Shown here: positions 1-64,000 of the stretch, piece after piece | How positions within the stretch are numbered: the stretch's first letter is position 1 | Layout: every line of letters begins with the position of its first letter | Origin: Psychrobacter sp. NG25 | GTDB lineage: Bacteria > Pseudomonadota > Gammaproteobacteria > Pseudomonadales > Moraxellaceae | NCBI RefSeq assembly: GCF_015234355.1 | Contig: NZ_JADGMV010000003.1 | Coordinates: forward strand, 1 to 64,000 | Direction: 5' to 3' | Length of the DNA: 64,000 bases | Position numbers and translations under genes: made by a program | The notes under the pieces: generated by a model | The model's input: only the letters and a program-made list of their open reading frames with translations | Told to the model about the DNA's origin: nothing | Databases searched by the model: none

Positions 1-110
1 CGACAATAGCGCGATGGCCCCACCTGATCCCTTCCCGAACTCAGAAGTGAAACATCGTAGCGCCAATGGTAGTGTGGATTCGTCCATGTGAGAGTAGGTC
101 ATCGTCAGCT
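1..110 (+). rRNA. rrf: 5S ribosomal RNA, 5' end cut by the window
   Basis: The sequence follows the gammaproteobacterial 5S pattern almost base for base, including the conserved CCGAACTCAGAAGTGAAAC stretch near 37-55 and the GAGAGTAGG stretch near 90-98. The last bases (about 103-110) would pair with a 5' strand of which roughly six bases lie outside the window. It is the last gene of an rRNA operon whose 16S and 23S genes must lie to the left. Confidence 0.95.
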
Positions 111-125
111 CTCTATACTGAAATA

Positions 126-160
126 TCCCCCGACTAGTTATCTAGCCGGGGGATTTTCTT
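126..160 (+). terminator. Rho-independent terminator of the rRNA operon
   Basis: A C-rich arm (126-137) pairs with a G-rich arm (142-153) through about eleven pairs, one mismatch and a TTAT loop, followed by a T-rich run. It lies about 15 bases after the 5S gene, where an rRNA operon should end. Confidence 0.85.
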
Positions 161-221
161 TGCGTGGGATAAAGTACTGTGTGCTATTATTTATAACTAT
201 TATCATATTTCGGAGTAAGTC

Positions 222-569
222 ATGGGCGTTTCACTTTATTATACAGCTGAGCGTACGACACTTTTAACGGAGCAAGAGCAAGAAAATATTACGCTGATCG
301 TTGATAAGTATAATGAAAGCTTTGAGCATACAGAAGAGGCAGAGTCGTTTGATCTTTACGCCTATGATGATAGTGAGTCAGAGGTGATATTAGCAGGTGC
401 CACGAAAATATCTTCTAGTATGGATGTTGAGGATCTTATATATACGCTTGGTCATTGGCTAGAATGTTTGACTGAGATTCGATTGGCAGTCACTGATGCA
501 GAGTGGCATGTGCACTTAGACGATACTGATGCAGTATGGGTAGATGATAAATGGCAGATGGAAGAATAA
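222..569 (+). CDS. Small acidic hypothetical protein
   Basis: A 115-residue protein I do not recognise. It is rich in Asp and Glu, has no signal peptide or membrane segment, and has several Trp residues in the last third (WLECL, EWHVHLDD, WVDDKWQMEE), as in small soluble single-domain proteins. A GGAG ribosome site sits about seven bases before the ATG. It stands alone between the rRNA terminator and another terminator, so it is probably a single-gene unit. The codon pattern and clean start support a real gene. The function is unknown. Confidence 0.7.
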   Translation: MGVSLYYTAERTTLLTEQEQENITLIVDKYNESFEHTEEAESFDLYAYDDSESEVILAGATKISSSMDVEDLIYTLGHWLECLTEIRLAVTDAEWHVHLDDTDAVWVDDKWQMEE

Positions 570-669
570 CTTGTTAGTATTAGGCAAAGTGTGCCATTAA
601 CTGTTAATCAGCTTGAGTCTATATGAATAAGTTTTACGGCGCTCTCCTTATTAGCAAGCTTTCTATTCA

Positions 670-710
670 AAAGAAAGCCCCCTTTGCTCATGCGGAGGGG
701 GTTTTCTTTT
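670..710 (+). terminator. Rho-independent terminator, probably bidirectional
   Basis: A-rich flank, GCCCCC arm (677-682), 13-base loop region, GGGGG arm, then a T-rich run. It ends the transcript of the small acidic gene. The rest of the 330-base gap between 570 and 899 shows no further gene or clear site; it presumably holds the promoter of the next gene. Confidence 0.8.
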
Positions 711-899
711 GCCTGCCGTTTGGGGTAAACAGCGGAGTTTAGTAGTATTGTCTTTAATATGGGTTTAAAGTAGATGAGCATAATAATGCTAGGCTTAAGA
801 GCAAGCAGCTGGGATCATCAGTATTGATCTTTTATCATTTTAAAAGGTTAGTTAACTTTCAATAACACTAAGCTAGAAAGCAAATTAGGATATAAACCG

Positions 900-1253
900 A
901 TGTTAATTATTAAACTAACTGATAGTAGAGAAAATTTGGACGATATTGAGAAAATATGTCTATATTTAACAAAACACAAAGAATTACTGCCTTTGATAAC
1001 CACTGAAGAAGGTAAGGATATTTCCTATATTTTGAAGCCAACATTTAAAGTAGATCACAATGAATCTGAAAAGAAAGCGCACTGGGAAAAAGTATTCAAT
1101 GAGTTTACGCTAACTGATAATAAAGGCGATGAAATGCGTTTTCATAGAGAGAAAAAAACAGACGCTTTATACTTTGGTACTAAGAAAGGATTTGAGACCC
1201 TAGAAAGTATCAATAATGATGAACCTGCTATTAAAGGTAGATTTAACCACTAA
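900..1253 (+). CDS. Hypothetical protein
   Basis: A 117-residue, Lys- and Glu-rich soluble protein with no recognised domain. The first residues (MLIIKLTDS) look like a beta strand, followed by predicted helices. The start is preceded by a weak TAGGA ribosome site about nine bases upstream. It is A/T-rich compared with the core genes of the window and stands alone. No function can be assigned. Confidence 0.6.
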   Translation: MLIIKLTDSRENLDDIEKICLYLTKHKELLPLITTEEGKDISYILKPTFKVDHNESEKKAHWEKVFNEFTLTDNKGDEMRFHREKKTDALYFGTKKGFETLESINNDEPAIKGRFNH

Positions 1254-1364
1254 AGCGATTAGTGAGCTTCTGTTAATCGATTGAGCTTTGATTTAAGATA
1301 TGTTTTAGTCACACAGTAAGCTGTTATGAGTGTCTGGTAACTTTAGAATAATGGAGTCTATATT

Positions 1365-2006
1365 TTGTTTAAACTTTACTATTACCCAAACAATGCTAGT
1401 TTGGCTCCACATTTTCTCCTGCACCATGTGCAAGCGGATTATGAGTTAGTGCTTGTCGAAAGAGAGAAGGACACTCACAAATCAGCCGACTATCTGAAGT
1501 TAAATCCTACTGGGCGTATTCCCACGCTGGTCGTTGATGATCAGCCAATCTTTGAAAGTCCTGCTATCTGCATTCATATTTGTGAATCCCACCCAGAGTA
1601 CGAGTTGATACCGCCACTTGGCGATCCCAAACGGCCATTATTTTTTCAGTGGCTCGCATTCTTAAACAATACGTTGCAAGCGGAGCTGATGGTTCGTTAT
1701 TATCCACATCGTCATACTAATGATGAACGTAATATACCAAGTGTTATATCTGCGCAAGATGATCGCATTGCAGAGGCTTTGTCTATCATTAATGATCAGC
1801 TGGAGTCTAATGAGTTTTTGCTTGGTGAAAAACTATCGGCATGTGATTACTTTCTCTTTATGTTGGCGGAGTGGTCATTGGTATCAGAAAAATCGCCTAT
1901 GACCTATAAAAACTTGGCAATGTATTTAAATCGATTAAGTGAAAATTCTAGTATAAAAGCAGTATGTGAGTTTGAAAAGATAGATCTGACACCATTTAAA
2001 ATATAA
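1365..2006 (+). CDS. Glutathione S-transferase family protein
   Basis: A 213-residue protein with the two-domain GST layout. An N-terminal thioredoxin-like domain (about 1-80) opens with MFKLYYYPNNASLAPH and carries the glutathione-binding turn NPTGRIPTL and the ESPAICIHI segment. An all-helical C-terminal domain (about 88-213) contains LSACDYFLFMLAEW, the usual N-cap/hydrophobic staple region. The start is TTG, supported by a GGAG site about eight bases before it and by the sheet beginning at once. GSTs conjugate or reduce electrophiles with glutathione; the substrate here is unknown. It stands alone. Confidence 0.88.
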   Translation: MFKLYYYPNNASLAPHFLLHHVQADYELVLVEREKDTHKSADYLKLNPTGRIPTLVVDDQPIFESPAICIHICESHPEYELIPPLGDPKRPLFFQWLAFLNNTLQAELMVRYYPHRHTNDERNIPSVISAQDDRIAEALSIINDQLESNEFLLGEKLSACDYFLFMLAEWSLVSEKSPMTYKNLAMYLNRLSENSSIKAVCEFEKIDLTPFKI

Positions 2007-2075
2007 TCGTACTAAGTTATTAAGGTTATAACTCAGAATTTTTAAGAAAGAATTGAGGCAGCAAAGGGAAAGCTT

Positions 2076-2378
2076 ATGTCAATTTGGTCACTGGTTCTAA
2101 TATCATTTTTGCATATTACGATTGGTGGGGCTTTTTCCCTTGGTTTTCTCTTTTATATTTGTGCAGAGAATAGCCCAGATTTATCTAGATTTGAAAATAC
2201 GGCTCTGTTTACTTTACTCATCGCATATACAGTATCTTTATTAGTGAGTACTGGACTGGCCATTTACTATTATGTTGCACTTGATAGCGAGTCATATTAC
2301 TTATGCTTTTCGTTGTCTTGGGGCCTGCTCATACTGCTGTTAGGTTATTGGACCTATATTTCAGCAAGGTTTAGCTAA
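2076..2378 (+). CDS. Small multi-pass membrane protein, unknown function
   Basis: A 100-residue protein with three clear hydrophobic segments (about residues 4-28, 43-65 and 75-96), the last two separated by a short acidic loop (LDSESYY). A purine-rich stretch (AAAGGGAAAG) lies just before the ATG. No family was recognised. It may belong to the same accessory block as its neighbours. After it, 2379-2630 holds no gene I can support, only A/T-rich DNA that presumably includes the promoter of the TIR-like gene. Confidence 0.65.
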   Translation: MSIWSLVLISFLHITIGGAFSLGFLFYICAENSPDLSRFENTALFTLLIAYTVSLLVSTGLAIYYYVALDSESYYLCFSLSWGLLILLLGYWTYISARFS

Positions 2379-2630
2379 CAAATGGTTTAAGAGTATTTGA
2401 CAAATCAGTGAGGTTTTTCAGCAGATTGGATTTAGCAGTTGTAGAGTATTCTTTGATTTGAAAAGGTTAATCATTAGCTCTCTATTTTTAGAAAACTCCC
2501 TTGCACTAAACTGAAAGTGAGTTTCTCTGTTTGCGATGTCTAGTTTTTAGAAATGCTCATACTTTAATAACTCATACCTTTTAGTATTAATATCATCTAC
2601 AATTGTAGGATAATAACCTGTTAGTGGGTA

Positions 2631-3482
2631 ATGAAATATGGAGATTATGAGTTGAGAAAACCACGATTATTTATTGCGTCCTCGGTTGAGAGTATTCCAA
2701 TCGCTGAGGCCGTAAATGTCAATCTTGATCATGATTTTGAAGTTACTATTTGGAAAAATGGTACATTTAAACTATCTTCTTCAACAATTGAAGATTTAGT
2801 AGAAAAATCATCTACTGTAGATTTTGCATTATTTATTTTTGCACCTGATGACATTGCTACGATTAGAAGTAGAAATGAGCATGTAGTTAGGGACAATGTG
2901 ATATTCGAAATGGGTCTGTTTGTGGGCGCAATTGGAAAATCTCGTTCTTTTGTTTTAAAGCCGCGTGATGTAGATATGCATTTGCCAACTGACTTATTGG
3001 GAGTAACCCCTGCAGACTTTGATGCAAATCGTTCAGATGGGGATTTAGTTTCTGCAACTAATAGAGCGTGTTCTTTGATTAAATCTGAGGTAGAACGATT
3101 AGGGCTCATAAGTCATACTAGTCTTTCAGAATCTAGAATAATTATTGCTAACCCTGCGGTCTATCATCTACAAGAACAAGACTATAAATTCTTAGCGACT
3201 TGTCTTCAGAGTTATGTTGCCGATCCCATAGGTCTGCCGTTCCATACAATATCTAATAATTTTCGTGGAATAAATGAGGCTATTCTTCAAATATCACTTA
3301 TTAAACTTGAACGTATGGGGCTAATAAGTAAGTCTATAGAAACAGATTACCAGAACGGATATGATTGCTACGTATATTCAATTACTGAGTTAGGCATAGA
3401 TGAGCTTTTGAAAAACGAAGATATTCTTCAACCTAAATCGTTTGAGATAGCTAGTAATCTTAATAAAGATATGCCTTTTTGA
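2631..3482 (+). CDS. TIR-like (Cap12/Pycsar-effector type) protein with C-terminal winged helix
   Basis: A 283-residue protein. Residues 10-155 match the predicted nucleotide-binding TIR-like family found in CBASS Cap12 and Pycsar effectors: strand KPRLFIASS, then SSSTIEDLVEKSSTVDFALFIF, then RDNVIFEMGLFVGAIG with the expected catalytic glutamate at E93. Family members cleave NAD+ after a phage-triggered signal. Residues about 165-270 look like a winged-helix domain (FLATCLQSYV, ILQISLIKLERMGLIS, YSITELGIDELL) in place of a STING or other cyclic-nucleotide sensor. No cyclase gene is adjacent, so it may be a stand-alone sensor or regulator. The DNA is A/T-rich, suggesting transfer. The family call is firm; the defence role is inferred. 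Confidence 0.82.
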   Translation: MKYGDYELRKPRLFIASSVESIPIAEAVNVNLDHDFEVTIWKNGTFKLSSSTIEDLVEKSSTVDFALFIFAPDDIATIRSRNEHVVRDNVIFEMGLFVGAIGKSRSFVLKPRDVDMHLPTDLLGVTPADFDANRSDGDLVSATNRACSLIKSEVERLGLISHTSLSESRIIIANPAVYHLQEQDYKFLATCLQSYVADPIGLPFHTISNNFRGINEAILQISLIKLERMGLISKSIETDYQNGYDCYVYSITELGIDELLKNEDILQPKSFEIASNLNKDMPF

Positions 3483-3629
3483 TGCTAATAAAGTGAGCAA
3501 TGTATTTAAATATAAATTCAGTTCTTATCATAAGACAGTTTCTGGGGTTAGACAAACAGGTGTATCTAATCAGAATATATACTATATTATAGAAATTATT
3601 CTAATAATTACTGAAAAATATTTTCAAAG

Positions 3630-3761
3630 ATGAGTGACTATGGAGTAGTTAGAGATGGTCGACTCATTCGCAAGACTTTGAAGTTATCAGGAGAACAACC
3701 TTTACTGACAATATTCTTTCTAGAATTATCTAGTGGTGAATGGTGCTGGAGCCACACTTGA
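3630..3761 (+). CDS. Possible 43-residue small protein or gene remnant
   Basis: The 348-base gap between the TIR-like gene and the exonuclease holds one short open frame. It starts at ATG 3630 and ends at TGA 3759-3761, and includes the stretch DGRLIRKTLKLSGEQPLL. No good ribosome site is seen. It could be a real microprotein, the 5' remnant of a larger gene, or chance. Confidence 0.25.
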   Translation: MSDYGVVRDGRLIRKTLKLSGEQPLLTIFFLELSSGEWCWSHT

Positions 3762-3830
3762 TAACGTCATTAGTTAAGTTAAGTATACTTGTTTAACTTG
3801 AAATAAATAGTCATAAGATAGAAGGTTTCA

Positions 3831-4430
3831 ATGGAAAGATTAACAAAAGAACAAATTCGAGAGTTACCAGTATATGAGGGTATTTCTCTAGAAAACATAG
3901 TCATTGTGACTAAGAAAGAAGATGCTACTCACGCAATAGCAGAATTAAAAAAACATACATGCTTAGGGTTTGATACAGAAAGTAAGCCTTGTTTTAGGAA
4001 AGAAGATGTAAGTGATGGACCTCATCTCATACAGATAGCAACAAAATCTAAAGTGTTTTTGTTTCCTACGAAATTTTATAAAAATTTCTCTGATATAGAA
4101 AAAATATTATCAGATCCAAAAATAAAAAAAGTGGGTTTTGGATTAAAAGAAGATAAAAAAATAATTTTTAGTAAATTTGGAATTAAATTAGTAAACTCGG
4201 AAGACCTTTCTTCAAAAGTTATGCGTTTTGCAGGGACCAAGCAAAGAGTCGGTGCTAGAGCTGCTGTTGCAATGTTTTTTAATCAAAGGCTTTCTAAGGG
4301 AGCACAAAAATCAAACTGGTCGATATTTCCTTTAAAGGAGCATCAGAAGAGATATGCTGCTAATGATGCTCATTCGGCCTTATTAATTGAACTGGAAATA
4401 GAAAAAAAAGGGCAAGACACAGTCCTGTAG
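3831..4430 (+). CDS. DEDDy-type 3'-5' exonuclease (RNase D/WRN-exonuclease-like)
   Basis: A 199-residue single-domain nuclease. Exo I is GFDTES (D48, E50), Exo II is VGFGLKEDKKII (D108) and Exo III is YAANDAHSA (Y175, D179), so all five catalytic positions of the DEDDy class are present. There is no HRDC domain as in RNase D, so it is closer to the stand-alone RNase D/WRN-exonuclease-like proteins. It should remove nucleotides from 3' ends using two metal ions; whether it acts on DNA or RNA is not visible. The gene is strikingly A-rich, like the TIR-like gene before it. An AAGG ribosome site precedes the ATG. Confidence 0.85.
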   Translation: MERLTKEQIRELPVYEGISLENIVIVTKKEDATHAIAELKKHTCLGFDTESKPCFRKEDVSDGPHLIQIATKSKVFLFPTKFYKNFSDIEKILSDPKIKKVGFGLKEDKKIIFSKFGIKLVNSEDLSSKVMRFAGTKQRVGARAAVAMFFNQRLSKGAQKSNWSIFPLKEHQKRYAANDAHSALLIELEIEKKGQDTVL

Positions 4431-4546
4431 AAAGTTATTCAAAAATATTGAGCTTTTATTTTTGATGTATTTGTTATACGTATAAATTCATTGTTATAAA
4501 TTTTTTACAGGATGTTATTCCAACAACAATAATCAAAGAGAACCCC

Positions 4547-4960
4547 ATGACAACTTCAAAAGTAACCTACCAAGGTAATTTACGCACCCAAGCCATCCAT
4601 CTACAGTCAAACAATCAAATCATCACTGATGCCCCTACGGACAATCACGGCAAGGGCGAAGCGTTTTCTCCCACTGATTTGCTAGCCACCAGTTTGGGCA
4701 GTTGTATCTTAACGATTATCGGTATCAAAGCCGAAGCGATGGACATCGATATCTCAGGTACGACCGCAGAAGTCACCAAAGTCATGGCTACCAAACCAAG
4801 GCGTGTGAGTGAAATACACGTTATAGTCAATTTCTCAAAGGCATTGGATGAGAGTACGTTAAAACGATTTTACAAAGCTGCGTTGACCTGCCCAGTAGGC
4901 AATAGCTTGGATCCTGCCATTACTCAAAATCTAGTATTTAACAATGGCACAGACGCTTAA
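4547..4960 (+). CDS. OsmC family peroxiredoxin-like protein
   Basis: A 137-residue protein with the OsmC/Ohr layout: an N-terminal sheet, the SPTDLLATSLGSC helix with peroxidatic Cys53, and the second conserved cysteine in LTCPVGNSL (C115). The family reduces organic hydroperoxides with the two cysteines; the YhfA-like branch is less well defined and this may belong there. An AGAGAA ribosome site precedes the ATG. Its stop is immediately followed by the flavodoxin-like gene, suggesting one transcript and coupled translation. Confidence 0.87.
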   Translation: MTTSKVTYQGNLRTQAIHLQSNNQIITDAPTDNHGKGEAFSPTDLLATSLGSCILTIIGIKAEAMDIDISGTTAEVTKVMATKPRRVSEIHVIVNFSKALDESTLKRFYKAALTCPVGNSLDPAITQNLVFNNGTDA

Positions 4961-4961
4961 T

Positions 4962-5426
4962 ATGTCTAATAAGACCTTACTCATCGTTGCTCATGCGCCA
5001 TCGCCCAATACTCAGAAATTGGCGCAGGCAGCTTTAGACGGTGCCAATCATCCTGATATAGATATCACTGTCATCTTGAAATCACCACAGGACACGCAGC
5101 CTGAAGATGTGTTGGCAGCCGATGCGTTACTGCTAGGTACGACTGAAAATCTGGCGTATATGGCAGGGCTGACCAAGGACTTCTTTGATCGTTGCTATTA
5201 TCCAGTGTTAGAAGAAAAGCAGGGCATGCCATTTGCGGTATACATACGTGCAGGGCATGATGGTACGGGTACTAAACTTGCGCTCAAAACCATTACCATG
5301 GGATTGCGCTGGTCGTGGGCGCAAGAAGCGTTGATACTACAGGGCGATTGGCAAGACAGCTTTGCTGCGCAAGTAGAGGCGCTAGCCATGACGCTAGCCG
5401 CTGGCGTAGAAGCGGGTATTTACTAG
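4962..5426 (+). CDS. Flavodoxin-fold NAD(P)H-dependent oxidoreductase-like protein
   Basis: A 154-residue protein with a flavodoxin-like pattern: first strand KTLLIVAHAPSPNT with the phosphate-binding loop, second strand with ADALLLGTTENLAYMAGLTKDFFDR (flavin-contact loop), and a later strand MPFAVYIRAGHDGTGTKLAL. I prefer ATG 4962, one base after the OsmC stop, because the first strand then starts almost at once. An in-frame ATG at 4944 would overlap OsmC by 17 bases. It lies in one run with OsmC and the DUF938 gene. It probably binds FMN; the partner and substrate are unknown. Confidence 0.8.
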   Translation: MSNKTLLIVAHAPSPNTQKLAQAALDGANHPDIDITVILKSPQDTQPEDVLAADALLLGTTENLAYMAGLTKDFFDRCYYPVLEEKQGMPFAVYIRAGHDGTGTKLALKTITMGLRWSWAQEALILQGDWQDSFAAQVEALAMTLAAGVEAGIY

Positions 5427-5527
5427 TCCTAAGACATTTGGCAGTGACTAGGGTAGGATTTGACAATGCTTATGAATCTATTGACATTAATACTAAGACG
5501 ATAATAGACGGTCTGGAGAGAGTAGTC

Positions 5528-6187
5528 ATGCATGACACTGATCTAAATAGTGATAATCTGAATAGTAAAGTGGACATCGCTGCATTGCCGTTTTCTCAAG
5601 CGTGTGAGAATAATAAGCAGCCTATCTTAGAAGTGCTGCAAACTGAGCTACAAGGTTTTAATTATGTGCTAGAGATTGGCTCTGGGACTGGTCAGCATAG
5701 TGTGCACTTTGCGCCCAATCTGCCTGAGCTACAATGGCAAACGAGTGATGTGATTAGTAATCATCGGCACATAATAGCTTGGCATCATGCTTACCCTGCG
5801 CCCAATCTATATGCCCCTTTGGCGTTTGATTTGAGTACGGATGCCGTACCTGTCAATAGCCAGTTAAACTTATCTTATGATGCAATGTTTACGGCCAATA
5901 CGCTGCATATTATCAGCTGGGCTTTGGTTGAACGGTTATTTGCATTGGCTGGTGATGCGCTACCTACTGATGGCAAACTGATTGTATACGGCCCATTTAA
6001 CGAAGAGGGTAAATATACCAGTGAGGGTAATCAGCGATTTGATGCGATGTTGAGAGCAGGCAATCCTGATAGTGGTATTCGCCATAAAGAAGACATTGTC
6101 AGTTTAGCAAGTGAACATCATTTGCAACTGAATAATACTTATGCAATGCCTGCCAACAATCAATTATTGGTATTTCGGAAGAGTTAA
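5528..6187 (+). CDS. DUF938 family SAM-dependent methyltransferase-like protein
   Basis: A 219-residue protein with the DUF938 signature: PFSQACENNKQPILEVLQ at the start, a SAM-binding loop VLEIGSGTGQHSVHFA, then the WQTSDV strand and the MFTANTLHIISW helix. The frame is open further upstream (from 5315), but that part overlaps the flavodoxin-like gene. ATG 5528 has a GGAGAG site eight bases before it and gives the usual family length. The family is widespread in proteobacteria with no proven substrate. It ends 16 bases before a strong terminator. Confidence 0.85.
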   Translation: MHDTDLNSDNLNSKVDIAALPFSQACENNKQPILEVLQTELQGFNYVLEIGSGTGQHSVHFAPNLPELQWQTSDVISNHRHIIAWHHAYPAPNLYAPLAFDLSTDAVPVNSQLNLSYDAMFTANTLHIISWALVERLFALAGDALPTDGKLIVYGPFNEEGKYTSEGNQRFDAMLRAGNPDSGIRHKEDIVSLASEHHLQLNNTYAMPANNQLLVFRKS

Positions 6188-6203
6188 ATGCTTAATATTG
6201 TAT

Positions 6204-6256
6204 AAAAAAAGACACCTCAATGGATCATTATAAGATCTTATTGAGGTGTCTTTTTT
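6204..6256. terminator. Bidirectional Rho-independent terminator
   Basis: A-run, GACACCTCAA arm (6211-6220), TTGAGGTGTC arm (6241-6250), then a T-run: a perfect 10-bp stem with A and T tracts on both sides. It sits between convergent genes and can end both transcripts. Confidence 0.9.
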
Positions 6257-6293
6257 CGTCTACTTATCTACTTATCTGCTTTGTGCGGTTAGA

Positions 6294-7085
6294 CTATTTA
6301 TACTCTTCTGATAAGAAGTCCAAGTAACGCTTCCAAGAGCGTTCATCCGCACGTGCATCATATCTATCACTGCCGAACACGCTAAAGGCATGTGGCGCGC
6401 CGCTATAAGTGACCATCTCGTGAGGTATCTTAGCTGCTTCTAGCGTCTTACCCAAAGTCGCAAAGCTTTCTAGAGAGACAGATTGGTCAGCTGAGCCATG
6501 GAACACCAGTATCTCGCCTGTGGTCTTATCATAACTCTGACCGGTTGGAACCTCAAAAGCCCCATGGAATGGTACAAACGCTTTTTGCTCAAATCCTGAG
6601 CGTGCTAGTTCTAGCGCAACCGTACCGCCAAAACAATATCCCATAGTCGTGCCTTTTCGCACATCATTGCCTTGCAGTTGTCCTGCCGTTAATGCCCCTG
6701 CTAATATCCGACGCATTTTATTACGGTCGTCATATAGCTCCCCCGTTAGACGTTTGTTTTCTTCAATAGAAGTAGGGCGAACGCCTTGACCAAACATGTC
6801 TGCTGCTAGCACATTGTAGCCTTCAGTTGCTAACATGTCAGCGCGTTTGCGTTCGTAGTCGGTTAGACCATCCCAATCATGAATGAGCAAAATAAAAGGT
6901 GCGTTGGGCTTATCCGCTTTGGCGTAATAGCCTTCGTATGCTTGATCATCCACTGTGTAAGTAACGTTTTTGGTCGTAATCGCGGCGGCTGTTTGGCTGA
7001 AAGTCAGTGCCATTAGACCGACTGACGCACCCATTAGCAATGAGTGATAAGGTTTTTTGGATAAGGAATTTAAAGTTGGTAACAT
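6294..7085 (-). CDS. Secreted dienelactone hydrolase family protein
   Basis: A 263-residue alpha/beta hydrolase. The first ~35 residues form a signal peptide (Lys-rich start, hydrophobic LLMGASVGLMALTF, then SQTAAA cleavage region). The DLH triad is visible: nucleophile Cys151 in MGYCFGG, Asp200 in HGSADQS, His232 in GAPHAF. The frame extends to 7169, but the extra N-terminal part is unlike a signal peptide, so ATG 7085 is chosen. The protein should act outside the cytoplasm, on lactone or ester substrates that cannot be named. The 415-base gap to the catalase gene (7086-7500) must hold divergent promoters; I see no other gene there. Confidence 0.85.
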   Translation of the reverse strand: MLPTLNSLSKKPYHSLLMGASVGLMALTFSQTAAAITTKNVTYTVDDQAYEGYYAKADKPNAPFILLIHDWDGLTDYERKRADMLATEGYNVLAADMFGQGVRPTSIEENKRLTGELYDDRNKMRRILAGALTAGQLQGNDVRKGTTMGYCFGGTVALELARSGFEQKAFVPFHGAFEVPTGQSYDKTTGEILVFHGSADQSVSLESFATLGKTLEAAKIPHEMVTYSGAPHAFSVFGSDRYDARADERSWKRYLDFLSEEYK

Positions 7086-7500
7086 GGTAGGTCGCCTTAT
7101 AGTCATATAAAAAATAGTCGCATCGTTAAATCCATACAAACCCGCTACATCGTCATCCTCGCTAACCATACTAATGTATAACTTGCGCTCGGCTTCCTTG
7201 TATCGGAATTATTTGAATCCAACGATATAAAAAAGATAAATATGAGGCTAAAACCATGCCAATGTATTTATCAGTCGTTTTTAATGCTTCATAAAAGCAT
7301 ACCTTAAAAAATCACTACATTACAAGAATCTATTATCAGTGTTGATGCTCACTTTAAACCATCTAAAACGGCTTATTTATCACGGCTGCAAACTTTAACC
7401 AAATATCAACAAGGAGTGCCATGAATTAGTCATATCTTTTGGCTAATATTAGATACAGCTCAGCATAGAGCCTACTTTCAATTACTAGCTAGGATGCATA

Positions 7501-9588
7501 ATGAAAAATAATATTGATCATACTGACCCCGCTAAAGATATGAATACTGAACGTGGCAATGGTGGCGAAACTCATCAGCGTGCCAGTGATGACACTAAAG
7601 TTTTGACAACGCAACAAGGCGTTGCCATCTCTGATAATCAAAACTCTCTAAAATCTGGCAGTCGTGGCCCTACATTGCTAGAGGATTTTGTACTGCGTGA
7701 AAAGATTCATCATTTTGACCATGAGCGTATTCCTGAGCGTATCGTCCATGCGCGCGGTAGTGCTGCACATGGTTATTTTGAGCTGACAGAATCACTAGAA
7801 GAATATACCACGGCGAAAATTTTGACCGAGACGGGTAAGCAAACGCCTTTATTTACGCGTTTTTCTACCGTTGCTGGTAACAAAGGCTCAAAAGATACGC
7901 CTCGTGATGTCCGTGGTTTTGCTGTGAAGATTTATACTGAAGAAGGTAACTGGGATATCGTCGGTAACAACATGCCGATTTTCTTTATTCAAGATGCGAT
8001 GAAGTTCCCAGATTTGATTCATGCGGTAAAACCAGAGCCTGATCGCGGTTTCCCGCAAGCAGCATCTGCGCATGATACCTTTTGGGATTTTGTATCATTG
8101 ACTCCTGAGACCATGCATAACTTGATTTGGCTGATGAGTGATCGTGGTCTACCGCGTAGCCTACGTATGATGGAAGGCTTCGGTATTCATAGCTATCGTC
8201 TCATCAATAAAGAAGGCAAAAGTACCTTTGTACGTTTCCATTGGAAGCCAATACTGGGTGTGCAGTCAACCACATGGGATGAAGCCGTGAAAATCTCGGG
8301 TGCTGATCCTGACTATCATCGTCGTGATTTGTTTGAATCAATCAATAATGGCGACTATCCTGAATGGGAATTTGGTGTTCAGTTATTTACAGAAGAAGAA
8401 GCCAATGCGTTTCCGTTTGACCATTTAGATGCGACCAAACTGATTCCAGAAGAGATGGTGCCAGTGAAGGTAGTGGGTAAAATGGTGCTCAATCGTTATC
8501 CGGATAATTTCTTTGCGGAAACGGAGCAAGTCGCGTTCTGTCCATCACATCTGCCACCAGGTATTGACTTCAGTAACGATCCATTATTGCAAGGTCGTCT
8601 ATTTAGTTATCTAGATACCCAGCTATCACGTTTAGGCTCGCCAAACTTTGCACAAATTCCAATCAATGCACCAAAATGTCCATTTGCGAACAATCAGCAA
8701 GATGGTCATATGCAGATGCAAGTACCAAAAACTCGCACGCTTTATGAGCCACAAAGCCTAGATCCAACGAGACCTCGTGAAAGCGCCAAACGTGGCTTTG
8801 AGTCATTCCATGAGCAGTTAGATGATGGGGTAAAAGGTCGCGTACGTGCAGAGAGCTTCGCCGATCATTATAGTCAGCCGCGTATGTTCTATCGTAGCCA
8901 AACACCGACGGAGCAAGCACACATTGCAACGGCTTATGCCTTTGAGCTTGGTAAAGTAGATACGGCACACGTACGTGCTCGCATGCTTGGTCATTTGATT
9001 CACATCGATGAAGATTTGGCCAATCGTGTGGCAACAGCGCTCGGTATGGAGTTACCAGAGCCTGCTGATGCTGCGGCGCCTGTACTAGACATGGCAACGT
9101 CTAAAGCAATACAAACCATTGGCTTGACTCCTGATAGCCTAAAAGGTCGTATGATCGGTATCTTGGTAGCAGAAGGTTCCAATAGTAGTGAAGTCAAAAA
9201 ATTCGAAGATGCTGCTAAGGCGCAGGGTGCCAGTGTCAAGATAGTAGCACCTAATAAGGAAGTGGTACTGGATGATGGCACCCGTATACAAGCCGATGAG
9301 CGTCTCGCTGGTGGCCCATCAGTGATGTTCGATGCGGTAGTGAGTATCATTATGCCTGAACAGGCTAAGAAGCTCGCAAAAGACAGCTCAGCATTAGATT
9401 GGTTCAATGATGCTTACAACCATTGTAAAGCGATTGCTTATTGCGGTGCGACGGATGAATTCATTTTGAGTAAGCTCCCTGTTGAAAAAGACAGTTTTGT
9501 CACGCCACTGGCTGAACTAGATGCCTTTATTAACAATGCGAAGTCTCGTCTGTGGGAGCGTGAGCCAAAGGTACGTGATTTGGCGTAA
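7501..9588 (+). CDS. katE: Large-subunit monofunctional catalase (HPII type)
   Basis: A 695-residue catalase that breaks down hydrogen peroxide with a haem group. Catalytic residues align with E. coli HPII: His83 in [10 protein letters not shown], Asn156 in VGNNMPIFF and the haem-ligand Tyr370 in [10 protein letters not shown]. After the core (about 55-520) comes the flavodoxin/DJ-1-like C-terminal domain (about 545-690, [20 protein letters not shown]) typical of large-subunit catalases. The polar N-terminal arm (1-55) is also typical. It is a single-gene unit ended by a terminator, with a long upstream region where stress regulation would act. Confidence 0.96.
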
Positions 9589-9628
9589 TTAATCTCACAC
9601 AGTTTCCAAATACGTTAAATTTCTTCAG

Positions 9629-9657
9629 AAACCCAGCCTAAGTGCTGGGTTTTTGTT
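9629..9657 (+). terminator. Rho-independent terminator of the catalase gene
   Basis: AAACCCAGC pairs with GCTGGGTTT around a short loop and is followed by TTTGTTT. It lies about 40 bases after the catalase stop. Confidence 0.85.
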
Positions 9658-9735
9658 TATGTGAGGAAAAGTGGTTTATAGTCACAAGCGTTCACTCAAA
9701 GTCATTACAATATGAATAGTGAGGGTTATACTAAA

Positions 9736-9775
9736 GTCTACTAAGGCGCGTTAAAAGCGTCTTCTATAGTAGGAC
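9736..9775 (+). promoter_or_regulatory. Long hairpin in the leader of the MBL-fold gene
   Basis: GTCTACTA ... TAGTAGGAC pair with one bulged base, and inside them AAGGCGC pairs with GCGTCTT (one G-T pair) around a GTTAAAA loop. It is not followed by a T-run, so it is not a standard terminator. It lies about 35 bases before the start of the next gene and could be an operator or an RNA element. Confidence 0.4.
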
Positions 9776-9810
9776 GACTATAGTGACCAATCATGTAGCA
9801 GGGAATGCAA

Positions 9811-10599
9811 ATGAGTTTATGTGAAATTGTACGTTTAGAAGGATATATTCAAAGCACATATCTGGCGGTATATCCAGATAAGATTATGCTGCTAGATGGA
9901 GCGTGTCGCCCTGATGTGGCGATGGTATTAGATTATATTAAAACGACGTTACAGAGACCAGTCACAGACCTAAAAGTAGTTGTGGTCACTCATATGCATC
10001 CAGATCATGCAGGTGGGGCCCATAAGTTCCGAGAGCAGACAGGTTGCCTGATTGTCTCAGCAGACAAAGATACGCAGTGGTACAGCCGTATCGCTGGGCG
10101 CACCATGCACCTTGTAGATATGAACCTTGCGCATTATGTGGCGAGACGTCAAGGTCGCTCTCCAAAAAATTTATATTATCCAGCACATCTCAAAGCCGAT
10201 ATCACCGTTGGTGAGGGTGACTGCGTGCCAGGGTTTGATGAATGGCAGGTGTTAGAGACCCCAGGACATACAGACCGTGATTTGTCTTTGTTTCATATGC
10301 CCAGTCGACAGGTCTATACGGCTGACTTAATTATCAAGCTACGCCACAAGTTTGTGGCGCCTTTTCCAGTCTATGATCCTAAGGTTTATATTCAATCACT
10401 CCAAAAGATAAAAGACTTAAAACCTTCAATGGTTATGATGGCACATGGGTGTGAGCTGGCGATAGATGAGGCAACTTTTGATATGTTGATTACGCAAGCA
10501 CCCAAGCATCCACGTACGATTAAAGACACAATCAAACATAAACTGCTGTGGCGAAAAAATAGCGAATTTACTGTCTTTAAGAAAAAACGAAAAAAATAA
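9811..10599 (+). CDS. Metallo-beta-lactamase fold hydrolase
   Basis: A 262-residue protein with the metal-binding pattern THMHPDHAGG (H61, H63, D65, H66), then a third-position His in LETPGHTDRDLSLF, the bridging Asp in YTADLIIK, and a late His in MMAHGCEL. These predict a two-metal hydrolase. The C-terminus is very basic (KKKRKK). ATG 9811 is preferred over 9805 because an AGCAGGGA ribosome site ends six bases before it. The substrate is unknown; glyoxalase II-like and lactonase-like members share this pattern. Confidence 0.87.
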   Translation: MSLCEIVRLEGYIQSTYLAVYPDKIMLLDGACRPDVAMVLDYIKTTLQRPVTDLKVVVVTHMHPDHAGGAHKFREQTGCLIVSADKDTQWYSRIAGRTMHLVDMNLAHYVARRQGRSPKNLYYPAHLKADITVGEGDCVPGFDEWQVLETPGHTDRDLSLFHMPSRQVYTADLIIKLRHKFVAPFPVYDPKVYIQSLQKIKDLKPSMVMMAHGCELAIDEATFDMLITQAPKHPRTIKDTIKHKLLWRKNSEFTVFKKKRKK

Positions 10600-10610
10600 A
10601 ATTTAAACGA

Positions 10611-10645
10611 AAAAAAGCTCAGTTACTATTATAGTAACTGAGCTC
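10611..10645. terminator. Bidirectional terminator between the MBL gene and the tRNA genes
   Basis: A-run, AGCTCAGTTACTA arm, short loop, TAGTAACTGAGCT arm, then a pyrimidine-rich tail: a perfect 13-bp stem. It lies between the end of the rightward MBL gene and the end of the leftward tRNA genes. Confidence 0.85.
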
Positions 10646-10653
10646 TCTAAATA

Positions 10654-10729
10654 TGGTGGGCCGACCGCGACTCGAACGCGGGACCAATTGATTAAAAGTC
10701 AACTGCTCTACCAACTGAGCTATCGGCCC
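10654..10729 (-). tRNA. tRNA-Lys (anticodon UUU)
   Basis: A 76-base gene on the minus strand. The acceptor stem GGGCCGA pairs with TCGGCCC, CCA is encoded, the anticodon loop reads ACTTTTAAT with TTT, and the T-loop is TTCGAGT. Its sequence is identical to the second copy at 10890. Confidence 0.97.
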
Positions 10730-10889
10730 TGAAGAGCGTATAAAAAAGCACTGGCTTTTTTAACTCTACAAGTGAATTTACAGTTTCGTAAATTCGGTGA
10801 AGTTTTCTAAAAGAAATCTTCTTAAACTTTGTGACTTATTATGCCGCTACCTGATAGGGTAAGGTACACAACAAGCGTAATACTAAATA

Positions 10890-10965
10890 TGGTGGGCCGA
10901 CCGCGACTCGAACGCGGGACCAATTGATTAAAAGTCAACTGCTCTACCAACTGAGCTATCGGCCC
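10890..10965 (-). tRNA. tRNA-Lys (anticodon UUU), second copy
   Basis: Identical to the copy at 10654-10729. The sequence just before each copy (minus strand) is also repeated: both have an AAAAAGC...GCTTTTT hairpin and a CTTGTAGA stretch. This shows a tandem duplication of the gene plus its leader. Between 10966 and 11255 there is only A/T-rich DNA, probably the tRNA promoter region and the end of macB. Confidence 0.97.
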
Positions 10966-11255
10966 TGAAGAACACATAAAAAAGCATTGCTTTTTAGTTC
11001 TACAAGTCAAAGTTCTTTAAACAAAAACTTTGTTAATCAAACTTAATTTTAATAAGCACATTAAGTTTGTTTCAACGTTTAAATATTTTGTATCCCTAAA
11101 CGTGAGAGCACATTATATATATTATTATGACAATTACAACCCTAAATGATAAATAAAGTGCAAATATTAGAAAAAAAGTTATATTTCTTCAGGATTTCGC
11201 TATTAGAGCCGTTTCAGACCCTAATTTAATGATTCAGCTCGCTTGTCATTCACTA

Positions 11256-13304
11256 TTAATCTCTAGAGAGGGCATCCACAGGGTCAAGTTTGGCAGCATT
11301 ACGGGCAGGCAAGAAGCCAAAAACAACCCCGATGAGCGTTGAGCATACGAAGGCTGCAATAATAGAAGTTGATGAATAGATAACTTTAAAACTATCGCCG
11401 CCCAATCGATTGATCAATTCGCCAATGGCAAAGGCCATACCAATACCCAGTAAGCCCCCTAAAATACAGACCAGTACGGCTTCTATTAAAAACTGCTGCA
11501 TAATATCGCTTTGACGGGCGCCTACGGCCATTCGTACCCCAATCTCATTGGTACGCTCGGTCACAGAAACTAGCATGATATTCATAACGCCAATACCACC
11601 AACTATTAATGAGATAACGGCAACGGAGGAGATAAGCAGCGTCATCGTTCCTGTCGTCGATTCAATGGTCTGACGAATAGAGTCTGAGTTTCGAATCTCA
11701 AAGTCATCTTTGCCATGACGACCTTCTATTAAGTCGGAGATAGCAGACTCAGCTGCACTAGAGGAGATGCTATCATCTAATAACGCAACAAAACGGTCGA
11801 TATTAGCACTACCAGTAATACGTGACATGACAGTGGTGTAGGGCATATATATCGTAGGTGTGGTAACGTCTGGGCCAAAGCCACTGTCACTTTCCTCTAG
11901 GACGCCAATGACTCGCCCAGGTACACTGCCGATGAGCAGTACTTCACCAACTGGGTTTTCAACGTCTGAAAAGAAGGCTTCTTGAGCATTACTATCAATA
12001 ATAATGTCTTGACTGCGCAGGCTAATACTTTGTGCATCAAAACCTTGACCCAGTGCTAATGTCTCACCAGTAACCCCTAGGTAGTATTCACCAACGCCAT
12101 TAATCGTTGAACTCTCTTCTACACCGCGATAACGAACACTAGAAGTGGCGTTCACTTGAGGGCTAACGTTAATGACATAAGGTTGATTGCCGACCGCTTC
12201 TGAGTCTTCTGGGGTCAGATTGTCATCATTGTAACGGCGTCTTGGGTCGCCTCTAGGGTAGCCGTCATTCACTGTTATAGTATTGGTACCGAGTGAACTG
12301 ATATTCGCGAGAATCTGCTGCTGAGAGCCTTGACCGAGGCCGACGATAGAGACAACAGCGGCGATACCGATGATAATACCTAACATGGTCAGTAGGGTGC
12401 GCATCTTGTGTGCACGCATGGCGAGCAAGGACATCTTAAAGGCTTCGAGCAAACGATCGACAAAGCTACCAAAGGCGCTTTTTCGATGTTGGCTCAGAAT
12501 AGGCTCAGGCTGTTGAGTTGTCGGTTTATAATGCTCAGTCTTATAATCAGCAATGACATAACCGTCTTTCAGCTCAATCACGCGTTCGGCTTGGGCGGCA
12601 AGCTTGGGATCATGGGTAACCATAATGATGGTATGACCTTGATCATTTAGGTCATGTAAGATGGCCATCACATCTTCGCCAGATTTACTATCTAGCGCAC
12701 CCGTTGGCTCATCGGCTAAGATAACATCGCCACCATTCATCAGAGCACGAGCAACCGAGACGCGCTGCTGCTGACCACCTGAGAGCTGGCTAGGTCGATT
12801 GTTTACCTTTTCTCCCAGTCCTAAGTCTGTCAGGAGCTTTTCGGCACGATTGATGCGTGCCTCAGTATTCATGCCAGCATATACGGCAGGGACGGCGACA
12901 TTGTCTTTGGCATTGATATCACCGAGCAGATGATAACGCTGAAAAATAAACCCAAAGTGCTCACGGCGCAATTTAGCCAGTTCATCAGCATCTAGCCTGT
13001 TTGCTGATTGGCCATAAATTTTATAATCACCAGCTGATGCTTGGTCTAAGCAGCCCAAGATGTTCATTAAAGTGGACTTGCCTGAACCTGATTGCCCAAT
13101 AATAGCGACCATCTCACCTTGATTGATGGTTAGGTTGATATCATGCAAGACTCGAATGGTTTGCTCACCAGCAGGGAACTCTCGAATAATCCCCGACAGC
13201 TGCATAATAGGATTATCAGCGATGGAGGATACATTATTCTTTGGGGCTTCTGCTGAGACGTCAGCGCTCATGGGCGACGGTTTAGAAGATTGAGATATAG
13301 TCAT
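11256..13304 (-). CDS. macB: MacB-type ABC exporter, fused ATPase and permease
   Basis: A 682-residue inner-membrane protein. The N-terminal ATPase has the Walker A GQSGSGKST, the signature LSGGQQQRVSVARAL and the Walker B VILADEPTGALD. A FtsX-like permease follows, with one membrane segment (LLTMLGIIIGIAAVVSIVGLG), a large periplasmic domain, and three C-terminal segments. ATG 13304 is used; an in-frame TTG at 13322 has no ribosome site. With MacA and a TolC-like outer channel (not in this window) it works as a mechanotransmitter, expelling macrolides, lipopeptides or other molecules from the periplasm. It is downstream of macA in one operon. Confidence 0.94.
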   Translation of the reverse strand: MTISQSSKPSPMSADVSAEAPKNNVSSIADNPIMQLSGIIREFPAGEQTIRVLHDINLTINQGEMVAIIGQSGSGKSTLMNILGCLDQASAGDYKIYGQSANRLDADELAKLRREHFGFIFQRYHLLGDINAKDNVAVPAVYAGMNTEARINRAEKLLTDLGLGEKVNNRPSQLSGGQQQRVSVARALMNGGDVILADEPTGALDSKSGEDVMAILHDLNDQGHTIIMVTHDPKLAAQAERVIELKDGYVIADYKTEHYKPTTQQPEPILSQHRKSAFGSFVDRLLEAFKMSLLAMRAHKMRTLLTMLGIIIGIAAVVSIVGLGQGSQQQILANISSLGTNTITVNDGYPRGDPRRRYNDDNLTPEDSEAVGNQPYVINVSPQVNATSSVRYRGVEESSTINGVGEYYLGVTGETLALGQGFDAQSISLRSQDIIIDSNAQEAFFSDVENPVGEVLLIGSVPGRVIGVLEESDSGFGPDVTTPTIYMPYTTVMSRITGSANIDRFVALLDDSISSSAAESAISDLIEGRHGKDDFEIRNSDSIRQTIESTTGTMTLLISSVAVISLIVGGIGVMNIMLVSVTERTNEIGVRMAVGARQSDIMQQFLIEAVLVCILGGLLGIGMAFAIGELINRLGGDSFKVIYSSTSIIAAFVCSTLIGVVFGFLPARNAAKLDPVDALSRD

Positions 13305-13394
13305 AGCAATGTCTTTAATCAAGTGTCGTGAGCGTCGGTGTAGCAGAGCTGATTTGTACCAGCTCTATTACAATCAACATATACAAAGAATAGG

Positions 13395-14729
13395 TTACAT
13401 GCCTGGAATGCCACCACCGCCAGGTCCACGCCCGCTACCTGATTTTTTAGTGCTCTCTCCACTGATGATAACTTCCTCGCCTTCTTTTAAACCACTTAAT
13501 ATTTGCGCATTTACTCGGTTGTCGATACCTACTGTTACGGCTCGTTCTTCGACGCTACCGTCATCTTTTAGCACCCGTACATATTTGCTGGTTTGGGCTT
13601 GGCCTTCTACTTTCTTTTTAGCCGCCCTTTCTTGTACGACCGTTGATGGTACAAGTAGTGCATCTTTGGCTTCATCAATAATGACATAGATCTGAGCGGT
13701 CATATCAATTCTAAATAATCGATCAGGGTTTGGCACTTCCACATAGCCGACATAGTAGATTGCAGAGTCCGTTGAGCTGGTCTCACTAATCTCCTCAGGT
13801 GCTGGCTCAATGGCTGTCAAGGTCGCATCATACTGTTTGTCTGGATTACCAATGATATTGAAGTAGGCAGGCATGCCAGCACTGACGTTAATGACATCAG
13901 CTTCGGAGATTTGTGCATTGATACGAACCGTTGATAAATCGGCTAGAGTCACTAGTGTTGGCGCCGTTTGATTGGCGTTGACGGTCGTGCCTTGTTCGGT
14001 CGTGATAGAAACGACCGTACCGGATATGGGCGCACGAATAGTGGTATAGCTGAGATCTTCCTCTGCGGTACTTACGTTCGTCTGTGATATGCGTATGGCT
14101 GCCTGCTGACTATTAATATTAGCATCTGTGGTAGCGATCGCTGCTTTTGCTGTATCGATGGCAGCACGTGCATTAGCAACGGCTGCTTCGGCTGTCTCAA
14201 CGCTAGTTGCTTGCGTGTCATACTCTTGCTGAGAGATGGCATCAATGGCAACCAAAGACTGCAAACGAGAAAAATCGGACTTTGCTTGCTTCAGCTCAGA
14301 CTGACGGCTGGCAAGGTCGGCATAGGCGCTTTTTAGACTGGCTTGCTTGCTTAGTGCTTCTGCTTTTGCACTTTGAAGTGCGGCTTCACTTTGCTGAAGG
14401 CCAGCTTGTTGATTGCTTAAGTTATTGTTTTGAGTGACTTGATCAATCTGGGCAATCAAATCGCCTTTCTGTACCTCATCACCCACTTCCACATAGAGAC
14501 GTGTTACTTCACCAGAGACCTGTGCACCGACATCAACCGTATTTAAGGCTTTGACTTTGCCTGAAGCCATGACATTTTTTTCAATATCGCCGAGCTCAAC
14601 CGTGGCAGTTAAGTAGTTTGGGCCTTCTTCTTCTGGCTTCAACGTAGCATAAGCCAACGCCACCAATGCGGCAATAATCAGGACAATGACGCCCCATTTG
14701 ATAGCAGATTTTTTGCTCATTTTGCGCAT
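13395..14729 (-). CDS. macA: MacA-type periplasmic adaptor subunit
   Basis: A 444-residue membrane-fusion protein with an N-terminal membrane anchor (AIKWGVIVLIIAALVALAYA), a biotinyl-lipoyl-like half (SGEVTRLYVEVGDEV), a long Ala/Gln-rich coiled-coil hairpin (about 110-225), the second lipoyl half (IRAPISGTVVSI), a beta-barrel and a membrane-proximal domain. The C-terminus is Gly-rich (SGRGPGGGG). It links MacB to an outer-membrane channel. It is first in the macA-macB operon, 90 bases before macB. An alternative ATG lies at 14720. Confidence 0.93.
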   Translation of the reverse strand: MRKMSKKSAIKWGVIVLIIAALVALAYATLKPEEEGPNYLTATVELGDIEKNVMASGKVKALNTVDVGAQVSGEVTRLYVEVGDEVQKGDLIAQIDQVTQNNNLSNQQAGLQQSEAALQSAKAEALSKQASLKSAYADLASRQSELKQAKSDFSRLQSLVAIDAISQQEYDTQATSVETAEAAVANARAAIDTAKAAIATTDANINSQQAAIRISQTNVSTAEEDLSYTTIRAPISGTVVSITTEQGTTVNANQTAPTLVTLADLSTVRINAQISEADVINVSAGMPAYFNIIGNPDKQYDATLTAIEPAPEEISETSSTDSAIYYVGYVEVPNPDRLFRIDMTAQIYVIIDEAKDALLVPSTVVQERAAKKKVEGQAQTSKYVRVLKDDGSVEERAVTVGIDNRVNAQILSGLKEGEEVIISGESTKKSGSGRGPGGGGIPGM

Positions 14730-14992
14730 AACAACAATCCAATGACAATAAACTCAAGTATGGTTATAGTAGATGCTTCATCCCTAAAAGGGAATGGCAA
14801 TTAGTTTAAGAAAGGTTAAGGTGTTTTTGAACGTGGTGGGAATAGAGAGATAATAGAAGTTGAGTGATGAATAGTAAAAATGGGTGAGTCTGAGAATGAT
14901 CGAAAGGGTAGAAGCTGTGCTAGAGATGGTGGTAAGTGTCACTGTCTAAATCGTCGCATTTGCAAGACAGGAATGGCGATAGTGATTGATAT

Positions 14993-15112
14993 TTATCGCG
15001 CAGTAAACAGGCGCTTTCCCGCTAGCTCTAGTGCAGCTTGTAATAATAACTCCCATGCTGGCTGAAGAACCAGTCCTTTTATGGTTTGGTCACAGCGGTA
15101 TAGAAGCGCAGG
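14993..15112 (-). pseudogene. Remnant copy of the holA 3' end
   Basis: Positions 15003-15112 align without gaps to 16827-16936, the 3' end of holA on the same strand; I count about 17 differences in 110 bases. The reading frame is kept and encodes PALLYRCDQTIKGL and WELLLQAALELAGKR before a stop at 14993-14995. Homology ends abruptly at 15112. The rest of holA is missing, so this is a duplicated fragment. The region 14730-14990 to its left holds nothing I recognise beyond the macA promoter area. Confidence 0.85.
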
Positions 15113-15143
15113 AGAGACTTTTAGATCAGATACTACGGCCTTC

Positions 15144-15302
15144 TTATCCGTCCATAGCACAAACTTCATTAATATGAGTACCGTTTATAAATACCCACTC
15201 AAGGTCTGAATCTGTGATTAGGGTCTGTTGAAGCAATCGGTAGATCACGCCAAGGACAGCCAACGCGCATATGATAAAGACGCCTCCAACCGTTTGTCTC
15301 AC
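15144..15302 (-). CDS. Possible small single-pass membrane protein
   Basis: A 52-codon frame from GTG 15302 to TAA 15144. It encodes a hydrophobic segment (VGGVFIICALAVLGVIY), then a polar tail ending VFINGTHINEVCAMDG. An AAAGGGA stretch lies just before the GTG, rather close. The frame stays open a little upstream without a better start. It sits between the holA remnant and the repeat end at 15458, so it could be cargo or the tail of a decayed gene. No family recognised. Confidence 0.3.
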   Translation of the reverse strand: MRQTVGGVFIICALAVLGVIYRLLQQTLITDSDLEWVFINGTHINEVCAMDG

Positions 15303-15457
15303 ATTCCCTTTGTTATGAACATTAAGTTCCAGTAATATAAGTTTCAGTCTGGTTCAGTGTTCATCTTTGAGTATTATGCGAGGCATAGGAAATGAGGTCT
15401 TTTGGTGTAAGAACTTAAAGATTAACGGTTTGCTATTTTTATCATCACATTATAACC

Positions 15458-15473
15458 AATGTTCAACACGCCC
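15458..15473 (+). repeat. Fragment of a transposon-like terminal repeat
   Basis: The 16 bases here are identical to the right end of the MITE-like element at 25268-25535 (25518-25533) and are followed by CTAA, fitting a YTAR-type target. No matching left end is visible nearby, so this looks like a leftover end. Confidence 0.55.
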
Positions 15474-15529
15474 TAAAGGTTTGTTGGGTAGTCTGCGTCA
15501 TACAATCCAGATATAAAGGAATATAGAAA

Positions 15530-16468
15530 ATGGAAAATATTACAATTCTTGGTGCTGGGACGATGGGGCATTCAATTGCTTTATCAGCAGCATGGGCCAA
15601 CCAAACCGTAAACATATACGGCATCGATGAATATGATCTTGAAAACGCTGTTAAAGGCTTGAACAATAAGCTCAAGGTAATGACTGAAAACGAGCTGTTT
15701 ACATCCGAACAAATGAACGAAATTAGACAACGTATCCAATTTACTACTTCCCTAGAAGAAGCAGTGTCGGAGGCAACTTTTATTATTGAAGTTATCCCTG
15801 AGGTTTTAGATTTAAAAAAAGAGCTATATAGCAAGTTGGAAGCGTTAGTTGAAGACGATGTAGTGATTGCCAGCAATACCTCAGGATTTACACCGAGTAT
15901 ATTAGCGGCGGATATGCTGCATCCTGCACGTTTTGTTGTAACCCATTTCTGGAACCCAGCTCATCTCATTCCTTTGGTGGAGGTGGTAAAAGGCGAGCAT
16001 ACAGATGCAGTTACAGTCCAGCGAGCAATGGATGTTTTAACGCTGATGAATAAAAAAGCAATAGTACTTAATAAAGAAATCCCAGGGTTTATTGGGAATC
16101 GTTTGCAGTATGCACTGTTTCGGGAAGCACAAGCATTATTAGATGCTGGAGCTGCTTCAAAAGAAGATATCGATGCTGCTGTGACCTACAGTATAGGCCG
16201 CCGGCTGCCTGTGACAGGGCCACTGATGTCTGCGGATATGGGTGGGCTAGATGTCTGTTCGTCTATTTCCAATTATTTATTCGAAGATTTGTCGACAGAT
16301 CAACGTTCAGGTAAAGTGCTGTCTCAACTTGCGAATGAAAATAAGCTAGGAGATAAAACAGGAGAGGGCTTTTATTCGTGGGAACCAGATGTGTCGGCGA
16401 AAATGAATGAAGAACGGGAAAAGACACTGATTTATTTCCTCAAAAATGATTTGAAGGCAGGAATATAA
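15530..16468 (+). CDS. 3-hydroxyacyl-CoA dehydrogenase family protein
   Basis: A 312-residue NAD-dependent dehydrogenase. The Rossmann domain begins at once with ITILGAGTMGHSIALSA (GxGxxG). Family residues follow: SNTSGF (Ser), THFWNPAHLIPLVEVV (catalytic His and the Glu partner), PGFIGNRLQYAL, and a C-terminal helical domain ending with DKTGEGFYSW. Known members oxidise 3-hydroxybutyryl-CoA or other 3-hydroxy acids such as gulonate; the exact substrate is not visible. A clear AAGGA site precedes the ATG. It stands alone, facing away from its neighbours and bracketed by repeat fragments and the holA duplication, so it was probably gained by transfer. Confidence 0.87.
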   Translation: MENITILGAGTMGHSIALSAAWANQTVNIYGIDEYDLENAVKGLNNKLKVMTENELFTSEQMNEIRQRIQFTTSLEEAVSEATFIIEVIPEVLDLKKELYSKLEALVEDDVVIASNTSGFTPSILAADMLHPARFVVTHFWNPAHLIPLVEVVKGEHTDAVTVQRAMDVLTLMNKKAIVLNKEIPGFIGNRLQYALFREAQALLDAGAASKEDIDAAVTYSIGRRLPVTGPLMSADMGGLDVCSSISNYLFEDLSTDQRSGKVLSQLANENKLGDKTGEGFYSWEPDVSAKMNEEREKTLIYFLKNDLKAGI

Positions 16469-16729
16469 AAATTAAAGTAGGAGCTGTCCTCATTTTTAGC
16501 CCATTGAGGCGATTTCGTTCAGATTGAGGACACGCCCTAGATAACCAGTTCAGTTCCTGCGTGACCCATAGTTTTAGCTGATGTAATTGACGTTTTGGGT
16601 CACGGTAGTTAAAACGCCTATCACGTTCCTTTAAACATAGATGAAAATACTCTTTTGAATAATTAATGTGTCGGCTCTGGAGTTCGGTATGAGACAAGCA
16701 TAGACGCTTAGAATGACTAAACTTACTAT

Positions 16730-16797
16730 TTCTAACGTCGAACTGTCTAAAAAGTAATATCTGCCAGTGCCATGATCGAATATCAAACACGGCCTAA
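16730..16797 (+). repeat. Decayed copy of the MITE-like element's right end
   Basis: Read on the minus strand, 16797-16730 resembles the right end of the element at 25268-25535, with shared CTGGCAG, TTTTTAGACA and TCATTCTA/TCGTTCTA-type blocks and a diverged terminal repeat ending in CCTAAG. The minus strand of 16440-16790 has an unbroken frame that could be a decayed transposon gene, but I do not recognise it. Between 16485 and 16532 an 8-bp inverted repeat TGTCCTCA/TGAGGACA follows the dehydrogenase gene. Confidence 0.5.
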
Positions 16798-16819
16798 GTT
16801 ATTGAATTTTTCCAACCAA

Positions 16820-17890
16820 TCAAACGGTAAACAGACGCTTTCCTGCTAGTTCTAGCGCAGCTTGCAATAGTAACTCCCACGCTGGCTGACGAACGAGTCC
16901 TTTGATTGCTTGATCACAGCGATAAAGTAGGGCAGGCCATTCAGCCGTGTGCGTTTTTGATTGGCGGCGGCAGGCTTGTTGATATAGCCCTTGTTTGCTG
17001 CGCCAAATGCCAAGCGCTTGCGGATCTTGTCCATCCATCAGTTGTATAATCTGACGCATATCTTTACTAATTGCCCATAATACTAAGGTCGTCGGCTCAT
17101 CAGTCGCTTTGAGTTGAAAGATGATTTTTGCCACTTGTGCGCTATTACCTGCCAGCATCGCATCCGACAAATCAAACACGCTAAATTGAGCGTCACTGAC
17201 CAATGCTGCTTGTAAATCTGTGATATCGAGTGCCACAGTATTTGTAGGCTGTGCAAAATCGCCAGCGGTTTCGGTATCTTCATGAGGAGCCATTAACTGC
17301 GGCGCAAACAGATAAGACAGCCGCCATAAGGTTTGGTACGCACTCAGCAAATGATGCTCAGTATGTGACATCAGTAGTTGCCATGCTTCTTGAGACAGCC
17401 GTAACCCAAATTTTTGAGCCTGAATCTGCAAGAGCTGCTGGCGCTGCTGCTCGTTGTATAAATTACAGTCAATGACATTGCCATATTGCGCAAAAGGCGC
17501 AAACCACTTGCTGCTCTGGCTACGTTTGTCTTGCTTAGGCGTAAGCCATAATACACTATGACCGTGTGTACCTGCTTGTGCTTCAATCGCAAAGCGTTCG
17601 AGCTCAGCAATGACAGTTTTATCGGGCTTATGATTGCCAGTCACGATTAAGGCGCTGGCATCATCAAACAATGATTGGCTACCCAATTCTGACAGTACTT
17701 CTTGCCAGCTTTTAACTGATATTAGTTCTATGCGCTTGATGGCATAATTCTGCGCGCGCCAATGTGGACGCAGCGCATCGATAAGCCATTGACTCAGCAA
17801 CGGCTCATCACCGTGCGCCAGCCACAAGCCCGCTACTGCAACGGAGGGTTGTAGTAGTTTTGGATAGGCTTGTATAAAGGTATCTTGCAT
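16820..17890 (-). CDS. holA: DNA polymerase III subunit delta
   Basis: A 356-residue clamp-loader subunit that opens the sliding clamp. It has the family pattern: N-terminal WLAHGDEPLLSQWLIDALR, then AALIVTGNHKPDKT, a loose lid domain, and the C-terminal collar with FDLSDAMLAGNSAQVAKIIFQLKATDEPTTLVLWAI. The collar end (PAWELLLQAALELAGKRLF) is the part duplicated at 15003-15112. It is third in leuS-lptE-holA, as in many gammaproteobacteria. Confidence 0.92.
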   Translation of the reverse strand: MQDTFIQAYPKLLQPSVAVAGLWLAHGDEPLLSQWLIDALRPHWRAQNYAIKRIELISVKSWQEVLSELGSQSLFDDASALIVTGNHKPDKTVIAELERFAIEAQAGTHGHSVLWLTPKQDKRSQSSKWFAPFAQYGNVIDCNLYNEQQRQQLLQIQAQKFGLRLSQEAWQLLMSHTEHHLLSAYQTLWRLSYLFAPQLMAPHEDTETAGDFAQPTNTVALDITDLQAALVSDAQFSVFDLSDAMLAGNSAQVAKIIFQLKATDEPTTLVLWAISKDMRQIIQLMDGQDPQALGIWRSKQGLYQQACRRQSKTHTAEWPALLYRCDQAIKGLVRQPAWELLLQAALELAGKRLFTV

Positions 17891-17950
17891 AAATAGATGG
17901 GTAGTACACAGGTTAATGGAAATAAGTATGGAGCGTATCGTAATGAGACG

Positions 17951-18652
17951 TTAAGGCGTTGGTACGACCACGGCTGTCGATGCTGAGCCGTTACCGATTT
18001 TCACTGGTGTTTTAGTGCCAGTGGACGGTACTTTAGGCAGAGAGATAGCAACATACTGATCAGTGATACGGCGTGCCAAACTGTCATAGAGCCATTCGCG
18101 AATTTGATCGCCTTGCTGATCATCCGTACTCACCGAGGCGTCATTGTACTGATAGCTACGCTCGATTTGGATAGGATTGCTCAGTGTCACTGGCTTACCA
18201 TTTTCAGTGGTTTGATAGCTAACATCTGCTGATATGATCAAGCGAATCTCTGTTAAGACACCGACTAATTCATACTGTCTAAAGCGCAGGTTATTGACGC
18301 TGATAACAGAAACAGGATCAGCACTGGCTTGTTTATTATTAAGCGCAACGTCTGCAGCAGTCATGTTACTGATAACATCGACACCTAATGTTTCTAGGCG
18401 TCGCGTTAATGGTAGCTTAAGCGGGAAAGCGGTGCGATTGTCTTCGATAATGACCGCTGTTTTGGCAACATCGAGGAGCATCGGCGCATCATAACCACGT
18501 AGCTGAAAGCCGCAACCACTAAGCGCAGCCGTTGCACCGAGCACCGTAAACATCGGCAGTGCAGTAAGTAATGCAGTTACTAGCTTTTGTCCGCCGGACT
18601 TTTTTGCAATAGGGCTTTTGCTACTTGATAGGGCTTGCTGCTTATACGACAT
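17951..18652 (-). CDS. lptE: LPS-assembly lipoprotein LptE
   Basis: A 233-residue outer-membrane lipoprotein. After a hydrophobic signal (LVTALLTALPMFTVLGATAA) the lipobox LSGC gives the lipidated Cys, followed by GFQLRGYDAP, the family's opening motif. It plugs and folds the LptD barrel that inserts LPS at the cell surface. ATG 18652 is preferred to an in-frame start at 18667 because GAGGA lies eight bases before it. The C-terminal tail after KVPSTGTKTP is low-complexity. It lies between leuS and holA, the classic LptE setting. Confidence 0.9.
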   Translation of the reverse strand: MSYKQQALSSSKSPIAKKSGGQKLVTALLTALPMFTVLGATAALSGCGFQLRGYDAPMLLDVAKTAVIIEDNRTAFPLKLPLTRRLETLGVDVISNMTAADVALNNKQASADPVSVISVNNLRFRQYELVGVLTEIRLIISADVSYQTTENGKPVTLSNPIQIERSYQYNDASVSTDDQQGDQIREWLYDSLARRITDQYVAISLPKVPSTGTKTPVKIGNGSASTAVVVPTP

Positions 18653-18711
18653 AATCGCTATCCTCAAATGATAAGAAGGCTTAGATAGAGTATCTACTAA
18701 GCCTAAAACAT

Positions 18712-21399
18712 CTAACCTACAACCACTATATTCACGAGTTTATTCGGGACGACGATTTCTTTTTTGATTTCGCCAGTGATGAATTTCGCCACGCTTTCCA
18801 TGGTTCGAGCTTGGGCTTTTAGCTGCTCTGGATCGCTATTCGGCGCCACATCCATCTTACCGCGCATTTTACCATTGACCTGTACGACCATCGTGATCAT
18901 ATCCTGCACCAGTGCAGCTTCATCAACGGTTGGGTAGTTTAGCGTGACGGTATCTAGGCCTAATTGCTCAAGTAAGTGCTCACCAACGTGCGGTGCATAC
19001 ACTGATAGCATGATAAGCAAGTCAGTCACTGCCTCGTGCTGTACTTTTAGGTCTTGCTCATTAGCCGCTTTAAAGCTCGTCAGCTCATTGGCAAGCTCCA
19101 TGAGGCTCGATACTGGCGTGTTCAATGCCAAACGATCACCCAAATCATTATCAATTTTGGCGATGGTTTCATGAGTTTTGCGACGTAAGTTTTTGGCTGC
19201 TTTACTCAAGTCGTCAGTATTCAATGCTTCGCTATTGAGCGTCGCAAGATCTAAGTTCGCTGCGGTAAGCGCTTGCGTATGCTCTGTCGCCAAACGCCAG
19301 ACTTTTTTGACGAAATTGTAAGGGCCTTTTAGTGCATCGTCTGACCATTCTAACGTTTGATCAGCAGGCGCGGTAAATAGTGTGTACAAACGAACCGTAT
19401 CAGCACCATATTTGTCGATGGTGATTTGTGGATCGACACCATTGTTTTTTGACTTAGACATTTTTTCAATTTTGCCAATCGTCACTGGCTGTCCATCAGT
19501 CTTTAAGATGGCTTTGATCGGCTGACCGCGCTCGTCATAATCGATATCGACATCTTCGGTAAAGTAGTAAGTGGTACTGCCATCAGCGTTGACACGATAG
19601 AAAGTACCCGCAAGTACCATACCTTGCGTCATCAAGTTGGCAAATGGCTCGTTTCCTGAGACTAGGTTTTCGTCACGCATAAGCTTATGGAAGAAACGCG
19701 CGTAAAGTAGATGCATAACCGCGTGCTCAACACCACCGATGTACTGGTCGACAGGCAGCCATTTGTTGGCGGCAGATTTGTTGACCATGCTTTGCGCATC
19801 ATTTGGGCTAGCAAAGCGAGCGTAATACCAGCTTGACTCAACAAAGGTGTCAAAGGTATCGGTTTCACGCTCAGCAGGGTTACCACATTTAGGGCAGGTA
19901 GTATTCACAAATTCTGGAATGTTTTTGAGTGGGTTGCCGCGTCCATCAGGAACGACATCAGTCGGTAAGATAACTGGCAAATCTTGCTCTTCGACAGGTA
20001 TCGTACCGCAATGTTCGCAATTGATCATTGGGATAGGGCAGCCCCAATATCGTTGACGCGATACACCCCAATCACGTAAGCGATATTGGATTTTTTTCTT
20101 GGCCAATTCTTGTGGCTCAAGTTTGGCAAGCATGGCTTCGAACGCTTGCTCAAAATCTAGACCATCAAATTCGCCTGAATTGACTAAGGTATTGCGTTCA
20201 GTATAGGCAAGATTGATTTTAGTATCATTCGCTTTGGCATCTGCTTCTGCTTCATCAAAATATCCTGCAGGAATGTCGATAACTTGCTTAATAGGCAGAC
20301 TGTATTTGGTTGCAAAATCATAGTCACGCTCATCATGTGCAGGTACAGCCATAACCGCACCTGAACCGTAGCTCATAAGCACATAGTTGGCCACCCAAAC
20401 AGGCACTTCTTCACCTGTCAGTGGATGAGTCACGGTCAGACCTGTATCCATACCGATTTTTTCAGCTTTGGCTAAATCTGCTTCAGCGACTGAGCCTTTT
20501 TTGCATAGGGCACAAAAATCTGCAATGGCTTTATTATTTTCAGATGCGTACTGTGCGAGCGGATGCTCTGCGGCAACGGCGACATAAGTCACACCCATCA
20601 AGGTGTCAGGGCGGGTAGTGAACACGTCTAAAGTGTTGGTTTCACCAGCCAACTCATATGGGAAATGCACTTCCATACCAGCACTACGACCAATCCAGTT
20701 GCGCTGCATGGTCAATACTTCAGATGGCCAATGACCTTCCAAATCATCCAAATCATCCAATAGTTCATCGGCATAATCAGTGATATTGAAGTAGTACATT
20801 GGTATGTCGCGTTTTTCGACTGCAGCGCCACTGCGCCAGCCCTTGCCATCGATAACTTGCTCATTGGCCAAGACAGTATTGTCAATCGGATCCCAGTTGA
20901 CAGTCGCTAGCTTTTTGTAGACTAAGCCTTTTTTATATAACTGCAAAAACAACCACTGCTCCCACTGATAATACTCAGGGCTACAAGTGGCAAATTCACG
21001 TGACCAGTCAATAGATAAGCCCAGTAATTTAAGCTGTGCACGCATATTGTCAATATTGGCAAATGTCCATTTGGCAGGTGGGGTTTGATTGGCAATCGCG
21101 GCGTTTTCTGCTGGCAGGCCAAAGCCATCCCAACCCATTGGTTGCATGACTTCGTAGCCTTTGAGGCGGTAGTAACGGCTCAGTACATCCGAGATGGTAT
21201 AGTTACGCACATGGCCCATATGCAGCTTGCCACTTGGATAAGGGAACATAGACAGCATATAACGACTTGGCTTGTCGCTAGGCTCATTGCCCACTTCATA
21301 GCGCTTGTCAGTTGCCCATTTGGCTTGTTGCGCAGCTTCGATAGCTTGTGGGTTATAATAATTGTTTTCTGATTGTTCAGATGTCACAGTATTACTCAT
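18712..21399 (-). CDS. leuS: Leucine--tRNA ligase
   Basis: An 895-residue class I synthetase that charges tRNA-Leu. The HIGH motif is YPSGKLHMGHVRNYT; the KMSKS motif is KMSKSKNNGVDP. The CP1 editing domain lies between them (TTRPDTLMGVTYV), with a zinc-type CEHCG ... CPKCG pair. ATG 21399 begins a segment with the usual N-terminus. An open frame back to 21549 lacks family similarity and is ignored. It is first in leuS-lptE-holA and diverges from the NACHT gene, so 21400-21572 must hold both promoters. Confidence 0.97.
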   Translation of the reverse strand: MSNTVTSEQSENNYYNPQAIEAAQQAKWATDKRYEVGNEPSDKPSRYMLSMFPYPSGKLHMGHVRNYTISDVLSRYYRLKGYEVMQPMGWDGFGLPAENAAIANQTPPAKWTFANIDNMRAQLKLLGLSIDWSREFATCSPEYYQWEQWLFLQLYKKGLVYKKLATVNWDPIDNTVLANEQVIDGKGWRSGAAVEKRDIPMYYFNITDYADELLDDLDDLEGHWPSEVLTMQRNWIGRSAGMEVHFPYELAGETNTLDVFTTRPDTLMGVTYVAVAAEHPLAQYASENNKAIADFCALCKKGSVAEADLAKAEKIGMDTGLTVTHPLTGEEVPVWVANYVLMSYGSGAVMAVPAHDERDYDFATKYSLPIKQVIDIPAGYFDEAEADAKANDTKINLAYTERNTLVNSGEFDGLDFEQAFEAMLAKLEPQELAKKKIQYRLRDWGVSRQRYWGCPIPMINCEHCGTIPVEEQDLPVILPTDVVPDGRGNPLKNIPEFVNTTCPKCGNPAERETDTFDTFVESSWYYARFASPNDAQSMVNKSAANKWLPVDQYIGGVEHAVMHLLYARFFHKLMRDENLVSGNEPFANLMTQGMVLAGTFYRVNADGSTTYYFTEDVDIDYDERGQPIKAILKTDGQPVTIGKIEKMSKSKNNGVDPQITIDKYGADTVRLYTLFTAPADQTLEWSDDALKGPYNFVKKVWRLATEHTQALTAANLDLATLNSEALNTDDLSKAAKNLRRKTHETIAKIDNDLGDRLALNTPVSSLMELANELTSFKAANEQDLKVQHEAVTDLLIMLSVYAPHVGEHLLEQLGLDTVTLNYPTVDEAALVQDMITMVVQVNGKMRGKMDVAPNSDPEQLKAQARTMESVAKFITGEIKKEIVVPNKLVNIVVVG

Positions 21400-21572
21400 A
21401 GTGGGCTCGAAATTGGTTAATACAGATAAAAAATAGGTGGAATTCGACAATGCCATAGCATAGCGTAATTTGGCGAAAATTGCGATTGATTGTGACGTTG
21501 TTATAGTTGAATATAGGGGCTTAGTCTTTATAGACAGATGTTCTATCAATCACCTAATACAGTAGATACAAC

Positions 21573-24443
21573 ATGAGTGAAATTATTCTTAAGCAACCTG
21601 TCAGCGTGCTCAATCGAAAAATAAACTTTGATATCAAAGATTTTTTTATACAGGCATCTAAAACAGCTGTTCAAGCTACTGCTCAAGGGGTAACTGGAAA
21701 CTTAATAGGTAGTGCAGCGACGATTGTCAAAGGTGTATTTGATATATCTAAGACTACAGAGCTTGAGTTAAAGGTTGAAGAGTTAGCATGGTTGCTTATT
21801 GCCCGTTCCCTAACTCAGGCTATTACTGAGATGCTAACTAGCGATCAGGATTTATTCGGTAGTAATATTGATAAAGCAGCGATAACAAGTGTCGCTACTA
21901 ATATAGAAAATAAGATTAATGAGTCAGAAGTTGCTATAGATAACGATTTTTTTGAAGCGCCTCATCATTTAGCTCTATTAGATGACTTGGAAATTGTTTT
22001 AATTGAATGGTTCCAGCAACTAGGACTTGATGAAGCCAAAGCCAAATCAACTTATAAGCGTTTGAAAGGTCAGTTTTCTTTTTCACTTGATAAAGAATGG
22101 GTAACTAACGCTTCACAATATACCTCAATTATAGATCAATTAAATACGCCATTTACTAAGGCTACTGTAAAGCAAAGAAACATTAGACAGTATCGTTCGT
22201 GGCTGCAGCAACAAGTCAATGAGCGTATGTTTGATGAAGCATTTGGCTTAAAACAGATATATGTTCCTTTGAGAGCTTACTACGTGAAATCAGAGGAGCA
22301 AGACGAAAATATAATTGAACAAGATCTGACAGAACCTTTAGGCATTAAAACCCATGGAAAAACGAATAAAATCGTATGTGATTTAGAAAGTGAAATTCGG
22401 GAATGGCTGGAGGAGTACAATGAACATGACGCGTTAAGAGTCATCAGCGGAGGTCCTGGCTCTGGGAAATCGTCATTTGCTAAAATGTTAGCTGCAAATC
22501 TATCTGCACAATCAAATATACCAATCTTATTTATTCCTCTACATCATTTTCATCTTAATGACTATCTACTAGAAGCTATTAAGAAGTTCGTTGACAATCA
22601 ACTAATACTTTCTCATACCAGTATGAGTGAAGAGAAAAATTTGTTGCTTATATTTGATGGCTTAGATGAGTTGTCTATGCAAAGTGGTACTAACGCAGCA
22701 GAGGTGTCAAACAGATTTATTACTGAAGTGCAAGACGCCCTAAGAGACAGAAAAAACGTCCATTGGAAAGCAATTATTACAGGCCGTGAGTTATCTATTC
22801 AGTCGCAACAACATAAACTTAAGAAGCCAAAGACTATCTATCATTTATTACCTTATTATATTGATGAAGAAAATAGAGAAGATTTTAATGATGCTAATAG
22901 CTTATTGATGACTGACCAGCGTAGTGAGTGGTGGCAAAAATTGGCTGAGTTGAAAGGTTTTGAATTTGATGACATACCAACAGAGTTAGCTACTAAACAC
23001 TTAGAGCCTATTACGACCGAACCGCTACTTAATTATCTTGTGTCATTAAGTTATTTGAAAGAAGACGGTATTGCATTTTCAGAAAATACTAATTTAAATG
23101 AAATATATGCCGATTTATTAGATTCAGTACATGAGCGCAAATATACGGATAGCGGTACACACAGAAGTGTCGATAGTATGGATAAAAGGAAATTCGTACG
23201 TATTCTACAGGAAATTGCACTGACAGTTTGGCATGAGAATGGGCGAACGGCTAGCGTTAGCCAGATTACTGAACAATGTAAAAAAGCTAATATTGATAGC
23301 TATTTCAAAGAGTTTACTAAAGATGCGGAATCAGGCGTTATCCGTTTATTGATGGCATTTTATTTCAGAAAGTTTGATGGAAATAATAGTGATGAAACTT
23401 TTGAGTTTACTCATAAAAGCTTTGGTGAGTATCTGACAGCAAAGCGAATAATGCTCGAACTGTCTAAAATATTAAATGAAGTAGAACGGTTTAAAGAAGA
23501 GGCTGACTCAGGTTGGACGTTAGAAGATGCATTTGGAAAATGGATAAGTGTTTGTGGACCTCAAAGAATAGATATATATCTAAGAGAATTCTTAGATGGT
23601 GAAATCCAAATATTAGCTAGTACTGATTCTGGTTTGCATAAGATAAATAAGTTTCAAGAGCTACTTATAGAACTCATACAGATGGCTGTAAATGGCCAGT
23701 CGCCTGTCAAAAAATTAGGTCTAGATAGCTTCAGTGATGATTTAACATATAGCAATAATTCTGAAATTGCACTTTTAGAGCTTCATTCTTTATGTGCAAA
23801 ACGTACAAAAAAGATAATTAAAAACGTATCTTATAGAGAGAAAGAGTCATTTGATGTTTGGTTGTCTAGATTGAATTACCTACAAAATGCAAGCTTAAAT
23901 TATTTAGATTTATCTAGCCTTACTTTTAAAAATAGTTTCAATGAATGCGATTTTTCTTCAACTATATTAGATAATAGTTTCATAATGTTTAATAAAATTT
24001 ATCAGTGTAATTTTGGAGAAGTTAGTATGAAAAACTCATTTTGTATAGGTGTTAATTTTAATGATAATAATTTATTAAATGTCGATTTTTCTGAAGCAAG
24101 AATTATAGATACAGAATTTAAAGATAGTAATTTGAAAAAATCGATTTTTGAAAACACAGTTTTATTGAAGATTGACTTTAAAGAATGTAATCTCGAAAAT
24201 ATAGATGTATCTGAAGATTCGTTTAATATTGCTGGGCAAGTTAACTTTATTGATTCTAATCTTGAAAATGCAAACTTTAAGAATGCTAGCATTGGGAATA
24301 TGAGATTTATTGATTCAAATATTGTAAACGGTAATTTCGAAGGCACGAATCATGAAGAGGCTTATTTCAAAGGTTCTAACCTAAAGGGTACTATTTTAGA
24401 AAACATATACACGTCAGAAGAGAAATTAGAGGAAGAAAAATGA
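21573..24443 (+). CDS. NACHT-type STAND NTPase with C-terminal pentapeptide repeats
   Basis: A 956-residue protein in three parts. Residues 1-285 are a helical N-terminal region without a recognised enzyme domain, containing KQIYVPLRAYY near 227. Residues ~286-640 are a NACHT NTPase: Walker A GGPGSGKSSFAKML (K299), Walker B LLLIFDGLDELS (D362, D365, E366), sensor-like WKAIITGRE, and FTHKSFGEYLTAKRI (the FxHxxFxEYxxA signature). Residues ~765-945 are imperfect pentapeptide repeats (NFKNASIGNM, YFKGSNLKGT) that form a right-handed beta-helix. Bacterial NACHT proteins are NLR-like immune sensors against phage, so this is a likely defence gene. The DNA, especially the 3' part, is very A/T-rich. 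It sits between leuS and the Spx-like gene and overlaps the latter by four bases. Confidence 0.9.
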   Translation: MSEIILKQPVSVLNRKINFDIKDFFIQASKTAVQATAQGVTGNLIGSAATIVKGVFDISKTTELELKVEELAWLLIARSLTQAITEMLTSDQDLFGSNIDKAAITSVATNIENKINESEVAIDNDFFEAPHHLALLDDLEIVLIEWFQQLGLDEAKAKSTYKRLKGQFSFSLDKEWVTNASQYTSIIDQLNTPFTKATVKQRNIRQYRSWLQQQVNERMFDEAFGLKQIYVPLRAYYVKSEEQDENIIEQDLTEPLGIKTHGKTNKIVCDLESEIREWLEEYNEHDALRVISGGPGSGKSSFAKMLAANLSAQSNIPILFIPLHHFHLNDYLLEAIKKFVDNQLILSHTSMSEEKNLLLIFDGLDELSMQSGTNAAEVSNRFITEVQDALRDRKNVHWKAIITGRELSIQSQQHKLKKPKTIYHLLPYYIDEENREDFNDANSLLMTDQRSEWWQKLAELKGFEFDDIPTELATKHLEPITTEPLLNYLVSLSYLKEDGIAFSENTNLNEIYADLLDSVHERKYTDSGTHRSVDSMDKRKFVRILQEIALTVWHENGRTASVSQITEQCKKANIDSYFKEFTKDAESGVIRLLMAFYFRKFDGNNSDETFEFTHKSFGEYLTAKRIMLELSKILNEVERFKEEADSGWTLEDAFGKWISVCGPQRIDIYLREFLDGEIQILASTDSGLHKINKFQELLIELIQMAVNGQSPVKKLGLDSFSDDLTYSNNSEIALLELHSLCAKRTKKIIKNVSYREKESFDVWLSRLNYLQNASLNYLDLSSLTFKNSFNECDFSSTILDNSFIMFNKIYQCNFGEVSMKNSFCIGVNFNDNNLLNVDFSEARIIDTEFKDSNLKKSIFENTVLLKIDFKECNLENIDVSEDSFNIAGQVNFIDSNLENANFKNASIGNMRFIDSNIVNGNFEGTNHEEAYFKGSNLKGTILENIYTSEEKLEEEK

Positions 24444-24817
24444 CCATCACCATTTACGGTATCAAGTCTTGTAGCACGATGAAAAAAGCGTTCACTAAGC
24501 TAAAAGAGCTAGATATCAGCTATGATTTTCACGATTATAAAAAACAAGGTATTGAGAAAGAAACAGTACAGCGTTGGGTAAATGAGCTAGGCATTGATAA
24601 AGTACTGAACAAGCGTGGCACCACATGGCGTAAGCTGACCGACGAGCAAAAGCAATCAGCTGATGCCAATGTAGATAACGCGATTGACTTGCTAGTAGAG
24701 AATACCAGTATGATTAAGCGTCCGATTGTAGAAGGTCAGATCGATGACAAAAACCAAGGTCAGCCGATATTACTGTGCGGTTTTGATGAGGCTGTATTCG
24801 ATACAACTTTTTCATAA
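24440..24817 (+). CDS. Spx/MgsR-ArsC family thioredoxin-fold protein
   Basis: A 125-residue protein of the ArsC/Spx-like (YffB) family: first strand ITIYGIKSCSTMKKA with a single N-terminal Cys10, FHDYKKQGIEK, NKRGTTWRKL and MIKRPIVEG. It lacks the extra cysteines of true arsenate reductases, so it is more likely the YffB-like group, whose role is unclear (a glutathione-dependent reductase has been suggested). Its ATG shares four bases with the NACHT stop, and its ribosome site (GAGGAAG) lies inside the NACHT gene, so the two are translationally coupled. Confidence 0.87.
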   Translation: MTITIYGIKSCSTMKKAFTKLKELDISYDFHDYKKQGIEKETVQRWVNELGIDKVLNKRGTTWRKLTDEQKQSADANVDNAIDLLVENTSMIKRPIVEGQIDDKNQGQPILLCGFDEAVFDTTFS

Positions 24818-24902
24818 AAAAGCTATCACTTTGACACGTTATAAACTATGATTTCATCAATGGAATTAAGTTTGCTCGTTTATAATGTTCAAGGATAAAA
24901 TC

Positions 24903-25262
24903 ATGAAAAAACTATTACTAATGGCCACCCTTGCAGCAGCACCTCTCATGGTCACAAGCGTGCAAGCAGCGGACAATTCTACTAAGATTACCTTCGCAAA
25001 AGACAGCTATTGCGGTAGCTTTACAGGTAACATTAAAAACGGAAAAGTGTTTCGTCTATGGCTTGCGTCAGATCAGAACTTAGTGATTCGCAATGTTGGT
25101 GATGACCGCATCAATATGGCTTATGTCTCAGGGCCAAGTGGTCGTTTGGATGGTGATCGCTATGACAATGAAACGTCTTACATTACTGAGAGTAAAGGCA
25201 ATCATTATATGAAGGTTTATGGCAATAGTAGCCATAGTTCTGTCGAGTTCTGTGCTTATTAA
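24903..25262 (+). CDS. Small secreted protein, unknown function
   Basis: A 119-residue protein with a clean signal peptide (MKKLLLMATLAAAPLMVTSVQA, cut before ADNST). The mature part is ~97 residues with two cysteines, one near the start (SYCGS) and one near the end (EFCAY), which probably form a disulfide in the periplasm. The alternating pattern suggests a small all-beta fold. ATG 24903 has AAGGA seven bases upstream; an ATG at 24885 lacks a site. No family recognised. Confidence 0.7.
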   Translation: MKKLLLMATLAAAPLMVTSVQAADNSTKITFAKDSYCGSFTGNIKNGKVFRLWLASDQNLVIRNVGDDRINMAYVSGPSGRLDGDRYDNETSYITESKGNHYMKVYGNSSHSSVEFCAY

Positions 25263-25267
25263 TATTT

Positions 25268-25535
25268 AGGGCGTGTTGAATATTCAAATATTAGGGCTGC
25301 TGATTGCTAAAATTGCACCAAACTAGGCATAAACTGACGATAATGTCGAGACCTTAGCTAGGTTTATAACAACGTTTGGAATGATTTTAGCATCAGCCTT
25401 TCAGGGCAGGACTATTTTTTGCCAATACATGGCGAAATTGTCTAACCTAGAACGACTAGGCGTCAAAAATTTCACTGCGTATTGTCTAAAAAATAGTCAC
25501 TGCCAGCACCACATTTGAATGTTCAACACGCCCCT
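25268..25535. mobile_element. MITE-like non-coding element with 22-24 bp terminal inverted repeats
   Basis: The left end AGGGCGTGTTGAATATTCAA and the reverse of the right end AGGGGCGTGTTGAACATTCA match except for an inserted G and one substitution, and pairing continues a few bases further. The ~268-bp interior has no open gene. Left and right flanks read TTAG and CTAG, compatible with the YTAR targets of IS5-like elements. It is likely a non-autonomous element mobilised by a transposase elsewhere. Related fragments occur at 15458 and 16730. Confidence 0.75.
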
Positions 25536-25536
25536 A

Positions 25537-25625
25537 GTCAGTTAACGACTAAACCGCTACAGCGTTACCCTCCTTAGAGGTACTAAATGTACAATCTGCA
25601 GTCGGCTGCCTTGTAGTCATTTTAG
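25537..25625 (-). repeat. Structured dispersed repeat, copy B
   Basis: The reverse complement matches copy A at 50081-50175 over about 85-90 bases, with the core CAGCCGACTGCAGAT and TCTAAGGAGGGTAACGC. It can form outer stem CTAC/GTAG (25557-25616), hairpin GCAG-CCGA-CTGC and hairpin GTAC-ATTTA-GTAC extended by AGA/TCT. It lies directly against the right end of the MITE-like element and before the argB terminator. Confidence 0.7.
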
Positions 25626-25662
25626 CCTTCTTTGGCTATAGTTGAAGCATCGATAGACCATA

Positions 25663-25698
25663 AAAAAGCCCGAGCTTGGTATCCAAGCTCGGGCTTTT
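25663..25698. terminator. Bidirectional Rho-independent terminator
   Basis: A-run, GCCCGAGCTTGG arm, short loop, CCAAGCTCGGGC arm, T-run. It ends the argB transcript on the minus strand and can stop transcription from the left. Confidence 0.9.
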
Positions 25699-25741
25699 CA
25701 GTGTTAGTATCAGTGTTAGTAATTATAGGTTGCTAACGCAA

Positions 25742-26653
<912 letters not shown>

Positions 26654-26748
26654 CTAAAGTACGGTTTTGTACGGGTTGGTTATTTGTGCGATATAAAACT
26701 ATCGTCATTATTAATATCATTAATAAGGTCATAATGTGTTTAATACAA

Positions 26749-28557
26749 TTATTCAGCAGGAATAGCGACAATCTTGGCTGCCAATTCTTTATCAAATGGG
26801 CTACATAATGCGGCAAATTTTGTCTGAATATCTGTTAGTTCATCGATGCTATCACCAGCAAAGCGTGCGGTCAGATGGTGACTGGTGTTTGATTGGCGCA
26901 GCACCCCAAAGCCATGTGGGAAATCCAAACGAACGCCATCGATACAGCTCAGCGTTGTCCCTACGGGCATTAAGTTTCTGGCTTGCTTGAGTGTTAAGTG
27001 AGGCTCTACCACCGAACAGTGACAATCTAATAGCAGGTCAGTATTTATCAAATGATGGTCAGAATCTGCTGCTGTTGCTTCCAAAATTTGGCGTAAATAA
27101 CGACAGAATCTGGCCAGCTGTTCTACGAGTGAGTATTCTGTTCCAAAAGTTGTTGGCATCGGCAAATAATGATCCGCTGTACTTACCATTGCAGGTAGAC
27201 TTTCCGTAATGTGTGTCAATGCTCGTTTGCTATCGACCAGATTGTCAGTAGCCAACCAGTGCAACAGCCGTAATGCTGCGTACATCGCATCATCATAAAC
27301 AATAAAGCGGCTATCATTAAAGATAAAGTGCCCTGACAACTCTCCAGCAAAGACAATTTGGTAATCAGAGCGCTGTATCTGTTGGCGCATAAAACTGCTA
27401 CCCGTTCTACTCATGACGGGTGTTGCATCAAGATCAGATAACAGCTTTGGTAAATGATGAGAGCACTTAATGTCAAAAAGGACTTGAGGTGAGCGTTGTG
27501 AGCTTATTAAGGCTGTATCGTCTATTGACTCTGCATTATACAAAGTGTCAGGGCGTTCTGCGATAGCCACTTGCGCTAATAAATATAATAGATGGTCAGG
27601 CGAGACGACTTTGCCGTTGGTATCGACGATCATCAGTCGATCGCCATCACCGTCAAAGGCAATTCCTATATCTGCTTGATGGTGAAGTACGTTTTGCTGT
27701 AATTGTGTGAGGCGGTGTGGTTCAGTAGGATCAGGATTGCCAGAGGGAAAGTTGCCGTCTGGTATGTCATTCATCATGATGACATCTTGGCAGAAATGGC
27801 CAAATAAACGCTGTGCAATAGCGCTGGTCGCACCATGCATACAGTCAATAACGACTCGAAAATCAAGTTTAGATAAGGGCTGCTGAGTCTCTTTTGAGTG
27901 CTGCTGATTAAATTGATAAATTTGCTGAAAGACTTCAGCGATAGCCTCAATGTAAGCCGTTGCTATCTGCTCAGTAGATAAGTCAGCCTGTTGACTATGA
28001 ACGAAATTATCAGTCGTGTATGAGAGTTCATCTTGACGATGAGATTTCTGTTTAAGGCAATGCTCTGATCTATCACTCATTATCAGCTTTTGCAAATACA
28101 GCTGTTGGTAGAGTGACTGAATTTCTGAGCTACTAGGAGATTGGTGGTTTACCAACCACTTAACGCCTAAAATTTCTTTAGCAGAATGACTGGCGGTCAC
28201 AATGATGCCATGCCCCTGATATTGCTCTGCCCAAAAAACCATCATTGGTGTAGTGACGAGACCTAGCTGTATAACAGTTAGACCATGCTGAGCCAATGTA
28301 TGAGCGAGTTTATGTGCAATAGCATTACTACCATTACGCACATCATAACCAATCACAATAATGATGCTTTTAGAGATGGAGGGTTGCGCTAACAGGTTAT
28401 CTTTTGAATCGCTATCTTCTGATAGACAAAGTAGACCATTATAGAGGTGAGCAAAAGCATTGCCGAGCGCTTGTATAAAGTCAGTGGTGAAATGCTGGCG
28501 TGAACCACGAATATCATAAGCACGAAATAAGGATTGCTGCTCAGCAAAAGATGGCAT
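26749..28557 (-). CDS. algC: Phosphomannomutase/phosphoglucomutase
   Basis: A 602-residue alpha-D-phosphohexomutase, longer than the usual ~460. Order: FRAYDIRGS near the start, phosphoserine loop IIVTASHSAKE (S123), magnesium loop GIAFDGDGDRLMIVD, sugar-binding loop GELSGHFIFND, and C-terminal phosphate loop RQSNTSHHLTARFAG. The active-site loop reads TASHSA rather than the common TASHNP; the serine is kept. It interconverts mannose or glucose 1- and 6-phosphates for LPS, capsule and sugar nucleotides. It lies between dut and argB, as in several Moraxellaceae and pseudomonads. Confidence 0.93.
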   Translation of the reverse strand: MPSFAEQQSLFRAYDIRGSRQHFTTDFIQALGNAFAHLYNGLLCLSEDSDSKDNLLAQPSISKSIIIVIGYDVRNGSNAIAHKLAHTLAQHGLTVIQLGLVTTPMMVFWAEQYQGHGIIVTASHSAKEILGVKWLVNHQSPSSSEIQSLYQQLYLQKLIMSDRSEHCLKQKSHRQDELSYTTDNFVHSQQADLSTEQIATAYIEAIAEVFQQIYQFNQQHSKETQQPLSKLDFRVVIDCMHGATSAIAQRLFGHFCQDVIMMNDIPDGNFPSGNPDPTEPHRLTQLQQNVLHHQADIGIAFDGDGDRLMIVDTNGKVVSPDHLLYLLAQVAIAERPDTLYNAESIDDTALISSQRSPQVLFDIKCSHHLPKLLSDLDATPVMSRTGSSFMRQQIQRSDYQIVFAGELSGHFIFNDSRFIVYDDAMYAALRLLHWLATDNLVDSKRALTHITESLPAMVSTADHYLPMPTTFGTEYSLVEQLARFCRYLRQILEATAADSDHHLINTDLLLDCHCSVVEPHLTLKQARNLMPVGTTLSCIDGVRLDFPHGFGVLRQSNTSHHLTARFAGDSIDELTDIQTKFAALCSPFDKELAAKIVAIPAE

Positions 28558-28684
28558 CGCTTACGCTCCTTATATCGTGGTTATGATGGTTGTGGCTATT
28601 ATTTTTATTGTTGTCATTGTAATTATTATTATCTTGATGATTAACAATAGTTAAAACGATAAATCAGTTATGGTTACCGATTGA

Positions 28685-29149
28685 TTACTGGCGACCTGAA
28701 TGTCCAAATCCACCGGCACCGCGTTCGCTTTCATCACTGAACTCTGCTACCACTGAAAACTCAGGGCGAGCGACAGGTACGACGATATATTGTGCCATAC
28801 GCTCTGCTGGATTAAGCACAAAGTCGTTGTTACTGCGATTCCAAATACTAACCATCAGCTCACCTTGATAATCAGCATCGATCAGCCCAACCAGATTACC
28901 TAAGACGATACCGTGCTTATGACCAAGACCTGAACGCGGTAAAATCATACCTGCATAATTAGGATCTTGGATATAAACGGCGAGGCCTGTGCCGATTAAG
29001 TGTGTTTCACCTGCTTTAATGGTTAATGGCTCATCGATGCAAGCGCGCAAGTCAATACCCGCACTACCATCGGTGGCACGAGTCGGAAGAGAAAATGCTG
29101 CGTCTTCGATAATTTTAGGGTTTATAACTTTAACTTGTACAGCTTGCAT
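28685..29149 (-). CDS. dut: dUTP diphosphatase
   Basis: A 154-residue trimeric dUTPase that hydrolyses dUTP to dUMP and keeps uracil out of DNA. All five motifs are present: [47 protein letters not shown] and [13 protein letters not shown] 29149 gives the typical length; the frame extends to 29212 without family similarity. It is upstream of algC. Confidence 0.96.
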
Positions 29150-29276
29150 AACGAACTCACTTAACGATTTGATGGTTTTTAAATGATGTTTTTGAACTAG
29201 GGCTTTGAACAAAATGTATTCAGAGTTTTTATATAAATAACAATTCTATATTTTGATTGGGCAATTCAGCAATTGA

Positions 29277-30680
29277 TTATAGTATTAATACGCTGGCTAA
29301 GCCTAAAAATGACATAAAACCGACAATATCCGTAACAGTCGTTAGGATAACGGAAGCAGATAGCGCAGGGTCGATATTCATACGTTTGAGCATCAGCGGT
29401 ATACTGATGCCTGAGACGTTGGCGGCCGTCATATTAATCGCAATGGCAAAGCCAATGACCGCACTAATCTTAATATCATGGAACCATAGCTGGGCAATAA
29501 ACGCCATGATTATAGCCCATATAATACCGTTTATCGCCCCGACCCACAGCTCTTTGTTCAACAGCCACACGCGGTTAGAACCACCGATTTGACCCATAGC
29601 CATACCGCGAATGACAACGGTAAGGGTCTGTGATCCAGCAATACCGCCCATACTCGCAACCACTGGCATGAGTATCGCTAGCGCCACGACTTGTGCTAGT
29701 ACTTCCTCAAACTGTCCAATTACCGCTGCGGCCAATAGGGCGGTACACAAGTTAATACCTAGCCAAACACTACGGCTTTTGGCGCTGGTTAAGATAGGGG
29801 CAAATAACTCTTCATCTTGGCTGACACCCGCCAAGTTTTTCATGGTGCTGTCGACATCATCTTGGATAATTTCCATGATGTCCTCACCATTTAGCTGACC
29901 GACTAGCTCGCCATGGCTGTTAGTAACAGGGGCGAAACGAATATCTTCTGAACGAAAAATCGCAGCGGCATCTTGAATATCTAGACGATCATTGATCGTG
30001 ATGGCAGTGTCAATCAATTCGGATACTAAAGTGGTTTGATGGTGTTTAATTAAATCAACCAAACTTAATAGACCCAATAGTTGCTGGCTTTGATCAACCA
30101 CCAATAGCTCTTGGCTTTCATCATCGAGGAGGTCGTCGTTCTCTCGTAGCCAGTGTTGTACTTCTGTTAGCGTGATATCTTCTCGTACCTGAATAATATC
30201 AGGATCCATATAGCTACCAACTTCCCAATCCTCATAAGTATCGAGTTTGTTGACCTGAACGCGGGTCTCTTCGTCCAGCGTTGCCATGACGGAGGTACGT
30301 ACGCTTTCGGTCACTGTATCCAAAATCTCAGAGATGTCTTGTGCATCGAGGTCTTGGGTAAATAAAGAAATCTCTTTTGAAGAGATGTTCTCCATTAAGG
30401 GTTGGCGTGTATCGACATCTAGCTCAGCGAGGACTTCACCTTTAATGCTCTCTGGAACCTGCGCCCAAATTAAAAGACGGTTTTGAGTCGGGAAAGACTC
30501 TAATAAGTTGGCAATCTCATATTCTGACTGCTTTTCTAAAAACTCGGTAATGGCTTCATATGCCTTGTCAGCTACCAATCCCTGTAGATACAGCAGCTTA
30601 TATTCAGCATTATATTCAGCTGGATTATAATCTCCCTGTAGCGCAGATGGTCGTTCTTGATTCGGCATCGGGGTAGGCAT
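29277..30680 (-). CDS. mgtE: MgtE family magnesium transporter
   Basis: A 467-residue Mg2+ channel. The cytoplasmic N domain (EYNAEYKLLYLQGLVADKAYEAI) is followed by two CBS domains (DPDIIQVREDITLTEVQHWL; ELIDTAITINDRL) that sense magnesium, a connecting helix, and five membrane helices with PVVASMGGIAGSQTLTVVIRG and MNMTAANVSG-type pore segments. ATG 30680 is chosen for its nearby TGGA site; the frame extends to 30716. It is a single-gene unit. Confidence 0.95.
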   Translation of the reverse strand: MPTPMPNQERPSALQGDYNPAEYNAEYKLLYLQGLVADKAYEAITEFLEKQSEYEIANLLESFPTQNRLLIWAQVPESIKGEVLAELDVDTRQPLMENISSKEISLFTQDLDAQDISEILDTVTESVRTSVMATLDEETRVQVNKLDTYEDWEVGSYMDPDIIQVREDITLTEVQHWLRENDDLLDDESQELLVVDQSQQLLGLLSLVDLIKHHQTTLVSELIDTAITINDRLDIQDAAAIFRSEDIRFAPVTNSHGELVGQLNGEDIMEIIQDDVDSTMKNLAGVSQDEELFAPILTSAKSRSVWLGINLCTALLAAAVIGQFEEVLAQVVALAILMPVVASMGGIAGSQTLTVVIRGMAMGQIGGSNRVWLLNKELWVGAINGIIWAIIMAFIAQLWFHDIKISAVIGFAIAINMTAANVSGISIPLMLKRMNIDPALSASVILTTVTDIVGFMSFLGLASVLIL

Positions 30681-30775
30681 AAAATTTCCAAGGTTTTCAA
30701 AAAATATAAATAACAACTAAAACAGTCATTTTTCGCCCAGTCTCAGGCGTGTGTTTTTAAGCATTTTCATTAAGA

Positions 30776-32809
30776 CTAGCGATTGCCTAATAACGCTCTA
30801 ATATTTGCCAAATACTCATCAGCAACTGCTTCTGGGTCTTTAGTGGCTTTTTTCTTTTTCGCTTTGGCTGGCCAGTCGATATGATCTTCTGGTAACTCAT
30901 CTAAAAATCGCGATTCTGACGTAACGCGCATCTGACCGCCTGCACGGCGCTGCGTGGCTAGTGTCAATGTTAGCTCGCGACGAGCACGGGTGATACCTAC
31001 GTACATCAATCGTCGTTCTTCTTCTACGGTTTCACTCAGGATAGAGTTGCGGTGCGGTAGCATCTCTTCCTCAAGTCCCATGATATAGACGAAATCAAAC
31101 TCCAAGCCTTTTGCCGCATGCAAGGTCATTAAGTTGACCTTATTGGTATTCTCTTCTTCTTGCTGCTGCTCGAGCATATCAAGCAATACCAGCTTACGAA
31201 TGATGGTATCAATCGTCCGATCTTCGTCTTCTTCGGCGCGATTAATCAGCGATTGAATACTGGTATAAAGCATATCAATATTATCAATACGGTTCTTTTC
31301 TTGCTGCGGCGTTTTGGCATCACTACGCACAAAGTCAATATAACCTGTCTCATCGATCATTTGACGTACGATTGGCACGGGGTCCGGGTGTTGGTCTAAC
31401 TCACGAGTATAGTGCTCGATAAACTCACCAAACTCTTTTATGGTGCCATAAGACTTAGACGGTAACACATGGGTTAAGCCAGCATGTGTACAAGAGGCCA
31501 ACAGCGATATGCTGTGCTCTTGCGCAAACAGTCCAAGCTTTTCGAGCGTTGCTGGTCCCATACCGCGCTTAGGCGTATTGATAATACGCAAAAATGCGCT
31601 GTCATCTTCAGGGTTCAGAATCAGACGCAGATAGCCCATGATATCTTTGATTTCACTACGTGCAAAGAAAGATTGGCCACCAGACAGTTTATAAGGGACT
31701 TGTAGCTGACGCAGTTGCGCTTCTAGCATCCGCGCCTGAAAGTTACTACGATAAAGGACGGCATATTGTTCCCACTCATTACCAAAGCGCAGTTTATGAG
31801 TGACGATTTCTTTTGCTACGCGTTCGGACTCATCGTCATCATTACGGCAGTTGATAATACGAATTTTTTCGCCTTGACCTTTATCTGACCACAGTTTCTT
31901 TTCAAATAAATGCTCATTATTCATAATGACCGCGTTGGCTGAGGTCAGAATACGGGTAGTGGAACGGTAGTTTTGCTCTAGCATGACGATCTTTAGCTTA
32001 GGAAAGTCTTCCTTTAGCAGTGCCATGTTTTCAGGCTTTGCTCCGCGCCACGCATAGATAGATTGGTCATCATCGCCAACCACAGTAAAGCGACCTTGCG
32101 GGCCAACCAAGTATTTAATCATTTCATACTGGGCCGTATTGGTATCTTGATACTCATCGACCAAGAGATAACGAATGCGGTTTTGCCATTTATCACGTAG
32201 CTCTCTATTTTCGCGCAATATCTTGGTTGGTAGTACAATCAAGTCATCAAAATCGACGGCATTATAAGCACGCAGATTACGCTCGTATAATGCATACAAC
32301 GTGGCAAAAATCATATCTTCTGGGTCGTCTAACGTTTCCATCGCCTTATCAGGCTCAATCAGATCATTTTTCCAATCAGAAATCATCTTGATTGCTTTGC
32401 CAACCAACTCGCGACTTTCAGCACCACTTAAGTTGTCACGCATCATCAGTTCCATCAGCAGCCGCTTGCTGTCGTCGCTGTCCATGATAGAGAAGTTACC
32501 CTTTAGCGGGGTATGAATCAGCTCGTAGCGCAAAAACTGCAGACCGAATTGGTGAAAGGTCGACACGGTCAGACCACGCATTTTTTCACTTGGTAGCAGT
32601 TTACTGACACGGGCCTTCATCTCGCGAGCCGCTTTATTGGTGAAAGTCACCGCCGTGATGCGCTCAGCAGGCATATCACATTCTTCGATCAGGTAGGCAA
32701 TCTTTCGGGTAATTACGGATGTCTTACCGGAGCCTGCACCTGCGAGTACAAGTAACGGACCAGATACGTAGAGCATGGCTTCTTGTTGTTTGGGATTGAG
32801 TTGACTCAT
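30776..32809 (-). CDS. rep: ATP-dependent DNA helicase Rep
   Basis: A 677-residue superfamily 1 3'-5' helicase. Motifs: Q motif LNPKQQEAM, Walker A AGAGSGKT, Ia TFTNKAAREMK, II VDEYQDTN, III VGDDDQSIYAWRGA, IV LEQNYRS, V MTLHAAKGLEFDFVYIMG, VI RRLMYVGITRARREL. Length and motifs favour Rep over UvrD, since the UvrD tail is missing. It helps restart replication and remove protein blocks. The C-terminus is basic (KAKKKKATK). Confidence 0.93.
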   Translation of the reverse strand: MSQLNPKQQEAMLYVSGPLLVLAGAGSGKTSVITRKIAYLIEECDMPAERITAVTFTNKAAREMKARVSKLLPSEKMRGLTVSTFHQFGLQFLRYELIHTPLKGNFSIMDSDDSKRLLMELMMRDNLSGAESRELVGKAIKMISDWKNDLIEPDKAMETLDDPEDMIFATLYALYERNLRAYNAVDFDDLIVLPTKILRENRELRDKWQNRIRYLLVDEYQDTNTAQYEMIKYLVGPQGRFTVVGDDDQSIYAWRGAKPENMALLKEDFPKLKIVMLEQNYRSTTRILTSANAVIMNNEHLFEKKLWSDKGQGEKIRIINCRNDDDESERVAKEIVTHKLRFGNEWEQYAVLYRSNFQARMLEAQLRQLQVPYKLSGGQSFFARSEIKDIMGYLRLILNPEDDSAFLRIINTPKRGMGPATLEKLGLFAQEHSISLLASCTHAGLTHVLPSKSYGTIKEFGEFIEHYTRELDQHPDPVPIVRQMIDETGYIDFVRSDAKTPQQEKNRIDNIDMLYTSIQSLINRAEEDEDRTIDTIIRKLVLLDMLEQQQEEENTNKVNLMTLHAAKGLEFDFVYIMGLEEEMLPHRNSILSETVEEERRLMYVGITRARRELTLTLATQRRAGGQMRVTSESRFLDELPEDHIDWPAKAKKKKATKDPEAVADEYLANIRALLGNR

Positions 32810-33582
32810 AACGTAACCTGTAAGACAAAAGCAAAAAGAGAGAGTGGCACTGATGGCGGCATCATTAGATACACGCTGATTGACTTATTAACATGAGTGT
32901 CATGATGATGTTTTAATCAAAAAACACCCAATAAAGGCAATAAAATTAAGTGGGTTATTATAAAGCAAAAACATGAACTTTGGGGAATGAGTTGGGCGAA
33001 GAGCAGGGGTTTAAAGGCTGAATTTCTGACCATATTTACAATTACGGCCTATGATAATTCATAAGATGGATTTGATGTTAATATAAGGTACAACCCCTAT
33101 CATAATTTTTGATGAAAAAAACATGTTTTATTACATATAAAATGACCGCTCAATACAGTTAAAAACTAGCTTTTGGACACTGATATGCGTATAGTACGTA
33201 CATAATTTATGCCAGTTGTCTCGTCATTATTGACTACGTGTAATGAGCTATTAAATCAATTAAGTAAACTATCGAATATGATATTGATTTAATAAGTTGA
33301 TCTTACGTTTTTAGAAGATGCGTTAGACGACCAGCCATGTTTCCGTGCGTATATCGGAATCCCTGCAGTTGGTTATGTCTGACATCGTCGTCAATACACT
33401 TGATAATTGGTTGTTACTAGCAAAATACCTAAAATGTGACTTAATAACAGTTGCTTAAATAAAGCGACTGAATGACAGTCGCTTTGTGTTTTCGTTTGTG
33501 TGATGCCTGTGGCTAGACGACCTTGATAGGTCGGTACTTGCGCTGTGCTAAACACTCGATTGGGTGAGGAGCACGTATTATC
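32810..33582 (+). promoter_or_regulatory. Long leader/promoter region of the nuo operon
   Basis: About 770 bases between divergent rep and nuoA with no gene I can support. It is A/T-rich and must hold the promoters of both genes. A hairpin with arms AAAGCGACTG (33461-33470) and CAGTCGCTTT (33476-33485), followed by a T-rich stretch, lies about 100 bases before nuoA. It looks like a terminator or attenuator. A smaller CGACC...GGTCG hairpin follows near 33516. Confidence 0.55.
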
Positions 33583-34206
33583 ATGTCTGCTTTTAATTGG
33601 TCAGCAATCGCTTTTATCTTAGCCGCCATTGGGCTAGTTGTCTTCATGCTGGTCGTGCCGCGTTTGCTTGGCGGTCGCTCTCAGGGCTCACAAAAAGAAG
33701 AAGTATTTGAAGCGGGTGTTGTCGGATCTGGCAACGCCCGTATTCGTTTGTCTGCCAAATTCTATTTGGTAGCAATCTTCTTTGTCATCTTCGATCTAGA
33801 AGCGCTGTATTTGTACGCTTACGCCGTTTCAGTACGTGAGGCTGGCTGGTTAGGTTTTGCCGCTGCTGCCATATTCATCACCATCTTAATCATCGGTTTG
33901 ATCTATGAGCTAAGTTTGGGTGCGATGAACTGGGCACCTGCTGATAAGCTGCGCAAAAAAGTACGTCTATATGCCGCACCTGCTGGTTTTAATTTAGCAG
34001 ATATCACCAAATTCGATGGTGCTCACGAGCTGATGGTCGATCCGACAGGCAAAGTACCCGCACAGTCCTCAGGACAAATCAACGTCTCGAACAATATTGA
34101 AGTCAATCGTCATCATTTAGAAAATATCGATCATATTAATACTACAGGCAATGTTACTTCTGTAGATTTTGCGACGTCTGCTCGACAAGATAACGGTAAG
34201 CGTTAG
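33583..34206 (+). CDS. nuoA: NADH-quinone oxidoreductase subunit A
   Basis: A 207-residue membrane subunit of complex I with three helices (7-29, ~60-85, ~90-112) and the family motifs KEEVFEAGVVGSGNARIRLSAKFYLVAIFFVIFDLEALYLY. The membrane part ends near 125; a polar tail of ~80 residues (DITKFDGAHEL to SARQDNGKR) is much longer than in most NuoA (120-150 residues total). A GAGGAG site precedes the ATG. It is first in the operon. Confidence 0.95.
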   Translation: MSAFNWSAIAFILAAIGLVVFMLVVPRLLGGRSQGSQKEEVFEAGVVGSGNARIRLSAKFYLVAIFFVIFDLEALYLYAYAVSVREAGWLGFAAAAIFITILIIGLIYELSLGAMNWAPADKLRKKVRLYAAPAGFNLADITKFDGAHELMVDPTGKVPAQSSGQINVSNNIEVNRHHLENIDHINTTGNVTSVDFATSARQDNGKR

Positions 34207-34370
34207 TTTTGTTGGACGGTCTTAGTTTTCGATAGTCTATAAAGGCTAGTAGCAAGATTACGACGACGCAAGTATGTTTGGATGAATGATCACTTGTTAA
34301 TAATAGAAGTTAAGGCGCTAGCGACGGCAAGACGATTGCCACGCGACGTCTAATATAAAGGTTGTATGTT

Positions 34371-35039
34371 ATGAAATACACATTAACAAAAGCCAACCCT
34401 GATGCAGATACCTATCCTGCACAGACCAGTCAAACGGTCAATGACCCTATCGAAGACGAAGTCAATAAAAACGTCTTTATGGGTCGTCTCGAAGACCTCG
34501 TCCATTCGACAGCAAACTGGGGGCGCAAGCACTCACTATGGCCATTTAACTTTGGTACTTCTTGCTGCTATGTAGAATACGCCACCACCCTGACAGCCGT
34601 TCATGATTTGTCACGCTTTGGTGCTGAGGTTATTCGTGCCTCACCTCGTCAAGCGGATGTCATGATCGTCGCTGGTACTTGTTTTGTCAAAATGGCGCCT
34701 GTTATTCAACGTCTCTACGAGCAAATGCTTGAGCCAAAATGGGTCATCTCTATGGGTGCCTGTGCCAACTCTGGCGGTATGTATGATATCTACTCTGTGG
34801 TACAAGGCGTAGATAAAATCATTCCAGTCGATGTCTATGTGCCGGGTTGTCCACCACGTCCAGAAGCTTTGATTCAAGGCTTGATGTTATTGCAAGAATC
34901 TATCACCAAAGAGCGTCGTCCGCTAGGTATCCATGTCAATGAGCAAGGTATCTATCAGCCACAAATGACGCCTGAGCGTGACCGTAAGCAGGCAGATCGT
35001 ATCGCTGTCAAAAACTTGCGTAGCCCAGACAGTATTTAG
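34371..35039 (+). CDS. nuoB: NADH-quinone oxidoreductase subunit B
   Basis: A 222-residue peripheral-arm subunit that carries the N2 [4Fe-4S] cluster, the last electron carrier before quinone. The ligands are the tandem Cys65-Cys66 (GTSCCYVE), Cys131 (GACANSGG) and Cys160 (PGCPPRPEA). ATG 34371 has AAAGG nine bases upstream; an in-frame TTG at 34362 does not. The 164-base gap after nuoA includes a GGCAA-GACGA-TTGCC hairpin at 34326-34340. Confidence 0.96.
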
Positions 35040-35095
35040 ATTCGTGCGTTTAGATTTATAGCGATAGCAACAACCTCAATATTTTATGCGCTCAT

Positions 35096-35155
35096 CATAG
35101 TTCGGTTATGATTGACATAGCTTGGTTATGACTAACATAGTTCAGTTATGATTAA
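35096..35155 (+). repeat. Three tandem 20-bp repeats upstream of nuoCD
   Basis: Three adjacent units begin CATAG at 35096, 35116 and 35136; each reads CATAG-(T/C)T(C/T)(G/A)GTTATGA(T/C)T(G/A)A. Pairs differ at about three to five positions. They end 18 bases before the nuoCD start. Two helical turns per unit would place each copy on the same face of the DNA. Confidence 0.8.
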
Positions 35156-35173
35156 TGAAGGAATACATCATTC

Positions 35174-36949
35174 ATGGTCACGGTAGTCGAAAACATAGAT
35201 CCTAAGATTAAGCCTGTCCCAGCCGTTATCAAAGAGCTGGAGCAGAAGTATGCCGGTAAGTTCGTCGTGCAGCACACTGTTGATGAGATTCCAACAGTGT
35301 GGGTTGCGCGTGCGGATTTGCTCGATGTTCTCTTATTCCTGCGTAAATTGCCACAGCCATACGTCATGCTATTTGACTTGTCAGCGATAGATGAGCGTTT
35401 ACGCCAGCATCGCGCTGGTTTGCCTGACAGTGACTTTACGGTGTTTTATCACCTAATGTCGCTTGAGCGCAATAGTGATGTGCGTATCAAGGTTGCACTG
35501 AGCGAAGACGACGTCAATGTACCGAGCGCCACCAATATTTGGCCAAATGCCAACTGGTATGAGCGTGAAGTATGGGACATGTTCGGTATTGTCTTTACGG
35601 GACATCCGCATTTAACCCGTATCTTATTACCAAAATATTGGGAAGGTCATCCACTGCGTAAAGAATATCATGCGCGCGCGACGGAATTTACCCCGTATTT
35701 CTTGAACACCGCTAAGCAGCAATACGAGCAAGAGAACCTACGTTTTGTCCCAGAAGAGTGGGGCATGAAGCGTTCAGGTCGTGATGAAGACTTTATGTTC
35801 TTGAACATCGGTCCTAACCATCCCTCTGCTCACGGTGCATTTCGTTTGGTGCTACAGCTTGATGGTGAAGAAGTCGTCGATTGTATCCCTGATATTGGCT
35901 ATCACCATCGCGGCGCAGAAAAAATGGCTGAGCGTCAAACATGGCACTCATTTATTCCTTATACCGACCGTATCGATTATCTTGGCGGTGTGATGAATGA
36001 GCTGCCGTACATCATGTCGGTCGAAAAGCTGGCAGGAATTACCATTCCGCCGCGCGCTGAAACCATCCGCGTGATGATGAGTGAGTTTTTCCGTATTACC
36101 AATAACTTACTATTCGTTGGTACGTTCATTCAGGATGCGGGCGGCATGACCCCTGTATTCTATATGTTTACCGATCGCCAAAAAGCTTATGACGTCATCG
36201 AAGCCGTGACTGGCTATCGTATGCATCCTGCTTGGTTCCGTATCGGTGGTACAGCTGCTGATCTGCCACGTGGCTGGCAGCGTCTGGTGCGTGAGTTCCT
36301 AGATTGGATGCCAAAACGCTTGGACGAGTATGTCAAAGCAGCATTACAAAACAGCGTGCTCAAAGGCCGTACCCAAGGCGTTGCTCAGTATAATGCCAAG
36401 CAAGCATTGGCTTGGGGCGTCACTGGTGCAGGTCTGCGTGCGACAGGTGTAGACTTTGATCTGCGTAAAGCGCGTCCATACATGGGCTATGAGAATTACG
36501 ACTTTGAAGTGCCAGTGGGTTACAACGGTGATGCTTATGATCGCTGTATGGTAAAAGTTGAAGAGATGCGTCAATCGTTACGTATCATTCGCCAGTGCAT
36601 GGATAACATGCCACAAGGCCCTTATAAAGCAGATCATCCACTAGCAGTACCACCGCCGAAAGACCGTACCTTGAACGATATTGAGACATTGATTAATCAC
36701 TTTATCTCAGTATCTTGGGGTCCTGTGATGCCAGCGGGTGAGTGTACGACGATTGTAGAAGCGACCAAAGGTTTGAACAGCTATTACATCACCTCAGATA
36801 AGGCAACGATGAGCTATCGTACCCGTATTCGTACGCCGACATTTGCGCATTTGCAGCAGATGCCATCGGTGATTAATGGTTCGCTCGTCTCTGATGCCAT
36901 TATGTATTTGGCATCGATTGATATCGTGATGGCCGATTGTGATCGCTAA
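35174..36949 (+). CDS. nuoCD: NADH-quinone oxidoreductase subunits C and D, fused
   Basis: A 591-residue fusion. Residues ~1-185 are NuoC ([39 protein letters not shown]). A short linker leads to NuoD ([60 protein letters not shown]), which forms the quinone pocket with NuoB. The fusion is typical of E. coli, pseudomonads and Moraxellaceae. A GAAGGAA site precedes the start. Confidence 0.97.
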
Positions 36950-37056
36950 TACTTTGATCGTTGATGCTTTGATCAGAAAATTATCGTTATTAAAGAAATA
37001 CGTTTATCAATATATCATTGCCAAATGGCACACCAAAATGCTGATATCTTGCCATG

Positions 37057-37082
37057 TAGCGACACTCATAAGACTGTCGCTA
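37057..37082 (+). promoter_or_regulatory. Hairpin in the nuoCD-nuoE gap
   Basis: A perfect 8-bp stem, TAGCGACA ... TGTCGCTA, with a 10-base loop. No T-run follows, so it is more likely an RNA-processing or stability element than a terminator. Its GCGAC/GTCGC core also occurs in the hairpin before nuoA. Confidence 0.45.
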
Positions 37083-37123
37083 TTAGCTGATAAAGCGTGA
37101 TGAGTGAGGACAGATAGAAGACT

Positions 37124-37633
37124 ATGAAAATTGTTTCCGACAAAATGCCAAAAGTAGATGTGGCAAGCATCCTCACTAGCGAGGAAATTGCGGCTATTCA
37201 TGAGTTTATGCACCATTATCCACAGGCGCGTGCTGCCTCGTTAGATGCGCTAAAAATTGTGCAAAAGCGCAACGGCTGGGTCGATGATGCACAAGTGAAT
37301 GCCATTGCCAATATTCTAGACATTCCGATGTCCGATATGGACGGCGTTGCGACGTTCTTTAACCGTATTTATCGTCAGCCTGTCGGTCGCCACGTCATCC
37401 TTATTTGTGATTCAGTGGCTTGTTTCTTGACAGGTTATGAGGCGTTATCGGCTGAAATCAGATCGCAGCTGGGTATTGAATATGGTCAGACGACTGCTGA
37501 TGGACGTTTTACGCTATTGCCAATTTGCTGCTTAGGTAACTGTGACAAGGGACCTGCTGTGTTGATTGACGAAGACACGTATGGTCCTGTCCAGCCTGAA
37601 GAGGTAACGCAATTATTGGAGCTATACGCATGA
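37124..37633 (+). CDS. nuoE: NADH-quinone oxidoreductase subunit E
   Basis: A 169-residue peripheral-arm subunit with a [2Fe-2S] cluster (N1a). The thioredoxin-like half carries the ligands C95 and C100 (CDSVAC) and C136 and C140 (CLGNC). The N-terminal helical half has the usual [12 protein letters not shown] pattern. Its stop overlaps the nuoF start by four bases (ATGA), so the two are translationally coupled. Confidence 0.96.
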
Positions 37634-39054
37634 GATTAACACTTTCAGAGCAGATTGCTCAACGTAGCCAAGGCAAAGCGCCAAGCCAGCTTAATGAGCA
37701 GCGCGTGCCAATTTATGGTGATAAAGCCACAGCGACTAGCGAAACCAAGCCGTTAACATGGCGTCTAGCACATCATGACGCAGTACTTGATTTGGCCACC
37801 TACGAATCTCTAAAAGGTTTCACTGGTTTAAAGCAAGCTTTGAGTCAATCTCCTAAAGAAGTCGGGAATATGATCAAAGCTGCCAACGTCAGAGGCCGCG
37901 GCGGTGCAGGTTTTAATGCTGGCTTGAAGTGGACATTTATGTCACCGCCTGACGGTTTGCCGCGTTATCTCATTTGTAATGCTGATGAGATGGAGCCGGG
38001 TACTTTTAAAGATCGTCTATTGATGGAGCGTCTACCGTTTCAGCTGATTGAAGGTATGTTGATTACCGCTCATGCGATTGGCGCAACTGATGGTTATATC
38101 TTTATCCGCGGTGAGTACATCTTGGCCGCTGAACGTTTGGTCGCTGCTATCGAAGAATGCTTGGCCAACAATCTAATGGGCAAGAATATTTTAGGCTCAG
38201 ATTTTAGCTTTAATCTGCATGTGCATACTGGCGCTGGACGCTATATCTGCGGTGAAGAAACCGCACTGATTAATTGTCTAGAAGGCCGCCGTGCTAACCC
38301 ACGTACCAAACCGCCTTTCCCGCAAATTTCTGGTGCATGGGGTCGTCCAACGGTTGTCAATAACGTTGAGACTTTGTGCAACATGCCAGCTATCTTGAAC
38401 CATGGCGTCGAATGGTATCAGTCGTTATCTACTATCAAAGGTAAGAGCCAGACTCCAGGCACCAAACTGTTTGGTTGTTCAGGCTTAGTCAATGACCCAG
38501 GTCTGTGGGAGTTACCGTTTGGTTATACGGCACGCGAAATCATTGAAGATTTAGCGGGCGGTATGATCGAGGGCAAAACCCTTAAAGCGTGGCTACCGGG
38601 CGGCGCATCGACTGACTTTTTAACCACTGAGCATTTAGATGTGGTGGTGGATTTTGACACCATTCAAAAAGCAGGTAGCCGTATGGGTACTGGGCTGATT
38701 ATGGTGGTGGATGAAGCGCAAGATATGGTGCCACTCGTTCGCAATCTCGAAATTTTCTTTCAACGCGAATCATGCGGTTGGTGTACACCATGCCGTGATG
38801 GTCTACCTTGGGGTGTCAAACTGCTTACCGCCATCAATGATGGTGAAGGGCAAGTAGGCGATGTGGAAAAACTAGAGGGCCTCACGCGTGACTTATGGAT
38901 TGGTAAAACATTCTGTGCGCATGCCCCAGGTGCGATGGAGCCACTAATGAGTGCGATTAAATATTTCCGTCCAGAGTTTGATCAAAAAATCACTCAGGCG
39001 GTTGGTGTAGATATCATTGATGCTGCAGCCAATCAACAGCCAGTAGTGAAATAA
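37630..39054 (+). CDS. nuoF: NADH-quinone oxidoreductase subunit F
   Basis: A 474-residue subunit that binds NADH, FMN and the N3 [4Fe-4S] cluster. Motifs: [14 protein letters not shown] (nucleotide site), [14 protein letters not shown] (FMN/NADH), [15 protein letters not shown], and cluster ligands [12 protein letters not shown] near residue 381 plus FCAHAPGA. It is the electron entry point of complex I. It starts inside the nuoE stop. Confidence 0.97.
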
Positions 39055-39064
39055 GGAGAGCGGC

Positions 39065-42000
39065 ATGGCAGTCATACATATTGATGGAACCACTGTCGAA
39101 GTAGATAGCGCGGATAACTTGCTACAGGCTTGTTTATCCCTCGGCATTGATGTGCCGTATTTTTGTTATCATCCAGCCCTTGGCTCAGTAGGCTCGTGCC
39201 GTCAGTGCGCGGTCAAGCAATTTCAAAACAAAGAAGATATGGAAGCAGGTCGCGGTCGTCTCGTGATGTCATGTATGGTCGCCCCTGGCGATGACATGTA
39301 CATCTCAGTCACTGACGATGAAGCCAAAGCATTCCGCAAGTCGATGGTTGAGTTACTCATGACCAACCATCCACATGACTGTCCAACCTGTGAAGAGGGT
39401 GGGCATTGCCATCTGCAAGACATGACCTATATGTCAGGTCATAGCCGTCGTCGCTATCGCTTTACCAAACGCACCCATCACAATCAAGAGCTTGGCCCAT
39501 TCATCGCACATGAGATGAACCGCTGTATCGCTTGTTATCGTTGTGTACGTTTTTATAAAGACTATGCGGGTGGCGAAGATTTGGGTGTTTATGGCTCAAA
39601 CAATCGCGTGTATTTTGGCCGTGATAAAGATGGTCAGTTTGAAAGCGAATTTTCAGGCAACTTAACAGAAGTATGCCCAACCGGTGTATTTACCGACAAA
39701 ACGCATTCTGAACGTTATAACCGTAAATGGGACATGCAGTATGCGCCAAGCATCTGTCATGGCTGTTCGGCTGGCTGTAATATCTCACCAGGTGAGCGTT
39801 ATGGTGAATTACGCCGTATCGAAAACCGCTATAACGGTGAAGTAAACCGCTATTTCTTATGTGACCGTGGTCGCTTTGGTTATGGCTATGTCAATCGTGA
39901 AGATCGTCCAACCCAAGCGCTTGAACGTATCAATGACAAGCATGTCAAAATCAATATTGACTACGCACTCGATGAAACCATTAAGCGTATCAAAGATAAA
40001 AAAGTCATCGGTATTGGCTCACCGCGCGCCAGTCTAGAAACCAACTTTGCGCTAAAAAATCTCGTTGGCTTTGATAAGTTTTCAACAGGTTTGAACCATC
40101 AGCAGCAAGCACTGGTCAATAAATGCATCGAAGTATTAAGTACCGATGGCATTTATAACCCAAGTATGACCGATATCGAAAGCTATGATGCAGTATTGGT
40201 ATTGGGTGAAGATATCACGCAAACTTCATCACGTGTTGCGCTGTCAGTACGTCAAGCGGCAAAAAATGAAGGCCTGAAAATGGCAGCAGCGTTGCAAACG
40301 CAGCCTTGGCTTGCAGAACCAGTCAAACGTATTGCTCAAGATGCGTTAAGCCCAGTCTATGTCATCGATGTAACGCAAACTAAGCTAGAAGACATCAGTA
40401 AAGTGAGCGTGGTGGCGACACCTGAGGATATCACTAAGCTTGGCTTTAAAGTCGCTGATGAGATTGCTAATTTTGCTGATGATTTAGCAGAGATAGTAGA
40501 TCCACAAGCGGCTGAGCAAGATGCCAGTACTGAGACTGATGGTATGCAAGCATTAGCGAAGCAAATCGCTTATGATTTGATTCAAGCGGATAAGCCACTG
40601 GTTATCTCGGGTAGTAGCTTGTCATCTACCGCATTGATAGAAGCAGCGGCGCAGATTACTCAGGCATTGACGCAAAAACGCTCGGCTATTAGAGCGACTG
40701 AACAGCAGCAAGTTGAAGCGCACAACGCCAAGGTAAAAGCTCAAGCGCAGTCTGCTAATGATCAGCCTGAAGAAGACCAAGATTTATCTGCTAAGCCGAA
40801 CAAACCTGAAACAGGTGTTGATACAGAAACGCAAGATGACGTAGAACGTGCTCCTGCCGAACTGCTCGAATTAAAAGAAGTGAACAACCGCTATCAGGCA
40901 CAAGCAGGTATCTACTTAACGGTTACCGATGCTAACAGTATGGGTGTTTGCATGCTCGGCGGTCAGTCAGTAGAAGAGTTGTTAGCGACTGATTTCGATG
41001 TGGTCATCGTTGCTGAAAATCAGCTGACTGATGCCATCGATGCCAATAAATTGACGCAGCTATTGACGGATAAAACGGTCATTGCACTGGATCATCAGTT
41101 GCTTGATTGGTATAAAGATGTCGATATCGTATTGCCAGCGGCTAGTTTTGCAGAAGCCGACGGCACATTGATATCGGCTGAAGGCCGTGCGCAGCGCTTC
41201 TTCCAAGTCTATGATAACGAATATTACCATCCAATGAGTAGCATCAAAGAAGGCTGGCGCTGGTTGCATGCAGTGCATAGCAGCATCGAGGGTCGTGATG
41301 TCGATTGGACGCAGCTAGATGATGTCATCAATGCACTAATCGCCACGCATCCTAAGCTTGCTGGGATTAAAGGCGCTGCACCTGATGCTGCTTACCGTAT
41401 GACTGGTCTGAAGATTGCTCGTCAGCCGCGCCGTTATTCAGGTCGTACCGCCATGCGTGCACCGATATCAGTCCATGAGCCGATGCAACCAAAAGATTTA
41501 GACACTGGTTTGACCTTCTCAATGGAAGGCTATAGTGGTAAAGAAACACCAAGCTCGATGATTCCTTTTGCCAATGCGGCAGGTTGGAACTCACCGCAAG
41601 CATGGAACAAATACCAAGACAAGGTCGGCGGTCATCTCAAAAATGGTGATCCAGGTGTGCGTTTGTTCGATCAGCTATCACGTTTAGAAACACGTCAATA
41701 TGTTGCGCCAGAAGCGATGTCTGCGACGACGACTGATATGCAGCAAGGCCAAGCGAAGCTAGTGCCTATCTACAATATCTATGCCAGCTCAATGATGGCA
41801 TCACGTAGTCCAATCGTCGCTGAGCAACTACCTGTTGCCGCATGGCGTATCGGTATGGATGATGCTAAGGACTGGAATATTGCTGCTGGTGATTACTTGG
41901 CGATTGAGATTGATAAGCAACAAATCACCTTGCCAGTACAGATTGTCGGTTACTTAGCGGAAGGTTGTATCGGTTACCCAGTTGGGCAGGTGAGTATTAT

Positions 42001-42154
42001 TCACCCATCAATGCCAGCGTCGGTACGTAAAGTAGATGCACCGGTCACTATGATGGGCAGTATGGCTAACGATATGATGAACAATAATGACATGATTAAC
42101 GATAACGATACTGCGCAAATGAACGCAGCGCCGATTACCACACAGGAGGTGTAA
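39065..42154 (+). CDS. nuoG: NADH-quinone oxidoreductase subunit G
   Basis: A 1029-residue iron-sulfur subunit, longer than E. coli NuoG (~908). Clusters: [2Fe-2S] with C34, C45, C48, C70; His-ligated cluster with H102, C106, C109, C115; [4Fe-4S] with C154, C157, C160, C204; and N7 ligands C231, C234, C238, C266. The rest resembles molybdopterin oxidoreductases without the cofactor. A polar Gln/Glu/Asp/Lys-rich insert at about residues 541-600 breaks this domain. The C-terminus is Met/Asn/Asp-rich ([16 protein letters not shown]). Confidence 0.96.
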
Positions 42155-42155
42155 T

Positions 42156-43199
42156 ATGCAAGTTACCCGTATTATCCCTGATGTGCCAAGCTTTTTGACT
42201 GGTAGCCTGAGCTTTGATGCTTGGTCTATCTTATTTCTGGTTGGGCAGTCACTGGTTATCTTCTTAGTCGTGGTATTGGTTGCGGCGATGATGATTATCT
42301 ATGAGCGCCGCATGTTGGCCTTATGGCAAGATCGTTATGGTCCAAACCGTGTGGGTCCATTTGGCTCACTGCAGCTGGTCGCTGATATGCTCAAAATCTT
42401 CTTTAAAGAAGATTGGACGCCGAACTTTACCGATAAGTTTATGTTTACGTTGGCACCTGCGGTCGCGATGTTTACCGCACTGGCCTCATTTGCCATCATT
42501 CCTATCTCGCCAACGCTTGGCGTGGTTGATTGGGATATTGGTATTTTGTTCTTCTTTGCTATGGCAGGTATTGCTGTCTATGCAGTGATGTTCGGTGGTT
42601 GGGCTTCTGCCAACAAGTTCTCATTATTAGGTGGCTTACGTTCAGCGGCACAAACCATCAGTTACGAAGTCTTTTTAGGCTTATCTTTGATGGGTGTGGT
42701 TGCACTGACAGGCTCATTTAACTTACGTGCTATTGTTGAAGCACAAGCAGACGGTTGGTATATCATTCCGCAGTTTTTTGGCTTTTTGACTTTTGTGGTT
42801 GCTGGTGTTGCCGTTACGCATAGACATCCATTTGATCAACCAGAAGCAGAGCAAGAGCTGGCCGAAGGGTATCATGTTGAATATTCTGGCATGAAGTTTG
42901 GTATGTTCTTTATCGGAGAGTATGTCAACGTTGTCTTGATTTCTGCATTGATGACTTGCTTGTTTTTTGGCGGTTGGCTTGCGCCTTTCAATTTAGATAT
43001 TCCATTTATTCCACCAGCTTTTTGGTTCATGATTAAAACACTGTTTTTTATGACGATGTTTGTTTTGGCTCGTGGCTCACTTATGCGTCCGCGCTATGAT
43101 CAGGTAATGAATTTTGGTTGGAAAGTCTGTCTGCCAGTAACACTGATTAATCTGTTGGTTACTGCTGCGGTCATTTTGATCTTTTCCCCAACGTTATAA
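42156..43199 (+). CDS. nuoH: NADH-quinone oxidoreductase subunit H
   Basis: A 347-residue membrane subunit with about eight helices. It joins the membrane arm to the peripheral arm and lines the quinone tunnel. Motifs: [57 protein letters not shown]. It starts two bases after the nuoG stop, with an AGGAGG site inside nuoG. Confidence 0.97.
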
Positions 43200-43254
43200 T
43201 CATTACTAGCCATCATTGATGAACTAGGGTAAAGCTGATAAGGATAATAATCCC

Positions 43255-43803
43255 ATGTTTACTACCATAAAAAAGACCGTCATTGGTATATTTACCATTG
43301 TTCGCAGTATGTGGATGGTCAATAGTCATGCGCTCAGGCCACGCGACACCATTCTTTATCCTGAAGAGCCCGTACCAGTACCGCCGCGTTTTCGTGGGCG
43401 CATTGTGCTGACGCGTGACCCTGATGGTGATGAGCGTTGTGTTGCTTGTAACTTATGTGCTGTGGCATGTCCCGTTGGCTGTATCTCATTACAGAAAGCT
43501 GAACGTGAAGACGGCCGCTGGTATCCAGAGTTTTTTAGAATTAACTTTTCGCGCTGTATTTTTTGCGGATTGTGTGAAGAGGCCTGTCCAACGACAGCCA
43601 TTCAAATGACACCTGACTTTGAGTTGGGTGAATATAAGCGCCAAGATTTGGTCTATGAAAAAGAGCATTTGCTCATTTCAGGACCAGGTAAATATCCCGA
43701 TTATAACTATTATCGTGTGACGGGTATGGCGGTAGCGGACAAACCAAAAGGGGCGGCGCAAAATGAAGCTGCACCTATTGATCTAAGGAGTTTGCTGCCA
43801 TGA
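43255..43803 (+). CDS. nuoI: NADH-quinone oxidoreductase subunit I
   Basis: A 182-residue ferredoxin-like subunit with two [4Fe-4S] clusters (N6a, N6b). Ligands are C62, C65, C68, C72 in [15 protein letters not shown] and C101, C104, C107, C111 in [12 protein letters not shown]. The N-terminal amphipathic stretch anchors it to the membrane arm. It overlaps the nuoJ start by four bases. Confidence 0.97.
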
Positions 43804-44537
43804 TGAATATTTTGAACCATCCTGAGTTGGCAGGGTTTTATTCACTCGCAGCAGTGGCAGTATTTGCCAGTTTGCGTGTGGTAACCCAAGCCAATCCGGT
43901 GCATGCTATTTTGTCGATGATTGTGTCATTGTTAGCGATTGCTGGCATATTTTTTGTGCTCGGTGCGCCATTTGCAGGGGCACTAGAAATCGTTGTTTAC
44001 GCTGGCGCCATTATGGTGCTGTTTGTCTTTGTCATTATGATGCTGAACTTGGGCATGAGCAATGATGAGCGTGAAGAGCGTTGGCTTGATGCGGGCACTT
44101 GGGCGATACCGACAGGATTGACGATTATTATCGCGGTTGTGCTATATGCGATGATTGGTCTCAATCATGACGAAGCAGCAATGATTGGTGTGACGTCAAT
44201 TTCGGCGAAAGAAGTCGGCACGGTGTTATTTACTAAATACGTGATGCTAATAGAAGTGGCTGCATTGCTACTATTGGCAGCTCTGGTCGCCGCTTATCAT
44301 TTAGGCAAAGAGTCTGTAGATGATGAGGTTATCAGTCATGATAGCCAAACAGCACGCTCGAATGATCGTGTCAAACAGCACGATGACATTCATCCAGACA
44401 GCACACACACAGATAACGATGCCGTGAAAACAGCTGAGCCCTACGAATATAAAGAAGTAGATCCGCATGACTACGTAAGTATGAATGTAGGCACGCAGAT
44501 GAGTACGAAGAAAGTCACGCGCAAGGAGTCAGACTAA
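43800..44537 (+). CDS. nuoJ: NADH-quinone oxidoreductase subunit J
   Basis: A 245-residue membrane subunit with five helices in the first ~175 residues ([44 protein letters not shown] region, here split by short loops). A polar, His/Asp-rich tail of about 65 residues follows ([11 protein letters not shown] to KVTRKESD), longer than in most NuoJ. Its stop shares one base with the nuoK start. Confidence 0.95.
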
Positions 44538-44944
44538 TGGTACTAGCAGCGAGCGTGGCACAAGAGGTCGCGAATGTGCCGTTTGCCCATGAAGTAGCAG
44601 GCTTAGTACAGCCAGCTGTTGAGGTGCAACAGGTATTGGGTCTGATACCCATGAGCCATGGATTGATTTTGGCAGGTATTTTATTTGCTATCGGTCTATG
44701 CGGTGTCATGGTACGTCGCAATTTTCTCTTTATGCTTATGAGCCTTGAGATCATGATGAACGCGGCAGCACTAGCATTTGTGGTGGCAGGCAGTCGTTGG
44801 GTCGATCCAGATGGACAGATTATGTTTATCTTTATTTTGACGTTAGCAGCAGCAGAGGCCGCCATTGGTTTGGCAATATTATTGCGGTTTTATCATCAGC
44901 GTGGGCATCTAGATGTCGATAGCGCCAATGAGATGAAAGGATGA
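44537..44944 (+). CDS. nuoK: NADH-quinone oxidoreductase subunit K
   Basis: A 135-residue membrane subunit with three helices and the two conserved membrane glutamates ([15 protein letters not shown] and [13 protein letters not shown]) used in proton transfer. The family core starts near residue 38 ([17 protein letters not shown]); the first ~35 residues are extra, so an internal ATG at about 44651 (MSHGLILAG) is an alternative start. Confidence 0.95.
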
Positions 44945-44948
44945 TGTC

Positions 44949-46823
44949 ATGAGTTTATTACCATTAACCTTTATATTCCCGCTCGTTGGCTTTTTGATTT
45001 TAGCCTTTATGCGCGACAAGCTAACAGAGCAGGTGGCAGCGATTGTCGGTGTGGGTAGCATGCTGTTATCAGCACTATGTACGCTATTCGTTAGCTATAC
45101 TTTTTTAACCAGTAACCCAGCGGGTACGGTAGTCGAGATTCCACTTTGGACATGGTTCCAAGTCGGTGATTTTGCGCCAAGCTTTGGTCTTAGTTTTGAT
45201 GGCTTGGCACTAACGATGACGGGTGTCATTACGGGTATTGGCTTTTTAATCCATCTGTTTGCCGCTTGGTATATGAAAGGCGACACTGGATTTGCCCGTT
45301 TCTTTAGCTATATGAATTTGTTCGTGGCCAGTATGTTATTGCTGGTACTAGCAGATGATTTATTTCTGCTATATCTTGGTTGGGAAGGCGTGGGTATCTG
45401 CTCATACCTACTGATTGGTTATTATTACCATGACAGAGCCAATGGACGCGCGGCGATGAAAGCCTTTACGGTTACTCGCGTGGGTGATGTGTTCTTAGCC
45501 TTTGGTTTGTTTTTATTATTCCGTGAATTCGGTACGCTTAATATCCAAGAGATTATTACGCGCGCGCCAGAAGTATTCGATATCAATAATCCAACGATGA
45601 TGCTGACGACGATGATGCTCGTTGGCGGCGCGATGGGTAAATCAGCGCAGTTGCCACTACATACATGGCTTGCTGATGCGATGGCAGGTCCAACACCTGT
45701 ATCAGCATTGATTCACGCAGCAACGATGGTCACGGCAGGCGTTTATCTAATCGCCCGTCTACATCCGTTGTTTGAACTGACGCCTGGTATCTTATTGTAT
45801 TGGGTCGGCGGCGTGGGTGCATTGACGCTTATCGTTGCAGGTTTCTGTGCGCTTGCGCAAACAGATATCAAACGTATTCTTGCTTATTCAACGATGAGTC
45901 AGATCGGCTATATGTTCTTAGCACTGGGCGTTGGCGCATGGCAAGGGGCTATCTTCCATCTGATGACACATGCTTTCTTTAAAGCGCTGCTGTTCTTATC
46001 ATCAGGTGCCGTCATCCTTTCAGTACACCATGAGCAAGATATTTTTAAGATGGGCGGCCTGCGTAAAAAGATACCATTGGTATTTTGGTGCTATGTCGTC
46101 GGTGGTGGTGCACTTGCAGCCATACCTTGGGTCACCGTTGGCTTTTATTCTAAAGAAGCGATTCTTTGGGAGACTTATGCCACAGGTCACTTAGTACTAT
46201 TCTATATGGGTGTATTCGGTGCTTTCTTAACCGCAATTTATACGTTCCGTATGATTTGGATTATCTTCTTTGGTGAAGAAAAAACGCCTGCACACAAATT
46301 ATCAGGTATGTCGTATTGGTTGCCGTTGACGGTATTGCTAGTACTATCTACAGCCGTTGGTGCATGGATTACACCGCCATTAGATGGTGTATTGCCAGAG
46401 AGTGTTGGTCACTTATTAGAAGTCGCGGGTCAAGCGCATGCTAAGCATACCGCAGAATATATCGCGATGGGTGCGATGGGCGCGGGCTTGATATTGGCAG
46501 CATTATTATACGTCGTAGATAAAGGTAGAATGCTTACCAGCTTTAAGCGCTCACGTATTGGTGGGGCGCTATATCACTGGTGCTATCATGGCCTAGGCTT
46601 CGATGCGCTATACGATGTAATTTTTGTAAAACCCTTTTTGTTCATCGGCCGCTTACTTAAAGCCGACCCTATTGATAAAACGTGGCTCATCCTACCTAAG
46701 CTGGCTTCAGCAGGTAATAAAGTGTTGTCTGCGACGCAAACAGGGTCACTTCGAGGTTATGCTGCAAGCTTTGGCTTGGGTATGGCTGTATTGCTGGTGC
46801 TGGTAATGATGACGGTGGTATAA
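44949..46823 (+). CDS. nuoL: NADH-quinone oxidoreductase subunit L
   Basis: A 624-residue antiporter-like proton-pump subunit. Motifs: LLYLGWEGVGICSYLLIGYYY, MKAFTVTRVGDVFLAFG, QLPLHTWLADAMAGPTPVSA, LIHAATMVTAGVYLIAR and KRILAYSTMSQIGYMFLALG, with key Lys and Glu residues in the helices. A long C-terminal lateral helix should run along NuoM and NuoN. Confidence 0.97.
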   Translation: MSLLPLTFIFPLVGFLILAFMRDKLTEQVAAIVGVGSMLLSALCTLFVSYTFLTSNPAGTVVEIPLWTWFQVGDFAPSFGLSFDGLALTMTGVITGIGFLIHLFAAWYMKGDTGFARFFSYMNLFVASMLLLVLADDLFLLYLGWEGVGICSYLLIGYYYHDRANGRAAMKAFTVTRVGDVFLAFGLFLLFREFGTLNIQEIITRAPEVFDINNPTMMLTTMMLVGGAMGKSAQLPLHTWLADAMAGPTPVSALIHAATMVTAGVYLIARLHPLFELTPGILLYWVGGVGALTLIVAGFCALAQTDIKRILAYSTMSQIGYMFLALGVGAWQGAIFHLMTHAFFKALLFLSSGAVILSVHHEQDIFKMGGLRKKIPLVFWCYVVGGGALAAIPWVTVGFYSKEAILWETYATGHLVLFYMGVFGAFLTAIYTFRMIWIIFFGEEKTPAHKLSGMSYWLPLTVLLVLSTAVGAWITPPLDGVLPESVGHLLEVAGQAHAKHTAEYIAMGAMGAGLILAALLYVVDKGRMLTSFKRSRIGGALYHWCYHGLGFDALYDVIFVKPFLFIGRLLKADPIDKTWLILPKLASAGNKVLSATQTGSLRGYAASFGLGMAVLLVLVMMTVV

Positions 46824-46824
46824 G

Positions 46825-48450
46825 ATGATTGAGTTACAACAAACGTGGATGCTACCAGCATTAATCGCAATTCCTTTTATTGCAGGATTGCTATGTTGGT
46901 TGGTCGAACGGTTTAATAAACGTCTACCGCGCTGGATTGCCTTAATCGGCATGACGCTGACCTTTGTATTGTCACTAGTATTGTGGCATTACGGTGACTT
47001 TAGCGGAATGAGTAAGCAAGTGATTGCCCCAAGTGCAAACGTGCCTTGGGTCGCTGAATTCAGTGTGCCATGGATACCAAGCTTTGGTATTAGTTTTCAT
47101 TTGGCATTAGATGGTTTGTCACTGATGATGGTGGCTTTGACAGGACTGCTAGGTATTGCAGCAGTTGCTTGTTCGTGGAATGAGATTCAACGCCGAGTTG
47201 GTTTCTTTCACCTGAACTTGCTATGGAGCTTAGGCGGCGTCATTGGTGTTTTCTTAGCCATTGATTTGTTCTTATTCTTCTTCTTTTGGGAGATGATGCT
47301 GGTTCCTATCTACTTCTTGATCGCGATTTGGGGTCATGATGTGGTTGGCAAAACCAAAGAGTATGCAGCAACCAAGTTCTTTATTTATACCCAAGCTTCT
47401 GGGCTGATTATGCTCATTGGTATCTTGATGTTGGTCATTATTAGCTATGCCCAAAAAGGTGTCGTAAGCTTTAACTATAATGACTTGCTCGGTACGTCGT
47501 TGGGTGGTTGGGAATATCCAATCATGCTGTGTTTCTTTATCGGTTTTGCGGTGAAGTTGCCAATCATTCCTTTCCATGGTTGGTTGCCAGATGCGCATGC
47601 ACAGGCACCAACGGCAGGCTCAGTGGATTTGGCTGGTGTACTGATTAAGACTGCGGCATATGGTCTGATTCGTTTTGTGTTGCCATTGTTCCCAGTAGCG
47701 TCACAAGAGTTTGCGCCGATTGCCATTACTTTAGGTACAATTGGTATCTTCTATGGTGCATGGTTGGCCTTTATGCAGACCGATATGAAGCGTTTGCTGG
47801 CGTATACCAGTATCTCGCATATGGGTTTTGTGGTCTTAGCAATCTATGCTGGTACATTGCTCAGCTTGCAAGGTTTGATGATTCAGATGCTCGCACATGG
47901 TCTTAGCTCGGCGGCACTATTCATTATGGCAGGTCAGTTATATGAGCGCCTGCACACACGTGATTTGACCTTAATGGGTGGCATGTGGGGGCAGTTCCGC
48001 TATTATGCGCCGATACTGATGTTCTTCTGCGCAGCGTTACTGGGTATCCCAGGTACAGGTAACTTCATTGGCGAGTTCATGATTTTATTTGGCTCATTTG
48101 CTCAATATCCTGTGTTTGTCGTCTTTGCAACATTCAGTTTGGTGCTAGCAGGGCTATACTCGCTGATTCTGATTCATCGCGCGTTATTTGGTAAAAACAA
48201 CATCGAAGCAGTCGCAATGCAAGAAACCAAATCACATGGTTTGCCACCGCGTAAACTCAAAGATTTGGGCAAGCGTGAGTTGTCATTGTTACTTATGCTA
48301 GCTGCCGGACTGGTCTGGCTTGGGTTATATCCACAGCCTTTCCTTGATACATCGAGTCACGCGATGCAGTGGATTAACAATGCATATACCTATAGTCAAG
48401 TAACACAAGTAGATGCGTCGCACCTGCTTGATGCAATGGAGGCACGTTAA
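46825..48450 (+). CDS. nuoM: NADH-quinone oxidoreductase subunit M
   Basis: A 541-residue antiporter-like subunit with about fourteen helices. Motifs: LFLFFFFWEMMLVPIYFLI (membrane Glu), AVKLPIIPFHGWLPDAHAQAP, DLAGVLIKTAAYGLIRF, KRLLAYTSISHMGFVVLAIY. It starts one base after nuoL and ends three bases before nuoN. Confidence 0.97.
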   Translation: MIELQQTWMLPALIAIPFIAGLLCWLVERFNKRLPRWIALIGMTLTFVLSLVLWHYGDFSGMSKQVIAPSANVPWVAEFSVPWIPSFGISFHLALDGLSLMMVALTGLLGIAAVACSWNEIQRRVGFFHLNLLWSLGGVIGVFLAIDLFLFFFFWEMMLVPIYFLIAIWGHDVVGKTKEYAATKFFIYTQASGLIMLIGILMLVIISYAQKGVVSFNYNDLLGTSLGGWEYPIMLCFFIGFAVKLPIIPFHGWLPDAHAQAPTAGSVDLAGVLIKTAAYGLIRFVLPLFPVASQEFAPIAITLGTIGIFYGAWLAFMQTDMKRLLAYTSISHMGFVVLAIYAGTLLSLQGLMIQMLAHGLSSAALFIMAGQLYERLHTRDLTLMGGMWGQFRYYAPILMFFCAALLGIPGTGNFIGEFMILFGSFAQYPVFVVFATFSLVLAGLYSLILIHRALFGKNNIEAVAMQETKSHGLPPRKLKDLGKRELSLLLMLAAGLVWLGLYPQPFLDTSSHAMQWINNAYTYSQVTQVDASHLLDAMEAR

Positions 48451-48453
48451 GTC

Positions 48454-49932
48454 ATGAATGATATTACGATGAATGATTTGATGGGATTGTTGCCTTATGC
48501 GCCAATCATTACCGTAGTGATTACGGTACTGGTGGTCATGATTACCATCGCAGTTAAACGCTCACATATGGTGACGGGTACAGTTACCGTCGTTGGTTTA
48601 AACATTGGCTTATTTACTTTGCTTGGTCAAATGACTGGCATCGTGAATAGTGGAACCATGATACCGAGTGCTGAACAGTTATTTGTAATTGATAACTTTG
48701 CTCAGTTTAATATGGTGATTATTTTTATCTGTGCATTGGCTTGTTGTACGCTGTCTTATGCGTACTTAGCAAACCTTAAGGATAATAAAGAAGAGCTGTA
48801 TCTGCTCATGTTGTTATCGACGATTGGTGCTTTGCTGATGGTCAGTGCTCAGCATTTAGCGTCATTCTTTATGAGCTTAGAGATGCTGTCTATACCACTG
48901 TACGGTATGCTGTCATACACCTATATGCGCAAAAACTCGCTAGAGTCTGGTCTAAAGTACCTAGTGCTATCTGCAACGGCATCGGCCACCTTGTTGATGG
49001 GTATGGCGTTTATTTATGCAGAAGTAGGGTCACTGGCCTTTAAGCCTATTAGTGTGGAATTGAGTAATCTTTTTGAATCGCCACTGTTGATATTGGGCGC
49101 GGCGATGATGATGTTTGGTATCGCGTTTAAATTGTCTGCTGCACCTTTTCATATGTGGACGCCAGATGTGTACGAGGGTGCACCAGCACCTATCGCGACC
49201 TTCTTGGCATCTGTATCAAAAGTTGCGATGATGGCGCTTGCGGTTCGCTTCTTAATTGATACTGCTTTGCTAGCATTACCCTCTGTGCAAATGCTATTGA
49301 TGGTAATGGCTACCTTGTCAATATTGGTCGGTAACTTGTTAGCCGTACGTCAGACTAGTCTGAAACGCCTACTGGGCTATTCTTCTATTTCCCATATGGG
49401 TTATGTGATGATCGTGATTGTCAGTATTGGTACGGCAGCAGATAGTATCTCTAGTATGTATATGGCTGTTTATGCGTTGACCTCTATCGGTGCCTTTGGC
49501 GTAGTGACTCTCATGTCGAGTCCGTATCGTCTATCTGGCGAAGCTGATGAGTTGACTCATTATCAAGGGCTGTTCTGGCGTCGTCCAGTGCTGACTGCTG
49601 TCATGACTATCATGATGTTGTCATTGGCGGGTATTCCGTTGACGGCAGGCTTTATCACGAAGCTATTTGCGATATTGGCTGCGGTACAAGGAACCAACTG
49701 GTTCTTAGCAGCAATGATTATTTTAGGCAGCTCGATCGGTTTATTCTATTATTTGCGCGTGATGCTTACGCTGTTCAAACGTCCTAAGCAGTTTATTGAG
49801 TTTGATGTTTCTGGACAATGGGCGATGCGTACTGGCGGTATCATGATTATTGCGGTGACAGCGATGATTATCTTCTTCGGTATCTTGCCGAGCAATATGA
49901 TTGAATGGTCAAGTTTGGCACGTATCTGGTAG
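48454..49932 (+). CDS. nuoN: NADH-quinone oxidoreductase subunit N
   Basis: A 492-residue antiporter-like subunit, last of the operon. Motifs: FFMSLEMLSIPLYGMLSY (membrane Glu), LKYLVLSATASATLLMG, FKLSAAPFHMWTPDVYEGAPAP, KRLLGYSSISHMGYVMI. A strong terminator follows after about 60 bases. Confidence 0.97.
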   Translation: MNDITMNDLMGLLPYAPIITVVITVLVVMITIAVKRSHMVTGTVTVVGLNIGLFTLLGQMTGIVNSGTMIPSAEQLFVIDNFAQFNMVIIFICALACCTLSYAYLANLKDNKEELYLLMLLSTIGALLMVSAQHLASFFMSLEMLSIPLYGMLSYTYMRKNSLESGLKYLVLSATASATLLMGMAFIYAEVGSLAFKPISVELSNLFESPLLILGAAMMMFGIAFKLSAAPFHMWTPDVYEGAPAPIATFLASVSKVAMMALAVRFLIDTALLALPSVQMLLMVMATLSILVGNLLAVRQTSLKRLLGYSSISHMGYVMIVIVSIGTAADSISSMYMAVYALTSIGAFGVVTLMSSPYRLSGEADELTHYQGLFWRRPVLTAVMTIMMLSLAGIPLTAGFITKLFAILAAVQGTNWFLAAMIILGSSIGLFYYLRVMLTLFKRPKQFIEFDVSGQWAMRTGGIMIIAVTAMIIFFGILPSNMIEWSSLARIW

Positions 49933-49993
49933 TCTTGAGAGAGGTGAGATAAGTCGCTGCATGTGGCTTATCTGCTGTTACGGTTAGAAAACC

Positions 49994-50036
49994 AAGATGC
50001 GCCAGCTTTGTGATAAGCTTGGCGCATCTTTTATTT
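49994..50036 (+). terminator. Rho-independent terminator of the nuo operon
   Basis: AAGATGCGCC (49994-50003) pairs with GGCGCATCTT (50021-50030), with further AGCTT/AAGCT pairing inside, followed by TTATTTT. It marks the operon end. Confidence 0.9.
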
Positions 50037-50080
50037 TGTATCGTTTAAAGTTTTTATAAAAATAACTATAGTCAAAGAGG

Positions 50081-50175
50081 TCTAAAACAGCTACAAGGCA
50101 GCCGACTGCAGATAGTACAATTCGTACATCTAAGGAGGGTAACGCCGTAGCTATTTAGTGGTTCTCTAACTATAA
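50081..50175 (+). repeat. Structured dispersed repeat, copy A
   Basis: The best-folding copy of a three-member family. Outer arms AGCTAC (50089-50094) and GTAGCT (50147-50152) enclose hairpin GCAG-CCGA-CTGC and hairpin AGAT-A-GTAC-AATTC-GTAC-ATCT, followed by unpaired AAGGAGGGTAACGCC. The AAGGAGG sequence looks like a strong ribosome site, yet no start codon follows at the right distance. It lies between the nuo terminator and fpr. Confidence 0.7.
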
Positions 50176-50201
50176 CAATAAAAAGCGAGTGGCTAATTAT
50201 T

Positions 50202-51035
50202 ATGAGTGACAATATTCAAACGGTAACCGTGCTCAGCAAAACCACGTGGACGCCAAACCTATTTAGTTTTACGGTCAGCCGTCCTGACAGCTTTAAGTTT
50301 ACTGCCGGTCAGTTCGTGCGCTTGGGTGTCAATCCCAGTCGACTGAAGTACTATACAGAGCAGAGTGGCAAGTCTGATGCTGATATATCTGATGAGGCAT
50401 TAGATGAAGATATCTTTCGCGCTTATTCGATTATCTCTTCACCATTCGACGAAGTATTAGAGTTTTTCTCTATCGTTATTCCTGACGGGGCATTTACCTC
50501 ACAGTTGCAACACTTACAAGTAGGGGATGAGTTGCTTCTCAACACCTTACCATTTGGATTTTTAACATTGGCGCGTTATCAAAAGCCACTGCCCAAGGAT
50601 CTATGGTTGCTCGCAACAGGTACGGGTTTGGCACCATTTTTATCCATGCTACAGGATTTGAAAACGTGGGAAGATTACGAACATATTGTATTGGCTTATA
50701 GCGCTCGATCGCTAGAGGAGCTTGCTTACGTTGAAAAAATTGAAAGCCTGCAAGCAGACTTTGGCTCGTTGGTTGAGAATCCAGCAAAGTTAATATTTAT
50801 CCCTATCGTGACTCGTGAACCTGTTGAAGGTGCATTGACAGAACGTCTGCCAAGGCTGCTACTGGATGGTACGTTGCAAGCGCGTGCAGGCATCGATTTA
50901 GATATCGAGACTACCCATGTCATGCTATGTGGCAACCCAGATATGGTGGATGACACCAAAGAAGCATTAAAGTCGCTAGGACTGGTGATGAATCGACGAG
51001 GCGAGGGCAATATCGCTGTAGAGAACTATTGGTAG
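50202..51035 (+). CDS. fpr: Ferredoxin--NADP reductase
   Basis: A 277-residue flavoprotein that exchanges electrons between NADPH and ferredoxin or flavodoxin. The FAD domain shows FTAGQFVRLGV, FRAYSIISSP (RxYS) and a DGAFTSQL segment; the NADP domain shows LLATGTGLAPFLSML, CGNPDMVDD and the C-terminal GEGNIAVENYW. An acidic insert (EQSGKSDADISDEALDED) sits just before RAYS. It is a single-gene unit ended by a terminator. Confidence 0.94.
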   Translation: MSDNIQTVTVLSKTTWTPNLFSFTVSRPDSFKFTAGQFVRLGVNPSRLKYYTEQSGKSDADISDEALDEDIFRAYSIISSPFDEVLEFFSIVIPDGAFTSQLQHLQVGDELLLNTLPFGFLTLARYQKPLPKDLWLLATGTGLAPFLSMLQDLKTWEDYEHIVLAYSARSLEELAYVEKIESLQADFGSLVENPAKLIFIPIVTREPVEGALTERLPRLLLDGTLQARAGIDLDIETTHVMLCGNPDMVDDTKEALKSLGLVMNRRGEGNIAVENYW

Positions 51036-51080
51036 CCATATAACTGGTTTGAGTATTCTATAGATCTGCTTTGACAAAAT

Positions 51081-51129
51081 AAAAACGCTGAGCTTCAAAG
51101 ACTATTGTTTTTGAAGCTCAGCGTTTTTT
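51081..51129. terminator. Bidirectional Rho-independent terminator
   Basis: AAAAACGCTGAGCTTCAAA pairs with TTTGAAGCTCAGCGTTTTT around a short loop, a ~19-bp stem with A and T tracts, between convergent genes. Confidence 0.93.
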
Positions 51130-51143
51130 ATACGGTGAAACAG

Positions 51144-51923
51144 TTAAACTTGGCTTGGTTCAGTCGCATCATCTACGGGATTGACAGGACCTTGCATCAA
51201 CTCAGGTTCATCATCGTCACTAATGATATCTTCGTTACTACTTGCGGCTAGTAAGTCACGATAATTAATCTGAGTCTTTAAAATCATTTGCTCTTCTTCA
51301 AGTTCGCCATAATTCACTTGTACCTTATGCAAGGTACTCATGATTTTTTTGTTCTTTTTTAGCCAGCGATTGATATCAATGTAAATGATTTCATCTTTTG
51401 CACGGGCAATATTGATATAAGAGAGCAGAAATCCTAATGGGTCTTTTTTAAGAATACTGTGATAGAACCAGACGAACAGTTTGACACCTTGGCGTTTGAG
51501 AAAAGACTCGCAGCGTAAGTTAAGTACGTCAGTATAAGTCTGCTGACCAAATACAAAACGTTGGACATTACGATCGAGCTGAACATGAATCAAGCCAAAG
51601 TTACTCGCGATTTCCACATAAATGCCTGACACGTTAATCGTACAGTACAAGCGGAACCAGTCATCATGCATCTCAACACGCAACTCTAAAATGGCCTTTA
51701 CGTTATCTGTGACGAATTTCTGTAGTGCGTCATTGACGTACTCTTGTGTCACTGGCAGCGCAAGTTCATCTTCAAATTTATCCGTTGTTCTATCATATAT
51801 CTGTCTGATAGATTGGGTAAGGCGCTCCCAGCCACCGCTGAATGACTCGTCAAATCGGTAGCCTAAATTTTCAAAGAATTCGTCAAAATTGTCTGAAGTA
51901 TCTATGTTATCAAAATCACTCAA
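51144..51923 (-). CDS. Hypothetical protein with acidic ends
   Basis: A 259-residue soluble protein I do not recognise. The N-terminal ~50 residues are Asp/Phe-rich (FDNIDTSDNFDEFFENLGY), the middle (60-200) looks well folded (WFRLYCTINVSGIYVEIAS, GVKLFVWFYHSIL, EIIYIDINRWLKKNKK), and the tail is acidic (DIISDDDEPEL). No signal peptide or membrane helix. It is probably a lineage-specific conserved protein. It stands alone. Confidence 0.75.
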   Translation of the reverse strand: MSDFDNIDTSDNFDEFFENLGYRFDESFSGGWERLTQSIRQIYDRTTDKFEDELALPVTQEYVNDALQKFVTDNVKAILELRVEMHDDWFRLYCTINVSGIYVEIASNFGLIHVQLDRNVQRFVFGQQTYTDVLNLRCESFLKRQGVKLFVWFYHSILKKDPLGFLLSYINIARAKDEIIYIDINRWLKKNKKIMSTLHKVQVNYGELEEEQMILKTQINYRDLLAASSNEDIISDDDEPELMQGPVNPVDDATEPSQV

Positions 51924-52356
51924 ACTTCTTATCCTTATCGTTATCGGGGTGCATCATTGTATAGAGCGCTCAGAACCGCTGATCAAAAGTAGTTGATGGA
52001 CTGTTATTGATAATACGATGCTTATTGAAATACAGTATATATCAAATATGATGGCTTCAAAATGCACACATGTACTTTGTAGTCATTCATTCTATCGATA
52101 TAGAACATCAGAATATATCCCTGACATCGATTATTTTGGGGAAATATAAATTGTGGGTAATAAGAAATCTATTTTTTATAATAGTGTTCACCCTATAAAC
52201 GTTGGTATATAAGATGCTTACAGCGCAATCATTAACGCTTTATCATCTGGCGTATGCGATTTGTATTAGGTTTGACGGTATTTTTTTAATCATTCGACTA
52301 AAGAATTGTAAACCTTGTATGAGTGCGTTAGATTGCTAACGTACAGGTTCTCGTGG

Positions 52357-52383
52357 TGACATGATTCTATGTCATGGTATGAT
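52357..52383 (+). promoter_or_regulatory. Candidate promoter with an overlapping palindrome
   Basis: The 549-base gap 51924-52472 holds no supported gene. Near its right end is the inverted repeat TGACAT-GATTCT-ATGTCA (52357-52374), followed at once by an extended -10 box TGGTATGAT (52375-52383). The palindrome occupies the spacer where a repressor or activator could act on the TonB-like gene. This is a visual call. Confidence 0.4.
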
Positions 52384-52472
52384 AGCGCCAGAATAAATCA
52401 TACATACCATTATGATGCTTATTTTTTGCTGTTTTATACTTATAAGCTCGTACCCATAAGCTGAGATCGACT

Positions 52473-53360
52473 GTGGCCTATATTAAAGATTCACAAAGCT
52501 ATCACTTTTCCGCACAAGTACCTAAGCGAGATATTAGCTTACCTGTTGCTATCGTTATCGCAGTTGGTGTACATGCGCTTATTATTTTTGGTGTTAGTTT
52601 TTCTATGGGGAAAGACCCCGCTGCGATGATGCAAGATGTCGCAAAAGCACTGACTGACAATATGAAGCCAAATGAAGATGCTCACTTTATTGCTGATGCC
52701 TCCCAAGAAGGTGGTGGTACGGTACAAGAGCAACTGAGGCAAGAAACGGATCAGATTAGCCCATTGTCCGCTGAGCAAATGAGTGAGACACAAGATGTGA
52801 TTAGCTTGCAACGGCAGGTTCGACAGCAGCAGTATCAAGAGAGCTACCTACGTACTACTTTGAGTTGGCGTCAGGCCAATGTAGAGTCGGATAATGACAG
52901 CAAAGAAGCACAAGATGACATGATTGCACAAGAGGAGCGTCTGCGAAAACAAGTCGCCACCTTGGAAGCTCAGTTGTCTCAGCGCCAGCAAGTGTATGCC
53001 ACCAAATCGAAAGTGGTGACTGTCGATAGTAATTCAACGACACGCGGTGCAGCAGCGGACTATATCAATACGTTTCGTGAACATGTCGAGCGCATCGGCA
53101 ATCTACATTATCCCGTACAAGCGCGCGCGCAAGGGATCACTGGTGAAGTACGTCTGATGGTAATCATTAGTAGCGATGGTAATATTAAAGCCATTCGCTT
53201 ACTTGAGAGCTCAAACTCAACGATATTAGACGAAGCGGCCAAACAGTCGGTTAGACAAGCCGCGCCTTTTGGTGAGTTCACCAAAGATATGAGTGATATT
53301 GTCGAGTTACGTTTGATTCGTACTTATCAATACAGCGATAAAGTGAATGTGACTTATTAA
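52473..53360 (+). CDS. TonB family energy-transducing protein
   Basis: A 295-residue protein with one N-terminal membrane helix (LPVAIVIAVGVHALIIFGVSF, with the conserved His of TonB) and a C-terminal TonB domain (~205-290: IGNLHYPVQARAQGITGEVRLMVIISSDGNIKAIRLLESS). The middle is a Gln/Glu-rich coiled coil (~85-180), not the Pro-rich rod of classic TonB. The start is GTG with a weak GAGA site. No exbB/exbD is adjacent, so its partner and target are unknown. Confidence 0.88.
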   Translation: MAYIKDSQSYHFSAQVPKRDISLPVAIVIAVGVHALIIFGVSFSMGKDPAAMMQDVAKALTDNMKPNEDAHFIADASQEGGGTVQEQLRQETDQISPLSAEQMSETQDVISLQRQVRQQQYQESYLRTTLSWRQANVESDNDSKEAQDDMIAQEERLRKQVATLEAQLSQRQQVYATKSKVVTVDSNSTTRGAAADYINTFREHVERIGNLHYPVQARAQGITGEVRLMVIISSDGNIKAIRLLESSNSTILDEAAKQSVRQAAPFGEFTKDMSDIVELRLIRTYQYSDKVNVTY

Positions 53361-53397
53361 GATGCTTCTTAAGATGGTTCAAATGTAATCAATGATG

Positions 53398-53442
53398 AAA
53401 ACTAGAATAAAGCATAGTAATTCATGTTTTATTCTAGTTTTT
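53398..53442 (+). terminator. Rho-independent terminator
   Basis: AAAACTAGAATAAA pairs with TTTATTCTAGTTTT around a 16-base loop; a T-run follows. A/T-rich but long and perfect. It ends the TonB-like gene. Confidence 0.75.
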
Positions 53443-53494
53443 GTATGACAAACACCCAAATTCATAAAACACAGCTATAAAATAAAGAGTCAGT

Positions 53495-54379
53495 ATGGAA
53501 TTTTTAGGTTTTACCATAGATATTGCGGCCTTAACCAGTAATGCAGTAAGTTTGGTTATAAAAGTAGCACTAGCGATATTGATATTCGTCGTAGGACGTT
53601 GGCTTGCCAAAAAATCGGTCGCTATCGCACAAAAAATCATGCTGCGTAGTCACTTAGATGACACGGTTTCTAGCTTTTTGGGTCGTTTAATCTACGGCGT
53701 GCTATTGGTAATAGTCGCACTAGCAGCACTTAGCAAAGTTGGTGTGCAGACGACTTCAGTTGTCGCCATATTAGGTGGTGCAGCCGTTGCGATTGGTCTG
53801 TCACTGAAAGATCAACTGTCTAACTTTGCCGCTGGTATCATGATTGTGACGTTTCGCCCGTTTGTACGCGGTGATTATGTGCAAATACTGGGTCACACAG
53901 GTACGGTGACAGAGATCAGTTTGATTAATACGCATCTGACCACGACCACCAATCACGATATTATTATCCCTAACGGTGACATCACCACAACCGCGACTAT
54001 CAACTATTCGTCGTTACCCAATCGCCGCGTGGATATCACTATCGGTATTGGTTATGATGCCGATATTAAGACCGCAAAAGACATCATGATAAAGCTGGCC
54101 ACCGACAATCCGTTGGCATTTACTGACCCTGAACCTATCGTCCGTGTGACCAATTTAGGGGACAATTCAGTGGACCTGACCTTGAACGTTTGGACTACCA
54201 ATGCGGACTGGTGGAGCATGCAATGTGATTTACTTGAGCAGTTTAAATATGCGCTTGATGACAATAAAATCGACATTCCATTCCCGCAGCGCAGTGTACA
54301 TGTTAAAGGTTTAGAGATGTTGATGGGCAACAAAAACGAATCGCCATTGCCATCTTTAGACAAAGATCAAAACCTTTAA
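53495..54379 (+). CDS. mscS: Small-conductance mechanosensitive channel (MscS family)
   Basis: A 294-residue channel that opens under membrane tension. Three helices end with the Gly/Ala-rich pore helix TSVVAILGGAAVAIGLSLKDQLSNFAAGIMI. A beta domain follows (FVRGDYVQILGHTGTVTEISLINTHL; IIPNGDI), then the cytoplasmic cage. The length matches E. coli MscS (286). It is a single-gene unit, convergent with ybeY. Confidence 0.94.
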   Translation: MEFLGFTIDIAALTSNAVSLVIKVALAILIFVVGRWLAKKSVAIAQKIMLRSHLDDTVSSFLGRLIYGVLLVIVALAALSKVGVQTTSVVAILGGAAVAIGLSLKDQLSNFAAGIMIVTFRPFVRGDYVQILGHTGTVTEISLINTHLTTTTNHDIIIPNGDITTTATINYSSLPNRRVDITIGIGYDADIKTAKDIMIKLATDNPLAFTDPEPIVRVTNLGDNSVDLTLNVWTTNADWWSMQCDLLEQFKYALDDNKIDIPFPQRSVHVKGLEMLMGNKNESPLPSLDKDQNL

Positions 54380-54389
54380 ATCGTATTCA

Positions 54390-55004
54390 TTATAAATAGG
54401 GGTTTGGTAGGTTTAGGCCTGCCAAAACCTCAATTTCAAACTGCTCCATCTCATCTTGTTCAGCTTGTCCAAGCTCATGATCAAATCCAAGCAAGTGCAG
54501 CACACCATGTGTTAATAGATGGCTAATGTGCTGTGCGACTGTTTTCTCTTGTTCTGCGGCTTCACGCACTATGACGTCATGGCAAATAATCAGCTCACCA
54601 AGCGCTAAGGTCGGCATCAGCCCGATGATAGCGGCTGGCAAGTCACTAGGATAAGACAGAATGTTGGTCGCATAATCCTTGCCTCGTGCTTCCAAATTCA
54701 ACTCACGACCTTCAGTCTCATCAGTGATATATATATCGAGTGATTTGGCTTTTTCTTGCCATAATTCAACATCAATATCTGCAAAATAAGGCAGTACTAA
54801 ACCACTATTAATTTGCTTATCTATGTAATCTAAAGTTGCCACCATCACAGGTAATAGCGTGTCACGATGATAAAAAGTATCGAGTAGTGTGTCATCAATA
54901 CTACTCGTTGCACTGATGTCTAATATCTCAAAGCTTTCATCATTATTAGTGATATCAGTTGCCTTATTTTGGTTAGAGTTCTCATTATCGTCATACTGGC
55001 TCAT
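54390..55004 (-). CDS. ybeY: rRNA maturation endoribonuclease YbeY
   Basis: A 204-residue zinc-dependent nuclease for 16S rRNA maturation and ribosome quality control. The active site HGVLHLLGFDH holds the three His ligands. Other motifs: TNILSYPSD and GELIICHDVI. About 40 extra N-terminal residues (Asn/Asp-rich) precede the core. It follows phoH with a terminator-like hairpin between them. Confidence 0.94.
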   Translation of the reverse strand: MSQYDDNENSNQNKATDITNNDESFEILDISATSSIDDTLLDTFYHRDTLLPVMVATLDYIDKQINSGLVLPYFADIDVELWQEKAKSLDIYITDETEGRELNLEARGKDYATNILSYPSDLPAAIIGLMPTLALGELIICHDVIVREAAEQEKTVAQHISHLLTHGVLHLLGFDHELGQAEQDEMEQFEIEVLAGLNLPNPYL

Positions 55005-55111
55005 GTTTTTCTCTCCTTACTCTATTATCATGCCATTTTTTTAATTTGCTAAAACTACTCAAGGCTAAATTACTAACCCTAATCTACTACGCTAATTATC
55101 AGTCTAGCAGC

Positions 55112-55147
55112 AAAAAACCGGACTACTAATCAGTAATCCGGTTTTGC
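55112..55147. terminator. Terminator-like hairpin between phoH and ybeY
   Basis: AAACCGGA pairs with TCCGGTTT around a 14-base interval, with A and T tracts on both sides. On the minus strand it lies after the phoH stop and before ybeY, so it should partly separate the two genes. Confidence 0.7.
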
Positions 55148-55194
55148 ATTTCTATATTTGCACTTCTAAGGTGGCAAATATCAAACCTGCCATT

Positions 55195-56298
55195 TTATAG
55201 CTTGGCTGCAGCATTAGCGATAGCTTGTCTGCGCTCTTGTTCTTTGATGCGCTCAAACTTACGTTTTTCTTCTAATATGATTTGTTCTTCATCAAACACA
55301 TCATACGCTTCGACGATTTTTTGTACCAGTTGATGGCGTACCACATCTTTTGAGTCAAATTTAGTGATATGAATCTCTTCAATACCGCTTAAGATTTCCA
55401 TCGCTTGTGCTAAGCCAGACTTGTGACCACGGGGTAAATCCACTTGGGTGACGTCACCAGTAATGACAGCTCGTGAGCCAAATCCCAAACGGGTCAAAAA
55501 CATTTTCATCTGTTCAGGCGTGGTGTTCTGCGCTTCATCCAAGATGACAAACGAGTTGTTTAATGTACGACCGCGCATATAGGCAAGGGGTGCGATTTCG
55601 ATGACTTGTTTTTCGATCAGCTTGCCAACTTTTTCAACGCCGATCATCTCATATAGCGCATCGTATAATGGACGCAAGTAGGGATCGATTTTTTGCGTCA
55701 AATCACCCGGTAAAAAGCCCAGTTTTTCACCAGCTTCTACCGCTGGACGCACGAGTAAAATTCGCTCAATCTCATTACGCTCAAGCATATCCACGGCGCA
55801 GGCAACCGCTAGATACGTTTTACCAGTACCAGCAGGACCAATACCAAATGAGACGTCAGAGTTCAGCACACTTTGGACATAGGTCTGCTGGTTGCCACCG
55901 CGAGGAATAATACGACCTTTACGGGTGCGCAAGCTAACGGGCGTAAATTCACTAGCAATATCGAAATCTTCTTCTTTGGCAGCTTCTTCTGCCTGTTGTG
56001 CATCGGCTGCCATGTCTTCGTCACGAGAGATACTTGATTGGATAATGAGATGCAGCTCTTCTGCGCTGATGTCTTTTTTGTTTTGTGCTTCATCTACCAT
56101 CTTGTAGATAATACGCTCACCACGCTCAACACCAGTCACATCACCGCTCAGGCAAAAATCACCTTGACGCTGCATGATTTTGATATCGAGGCGTTTTTGG
56201 ATGTATTTCATGTGATTGTTGTATTCACCTAGCACGATTTTGAGCTGTGCTGGCGTCAATGATTCAAACTTTATACGGCGGCTCATGGAATCAGTCAA
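55195..56298 (-). CDS. ybeZ: PhoH family ATPase (YbeZ type)
   Basis: A 367-residue protein with an N-terminal KH-like region (~1-90) and the PhoH P-loop domain: Walker A GPAGTGKTYLAVACA, RPAVEAGEKLGFLPGD, Walker B SFVILDEAQNTT, VITGDVTQVDLP. YbeZ works with YbeY in RNA metabolism. I chose TTG 56298 because AAGGA lies seven bases before it; ATG 56286 is the alternative. Confidence 0.92.
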   Translation of the reverse strand: MTDSMSRRIKFESLTPAQLKIVLGEYNNHMKYIQKRLDIKIMQRQGDFCLSGDVTGVERGERIIYKMVDEAQNKKDISAEELHLIIQSSISRDEDMAADAQQAEEAAKEEDFDIASEFTPVSLRTRKGRIIPRGGNQQTYVQSVLNSDVSFGIGPAGTGKTYLAVACAVDMLERNEIERILLVRPAVEAGEKLGFLPGDLTQKIDPYLRPLYDALYEMIGVEKVGKLIEKQVIEIAPLAYMRGRTLNNSFVILDEAQNTTPEQMKMFLTRLGFGSRAVITGDVTQVDLPRGHKSGLAQAMEILSGIEEIHITKFDSKDVVRHQLVQKIVEAYDVFDEEQIILEEKRKFERIKEQERRQAIANAAAKL

Positions 56299-56394
56299 GC
56301 GATTATCCTTTTATTGTGTGCCCAAAGTGATGTTGTTTTATTAAGCTTTGGACTTAAGAGATAAAGTAGTCGGTCGTTATTGTCTTGGCTTTAA

Positions 56395-56499
56395 ATGGTA
56401 GAGATAGAAATGACGGTAGCAGTGCTATTAGTTTTGTTGTTTGTTTTAGGAATGGTGATAAGTAACGGTCTTGCCTTTATTATGGTAGATAGTTTTTAA
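56395..56499 (+). CDS. Possible 34-residue single-pass membrane microprotein
   Basis: In the 580-base gap between phoH and ubiH, a short frame from ATG 56395 to TAA 56497-56499 encodes one hydrophobic segment (VAVLLVLLFVLGMVISNGLAF) with an acidic start (MVEIEM). An internal ATG at 56410 has GAGA upstream. The rest of the gap holds no supported feature except the ubiH promoter area. Could be chance. Confidence 0.3.
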   Translation: MVEIEMTVAVLLVLLFVLGMVISNGLAFIMVDSF

Positions 56500-56878
56500 A
56501 TTTCAAGCCATACATCATATACGTGACGCTGTTTTTGTATGGTGATTGCAATCGTTAGTAGTTTTTTAATAATTTTAGTAGAGTGCATTTTTCAGGTTTG
56601 GTTACTTCTCAATGCTTCGTGGTTACTGCGTTCATTGTTATCAATATTAAAGCTGTTTTAGTACACGTTTTGCCTACCGTTAACCGCACAGAATAATGGG
56701 TTATTTGTGTTAATCTATTGAGTCTATCATAGTGTTCTCTGATTGCACCTAAAACAGAGTTAACTTGACCAAAGGTCATCAGATTTCAGTGACTGCTAGC
56801 AGCAATTAATTAGCAGCAACCAATAGCCCACTGATCAATTATAGAAAGCACGCCCCATATAATAAAGTAGGAATAATA

Positions 56879-58228
56879 ATGACACAAAATGATGATGTAA
56901 CTTTATCGAATGCTAAAAGCAACGCTGAAAATGTGGTTGAAAACAATGTGGTTGAAAACATAGCTAATAATAGTAAGGCAATCACAGAGCAGCAAGTACT
57001 TATCGCTGGTGGTGGCCATGTCGGTTTATCCTTTGCACTGCTGCTAGCGAATCAGGGTATTGCCAGCACGTTATTAGAAAAAAACAGCTATCCAACTATC
57101 AGTCCAAAAGATGATGACAATCGTAGTCACTATTTGGACAGTCGCAATACGGCACTATCACGCCGCACGGTACAGATTTACCAAGAGATTGGACTGTGGG
57201 ATGAGTTACAAAGCCATGCCTGCCGTATCGACTCAGTACAGGTTAGCGAACAAGGCAGCTTTGGCCGTGCGCAACTCAATAAAGCTGAAGAAAAGGTCGA
57301 GTCGTTTGGTCAAGTGATAGAAAATGCATGGCTCGGACGCAAGCTTCTATTAGCCGCGCAGCAAGCACCATTGGTCACGTTGATTGATAATGCCAATGTC
57401 AGCGCAGTGACACAAAAAGCGGACGGTGTCACGCTGAGCTTTAGCCATTATGGTGAAGAAGAGCATGAGCAGCAATTACAGGGCAGTGTTTTGGTCGCTT
57501 GTGATGGCCGCGACTCTACCGTGCGTCAGCTATTGGATATTGGCACAACCACTTATGACTATCAGCAAACAGCTATCGTGGGTGTGGTAGAAACTGACAA
57601 AGCACATGAGCATGTCGCGATTGAGCGTTTTAGCCCAGCAGGTCCCCTTGCCGTACTACCATTGACGGATCCAGATGGAGACGGCAATGATGAGTATCAG
57701 AGTGGCTATAGACGTTCAGTTGTTTGGGTCTGTCCAAAGGGCGAAGAAAAACGCTATCTAGAAGATGACGCACATTTTTTACAGACGTTGCAGCAAGCCT
57801 TTGGTCAACGCGCTGGCACGTTTATCGCTGCTGGTCGTCGCGGTGCTTATCCACTGACACGCGTGCTAGCAGACAAGCAAGTAGACGGTCGTTGCGTGGT
57901 CATGGGCAATGCGGCTCATACCCTGCATCCTGTAGCAGGGCAAGGCTTTAATCTCTGTATGCGTGACGCGCATGTATTGGCGCAGATGATGAATTCGCAA
58001 GTACTGAAGGGCGCAGATATTGGTGATCCAACGCTCCTCAAGCGCTATGAGAAGGCACGTCTAAGCGACCAAAAACGAGTCATTCGTTTCTGTGATGCTG
58101 TGGTACATGGCTTTACACATCCCAATCCAGTGATAAAGCTAGCTCGTAATGTGGCTCTAGTCGCCTTTGATAAACTGCCGAACATTAAGCCGTTAGTTGC
58201 GACCTATGCGATGGGCTTAAAATCATAG
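56879..58228 (+). CDS. ubiH: UbiH-type ubiquinone biosynthesis FAD hydroxylase
   Basis: A 449-residue flavin monooxygenase that adds a hydroxyl group to the ubiquinone ring precursor. FAD motifs: VLIAGGGHVGLSFALLLA (GxGxxG), VACDGRDSTVRQ (DG motif) and VMGNAAHTLHPVAGQGFNLCMRDAH; GNAA rather than GDAA matches E. coli UbiH. The first ~38 residues are an Asn-rich arm (NVVENNVVENIANN repeats). An AGTAGGA site precedes the ATG. Confidence 0.88.
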   Translation: MTQNDDVTLSNAKSNAENVVENNVVENIANNSKAITEQQVLIAGGGHVGLSFALLLANQGIASTLLEKNSYPTISPKDDDNRSHYLDSRNTALSRRTVQIYQEIGLWDELQSHACRIDSVQVSEQGSFGRAQLNKAEEKVESFGQVIENAWLGRKLLLAAQQAPLVTLIDNANVSAVTQKADGVTLSFSHYGEEEHEQQLQGSVLVACDGRDSTVRQLLDIGTTTYDYQQTAIVGVVETDKAHEHVAIERFSPAGPLAVLPLTDPDGDGNDEYQSGYRRSVVWVCPKGEEKRYLEDDAHFLQTLQQAFGQRAGTFIAAGRRGAYPLTRVLADKQVDGRCVVMGNAAHTLHPVAGQGFNLCMRDAHVLAQMMNSQVLKGADIGDPTLLKRYEKARLSDQKRVIRFCDAVVHGFTHPNPVIKLARNVALVAFDKLPNIKPLVATYAMGLKS

Positions 58229-58230
58229 CG

Positions 58231-58325
58231 CTATAGTTAATCCTCTTTAAAAAAGTGACAGCGTTAACCTCGATTGAAGTATTCAATATACATCTACACT
58301 CGGTTGCCTTGGCTCTCTTTTAAAC
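58231..58325 (-). repeat. Structured dispersed repeat, copy C (diverged)
   Basis: Read on the minus strand it aligns with copies A and B: AAGGCAACCGAGTGTAGAT replaces AAGGCAGCCGACTGCAGAT, and GAGGTTAACGCTGT replaces GAGGGTAACGCYGT. The first hairpin is reduced and the second is rebuilt with different bases. It lies between the two UbiH-family genes. Confidence 0.55.
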
Positions 58326-58394
58326 TGAACCAACTATATATAAGTAAGATTTATAATAAGTATTCTAATATTGACCAGTATTGAGAGACACCTT

Positions 58395-59663
58395 ATGAAA
58401 AACAACCATACGCTGATTATCGGTAGTGGTATCGTTGGTGCAACGCTTGCGCTAAAACTGGCACAAGCCAAAATGCCTGTAACGTTGGTTGATGCTCGTC
58501 CCGCACGAGATGAATTAGCTTGGCAAGGCGTACTGAGCAAACGTGATGCTCGAGTGTATGCGCTGAGCTTGGCCAGTATTAATTTGCTTAAAGACGTGGG
58601 TGCCTGGCAAAAGATAACTAGCTCTGAGCGTAAGGCTGACTACTCACAAATGCAGGTATGGCAACTGAACGGTAGGGGTGAGCTGTTATTTGGTGAGAGT
58701 AGCGCTGATCCGTCTAATTCTGTTATACCGCAGATGCTCGGCAGCATGGTCGAGCCAGCCGTCATTGAGCATGCATTGTGGCAACGCTTGTGTGAGGATG
58801 ATGTCAGTGATTATCTGACCATTATCGCTGGGCAAAAAGTCACAAACATGGATTGGCTGGGTGCGCAGCAAGGCTATCGTGTGACTTTAGACAATCATAC
58901 GACTATTGACGCAGCACTACTGGTCGGTGCTGATGGTCGAGGCTCATTTGTACGTAAACAGGCAGCGATTGGACTAGACACGCTCGATTATAATCAAACC
59001 GCCATTTGCTGTGCGATTCATACCGAAAAACCACATCAGGCAACCGCACGTCAAGCGATGTTGCCCACGGGTACGCTGGCGTTATTGCCATTAGCAGATA
59101 TTACTGATGAAGACAAAGCTGATCCGCAACATTGGCAGTCAATCGTATGGACGTTGCCGCGCAATCAAGCATTGGCATTGATAGAGGAAGATGACCGTGT
59201 TATCGCTGATAAGCTGGCTGCTGCCTGTCATTATGAGTTGGGTGCTATCAGTCAGATTGAATCCATTGCTAGTTTTCCACTGACCGCGCAACAGGCGAAA
59301 AGCTACGTGGCTGATAACTTGGTATTAATCGGTGATGCGGCACATGGTGTGCATCCGCTGGCAGGTCAAGGGCTGAATCTAGGTATGCTTGATGTACAAG
59401 TATTGAGCGAGCAACTAGCACACGACTTTACTCGTAGTGGCGGTACGATTTGGGGCAGTAATCAAACGTTGCGTAGTTACGAGCGTCTGCGTCGTCCGCA
59501 TAATAGCCTGATGATGCACAGCTTTTCTGCCCTTAACTGGCTATTCGCAGGGTCGCTTGCGCAATTACGTCCCGTACAGCAGATACGTAATGAGGGCATG
59601 TACCGTGTTGGCAAGATGAAGCCGCTCATGCGTTTGTTTGCTAAGCAGGCGAGTGGGGTTTAA
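58395..59663 (+). CDS. UbiH/UbiF/VisC family FAD hydroxylase
   Basis: A 422-residue paralogue of the preceding gene. Motifs: TLIIGSGIVGATLALKLA, LLVGADGRGSFVRKQA and VLIGDAAHGVHPLAGQGLNLGMLD; GDAA with HPLAGQG fits UbiI/UbiF-like enzymes, which hydroxylate other ring positions than UbiH. The exact position cannot be read from sequence. ATG 58395 has GAGAGA before it; TTG 58371 is less likely. Confidence 0.87.
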   Translation: MKNNHTLIIGSGIVGATLALKLAQAKMPVTLVDARPARDELAWQGVLSKRDARVYALSLASINLLKDVGAWQKITSSERKADYSQMQVWQLNGRGELLFGESSADPSNSVIPQMLGSMVEPAVIEHALWQRLCEDDVSDYLTIIAGQKVTNMDWLGAQQGYRVTLDNHTTIDAALLVGADGRGSFVRKQAAIGLDTLDYNQTAICCAIHTEKPHQATARQAMLPTGTLALLPLADITDEDKADPQHWQSIVWTLPRNQALALIEEDDRVIADKLAAACHYELGAISQIESIASFPLTAQQAKSYVADNLVLIGDAAHGVHPLAGQGLNLGMLDVQVLSEQLAHDFTRSGGTIWGSNQTLRSYERLRRPHNSLMMHSFSALNWLFAGSLAQLRPVQQIRNEGMYRVGKMKPLMRLFAKQASGV

Positions 59664-59719
59664 GCGCTTAAAGCTCAACCACCATCTATCTTAAATCAAA
59701 TACCTTAAGGTAATCCCTT

Positions 59720-60937
59720 ATGCTCATCCCTAAATACTGGGCGCAATATAAACAGCGCTTTGAATTGTCAAAAATGGCTGATAACGCATCCGATGACTTT
59801 GATTCTAAGCAAGCAACTATTAAGCGTTATGGTTGGTCGGATGTTAGTCAAATAGAGGCTTTGGCTCATGCTAAGGAACGAGTGAAAGAAGCTCATCAAC
59901 GCTGGCTAGAGGGTGAGGATATTGTCAGACGTGAGCGTAGGGAGGAGTATAACGAAAGTAATGGCATTCCCATTCGTGAGCAGATTATTTCTAAGCAGAA
60001 TTTTTTAGAGAATGGCTTAACTAAAACTGGCTTAGAGAGTAAGGCATCGGATACGCAGCTGGTTGTCACGCGTAACAGTTACGGTGCACAGGTTGCCAAT
60101 GTCAATAATGTTGCGATTGTAGATGTTGATAACGATCAATTATTGCATTATAAATATCCTGATGATTATGACAGCAATGGTTATATAACTTTGCTAACCG
60201 ACAACCAAAATCAGCCTTCAGCTAAAATAAAAGTTTGGGTTTTTGTTCTTACTTTTATACTTATCGCTAGTGTTATTTCTTGGTTGGGATTGTCATGGTT
60301 ATGGCTGTTGGTGGTTATGATAGGTGCGACGGCCTACTTATGGCAGCAAGCCAGCCAAAGAGAAAAAGTGCGTATACAAAAATATGCCGATGACTCTGCT
60401 TCGCTGCCATCTTTTATAACTGATCTGATTCAAAAGCGTATCGCCAATTATCCCAATGAGTCCTTTCGTTTGTATGAGACACCTGCAGGCTTTCGTATTA
60501 TCGCTACCCACGATACTATCTCGCCAAGTGATGCGTTAGTCGCGGACTGGTTTGAATATTTCTATGCAGACACTAATTACGTGCGTCTTTGTCAGGCGCA
60601 GCAGTGCTTTCGAGCGCGGCTAACTGCCAAACCGTGGCGTATGAATGAGGTTGAGGATAAAAAACTGACTAAAGATATCCCTGCTAAAAACTTTTGGTTT
60701 GATGCCGAGAGCATGGATGCAGATAGTAGTATTGAGAAACGTCAAAATGAGTTAAAAGCTCGTAAACAATGGATTAACAATTACGATAAGTATGCTAAAA
60801 ACTATAGAGCGTGCCGTTATGTTGAGAGTTTTATTGGTAAAGAAGCTAGCCATCAGTTAGAGCACAAATCCATACAAGCATTTATTGACTGGCATGATAG
60901 GGCTTGTCAGGTAGATGAGGACTTGTTATTAGGTTGA
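59720..60937 (+). CDS. Membrane protein of unknown function
   Basis: A 405-residue protein with two adjacent membrane helices (~175-195 and ~196-214) between a charged, coiled-coil-like N-terminal part (VKEAHQRWLEGEDIVRRE) and a cytoplasmic C-terminal domain (SFRLYETPAGFRIIATHDTISPSDALVADWFEYFYADTNYVRLC) of conserved look. Similar uncharacterised proteins exist in other proteobacteria, but I cannot name a function. An AAGG site precedes the ATG. Confidence 0.8.
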   Translation: MLIPKYWAQYKQRFELSKMADNASDDFDSKQATIKRYGWSDVSQIEALAHAKERVKEAHQRWLEGEDIVRRERREEYNESNGIPIREQIISKQNFLENGLTKTGLESKASDTQLVVTRNSYGAQVANVNNVAIVDVDNDQLLHYKYPDDYDSNGYITLLTDNQNQPSAKIKVWVFVLTFILIASVISWLGLSWLWLLVVMIGATAYLWQQASQREKVRIQKYADDSASLPSFITDLIQKRIANYPNESFRLYETPAGFRIIATHDTISPSDALVADWFEYFYADTNYVRLCQAQQCFRARLTAKPWRMNEVEDKKLTKDIPAKNFWFDAESMDADSSIEKRQNELKARKQWINNYDKYAKNYRACRYVESFIGKEASHQLEHKSIQAFIDWHDRACQVDEDLLLG

Positions 60938-60964
60938 TAGAGGCTTGAATTAAGACAGAAGTAT

Positions 60965-61663
60965 TTATGTTGCAGTCACATACAGCAAACATTTAAGCTG
61001 CTGCTCTGACAACCATTCTTTGTGAAAGTCACTATACAAATCTAGACGATCATCGATAGGCTCGTAATCAGTAAAGTCGAACGATGCAAATATGCTTCTT
61101 ATTTCCGTAAAGTATGCCTGTTTTAGCTCAGATACTGTCTTATTACTTGGCAATATTGTCAGTAAATAAAAGAGAACGAAACCAGTCCAATCATAGACCA
61201 TGCCTTTGTTCTGTTGTTTACTAGCTTCTCTAATGATAAGTAACGCAAAGTCTAGCGGCTCATAGAGTGTTACAGTTTCGTCAGTATTGAGGCTATAGTA
61301 GGGACTGCCAAAGTCTACATATAAGCGCTGTGACTCACTATCCCATAATGCGACCTCAGAATTGTCAGCTGACCGAGTACCTTCAGGGTTGTCATAAACC
61401 CAGGAATCACCTGCCTCTATTAGGCTATTGAAATACTTTGGATGACGGTTATAGGTTGGGAAGTCTTCGAGAGCGTAGGCTTGCATATACTGAATACTGA
61501 GCAAAATGCCTTTTACTCTAAAGTGAGTATGGCTTGTATCGAAAGCGGCTTGTAGGTGATAAGCATTGTATATTAAATTGCGTTTTTCGCTGTTTGTGAT
61601 TTGAGCGCTAGCAATGATCCTTACGGTCTGCTCAATAATGTATTCTACTTCCCACATAGACAT
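60965..61663 (-). CDS. Hypothetical protein
   Basis: A 232-residue soluble protein rich in Tyr and Trp (MSMWEVEYIIEQ; SWVYDNPEGTRS; VDFGSPYYSLNTDETVTLYEPLDFALLII). No membrane helix, signal peptide or known motif. A GGAGAGC site precedes the ATG. It could be regulatory or part of an unrecognised accessory system. It is convergent with the preceding gene. Confidence 0.7.
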   Translation of the reverse strand: MSMWEVEYIIEQTVRIIASAQITNSEKRNLIYNAYHLQAAFDTSHTHFRVKGILLSIQYMQAYALEDFPTYNRHPKYFNSLIEAGDSWVYDNPEGTRSADNSEVALWDSESQRLYVDFGSPYYSLNTDETVTLYEPLDFALLIIREASKQQNKGMVYDWTGFVLFYLLTILPSNKTVSELKQAYFTEIRSIFASFDFTDYEPIDDRLDLYSDFHKEWLSEQQLKCLLYVTAT

Positions 61664-61717
61664 GCCGCTCTCCTATTTGCTATAAAAGTATGTCACTTTA
61701 CACTTATAAAGACGTTA

Positions 61718-62629
61718 TCACCCTAACGCCGAAAACAACACCATCAATACGGGTGAGACAATATTAATAATAAAGCCAAAACTAATTGCCAATGGTACGA
61801 CCTTTAGACCGCCTGATTGTTGAATGATTGGCAAGGTAAAATCTAGACTGGTTGCGCCACCAAGTCCTACCGCTGCTGATGGATATTTTCGCATAAATAC
61901 GGGAATAAATATCAAGGCAAAGAATTCACGTATTAAATCGTTGAATAGTGCGACACTGCCCCAGACTGCACCATAAGCATCGGTCATCACGATGGCGGAT
62001 AGGGAATACCAACCAAATCCTGATGAAAGCGCTAAGCCTTTCGTCCACGATACATCACTGAACATCAGCGCAAATATTAAGCCACCTGCCAATACTGCTA
62101 TCGTAAAGACAACACTCATCTCAACGCCACGTTTATTGAGTAGCACTTCTTTGAGCGTAATGCCTGAACCCTTTAAACCAATACCAACCAGTAAAATCAA
62201 AATCATCAGTAGGACGGTCATGGTATTTTCAGGCGGCATATAGTTCGCTGGTAGGAAATAGCCAATTACCATGCCAATCAATACGCAAACGACTTGGGCG
62301 AGGCTACCGCGAATACTGACGCGGTGTTCTTTAGATTTTACGCTGGGTTTTTTGGCCTGCCATGGTCGCATGTTATCGAAAATCATCAAAGCTAGTAGAC
62401 CAGAGCCGATAGTGAGGATTGAAAGCACAGCAACATAAAGCGCAATCTCACCTACTTGACCGCCTAAGCCCTCGACTTGCGATAGCTCAATGCCAATTAG
62501 GGCTAAAATGACAAACACTAAATAAGATAAGCCCTTATCCGCAAGCCTTGTCATAGTGGGATTAGAAGGAATGGCAAAGCCAATAAACATTGGCATTAAG
62601 ACCAAAATAAGGGTAACTATGCTTTGCAT
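61718..62629 (-). CDS. lysO: LysO family lysine exporter
   Basis: A 303-residue inner-membrane protein with about eight to nine helices. The family's central motif is present: SGFGWYSLSAIVMTDAYG, then LFNDLIREFFALIFIPVFM, and a C-terminal GGATSLDFTLPIIQQSGG. E. coli LysO exports lysine and the antimetabolite thialysine. It stands alone; I saw no lysine riboswitch in the upstream ~200 bases. Confidence 0.9.
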   Translation of the reverse strand: MQSIVTLILVLMPMFIGFAIPSNPTMTRLADKGLSYLVFVILALIGIELSQVEGLGGQVGEIALYVAVLSILTIGSGLLALMIFDNMRPWQAKKPSVKSKEHRVSIRGSLAQVVCVLIGMVIGYFLPANYMPPENTMTVLLMILILLVGIGLKGSGITLKEVLLNKRGVEMSVVFTIAVLAGGLIFALMFSDVSWTKGLALSSGFGWYSLSAIVMTDAYGAVWGSVALFNDLIREFFALIFIPVFMRKYPSAAVGLGGATSLDFTLPIIQQSGGLKVVPLAISFGFIINIVSPVLMVLFSALG

Positions 62630-62834
62630 AACGGCAGACTCGTGGATTTTAATAAGGCATTTTTAAGAAGCTGAAGATTGTATCATATCAAGTTACAAAT
62701 GCTGGTATCGGCAAACCATATTCTTTATAAAGCCCAATTTTATGGACTATAATTAGATTTATAGCTATGGTTAAGTATTTACTTAATAAACTTTTGTTGC
62801 TAAATTAAGACACCGAAGATACGTGGTTGGCATT

Positions 62835-64000
62835 ATGTCGCTATATCAGCTCAAGCCTAAATTTCAAGATCAGCTGCGACCAGTCAGTAATTCGTTGGTC
62901 GCGCACAATTTTACTGCCAATCAAGTCACTGTGTCTGCGGTACTATTAAGTGTGGGCACGGCTTATGTTATTGCGAAGCCTGCAACCGAGCAGCAAGCGT
63001 TATGGCTTTTATTGCCTTCATCATTGTTCGTACGGATGGCACTGAACGCCATTGACGGCATGATGGCACGCGAGCATGGTCAAGCTACTAAACTGGGTGC
63101 AGTACTAAATGAGGCGGGCGATATTTTTGCTGATACGGCACTCATTGCCAGTTTGGTTCCGCATATAGCTAAACATGATTTACGAATTAATTCTGAACGA
63201 CAAATTCGCACGAGTAAGTCGCCAACCACTCAGCGGCATATCAGCAGTATTGTAGCGTTGAGTATTAGTAGTGAGCTACTTGGTATCGCTAGCAATACGA
63301 TGCTAGGGGTAAGAGCAAACCAAGGGCCTTTAGGGAAAAGCGACCGTGCTCTAGTGCTAGGTATACTTGGTACCGTTATGGGTAGCAAGATACCGTTATC
63401 ACTTTCTCCTAAAAGAATCGTGCAGTTGTCCCTGTTGGTAGAGACGCTATTACTAAAAACGTGCCTGAACCGTTTACGCTATATGGCAAATCTATATCTG
63501 ATGCATCAGCCACCAGCACTTCGAGCAGTAACGTGTGAGTCAATAAACAACTCGCTATCTCTCAATACTGTTTTACCAAATAATCTTACTGATAACGCGC
63601 GCCCATTGGAGTTCAAAGAAATGCCAACCACTGTTAATAGTCAAAAATTAAAAGAACAGGCTAGTGTTAGTTTTGAGCAGTCATCACCAAAAATCATTAA
63701 TGGTGAAAGTTGCTACAACGCTTATGATGGCACGGCTATTTATTATCGCTATTGGTTAACGATGCCTTTAACAGATATGAAAAAATCAGCCATTGAAAAA
63801 CCGACTCAGCCATTACGTCAAGTGATCTTATTACATCGTGGGCATGAGCATTCGGGTCGATTGGCAGAGTTAGGAGAGCAGTTTGCAAAAGCTGGTTATC
63901 AAGTCTTTGCTTGGGATGCACGCGGTAATGGGCGCTCAGGGGGTATCAAAGATCATGCTGAGAGTGTTACCGAGCTTGAACGAGATTTAGATGGCTTTGT
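62835..64000 (+). CDS. CDP-alcohol phosphotransferase fused to alpha/beta hydrolase, 3' end cut
   Basis: An open frame from ATG 62835 to the window edge (388 codons, no stop). Residues ~20-215 are a CDP-alcohol phosphatidyltransferase membrane domain with AIDGMMAREHGQATKLGAVLNEAGDIFAD: the DG..AR........G...D...D motif, but with Asn where the third Asp is expected. Residues ~285 onward start an alpha/beta hydrolase (ILLHRGHEHSGRLAELGEQF, VFAWDARGNGRSGG); its catalytic elbow lies beyond the edge. Such fusions occur in Moraxellaceae and are inferred to act on phospholipids. Confidence 0.88.
   Translation, partial: MSLYQLKPKFQDQLRPVSNSLVAHNFTANQVTVSAVLLSVGTAYVIAKPATEQQALWLLLPSSLFVRMALNAIDGMMAREHGQATKLGAVLNEAGDIFADTALIASLVPHIAKHDLRINSERQIRTSKSPTTQRHISSIVALSISSELLGIASNTMLGVRANQGPLGKSDRALVLGILGTVMGSKIPLSLSPKRIVQLSLLVETLLLKTCLNRLRYMANLYLMHQPPALRAVTCESINNSLSLNTVLPNNLTDNARPLEFKEMPTTVNSQKLKEQASVSFEQSSPKIINGESCYNAYDGTAIYYRYWLTMPLTDMKKSAIEKPTQPLRQVILLHRGHEHSGRLAELGEQFAKAGYQVFAWDARGNGRSGGIKDHAESVTELERDLDGF

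Follow-up and report, generated by a model that had tools for sequence, protein, structure and literature searches.

The dispersed repeat found in a 64,000-nucleotide stretch of the Psychrobacter sp. NG25 genome (hereafter the window) is a non-autonomous MITE of 107-108 bp that has TATAGT...ACTATA ends and folds as one long imperfect hairpin. Judged by its sequence, it is a sister family of the Correia elements of Neisseria (the Correia superfamily), and it has probably been moved by an IS630-family transposase. The explanation that we favor as a whole, to which we give a probability of roughly three in four, is that of a Correia-superfamily MITE whose ends would be bound by the IS630 transposase of the same genus. 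The element would thereby be inserted at TA, and its core would be recognized by some factor.

Identity, copy number and spread of the element

Aligned NG25 copies have a near-constant length of 107-108 bp and TATAGT/ACTATA termini, and 44 of the 45 rows of alignment A2 are of this length. The elements are short, encode no transposase, have terminal inverted repeats and occur in many copies, as is typical of a MITE. A first-pass annotation of the window had described a family of three copies, with coordinates that were too short at the ends. The three copies exist, and the full elements are given in Table 1 together with a decayed fourth. They were scored with R1, a covariance model built from 45 same-genus copies and including no Neisseria sequence; the copies starting at 50067, 25533 and 58232 are all in the R1 training set. 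Support independent of that training set comes from BLAST with the first copy as query, which located 27 further copies elsewhere in the genome (E ≤ 8e-13). The start of a called ORF (6294-7169, minus strand) falls within the decayed copy, and a catalase gene (7501-9588) is nearby. Elsewhere in the window (10647-10995) there are two 113-base repeats, 95% identical, each containing a tRNA gene (10657-10729 and 10893-10965, minus strand).

Table 1. Copies of the MITE in the window, their neighboring genes and related hairpins between pstB and phoU in other genomes
Feature	Position	Strand	Evidence and remarks
Complete 108-bp MITE, Correia-type by sequence, family A	50067-50174	+	R1 E = 2.9e-26; empty site in relative G017
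Hairpin-tip core of the 50067 copy	50085-50156	+	R2 E = 1.5e-18; copy belongs to the R2 training set
Neighbor of the 50067 copy: Proton_antipo_M protein gene	48454-49932		Pfam
Neighbor of the 50067 copy: NAD_binding_1 oxidoreductase gene	50202-51035		Pfam
Family A copy	25533-25640	-	R1 E = 7.1e-22; left (outer) end at 25533 decayed to CCTAGTC
Neighbor of the 25533 copy: amino-acid-kinase gene	25742-26644	-	Pfam; the copy is downstream of the gene
Family C copy, 107 bp	58232-58338	-	R1 E = 2.5e-26; flanked by two FAD_binding_3 genes (Pfam)
Decayed fourth copy	7121-7227	-	R1 E = 9.6e-14, R2 E = 2.4e-6; outside both training sets
pstB-phoU hairpins (loci L278, L419, L421, L423, L424, L427, L428, L434, L440)	~1480-1600 of each locus		

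The family is far larger than three copies and falls into two subfamilies, A and C. Family A has 28 copies in the NG25 genome at E ≤ 8e-13 (BLAST, 50067 query), while family C has at least 40 strong matches (58232 query; the best 40 of 92 candidates). Within the 3.39-Mb genome R1 gave 146 matches (from the best 150 of 1425 candidates), which include at least one overlapping pair and from which the 7121-7227 copy is absent. Because of this overlap, the missing copy and the partial scoring, the exact copy number is uncertain, yet it exceeds 100. At a BLAST threshold of E ≤ 0.001, family A was detected in 18 of 25 same-genus genomes (NG25 included) and in none of 13 genomes of other genera; searches of a plasmid and a phage collection gave no match in either. 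One element type is carried both by Psychrobacter contigs and by other same-genus genomes, which agrees with the genus assumed in the first-pass annotation.

Insertion sites

The 50067 locus could be compared with an empty site. In the relative G017 the element is absent and the 118-base flanks of the copy are 97.5% and 96.6% identical. The G017 matches to query bases 1-469 and 574-1001 overlap by two bases, TA; because the two flank matches share this single TA, the 50067 copy sits between two TA dinucleotides where the relative has one. A target-site duplication is therefore seen at this one site. The arrangement is that expected if a transposase acting in trans were to insert the MITE at a TA dinucleotide and duplicate it.

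The repeat had been described as intergenic, and this holds for the copies at large: the midpoint lies inside an ORF of at least 100 aa for only 1 of 56 NG25 copies, whereas 1664 of 2240 points drawn at random from these loci fall inside one. Among the 41 copies for which both neighboring ORFs were called, the two ORFs are convergent in 22 cases, tandem in 14 and divergent in 5. The close flanks are AT-rich (0.658 versus 0.567). The intergenic location would be explained if insertions within genes had been lost.

An autonomous version was sought via orphan ends in NG25. Nine stretches were obtained, several of which are ordinary copies, and no transposase was recognized on reading by eye the ORFs of three orphan-end stretches. 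At approximately bp 712-840 of locus L091, a family C-like end lies 22 bases ahead of another element, perhaps as a MITE within a MITE.

Relationship to the Correia elements of Neisseria

The core sequence resembles that of the Correia element of Neisseria, and this relationship was put to the test. A scan of genome contigs with the core pattern matched at least 119 stretches, and by their record titles the 80 loci listed were from Neisseria (65), Psychrobacter (8) and others (7). Among these listed matches, the seven others were from Rappaport israeli, Cardiobacterium valvarum, Methylophilus methylotrophus, a Methylophilaceae, a Thiobacillus, a Thiobacillaceae and an Alcaligenaceae genome. 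TATAGT ends and a length of 108 bp are found in R. israeli and C. valvarum; the remaining five have the core within hairpins with other stems.

We applied R1 to 21 loci from other genera. Eighteen of them matched at E ≤ 1.4e-5, and the other three had E-values of 0.031, 0.74 (a locus cut by a contig end) and 2.2. Full-length matches were obtained for elements of N. dentiae (E-value: 9.1e-22), R. israeli (1.4e-19), C. valvarum (1.4e-17), N. elongata (1.6e-16) and N. gonorrhoeae (2.5e-14), as well as for a 155-bp gonococcal form (2.2e-8). As a model free of Neisseria sequence aligns over its full length to Neisseria elements, the Psychrobacter MITE is best read, on sequence, as a sister family of the Correia elements.

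According to the accessible text of a 2009 paper, Correia elements are 104-108 or 153-157 bp in length, have TATAG[CT]GGATTAA ends and use a TA target (PMC2649163). The short form of these elements (CREE, NEMIS; 104-108 bp) and the Psychrobacter MITE are alike in length, TATAG ends, TA target and high copy number, and have in common the core ACAAGGC...GTAC...GTAC...AACGCnGT, with R1 aligning at full length to Neisseria elements. They differ in host and in the 26-bp Correia repeat (TATAG[CT]GGATTAA...), in place of which the Psychrobacter MITE has TATAGTCAAAGAACTCTAAAA or TATAGTTGATTCAGTTTAAAA: the TATAG is common to both and the GGATTAA stretch is absent. Since this repeat has diverged, the MITE would be a sister family and not CREE sensu stricto. 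CREE are further characterized by RNase III processing, by IHF binding in the long form and by terminal promoters; for the Psychrobacter MITE, TATAGT is a -10-like hexamer, and a promoter scan gave 1 hit versus 0.7 in shuffled sequences. No report of a link between Correia elements and Psychrobacter was found in the open-licence literature searched.

Occurrence of the core in other elements and loci

A second covariance model, R2, was made of the hairpin-tip core alone. At E ≤ 1e-4 per genome, this core is present in at least 40 of 369 class genomes (at least 34 of 272 genera) and at least 34 of 398 phylum genomes (at least 27 of 212 genera), where both sets include NG25 and partly overlap and the best 12-13 candidates per genome were taken. 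Its carriers include MITEs that end differently, and a copy has become fixed in the pstB-phoU interval.

In G306 and G208, aligned core copies lie within elements that end in GGGAARCTCTGCACRA. Counted on both strands with at most one mismatch, this end occurs 54 times in G306, 32 in G208, 59 in G195 and 4 in G400, with 0 for the reversed control. Pairs of GGGAARCTCTGCACRA ends are 200-291 bp apart in 19 of 30 loci, with none in that range in the other 11. No IS partner for these elements was found in the 30 loci, judged by ORF lengths alone, by which a partner may be missed. In G306, G195, G208 and G400 (loci L383-L412), some of the GGGAARCTCTGCACRA-ended elements carry the core. Core copies of G159 and G274 start with TATTAACCCGGCAACC or nearly so, and six loci (L286, L288, L292, L299, L300 and L319) have two opposed tip hairpins spaced 105-124 bases from start to start.

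In the family f15, which is of the same order and which its pstB suggests to be Pseudomonas-like, R2 matches at E ≤ 0.001 were found in 19 of 39 genomes. In nine loci (eight from these 39 genomes plus one from G673), the hairpin lies a few bases past the pstB stop codon, ahead of phoU; as these come from a subset of the f15 matches, nine is a minimum. A family search confirmed the neighboring genes in three of the loci: those of L278 match TIGR00972 (PstB) and TIGR02135 (PhoU), and those of L421 and L419 have ABC_tran and PhoU domains, the PhoU of L421 also matching TIGR02135. In the other six loci, pstB and phoU were identified by sequence motifs. A BLAST search with one of these hairpins matched an N. 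gonorrhoeae sequence with 83.6% identity over 55 bases (E-value: 2e-6), which recurs at least 40 times in each of two records, as expected for Correia cores. One N. gonorrhoeae record of 2.17 Mb, NZ_CP119142.1, is filed under plasmids, and its size suggests a chromosome. Two Thiobacillus-type records have the hairpin directly against the SRP RNA gene, at its 3' end (L171, bp 681-787; L184, bp 2350-2455). The L171 and L184 stems are different in sequence and still complementary.

We consider it an even bet that the core is a single structured motif across Beta- and Gammaproteobacteria, carried in MITEs with unrelated ends (TATAGT/IS630, GGGAARCTCTGCACRA, TATTAACCCGGCAACC and others), fixed between pstB and phoU as a single-copy component of host operons and recognized by a conserved factor of the host or of transposition, with the Correia elements as one branch. 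If so, the core, rather than the transposase ends, would be the lasting unit.

Hairpin structure and covariation

Single strands of the element fold stably (z-scores of -2.9 to -5.2 in five folds). The fold was originally drawn as an outer stem with two inner hairpins and a AAGGAGGGTAACGC tail. Instead, four of the five folds, all but that of the 25533 copy, predict one long imperfect hairpin, with the supposed tail as its 3' arm. The second of the two inner hairpins (GTAC/GTAC) survives as the tip of this long hairpin, and the change of bases noted in it is real, as a pair is C-G in 23 of 45 rows and U-A in 19, changing with the type. The first (GCAG/CTGC) is poorly kept, its inner pair being G-C in 15 of 45 rows. 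The statement that the repeat is not a terminator held for the 50067 copy, the one that was scanned: no GC stem with a T run was found at 49900-50300.

Covariation within the genus is modest (0.153 versus 0.111±0.005 when shuffled; up to 0.115 for slid structures), and in the end regions it may arise because a single transposase acts on both ends. Comparison across genera shows strong covariation. For 36 cores the value was 0.379 (0.120±0.011 shuffled; slid structures ≤0.148), and for 105 distinct model-matched cores, in an alignment fitted to the structure, it was 0.545 (0.145±0.007 shuffled; slid structures ≤0.102). Both covariation and copies beyond recent duplications are therefore found, the opposite of the outcome held to speak against the first-pass reading, and the selection on structure at which that reading hinted is upheld as a pattern, part of which palindrome correction could give. 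Conservation is mainly in the loops, (N)CAAGGCG...GC-G-C...CAAG...AACGCnG, and the stems are variable. Such fixed loops argue for recognition of the core, and the conserved tip, AC-AAG-GCG-stem-GCAGACA-GTAC-loop-GTAC-GGCAA-stem-CAA-CGC-N-GT, would be recognized as folded DNA or RNA by some factor. The core may be an RNA site, a DNA hairpin site or a sequence whose stems owe part of their pairing to palindrome correction.

Template-switch (quasipalindrome) correction can preserve the complementarity of long inverted repeats. It is possible, if doubtful, that this process and not selection produced the stem covariation, with constraint on the tip sequence alone. The nine pstB-phoU hairpins show double changes in 34 of 297 cells (19 of 33 pairs), a single one-sided G-U and 15 mismatches; this excess of double over one-sided changes fits palindrome correction. 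However, 8 of the 15 mismatches are A-C, that is, G-U on the opposite strand, so one-sided steps do occur. On the core strand outside Neisseria, G-T cells outnumber A-C cells by 63 to 11 (59 rows of alignment A4, which is model-fitted), which again speaks against correction, and the loops are conserved even though palindrome correction cannot maintain loops. The G-T excess in the A4 stems is on the strand opposite the pstB-phoU mRNA.

A regulatory RNA family had also been suggested for the repeat. Neither in the window nor in ten loci did any Rfam family covering the repeats reach its gathering score, and permissive searches gave sub-threshold microRNA matches in one case and nothing in another; this suggestion was not borne out. 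A related reading, which we regard as unlikely, is that the hairpin is chiefly a cis-acting RNA, a site at which RNase III or another protein processes or protects mRNA, and that mobility merely spreads it. Covarying stems with fixed internal loops would suit such a role, as would the copies directly after pstB in nine loci, those adjoining the SRP RNA 3' end and the RNase III processing of Correia transcripts, which has been described in the published text available to us. On the other hand, the pstB-phoU mRNA bears the reverse complement of the core in 9 of 9 loci, and no Rfam family matched in the searches made. The recurrence of the conserved, covarying tip in further MITEs and at the pstB-phoU junction points to a structural signal.

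IS630 as candidate mobilizer

The TA target suggests IS630 as the mobilizer, as has been proposed for RUP, and IS630 is the best candidate that we can name. The MITE ends (TATAGT and the next ~24 bp) are putative binding sites for the IS630 transposase of the same genus. Of 30 DDE_3 loci, 17 have TATAGT-type ends in inverted orientation at a spacing of 889-920 bp, matching at 20 or more of 36 positions. The other 13 showed no such pair in this comparison; one of them is the NG25 copy near a contig end, which was read separately. The NG25 genome has one TATAGT-ended IS (L141, ~909 bp), whose two coding parts match PF01710 and PF13358, the second also matching NF033545, all above their cut-offs. 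Similarly, C. valvarum has a TATAGT-ended IS of mostly 886-890 bp (18 DDE_3 matches) and N. elongata one of 905 bp; pieces from both genomes match DDE_3 above and NF033545 below the cut-off. The TATAGT ends and further end bases of these IS630-family elements (~890-920 bp, with two reading frames, HTH_Tnp_IS630 and DDE_3) are similar to those of the MITE found in the same genus. The IS encode a transposase and have no hairpin core, whereas the MITE has the core and no transposase. Since the internal core is absent from the IS ends, the MITE is not a simple internal deletion of these IS.

Comparison of the bases beyond TATAGT paired each of five MITEs most closely with the IS from the same genus; for the NG25 MITE, the ends of L141 and its relative are the best of the IS compared. 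In shuffling tests of the best end-to-end score, p was 0.0005 for family C, 0.001 for C. valvarum, 0.0035 for the N. elongata Correia element, 0.0115 for the N. gonorrhoeae Correia element against the N. elongata IS and 0.024 for family A, the ends of which match the IS weakly. For the mean over four end pairs, p was 0.0005 for four MITEs and 0.0065 for family A. Against a null of real TATAGT sites, up to 16 of 196 sites score as high as the own-genus pair, in a pool contaminated by MITE and IS ends. The sequence GTAAC is found in both the MITE and the IS of C. valvarum, and GTACA or similar in the Psychrobacter IS and family A left ends. In N. gonorrhoeae DSM 9188, an IS630 fragment at a contig end (L330) has a terminus resembling that of the N. 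elongata IS.

The presence of IS630 does not track that of the MITE. Among 25 same-genus genomes, DDE_3 matches occur in 14 of 18 with family A and in 5 of 7 without it; G009, G015, G017 and G024 have family A and no DDE_3 match. Similarly, DDE_3 was matched in 6 of the 11 Correia-bearing genomes tested and not in the other 5, and in R. israeli no TATAGT pair was found beside its three DDE_3 matches. Because of the MITE-bearing genomes without DDE_3, we infer rather than observe mobilization by IS630, possibly by an IS that has since been lost.

These same genomes are what another TA-targeting transposase, lost or of a non-DDE_3 type, would lead one to expect, in which case the end likeness to IS630 would be due to shared ancestry or convergence. 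The lack of the hairpin core in the IS630 ends points the same way, as do several cross-genus end comparisons that are significant too. Specifically, one of ten cross-genus best scores has p < 0.05 (family C versus the Neisseria IS, 0.007), and so do three mean scores (family A versus C. valvarum, 0.013, and versus Neisseria, 0.036; family C versus Neisseria, 0.0005). We nevertheless judge this alternative improbable: in all five MITEs compared, the ends are closest to the IS630 of the same genus, a genus-specific variant included, and the TA target is consistent with IS630.

Comparison with known systems

Of the identities proposed earlier, a REP-like mobile element was right as to mobility and wrong as to REP, since the element is a MITE that has terminal inverted repeats and targets TA. 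That it is a REP/REPIN moved by a Y1 (RAYT) transposase is hardly credible, for, although it is palindromic, intergenic and high in copy number, with GTAG within the 3' arm in 36 of 45 aligned copies and two opposed tip hairpins in some relatives, it is 107-108 bp with long terminal inverted repeats, its GTAG is no terminal tag and it duplicates TA at the single site compared. REP/REPIN, as described in the text available, are palindromes of 20-40 bp that end in a GTAG/CGTC tag.

MITEAba12 of Acinetobacter and Moraxella is, in the portion of its description available, also a MITE of similar size (111-114 bp) from the same bacterial family. It differs in its 9-bp duplications and in having ends in common with ISAba12 (GGCTTTGTTGCACAAA is listed for a related IS), and this identity was ruled out on both counts. 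The ~90-bp BRE of Bordetella and Polaromonas is alike in size, betaproteobacterial spread and suspected mobility, by published description, available in part, and not by sequence. The MITE of Candidatus Thiomargarita nelsonii has TATAG ends and a long hairpin, a likeness to the Psychrobacter MITE that is again by description and not by sequence. In the sections of their paper available, its authors liken it to Correia, with an inner sequence significantly divergent from Correia, and mention IS630 as a presumed source of TATA-ended MITEs.

RUP of Streptococcus pneumoniae is a 107-bp repeat present in ~108 copies at TA targets, and IS630-Spn1 has been proposed as its mover, as stated in the accessible parts of two papers (PMC2229807, PMC3049150). 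The two systems are alike in length, in TA targets and in ends similar to those of the IS630 element proposed as mover. The RUP host is Gram-positive, and the likeness is one of description, not of sequence or core. A 2007 review, as far as its available text goes, found end similarity to an IS only for RUP.

The Correia element is named in available published text as the first prokaryotic MITE described. As of 2009, the accessible text of one paper states that Correia elements had "only been found in Neisseria" and that the mobilizing mechanism had not been determined (PMC2649163). Against that description, an element of the Correia kind is here found in more than 100 copies in a Psychrobacter genome. 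Moreover, IS630-type elements with genus-matched ends, such as the N. elongata IS and the N. gonorrhoeae fragment, offer a concrete candidate transposase, with which the old question of how Correia elements are mobilized becomes testable.
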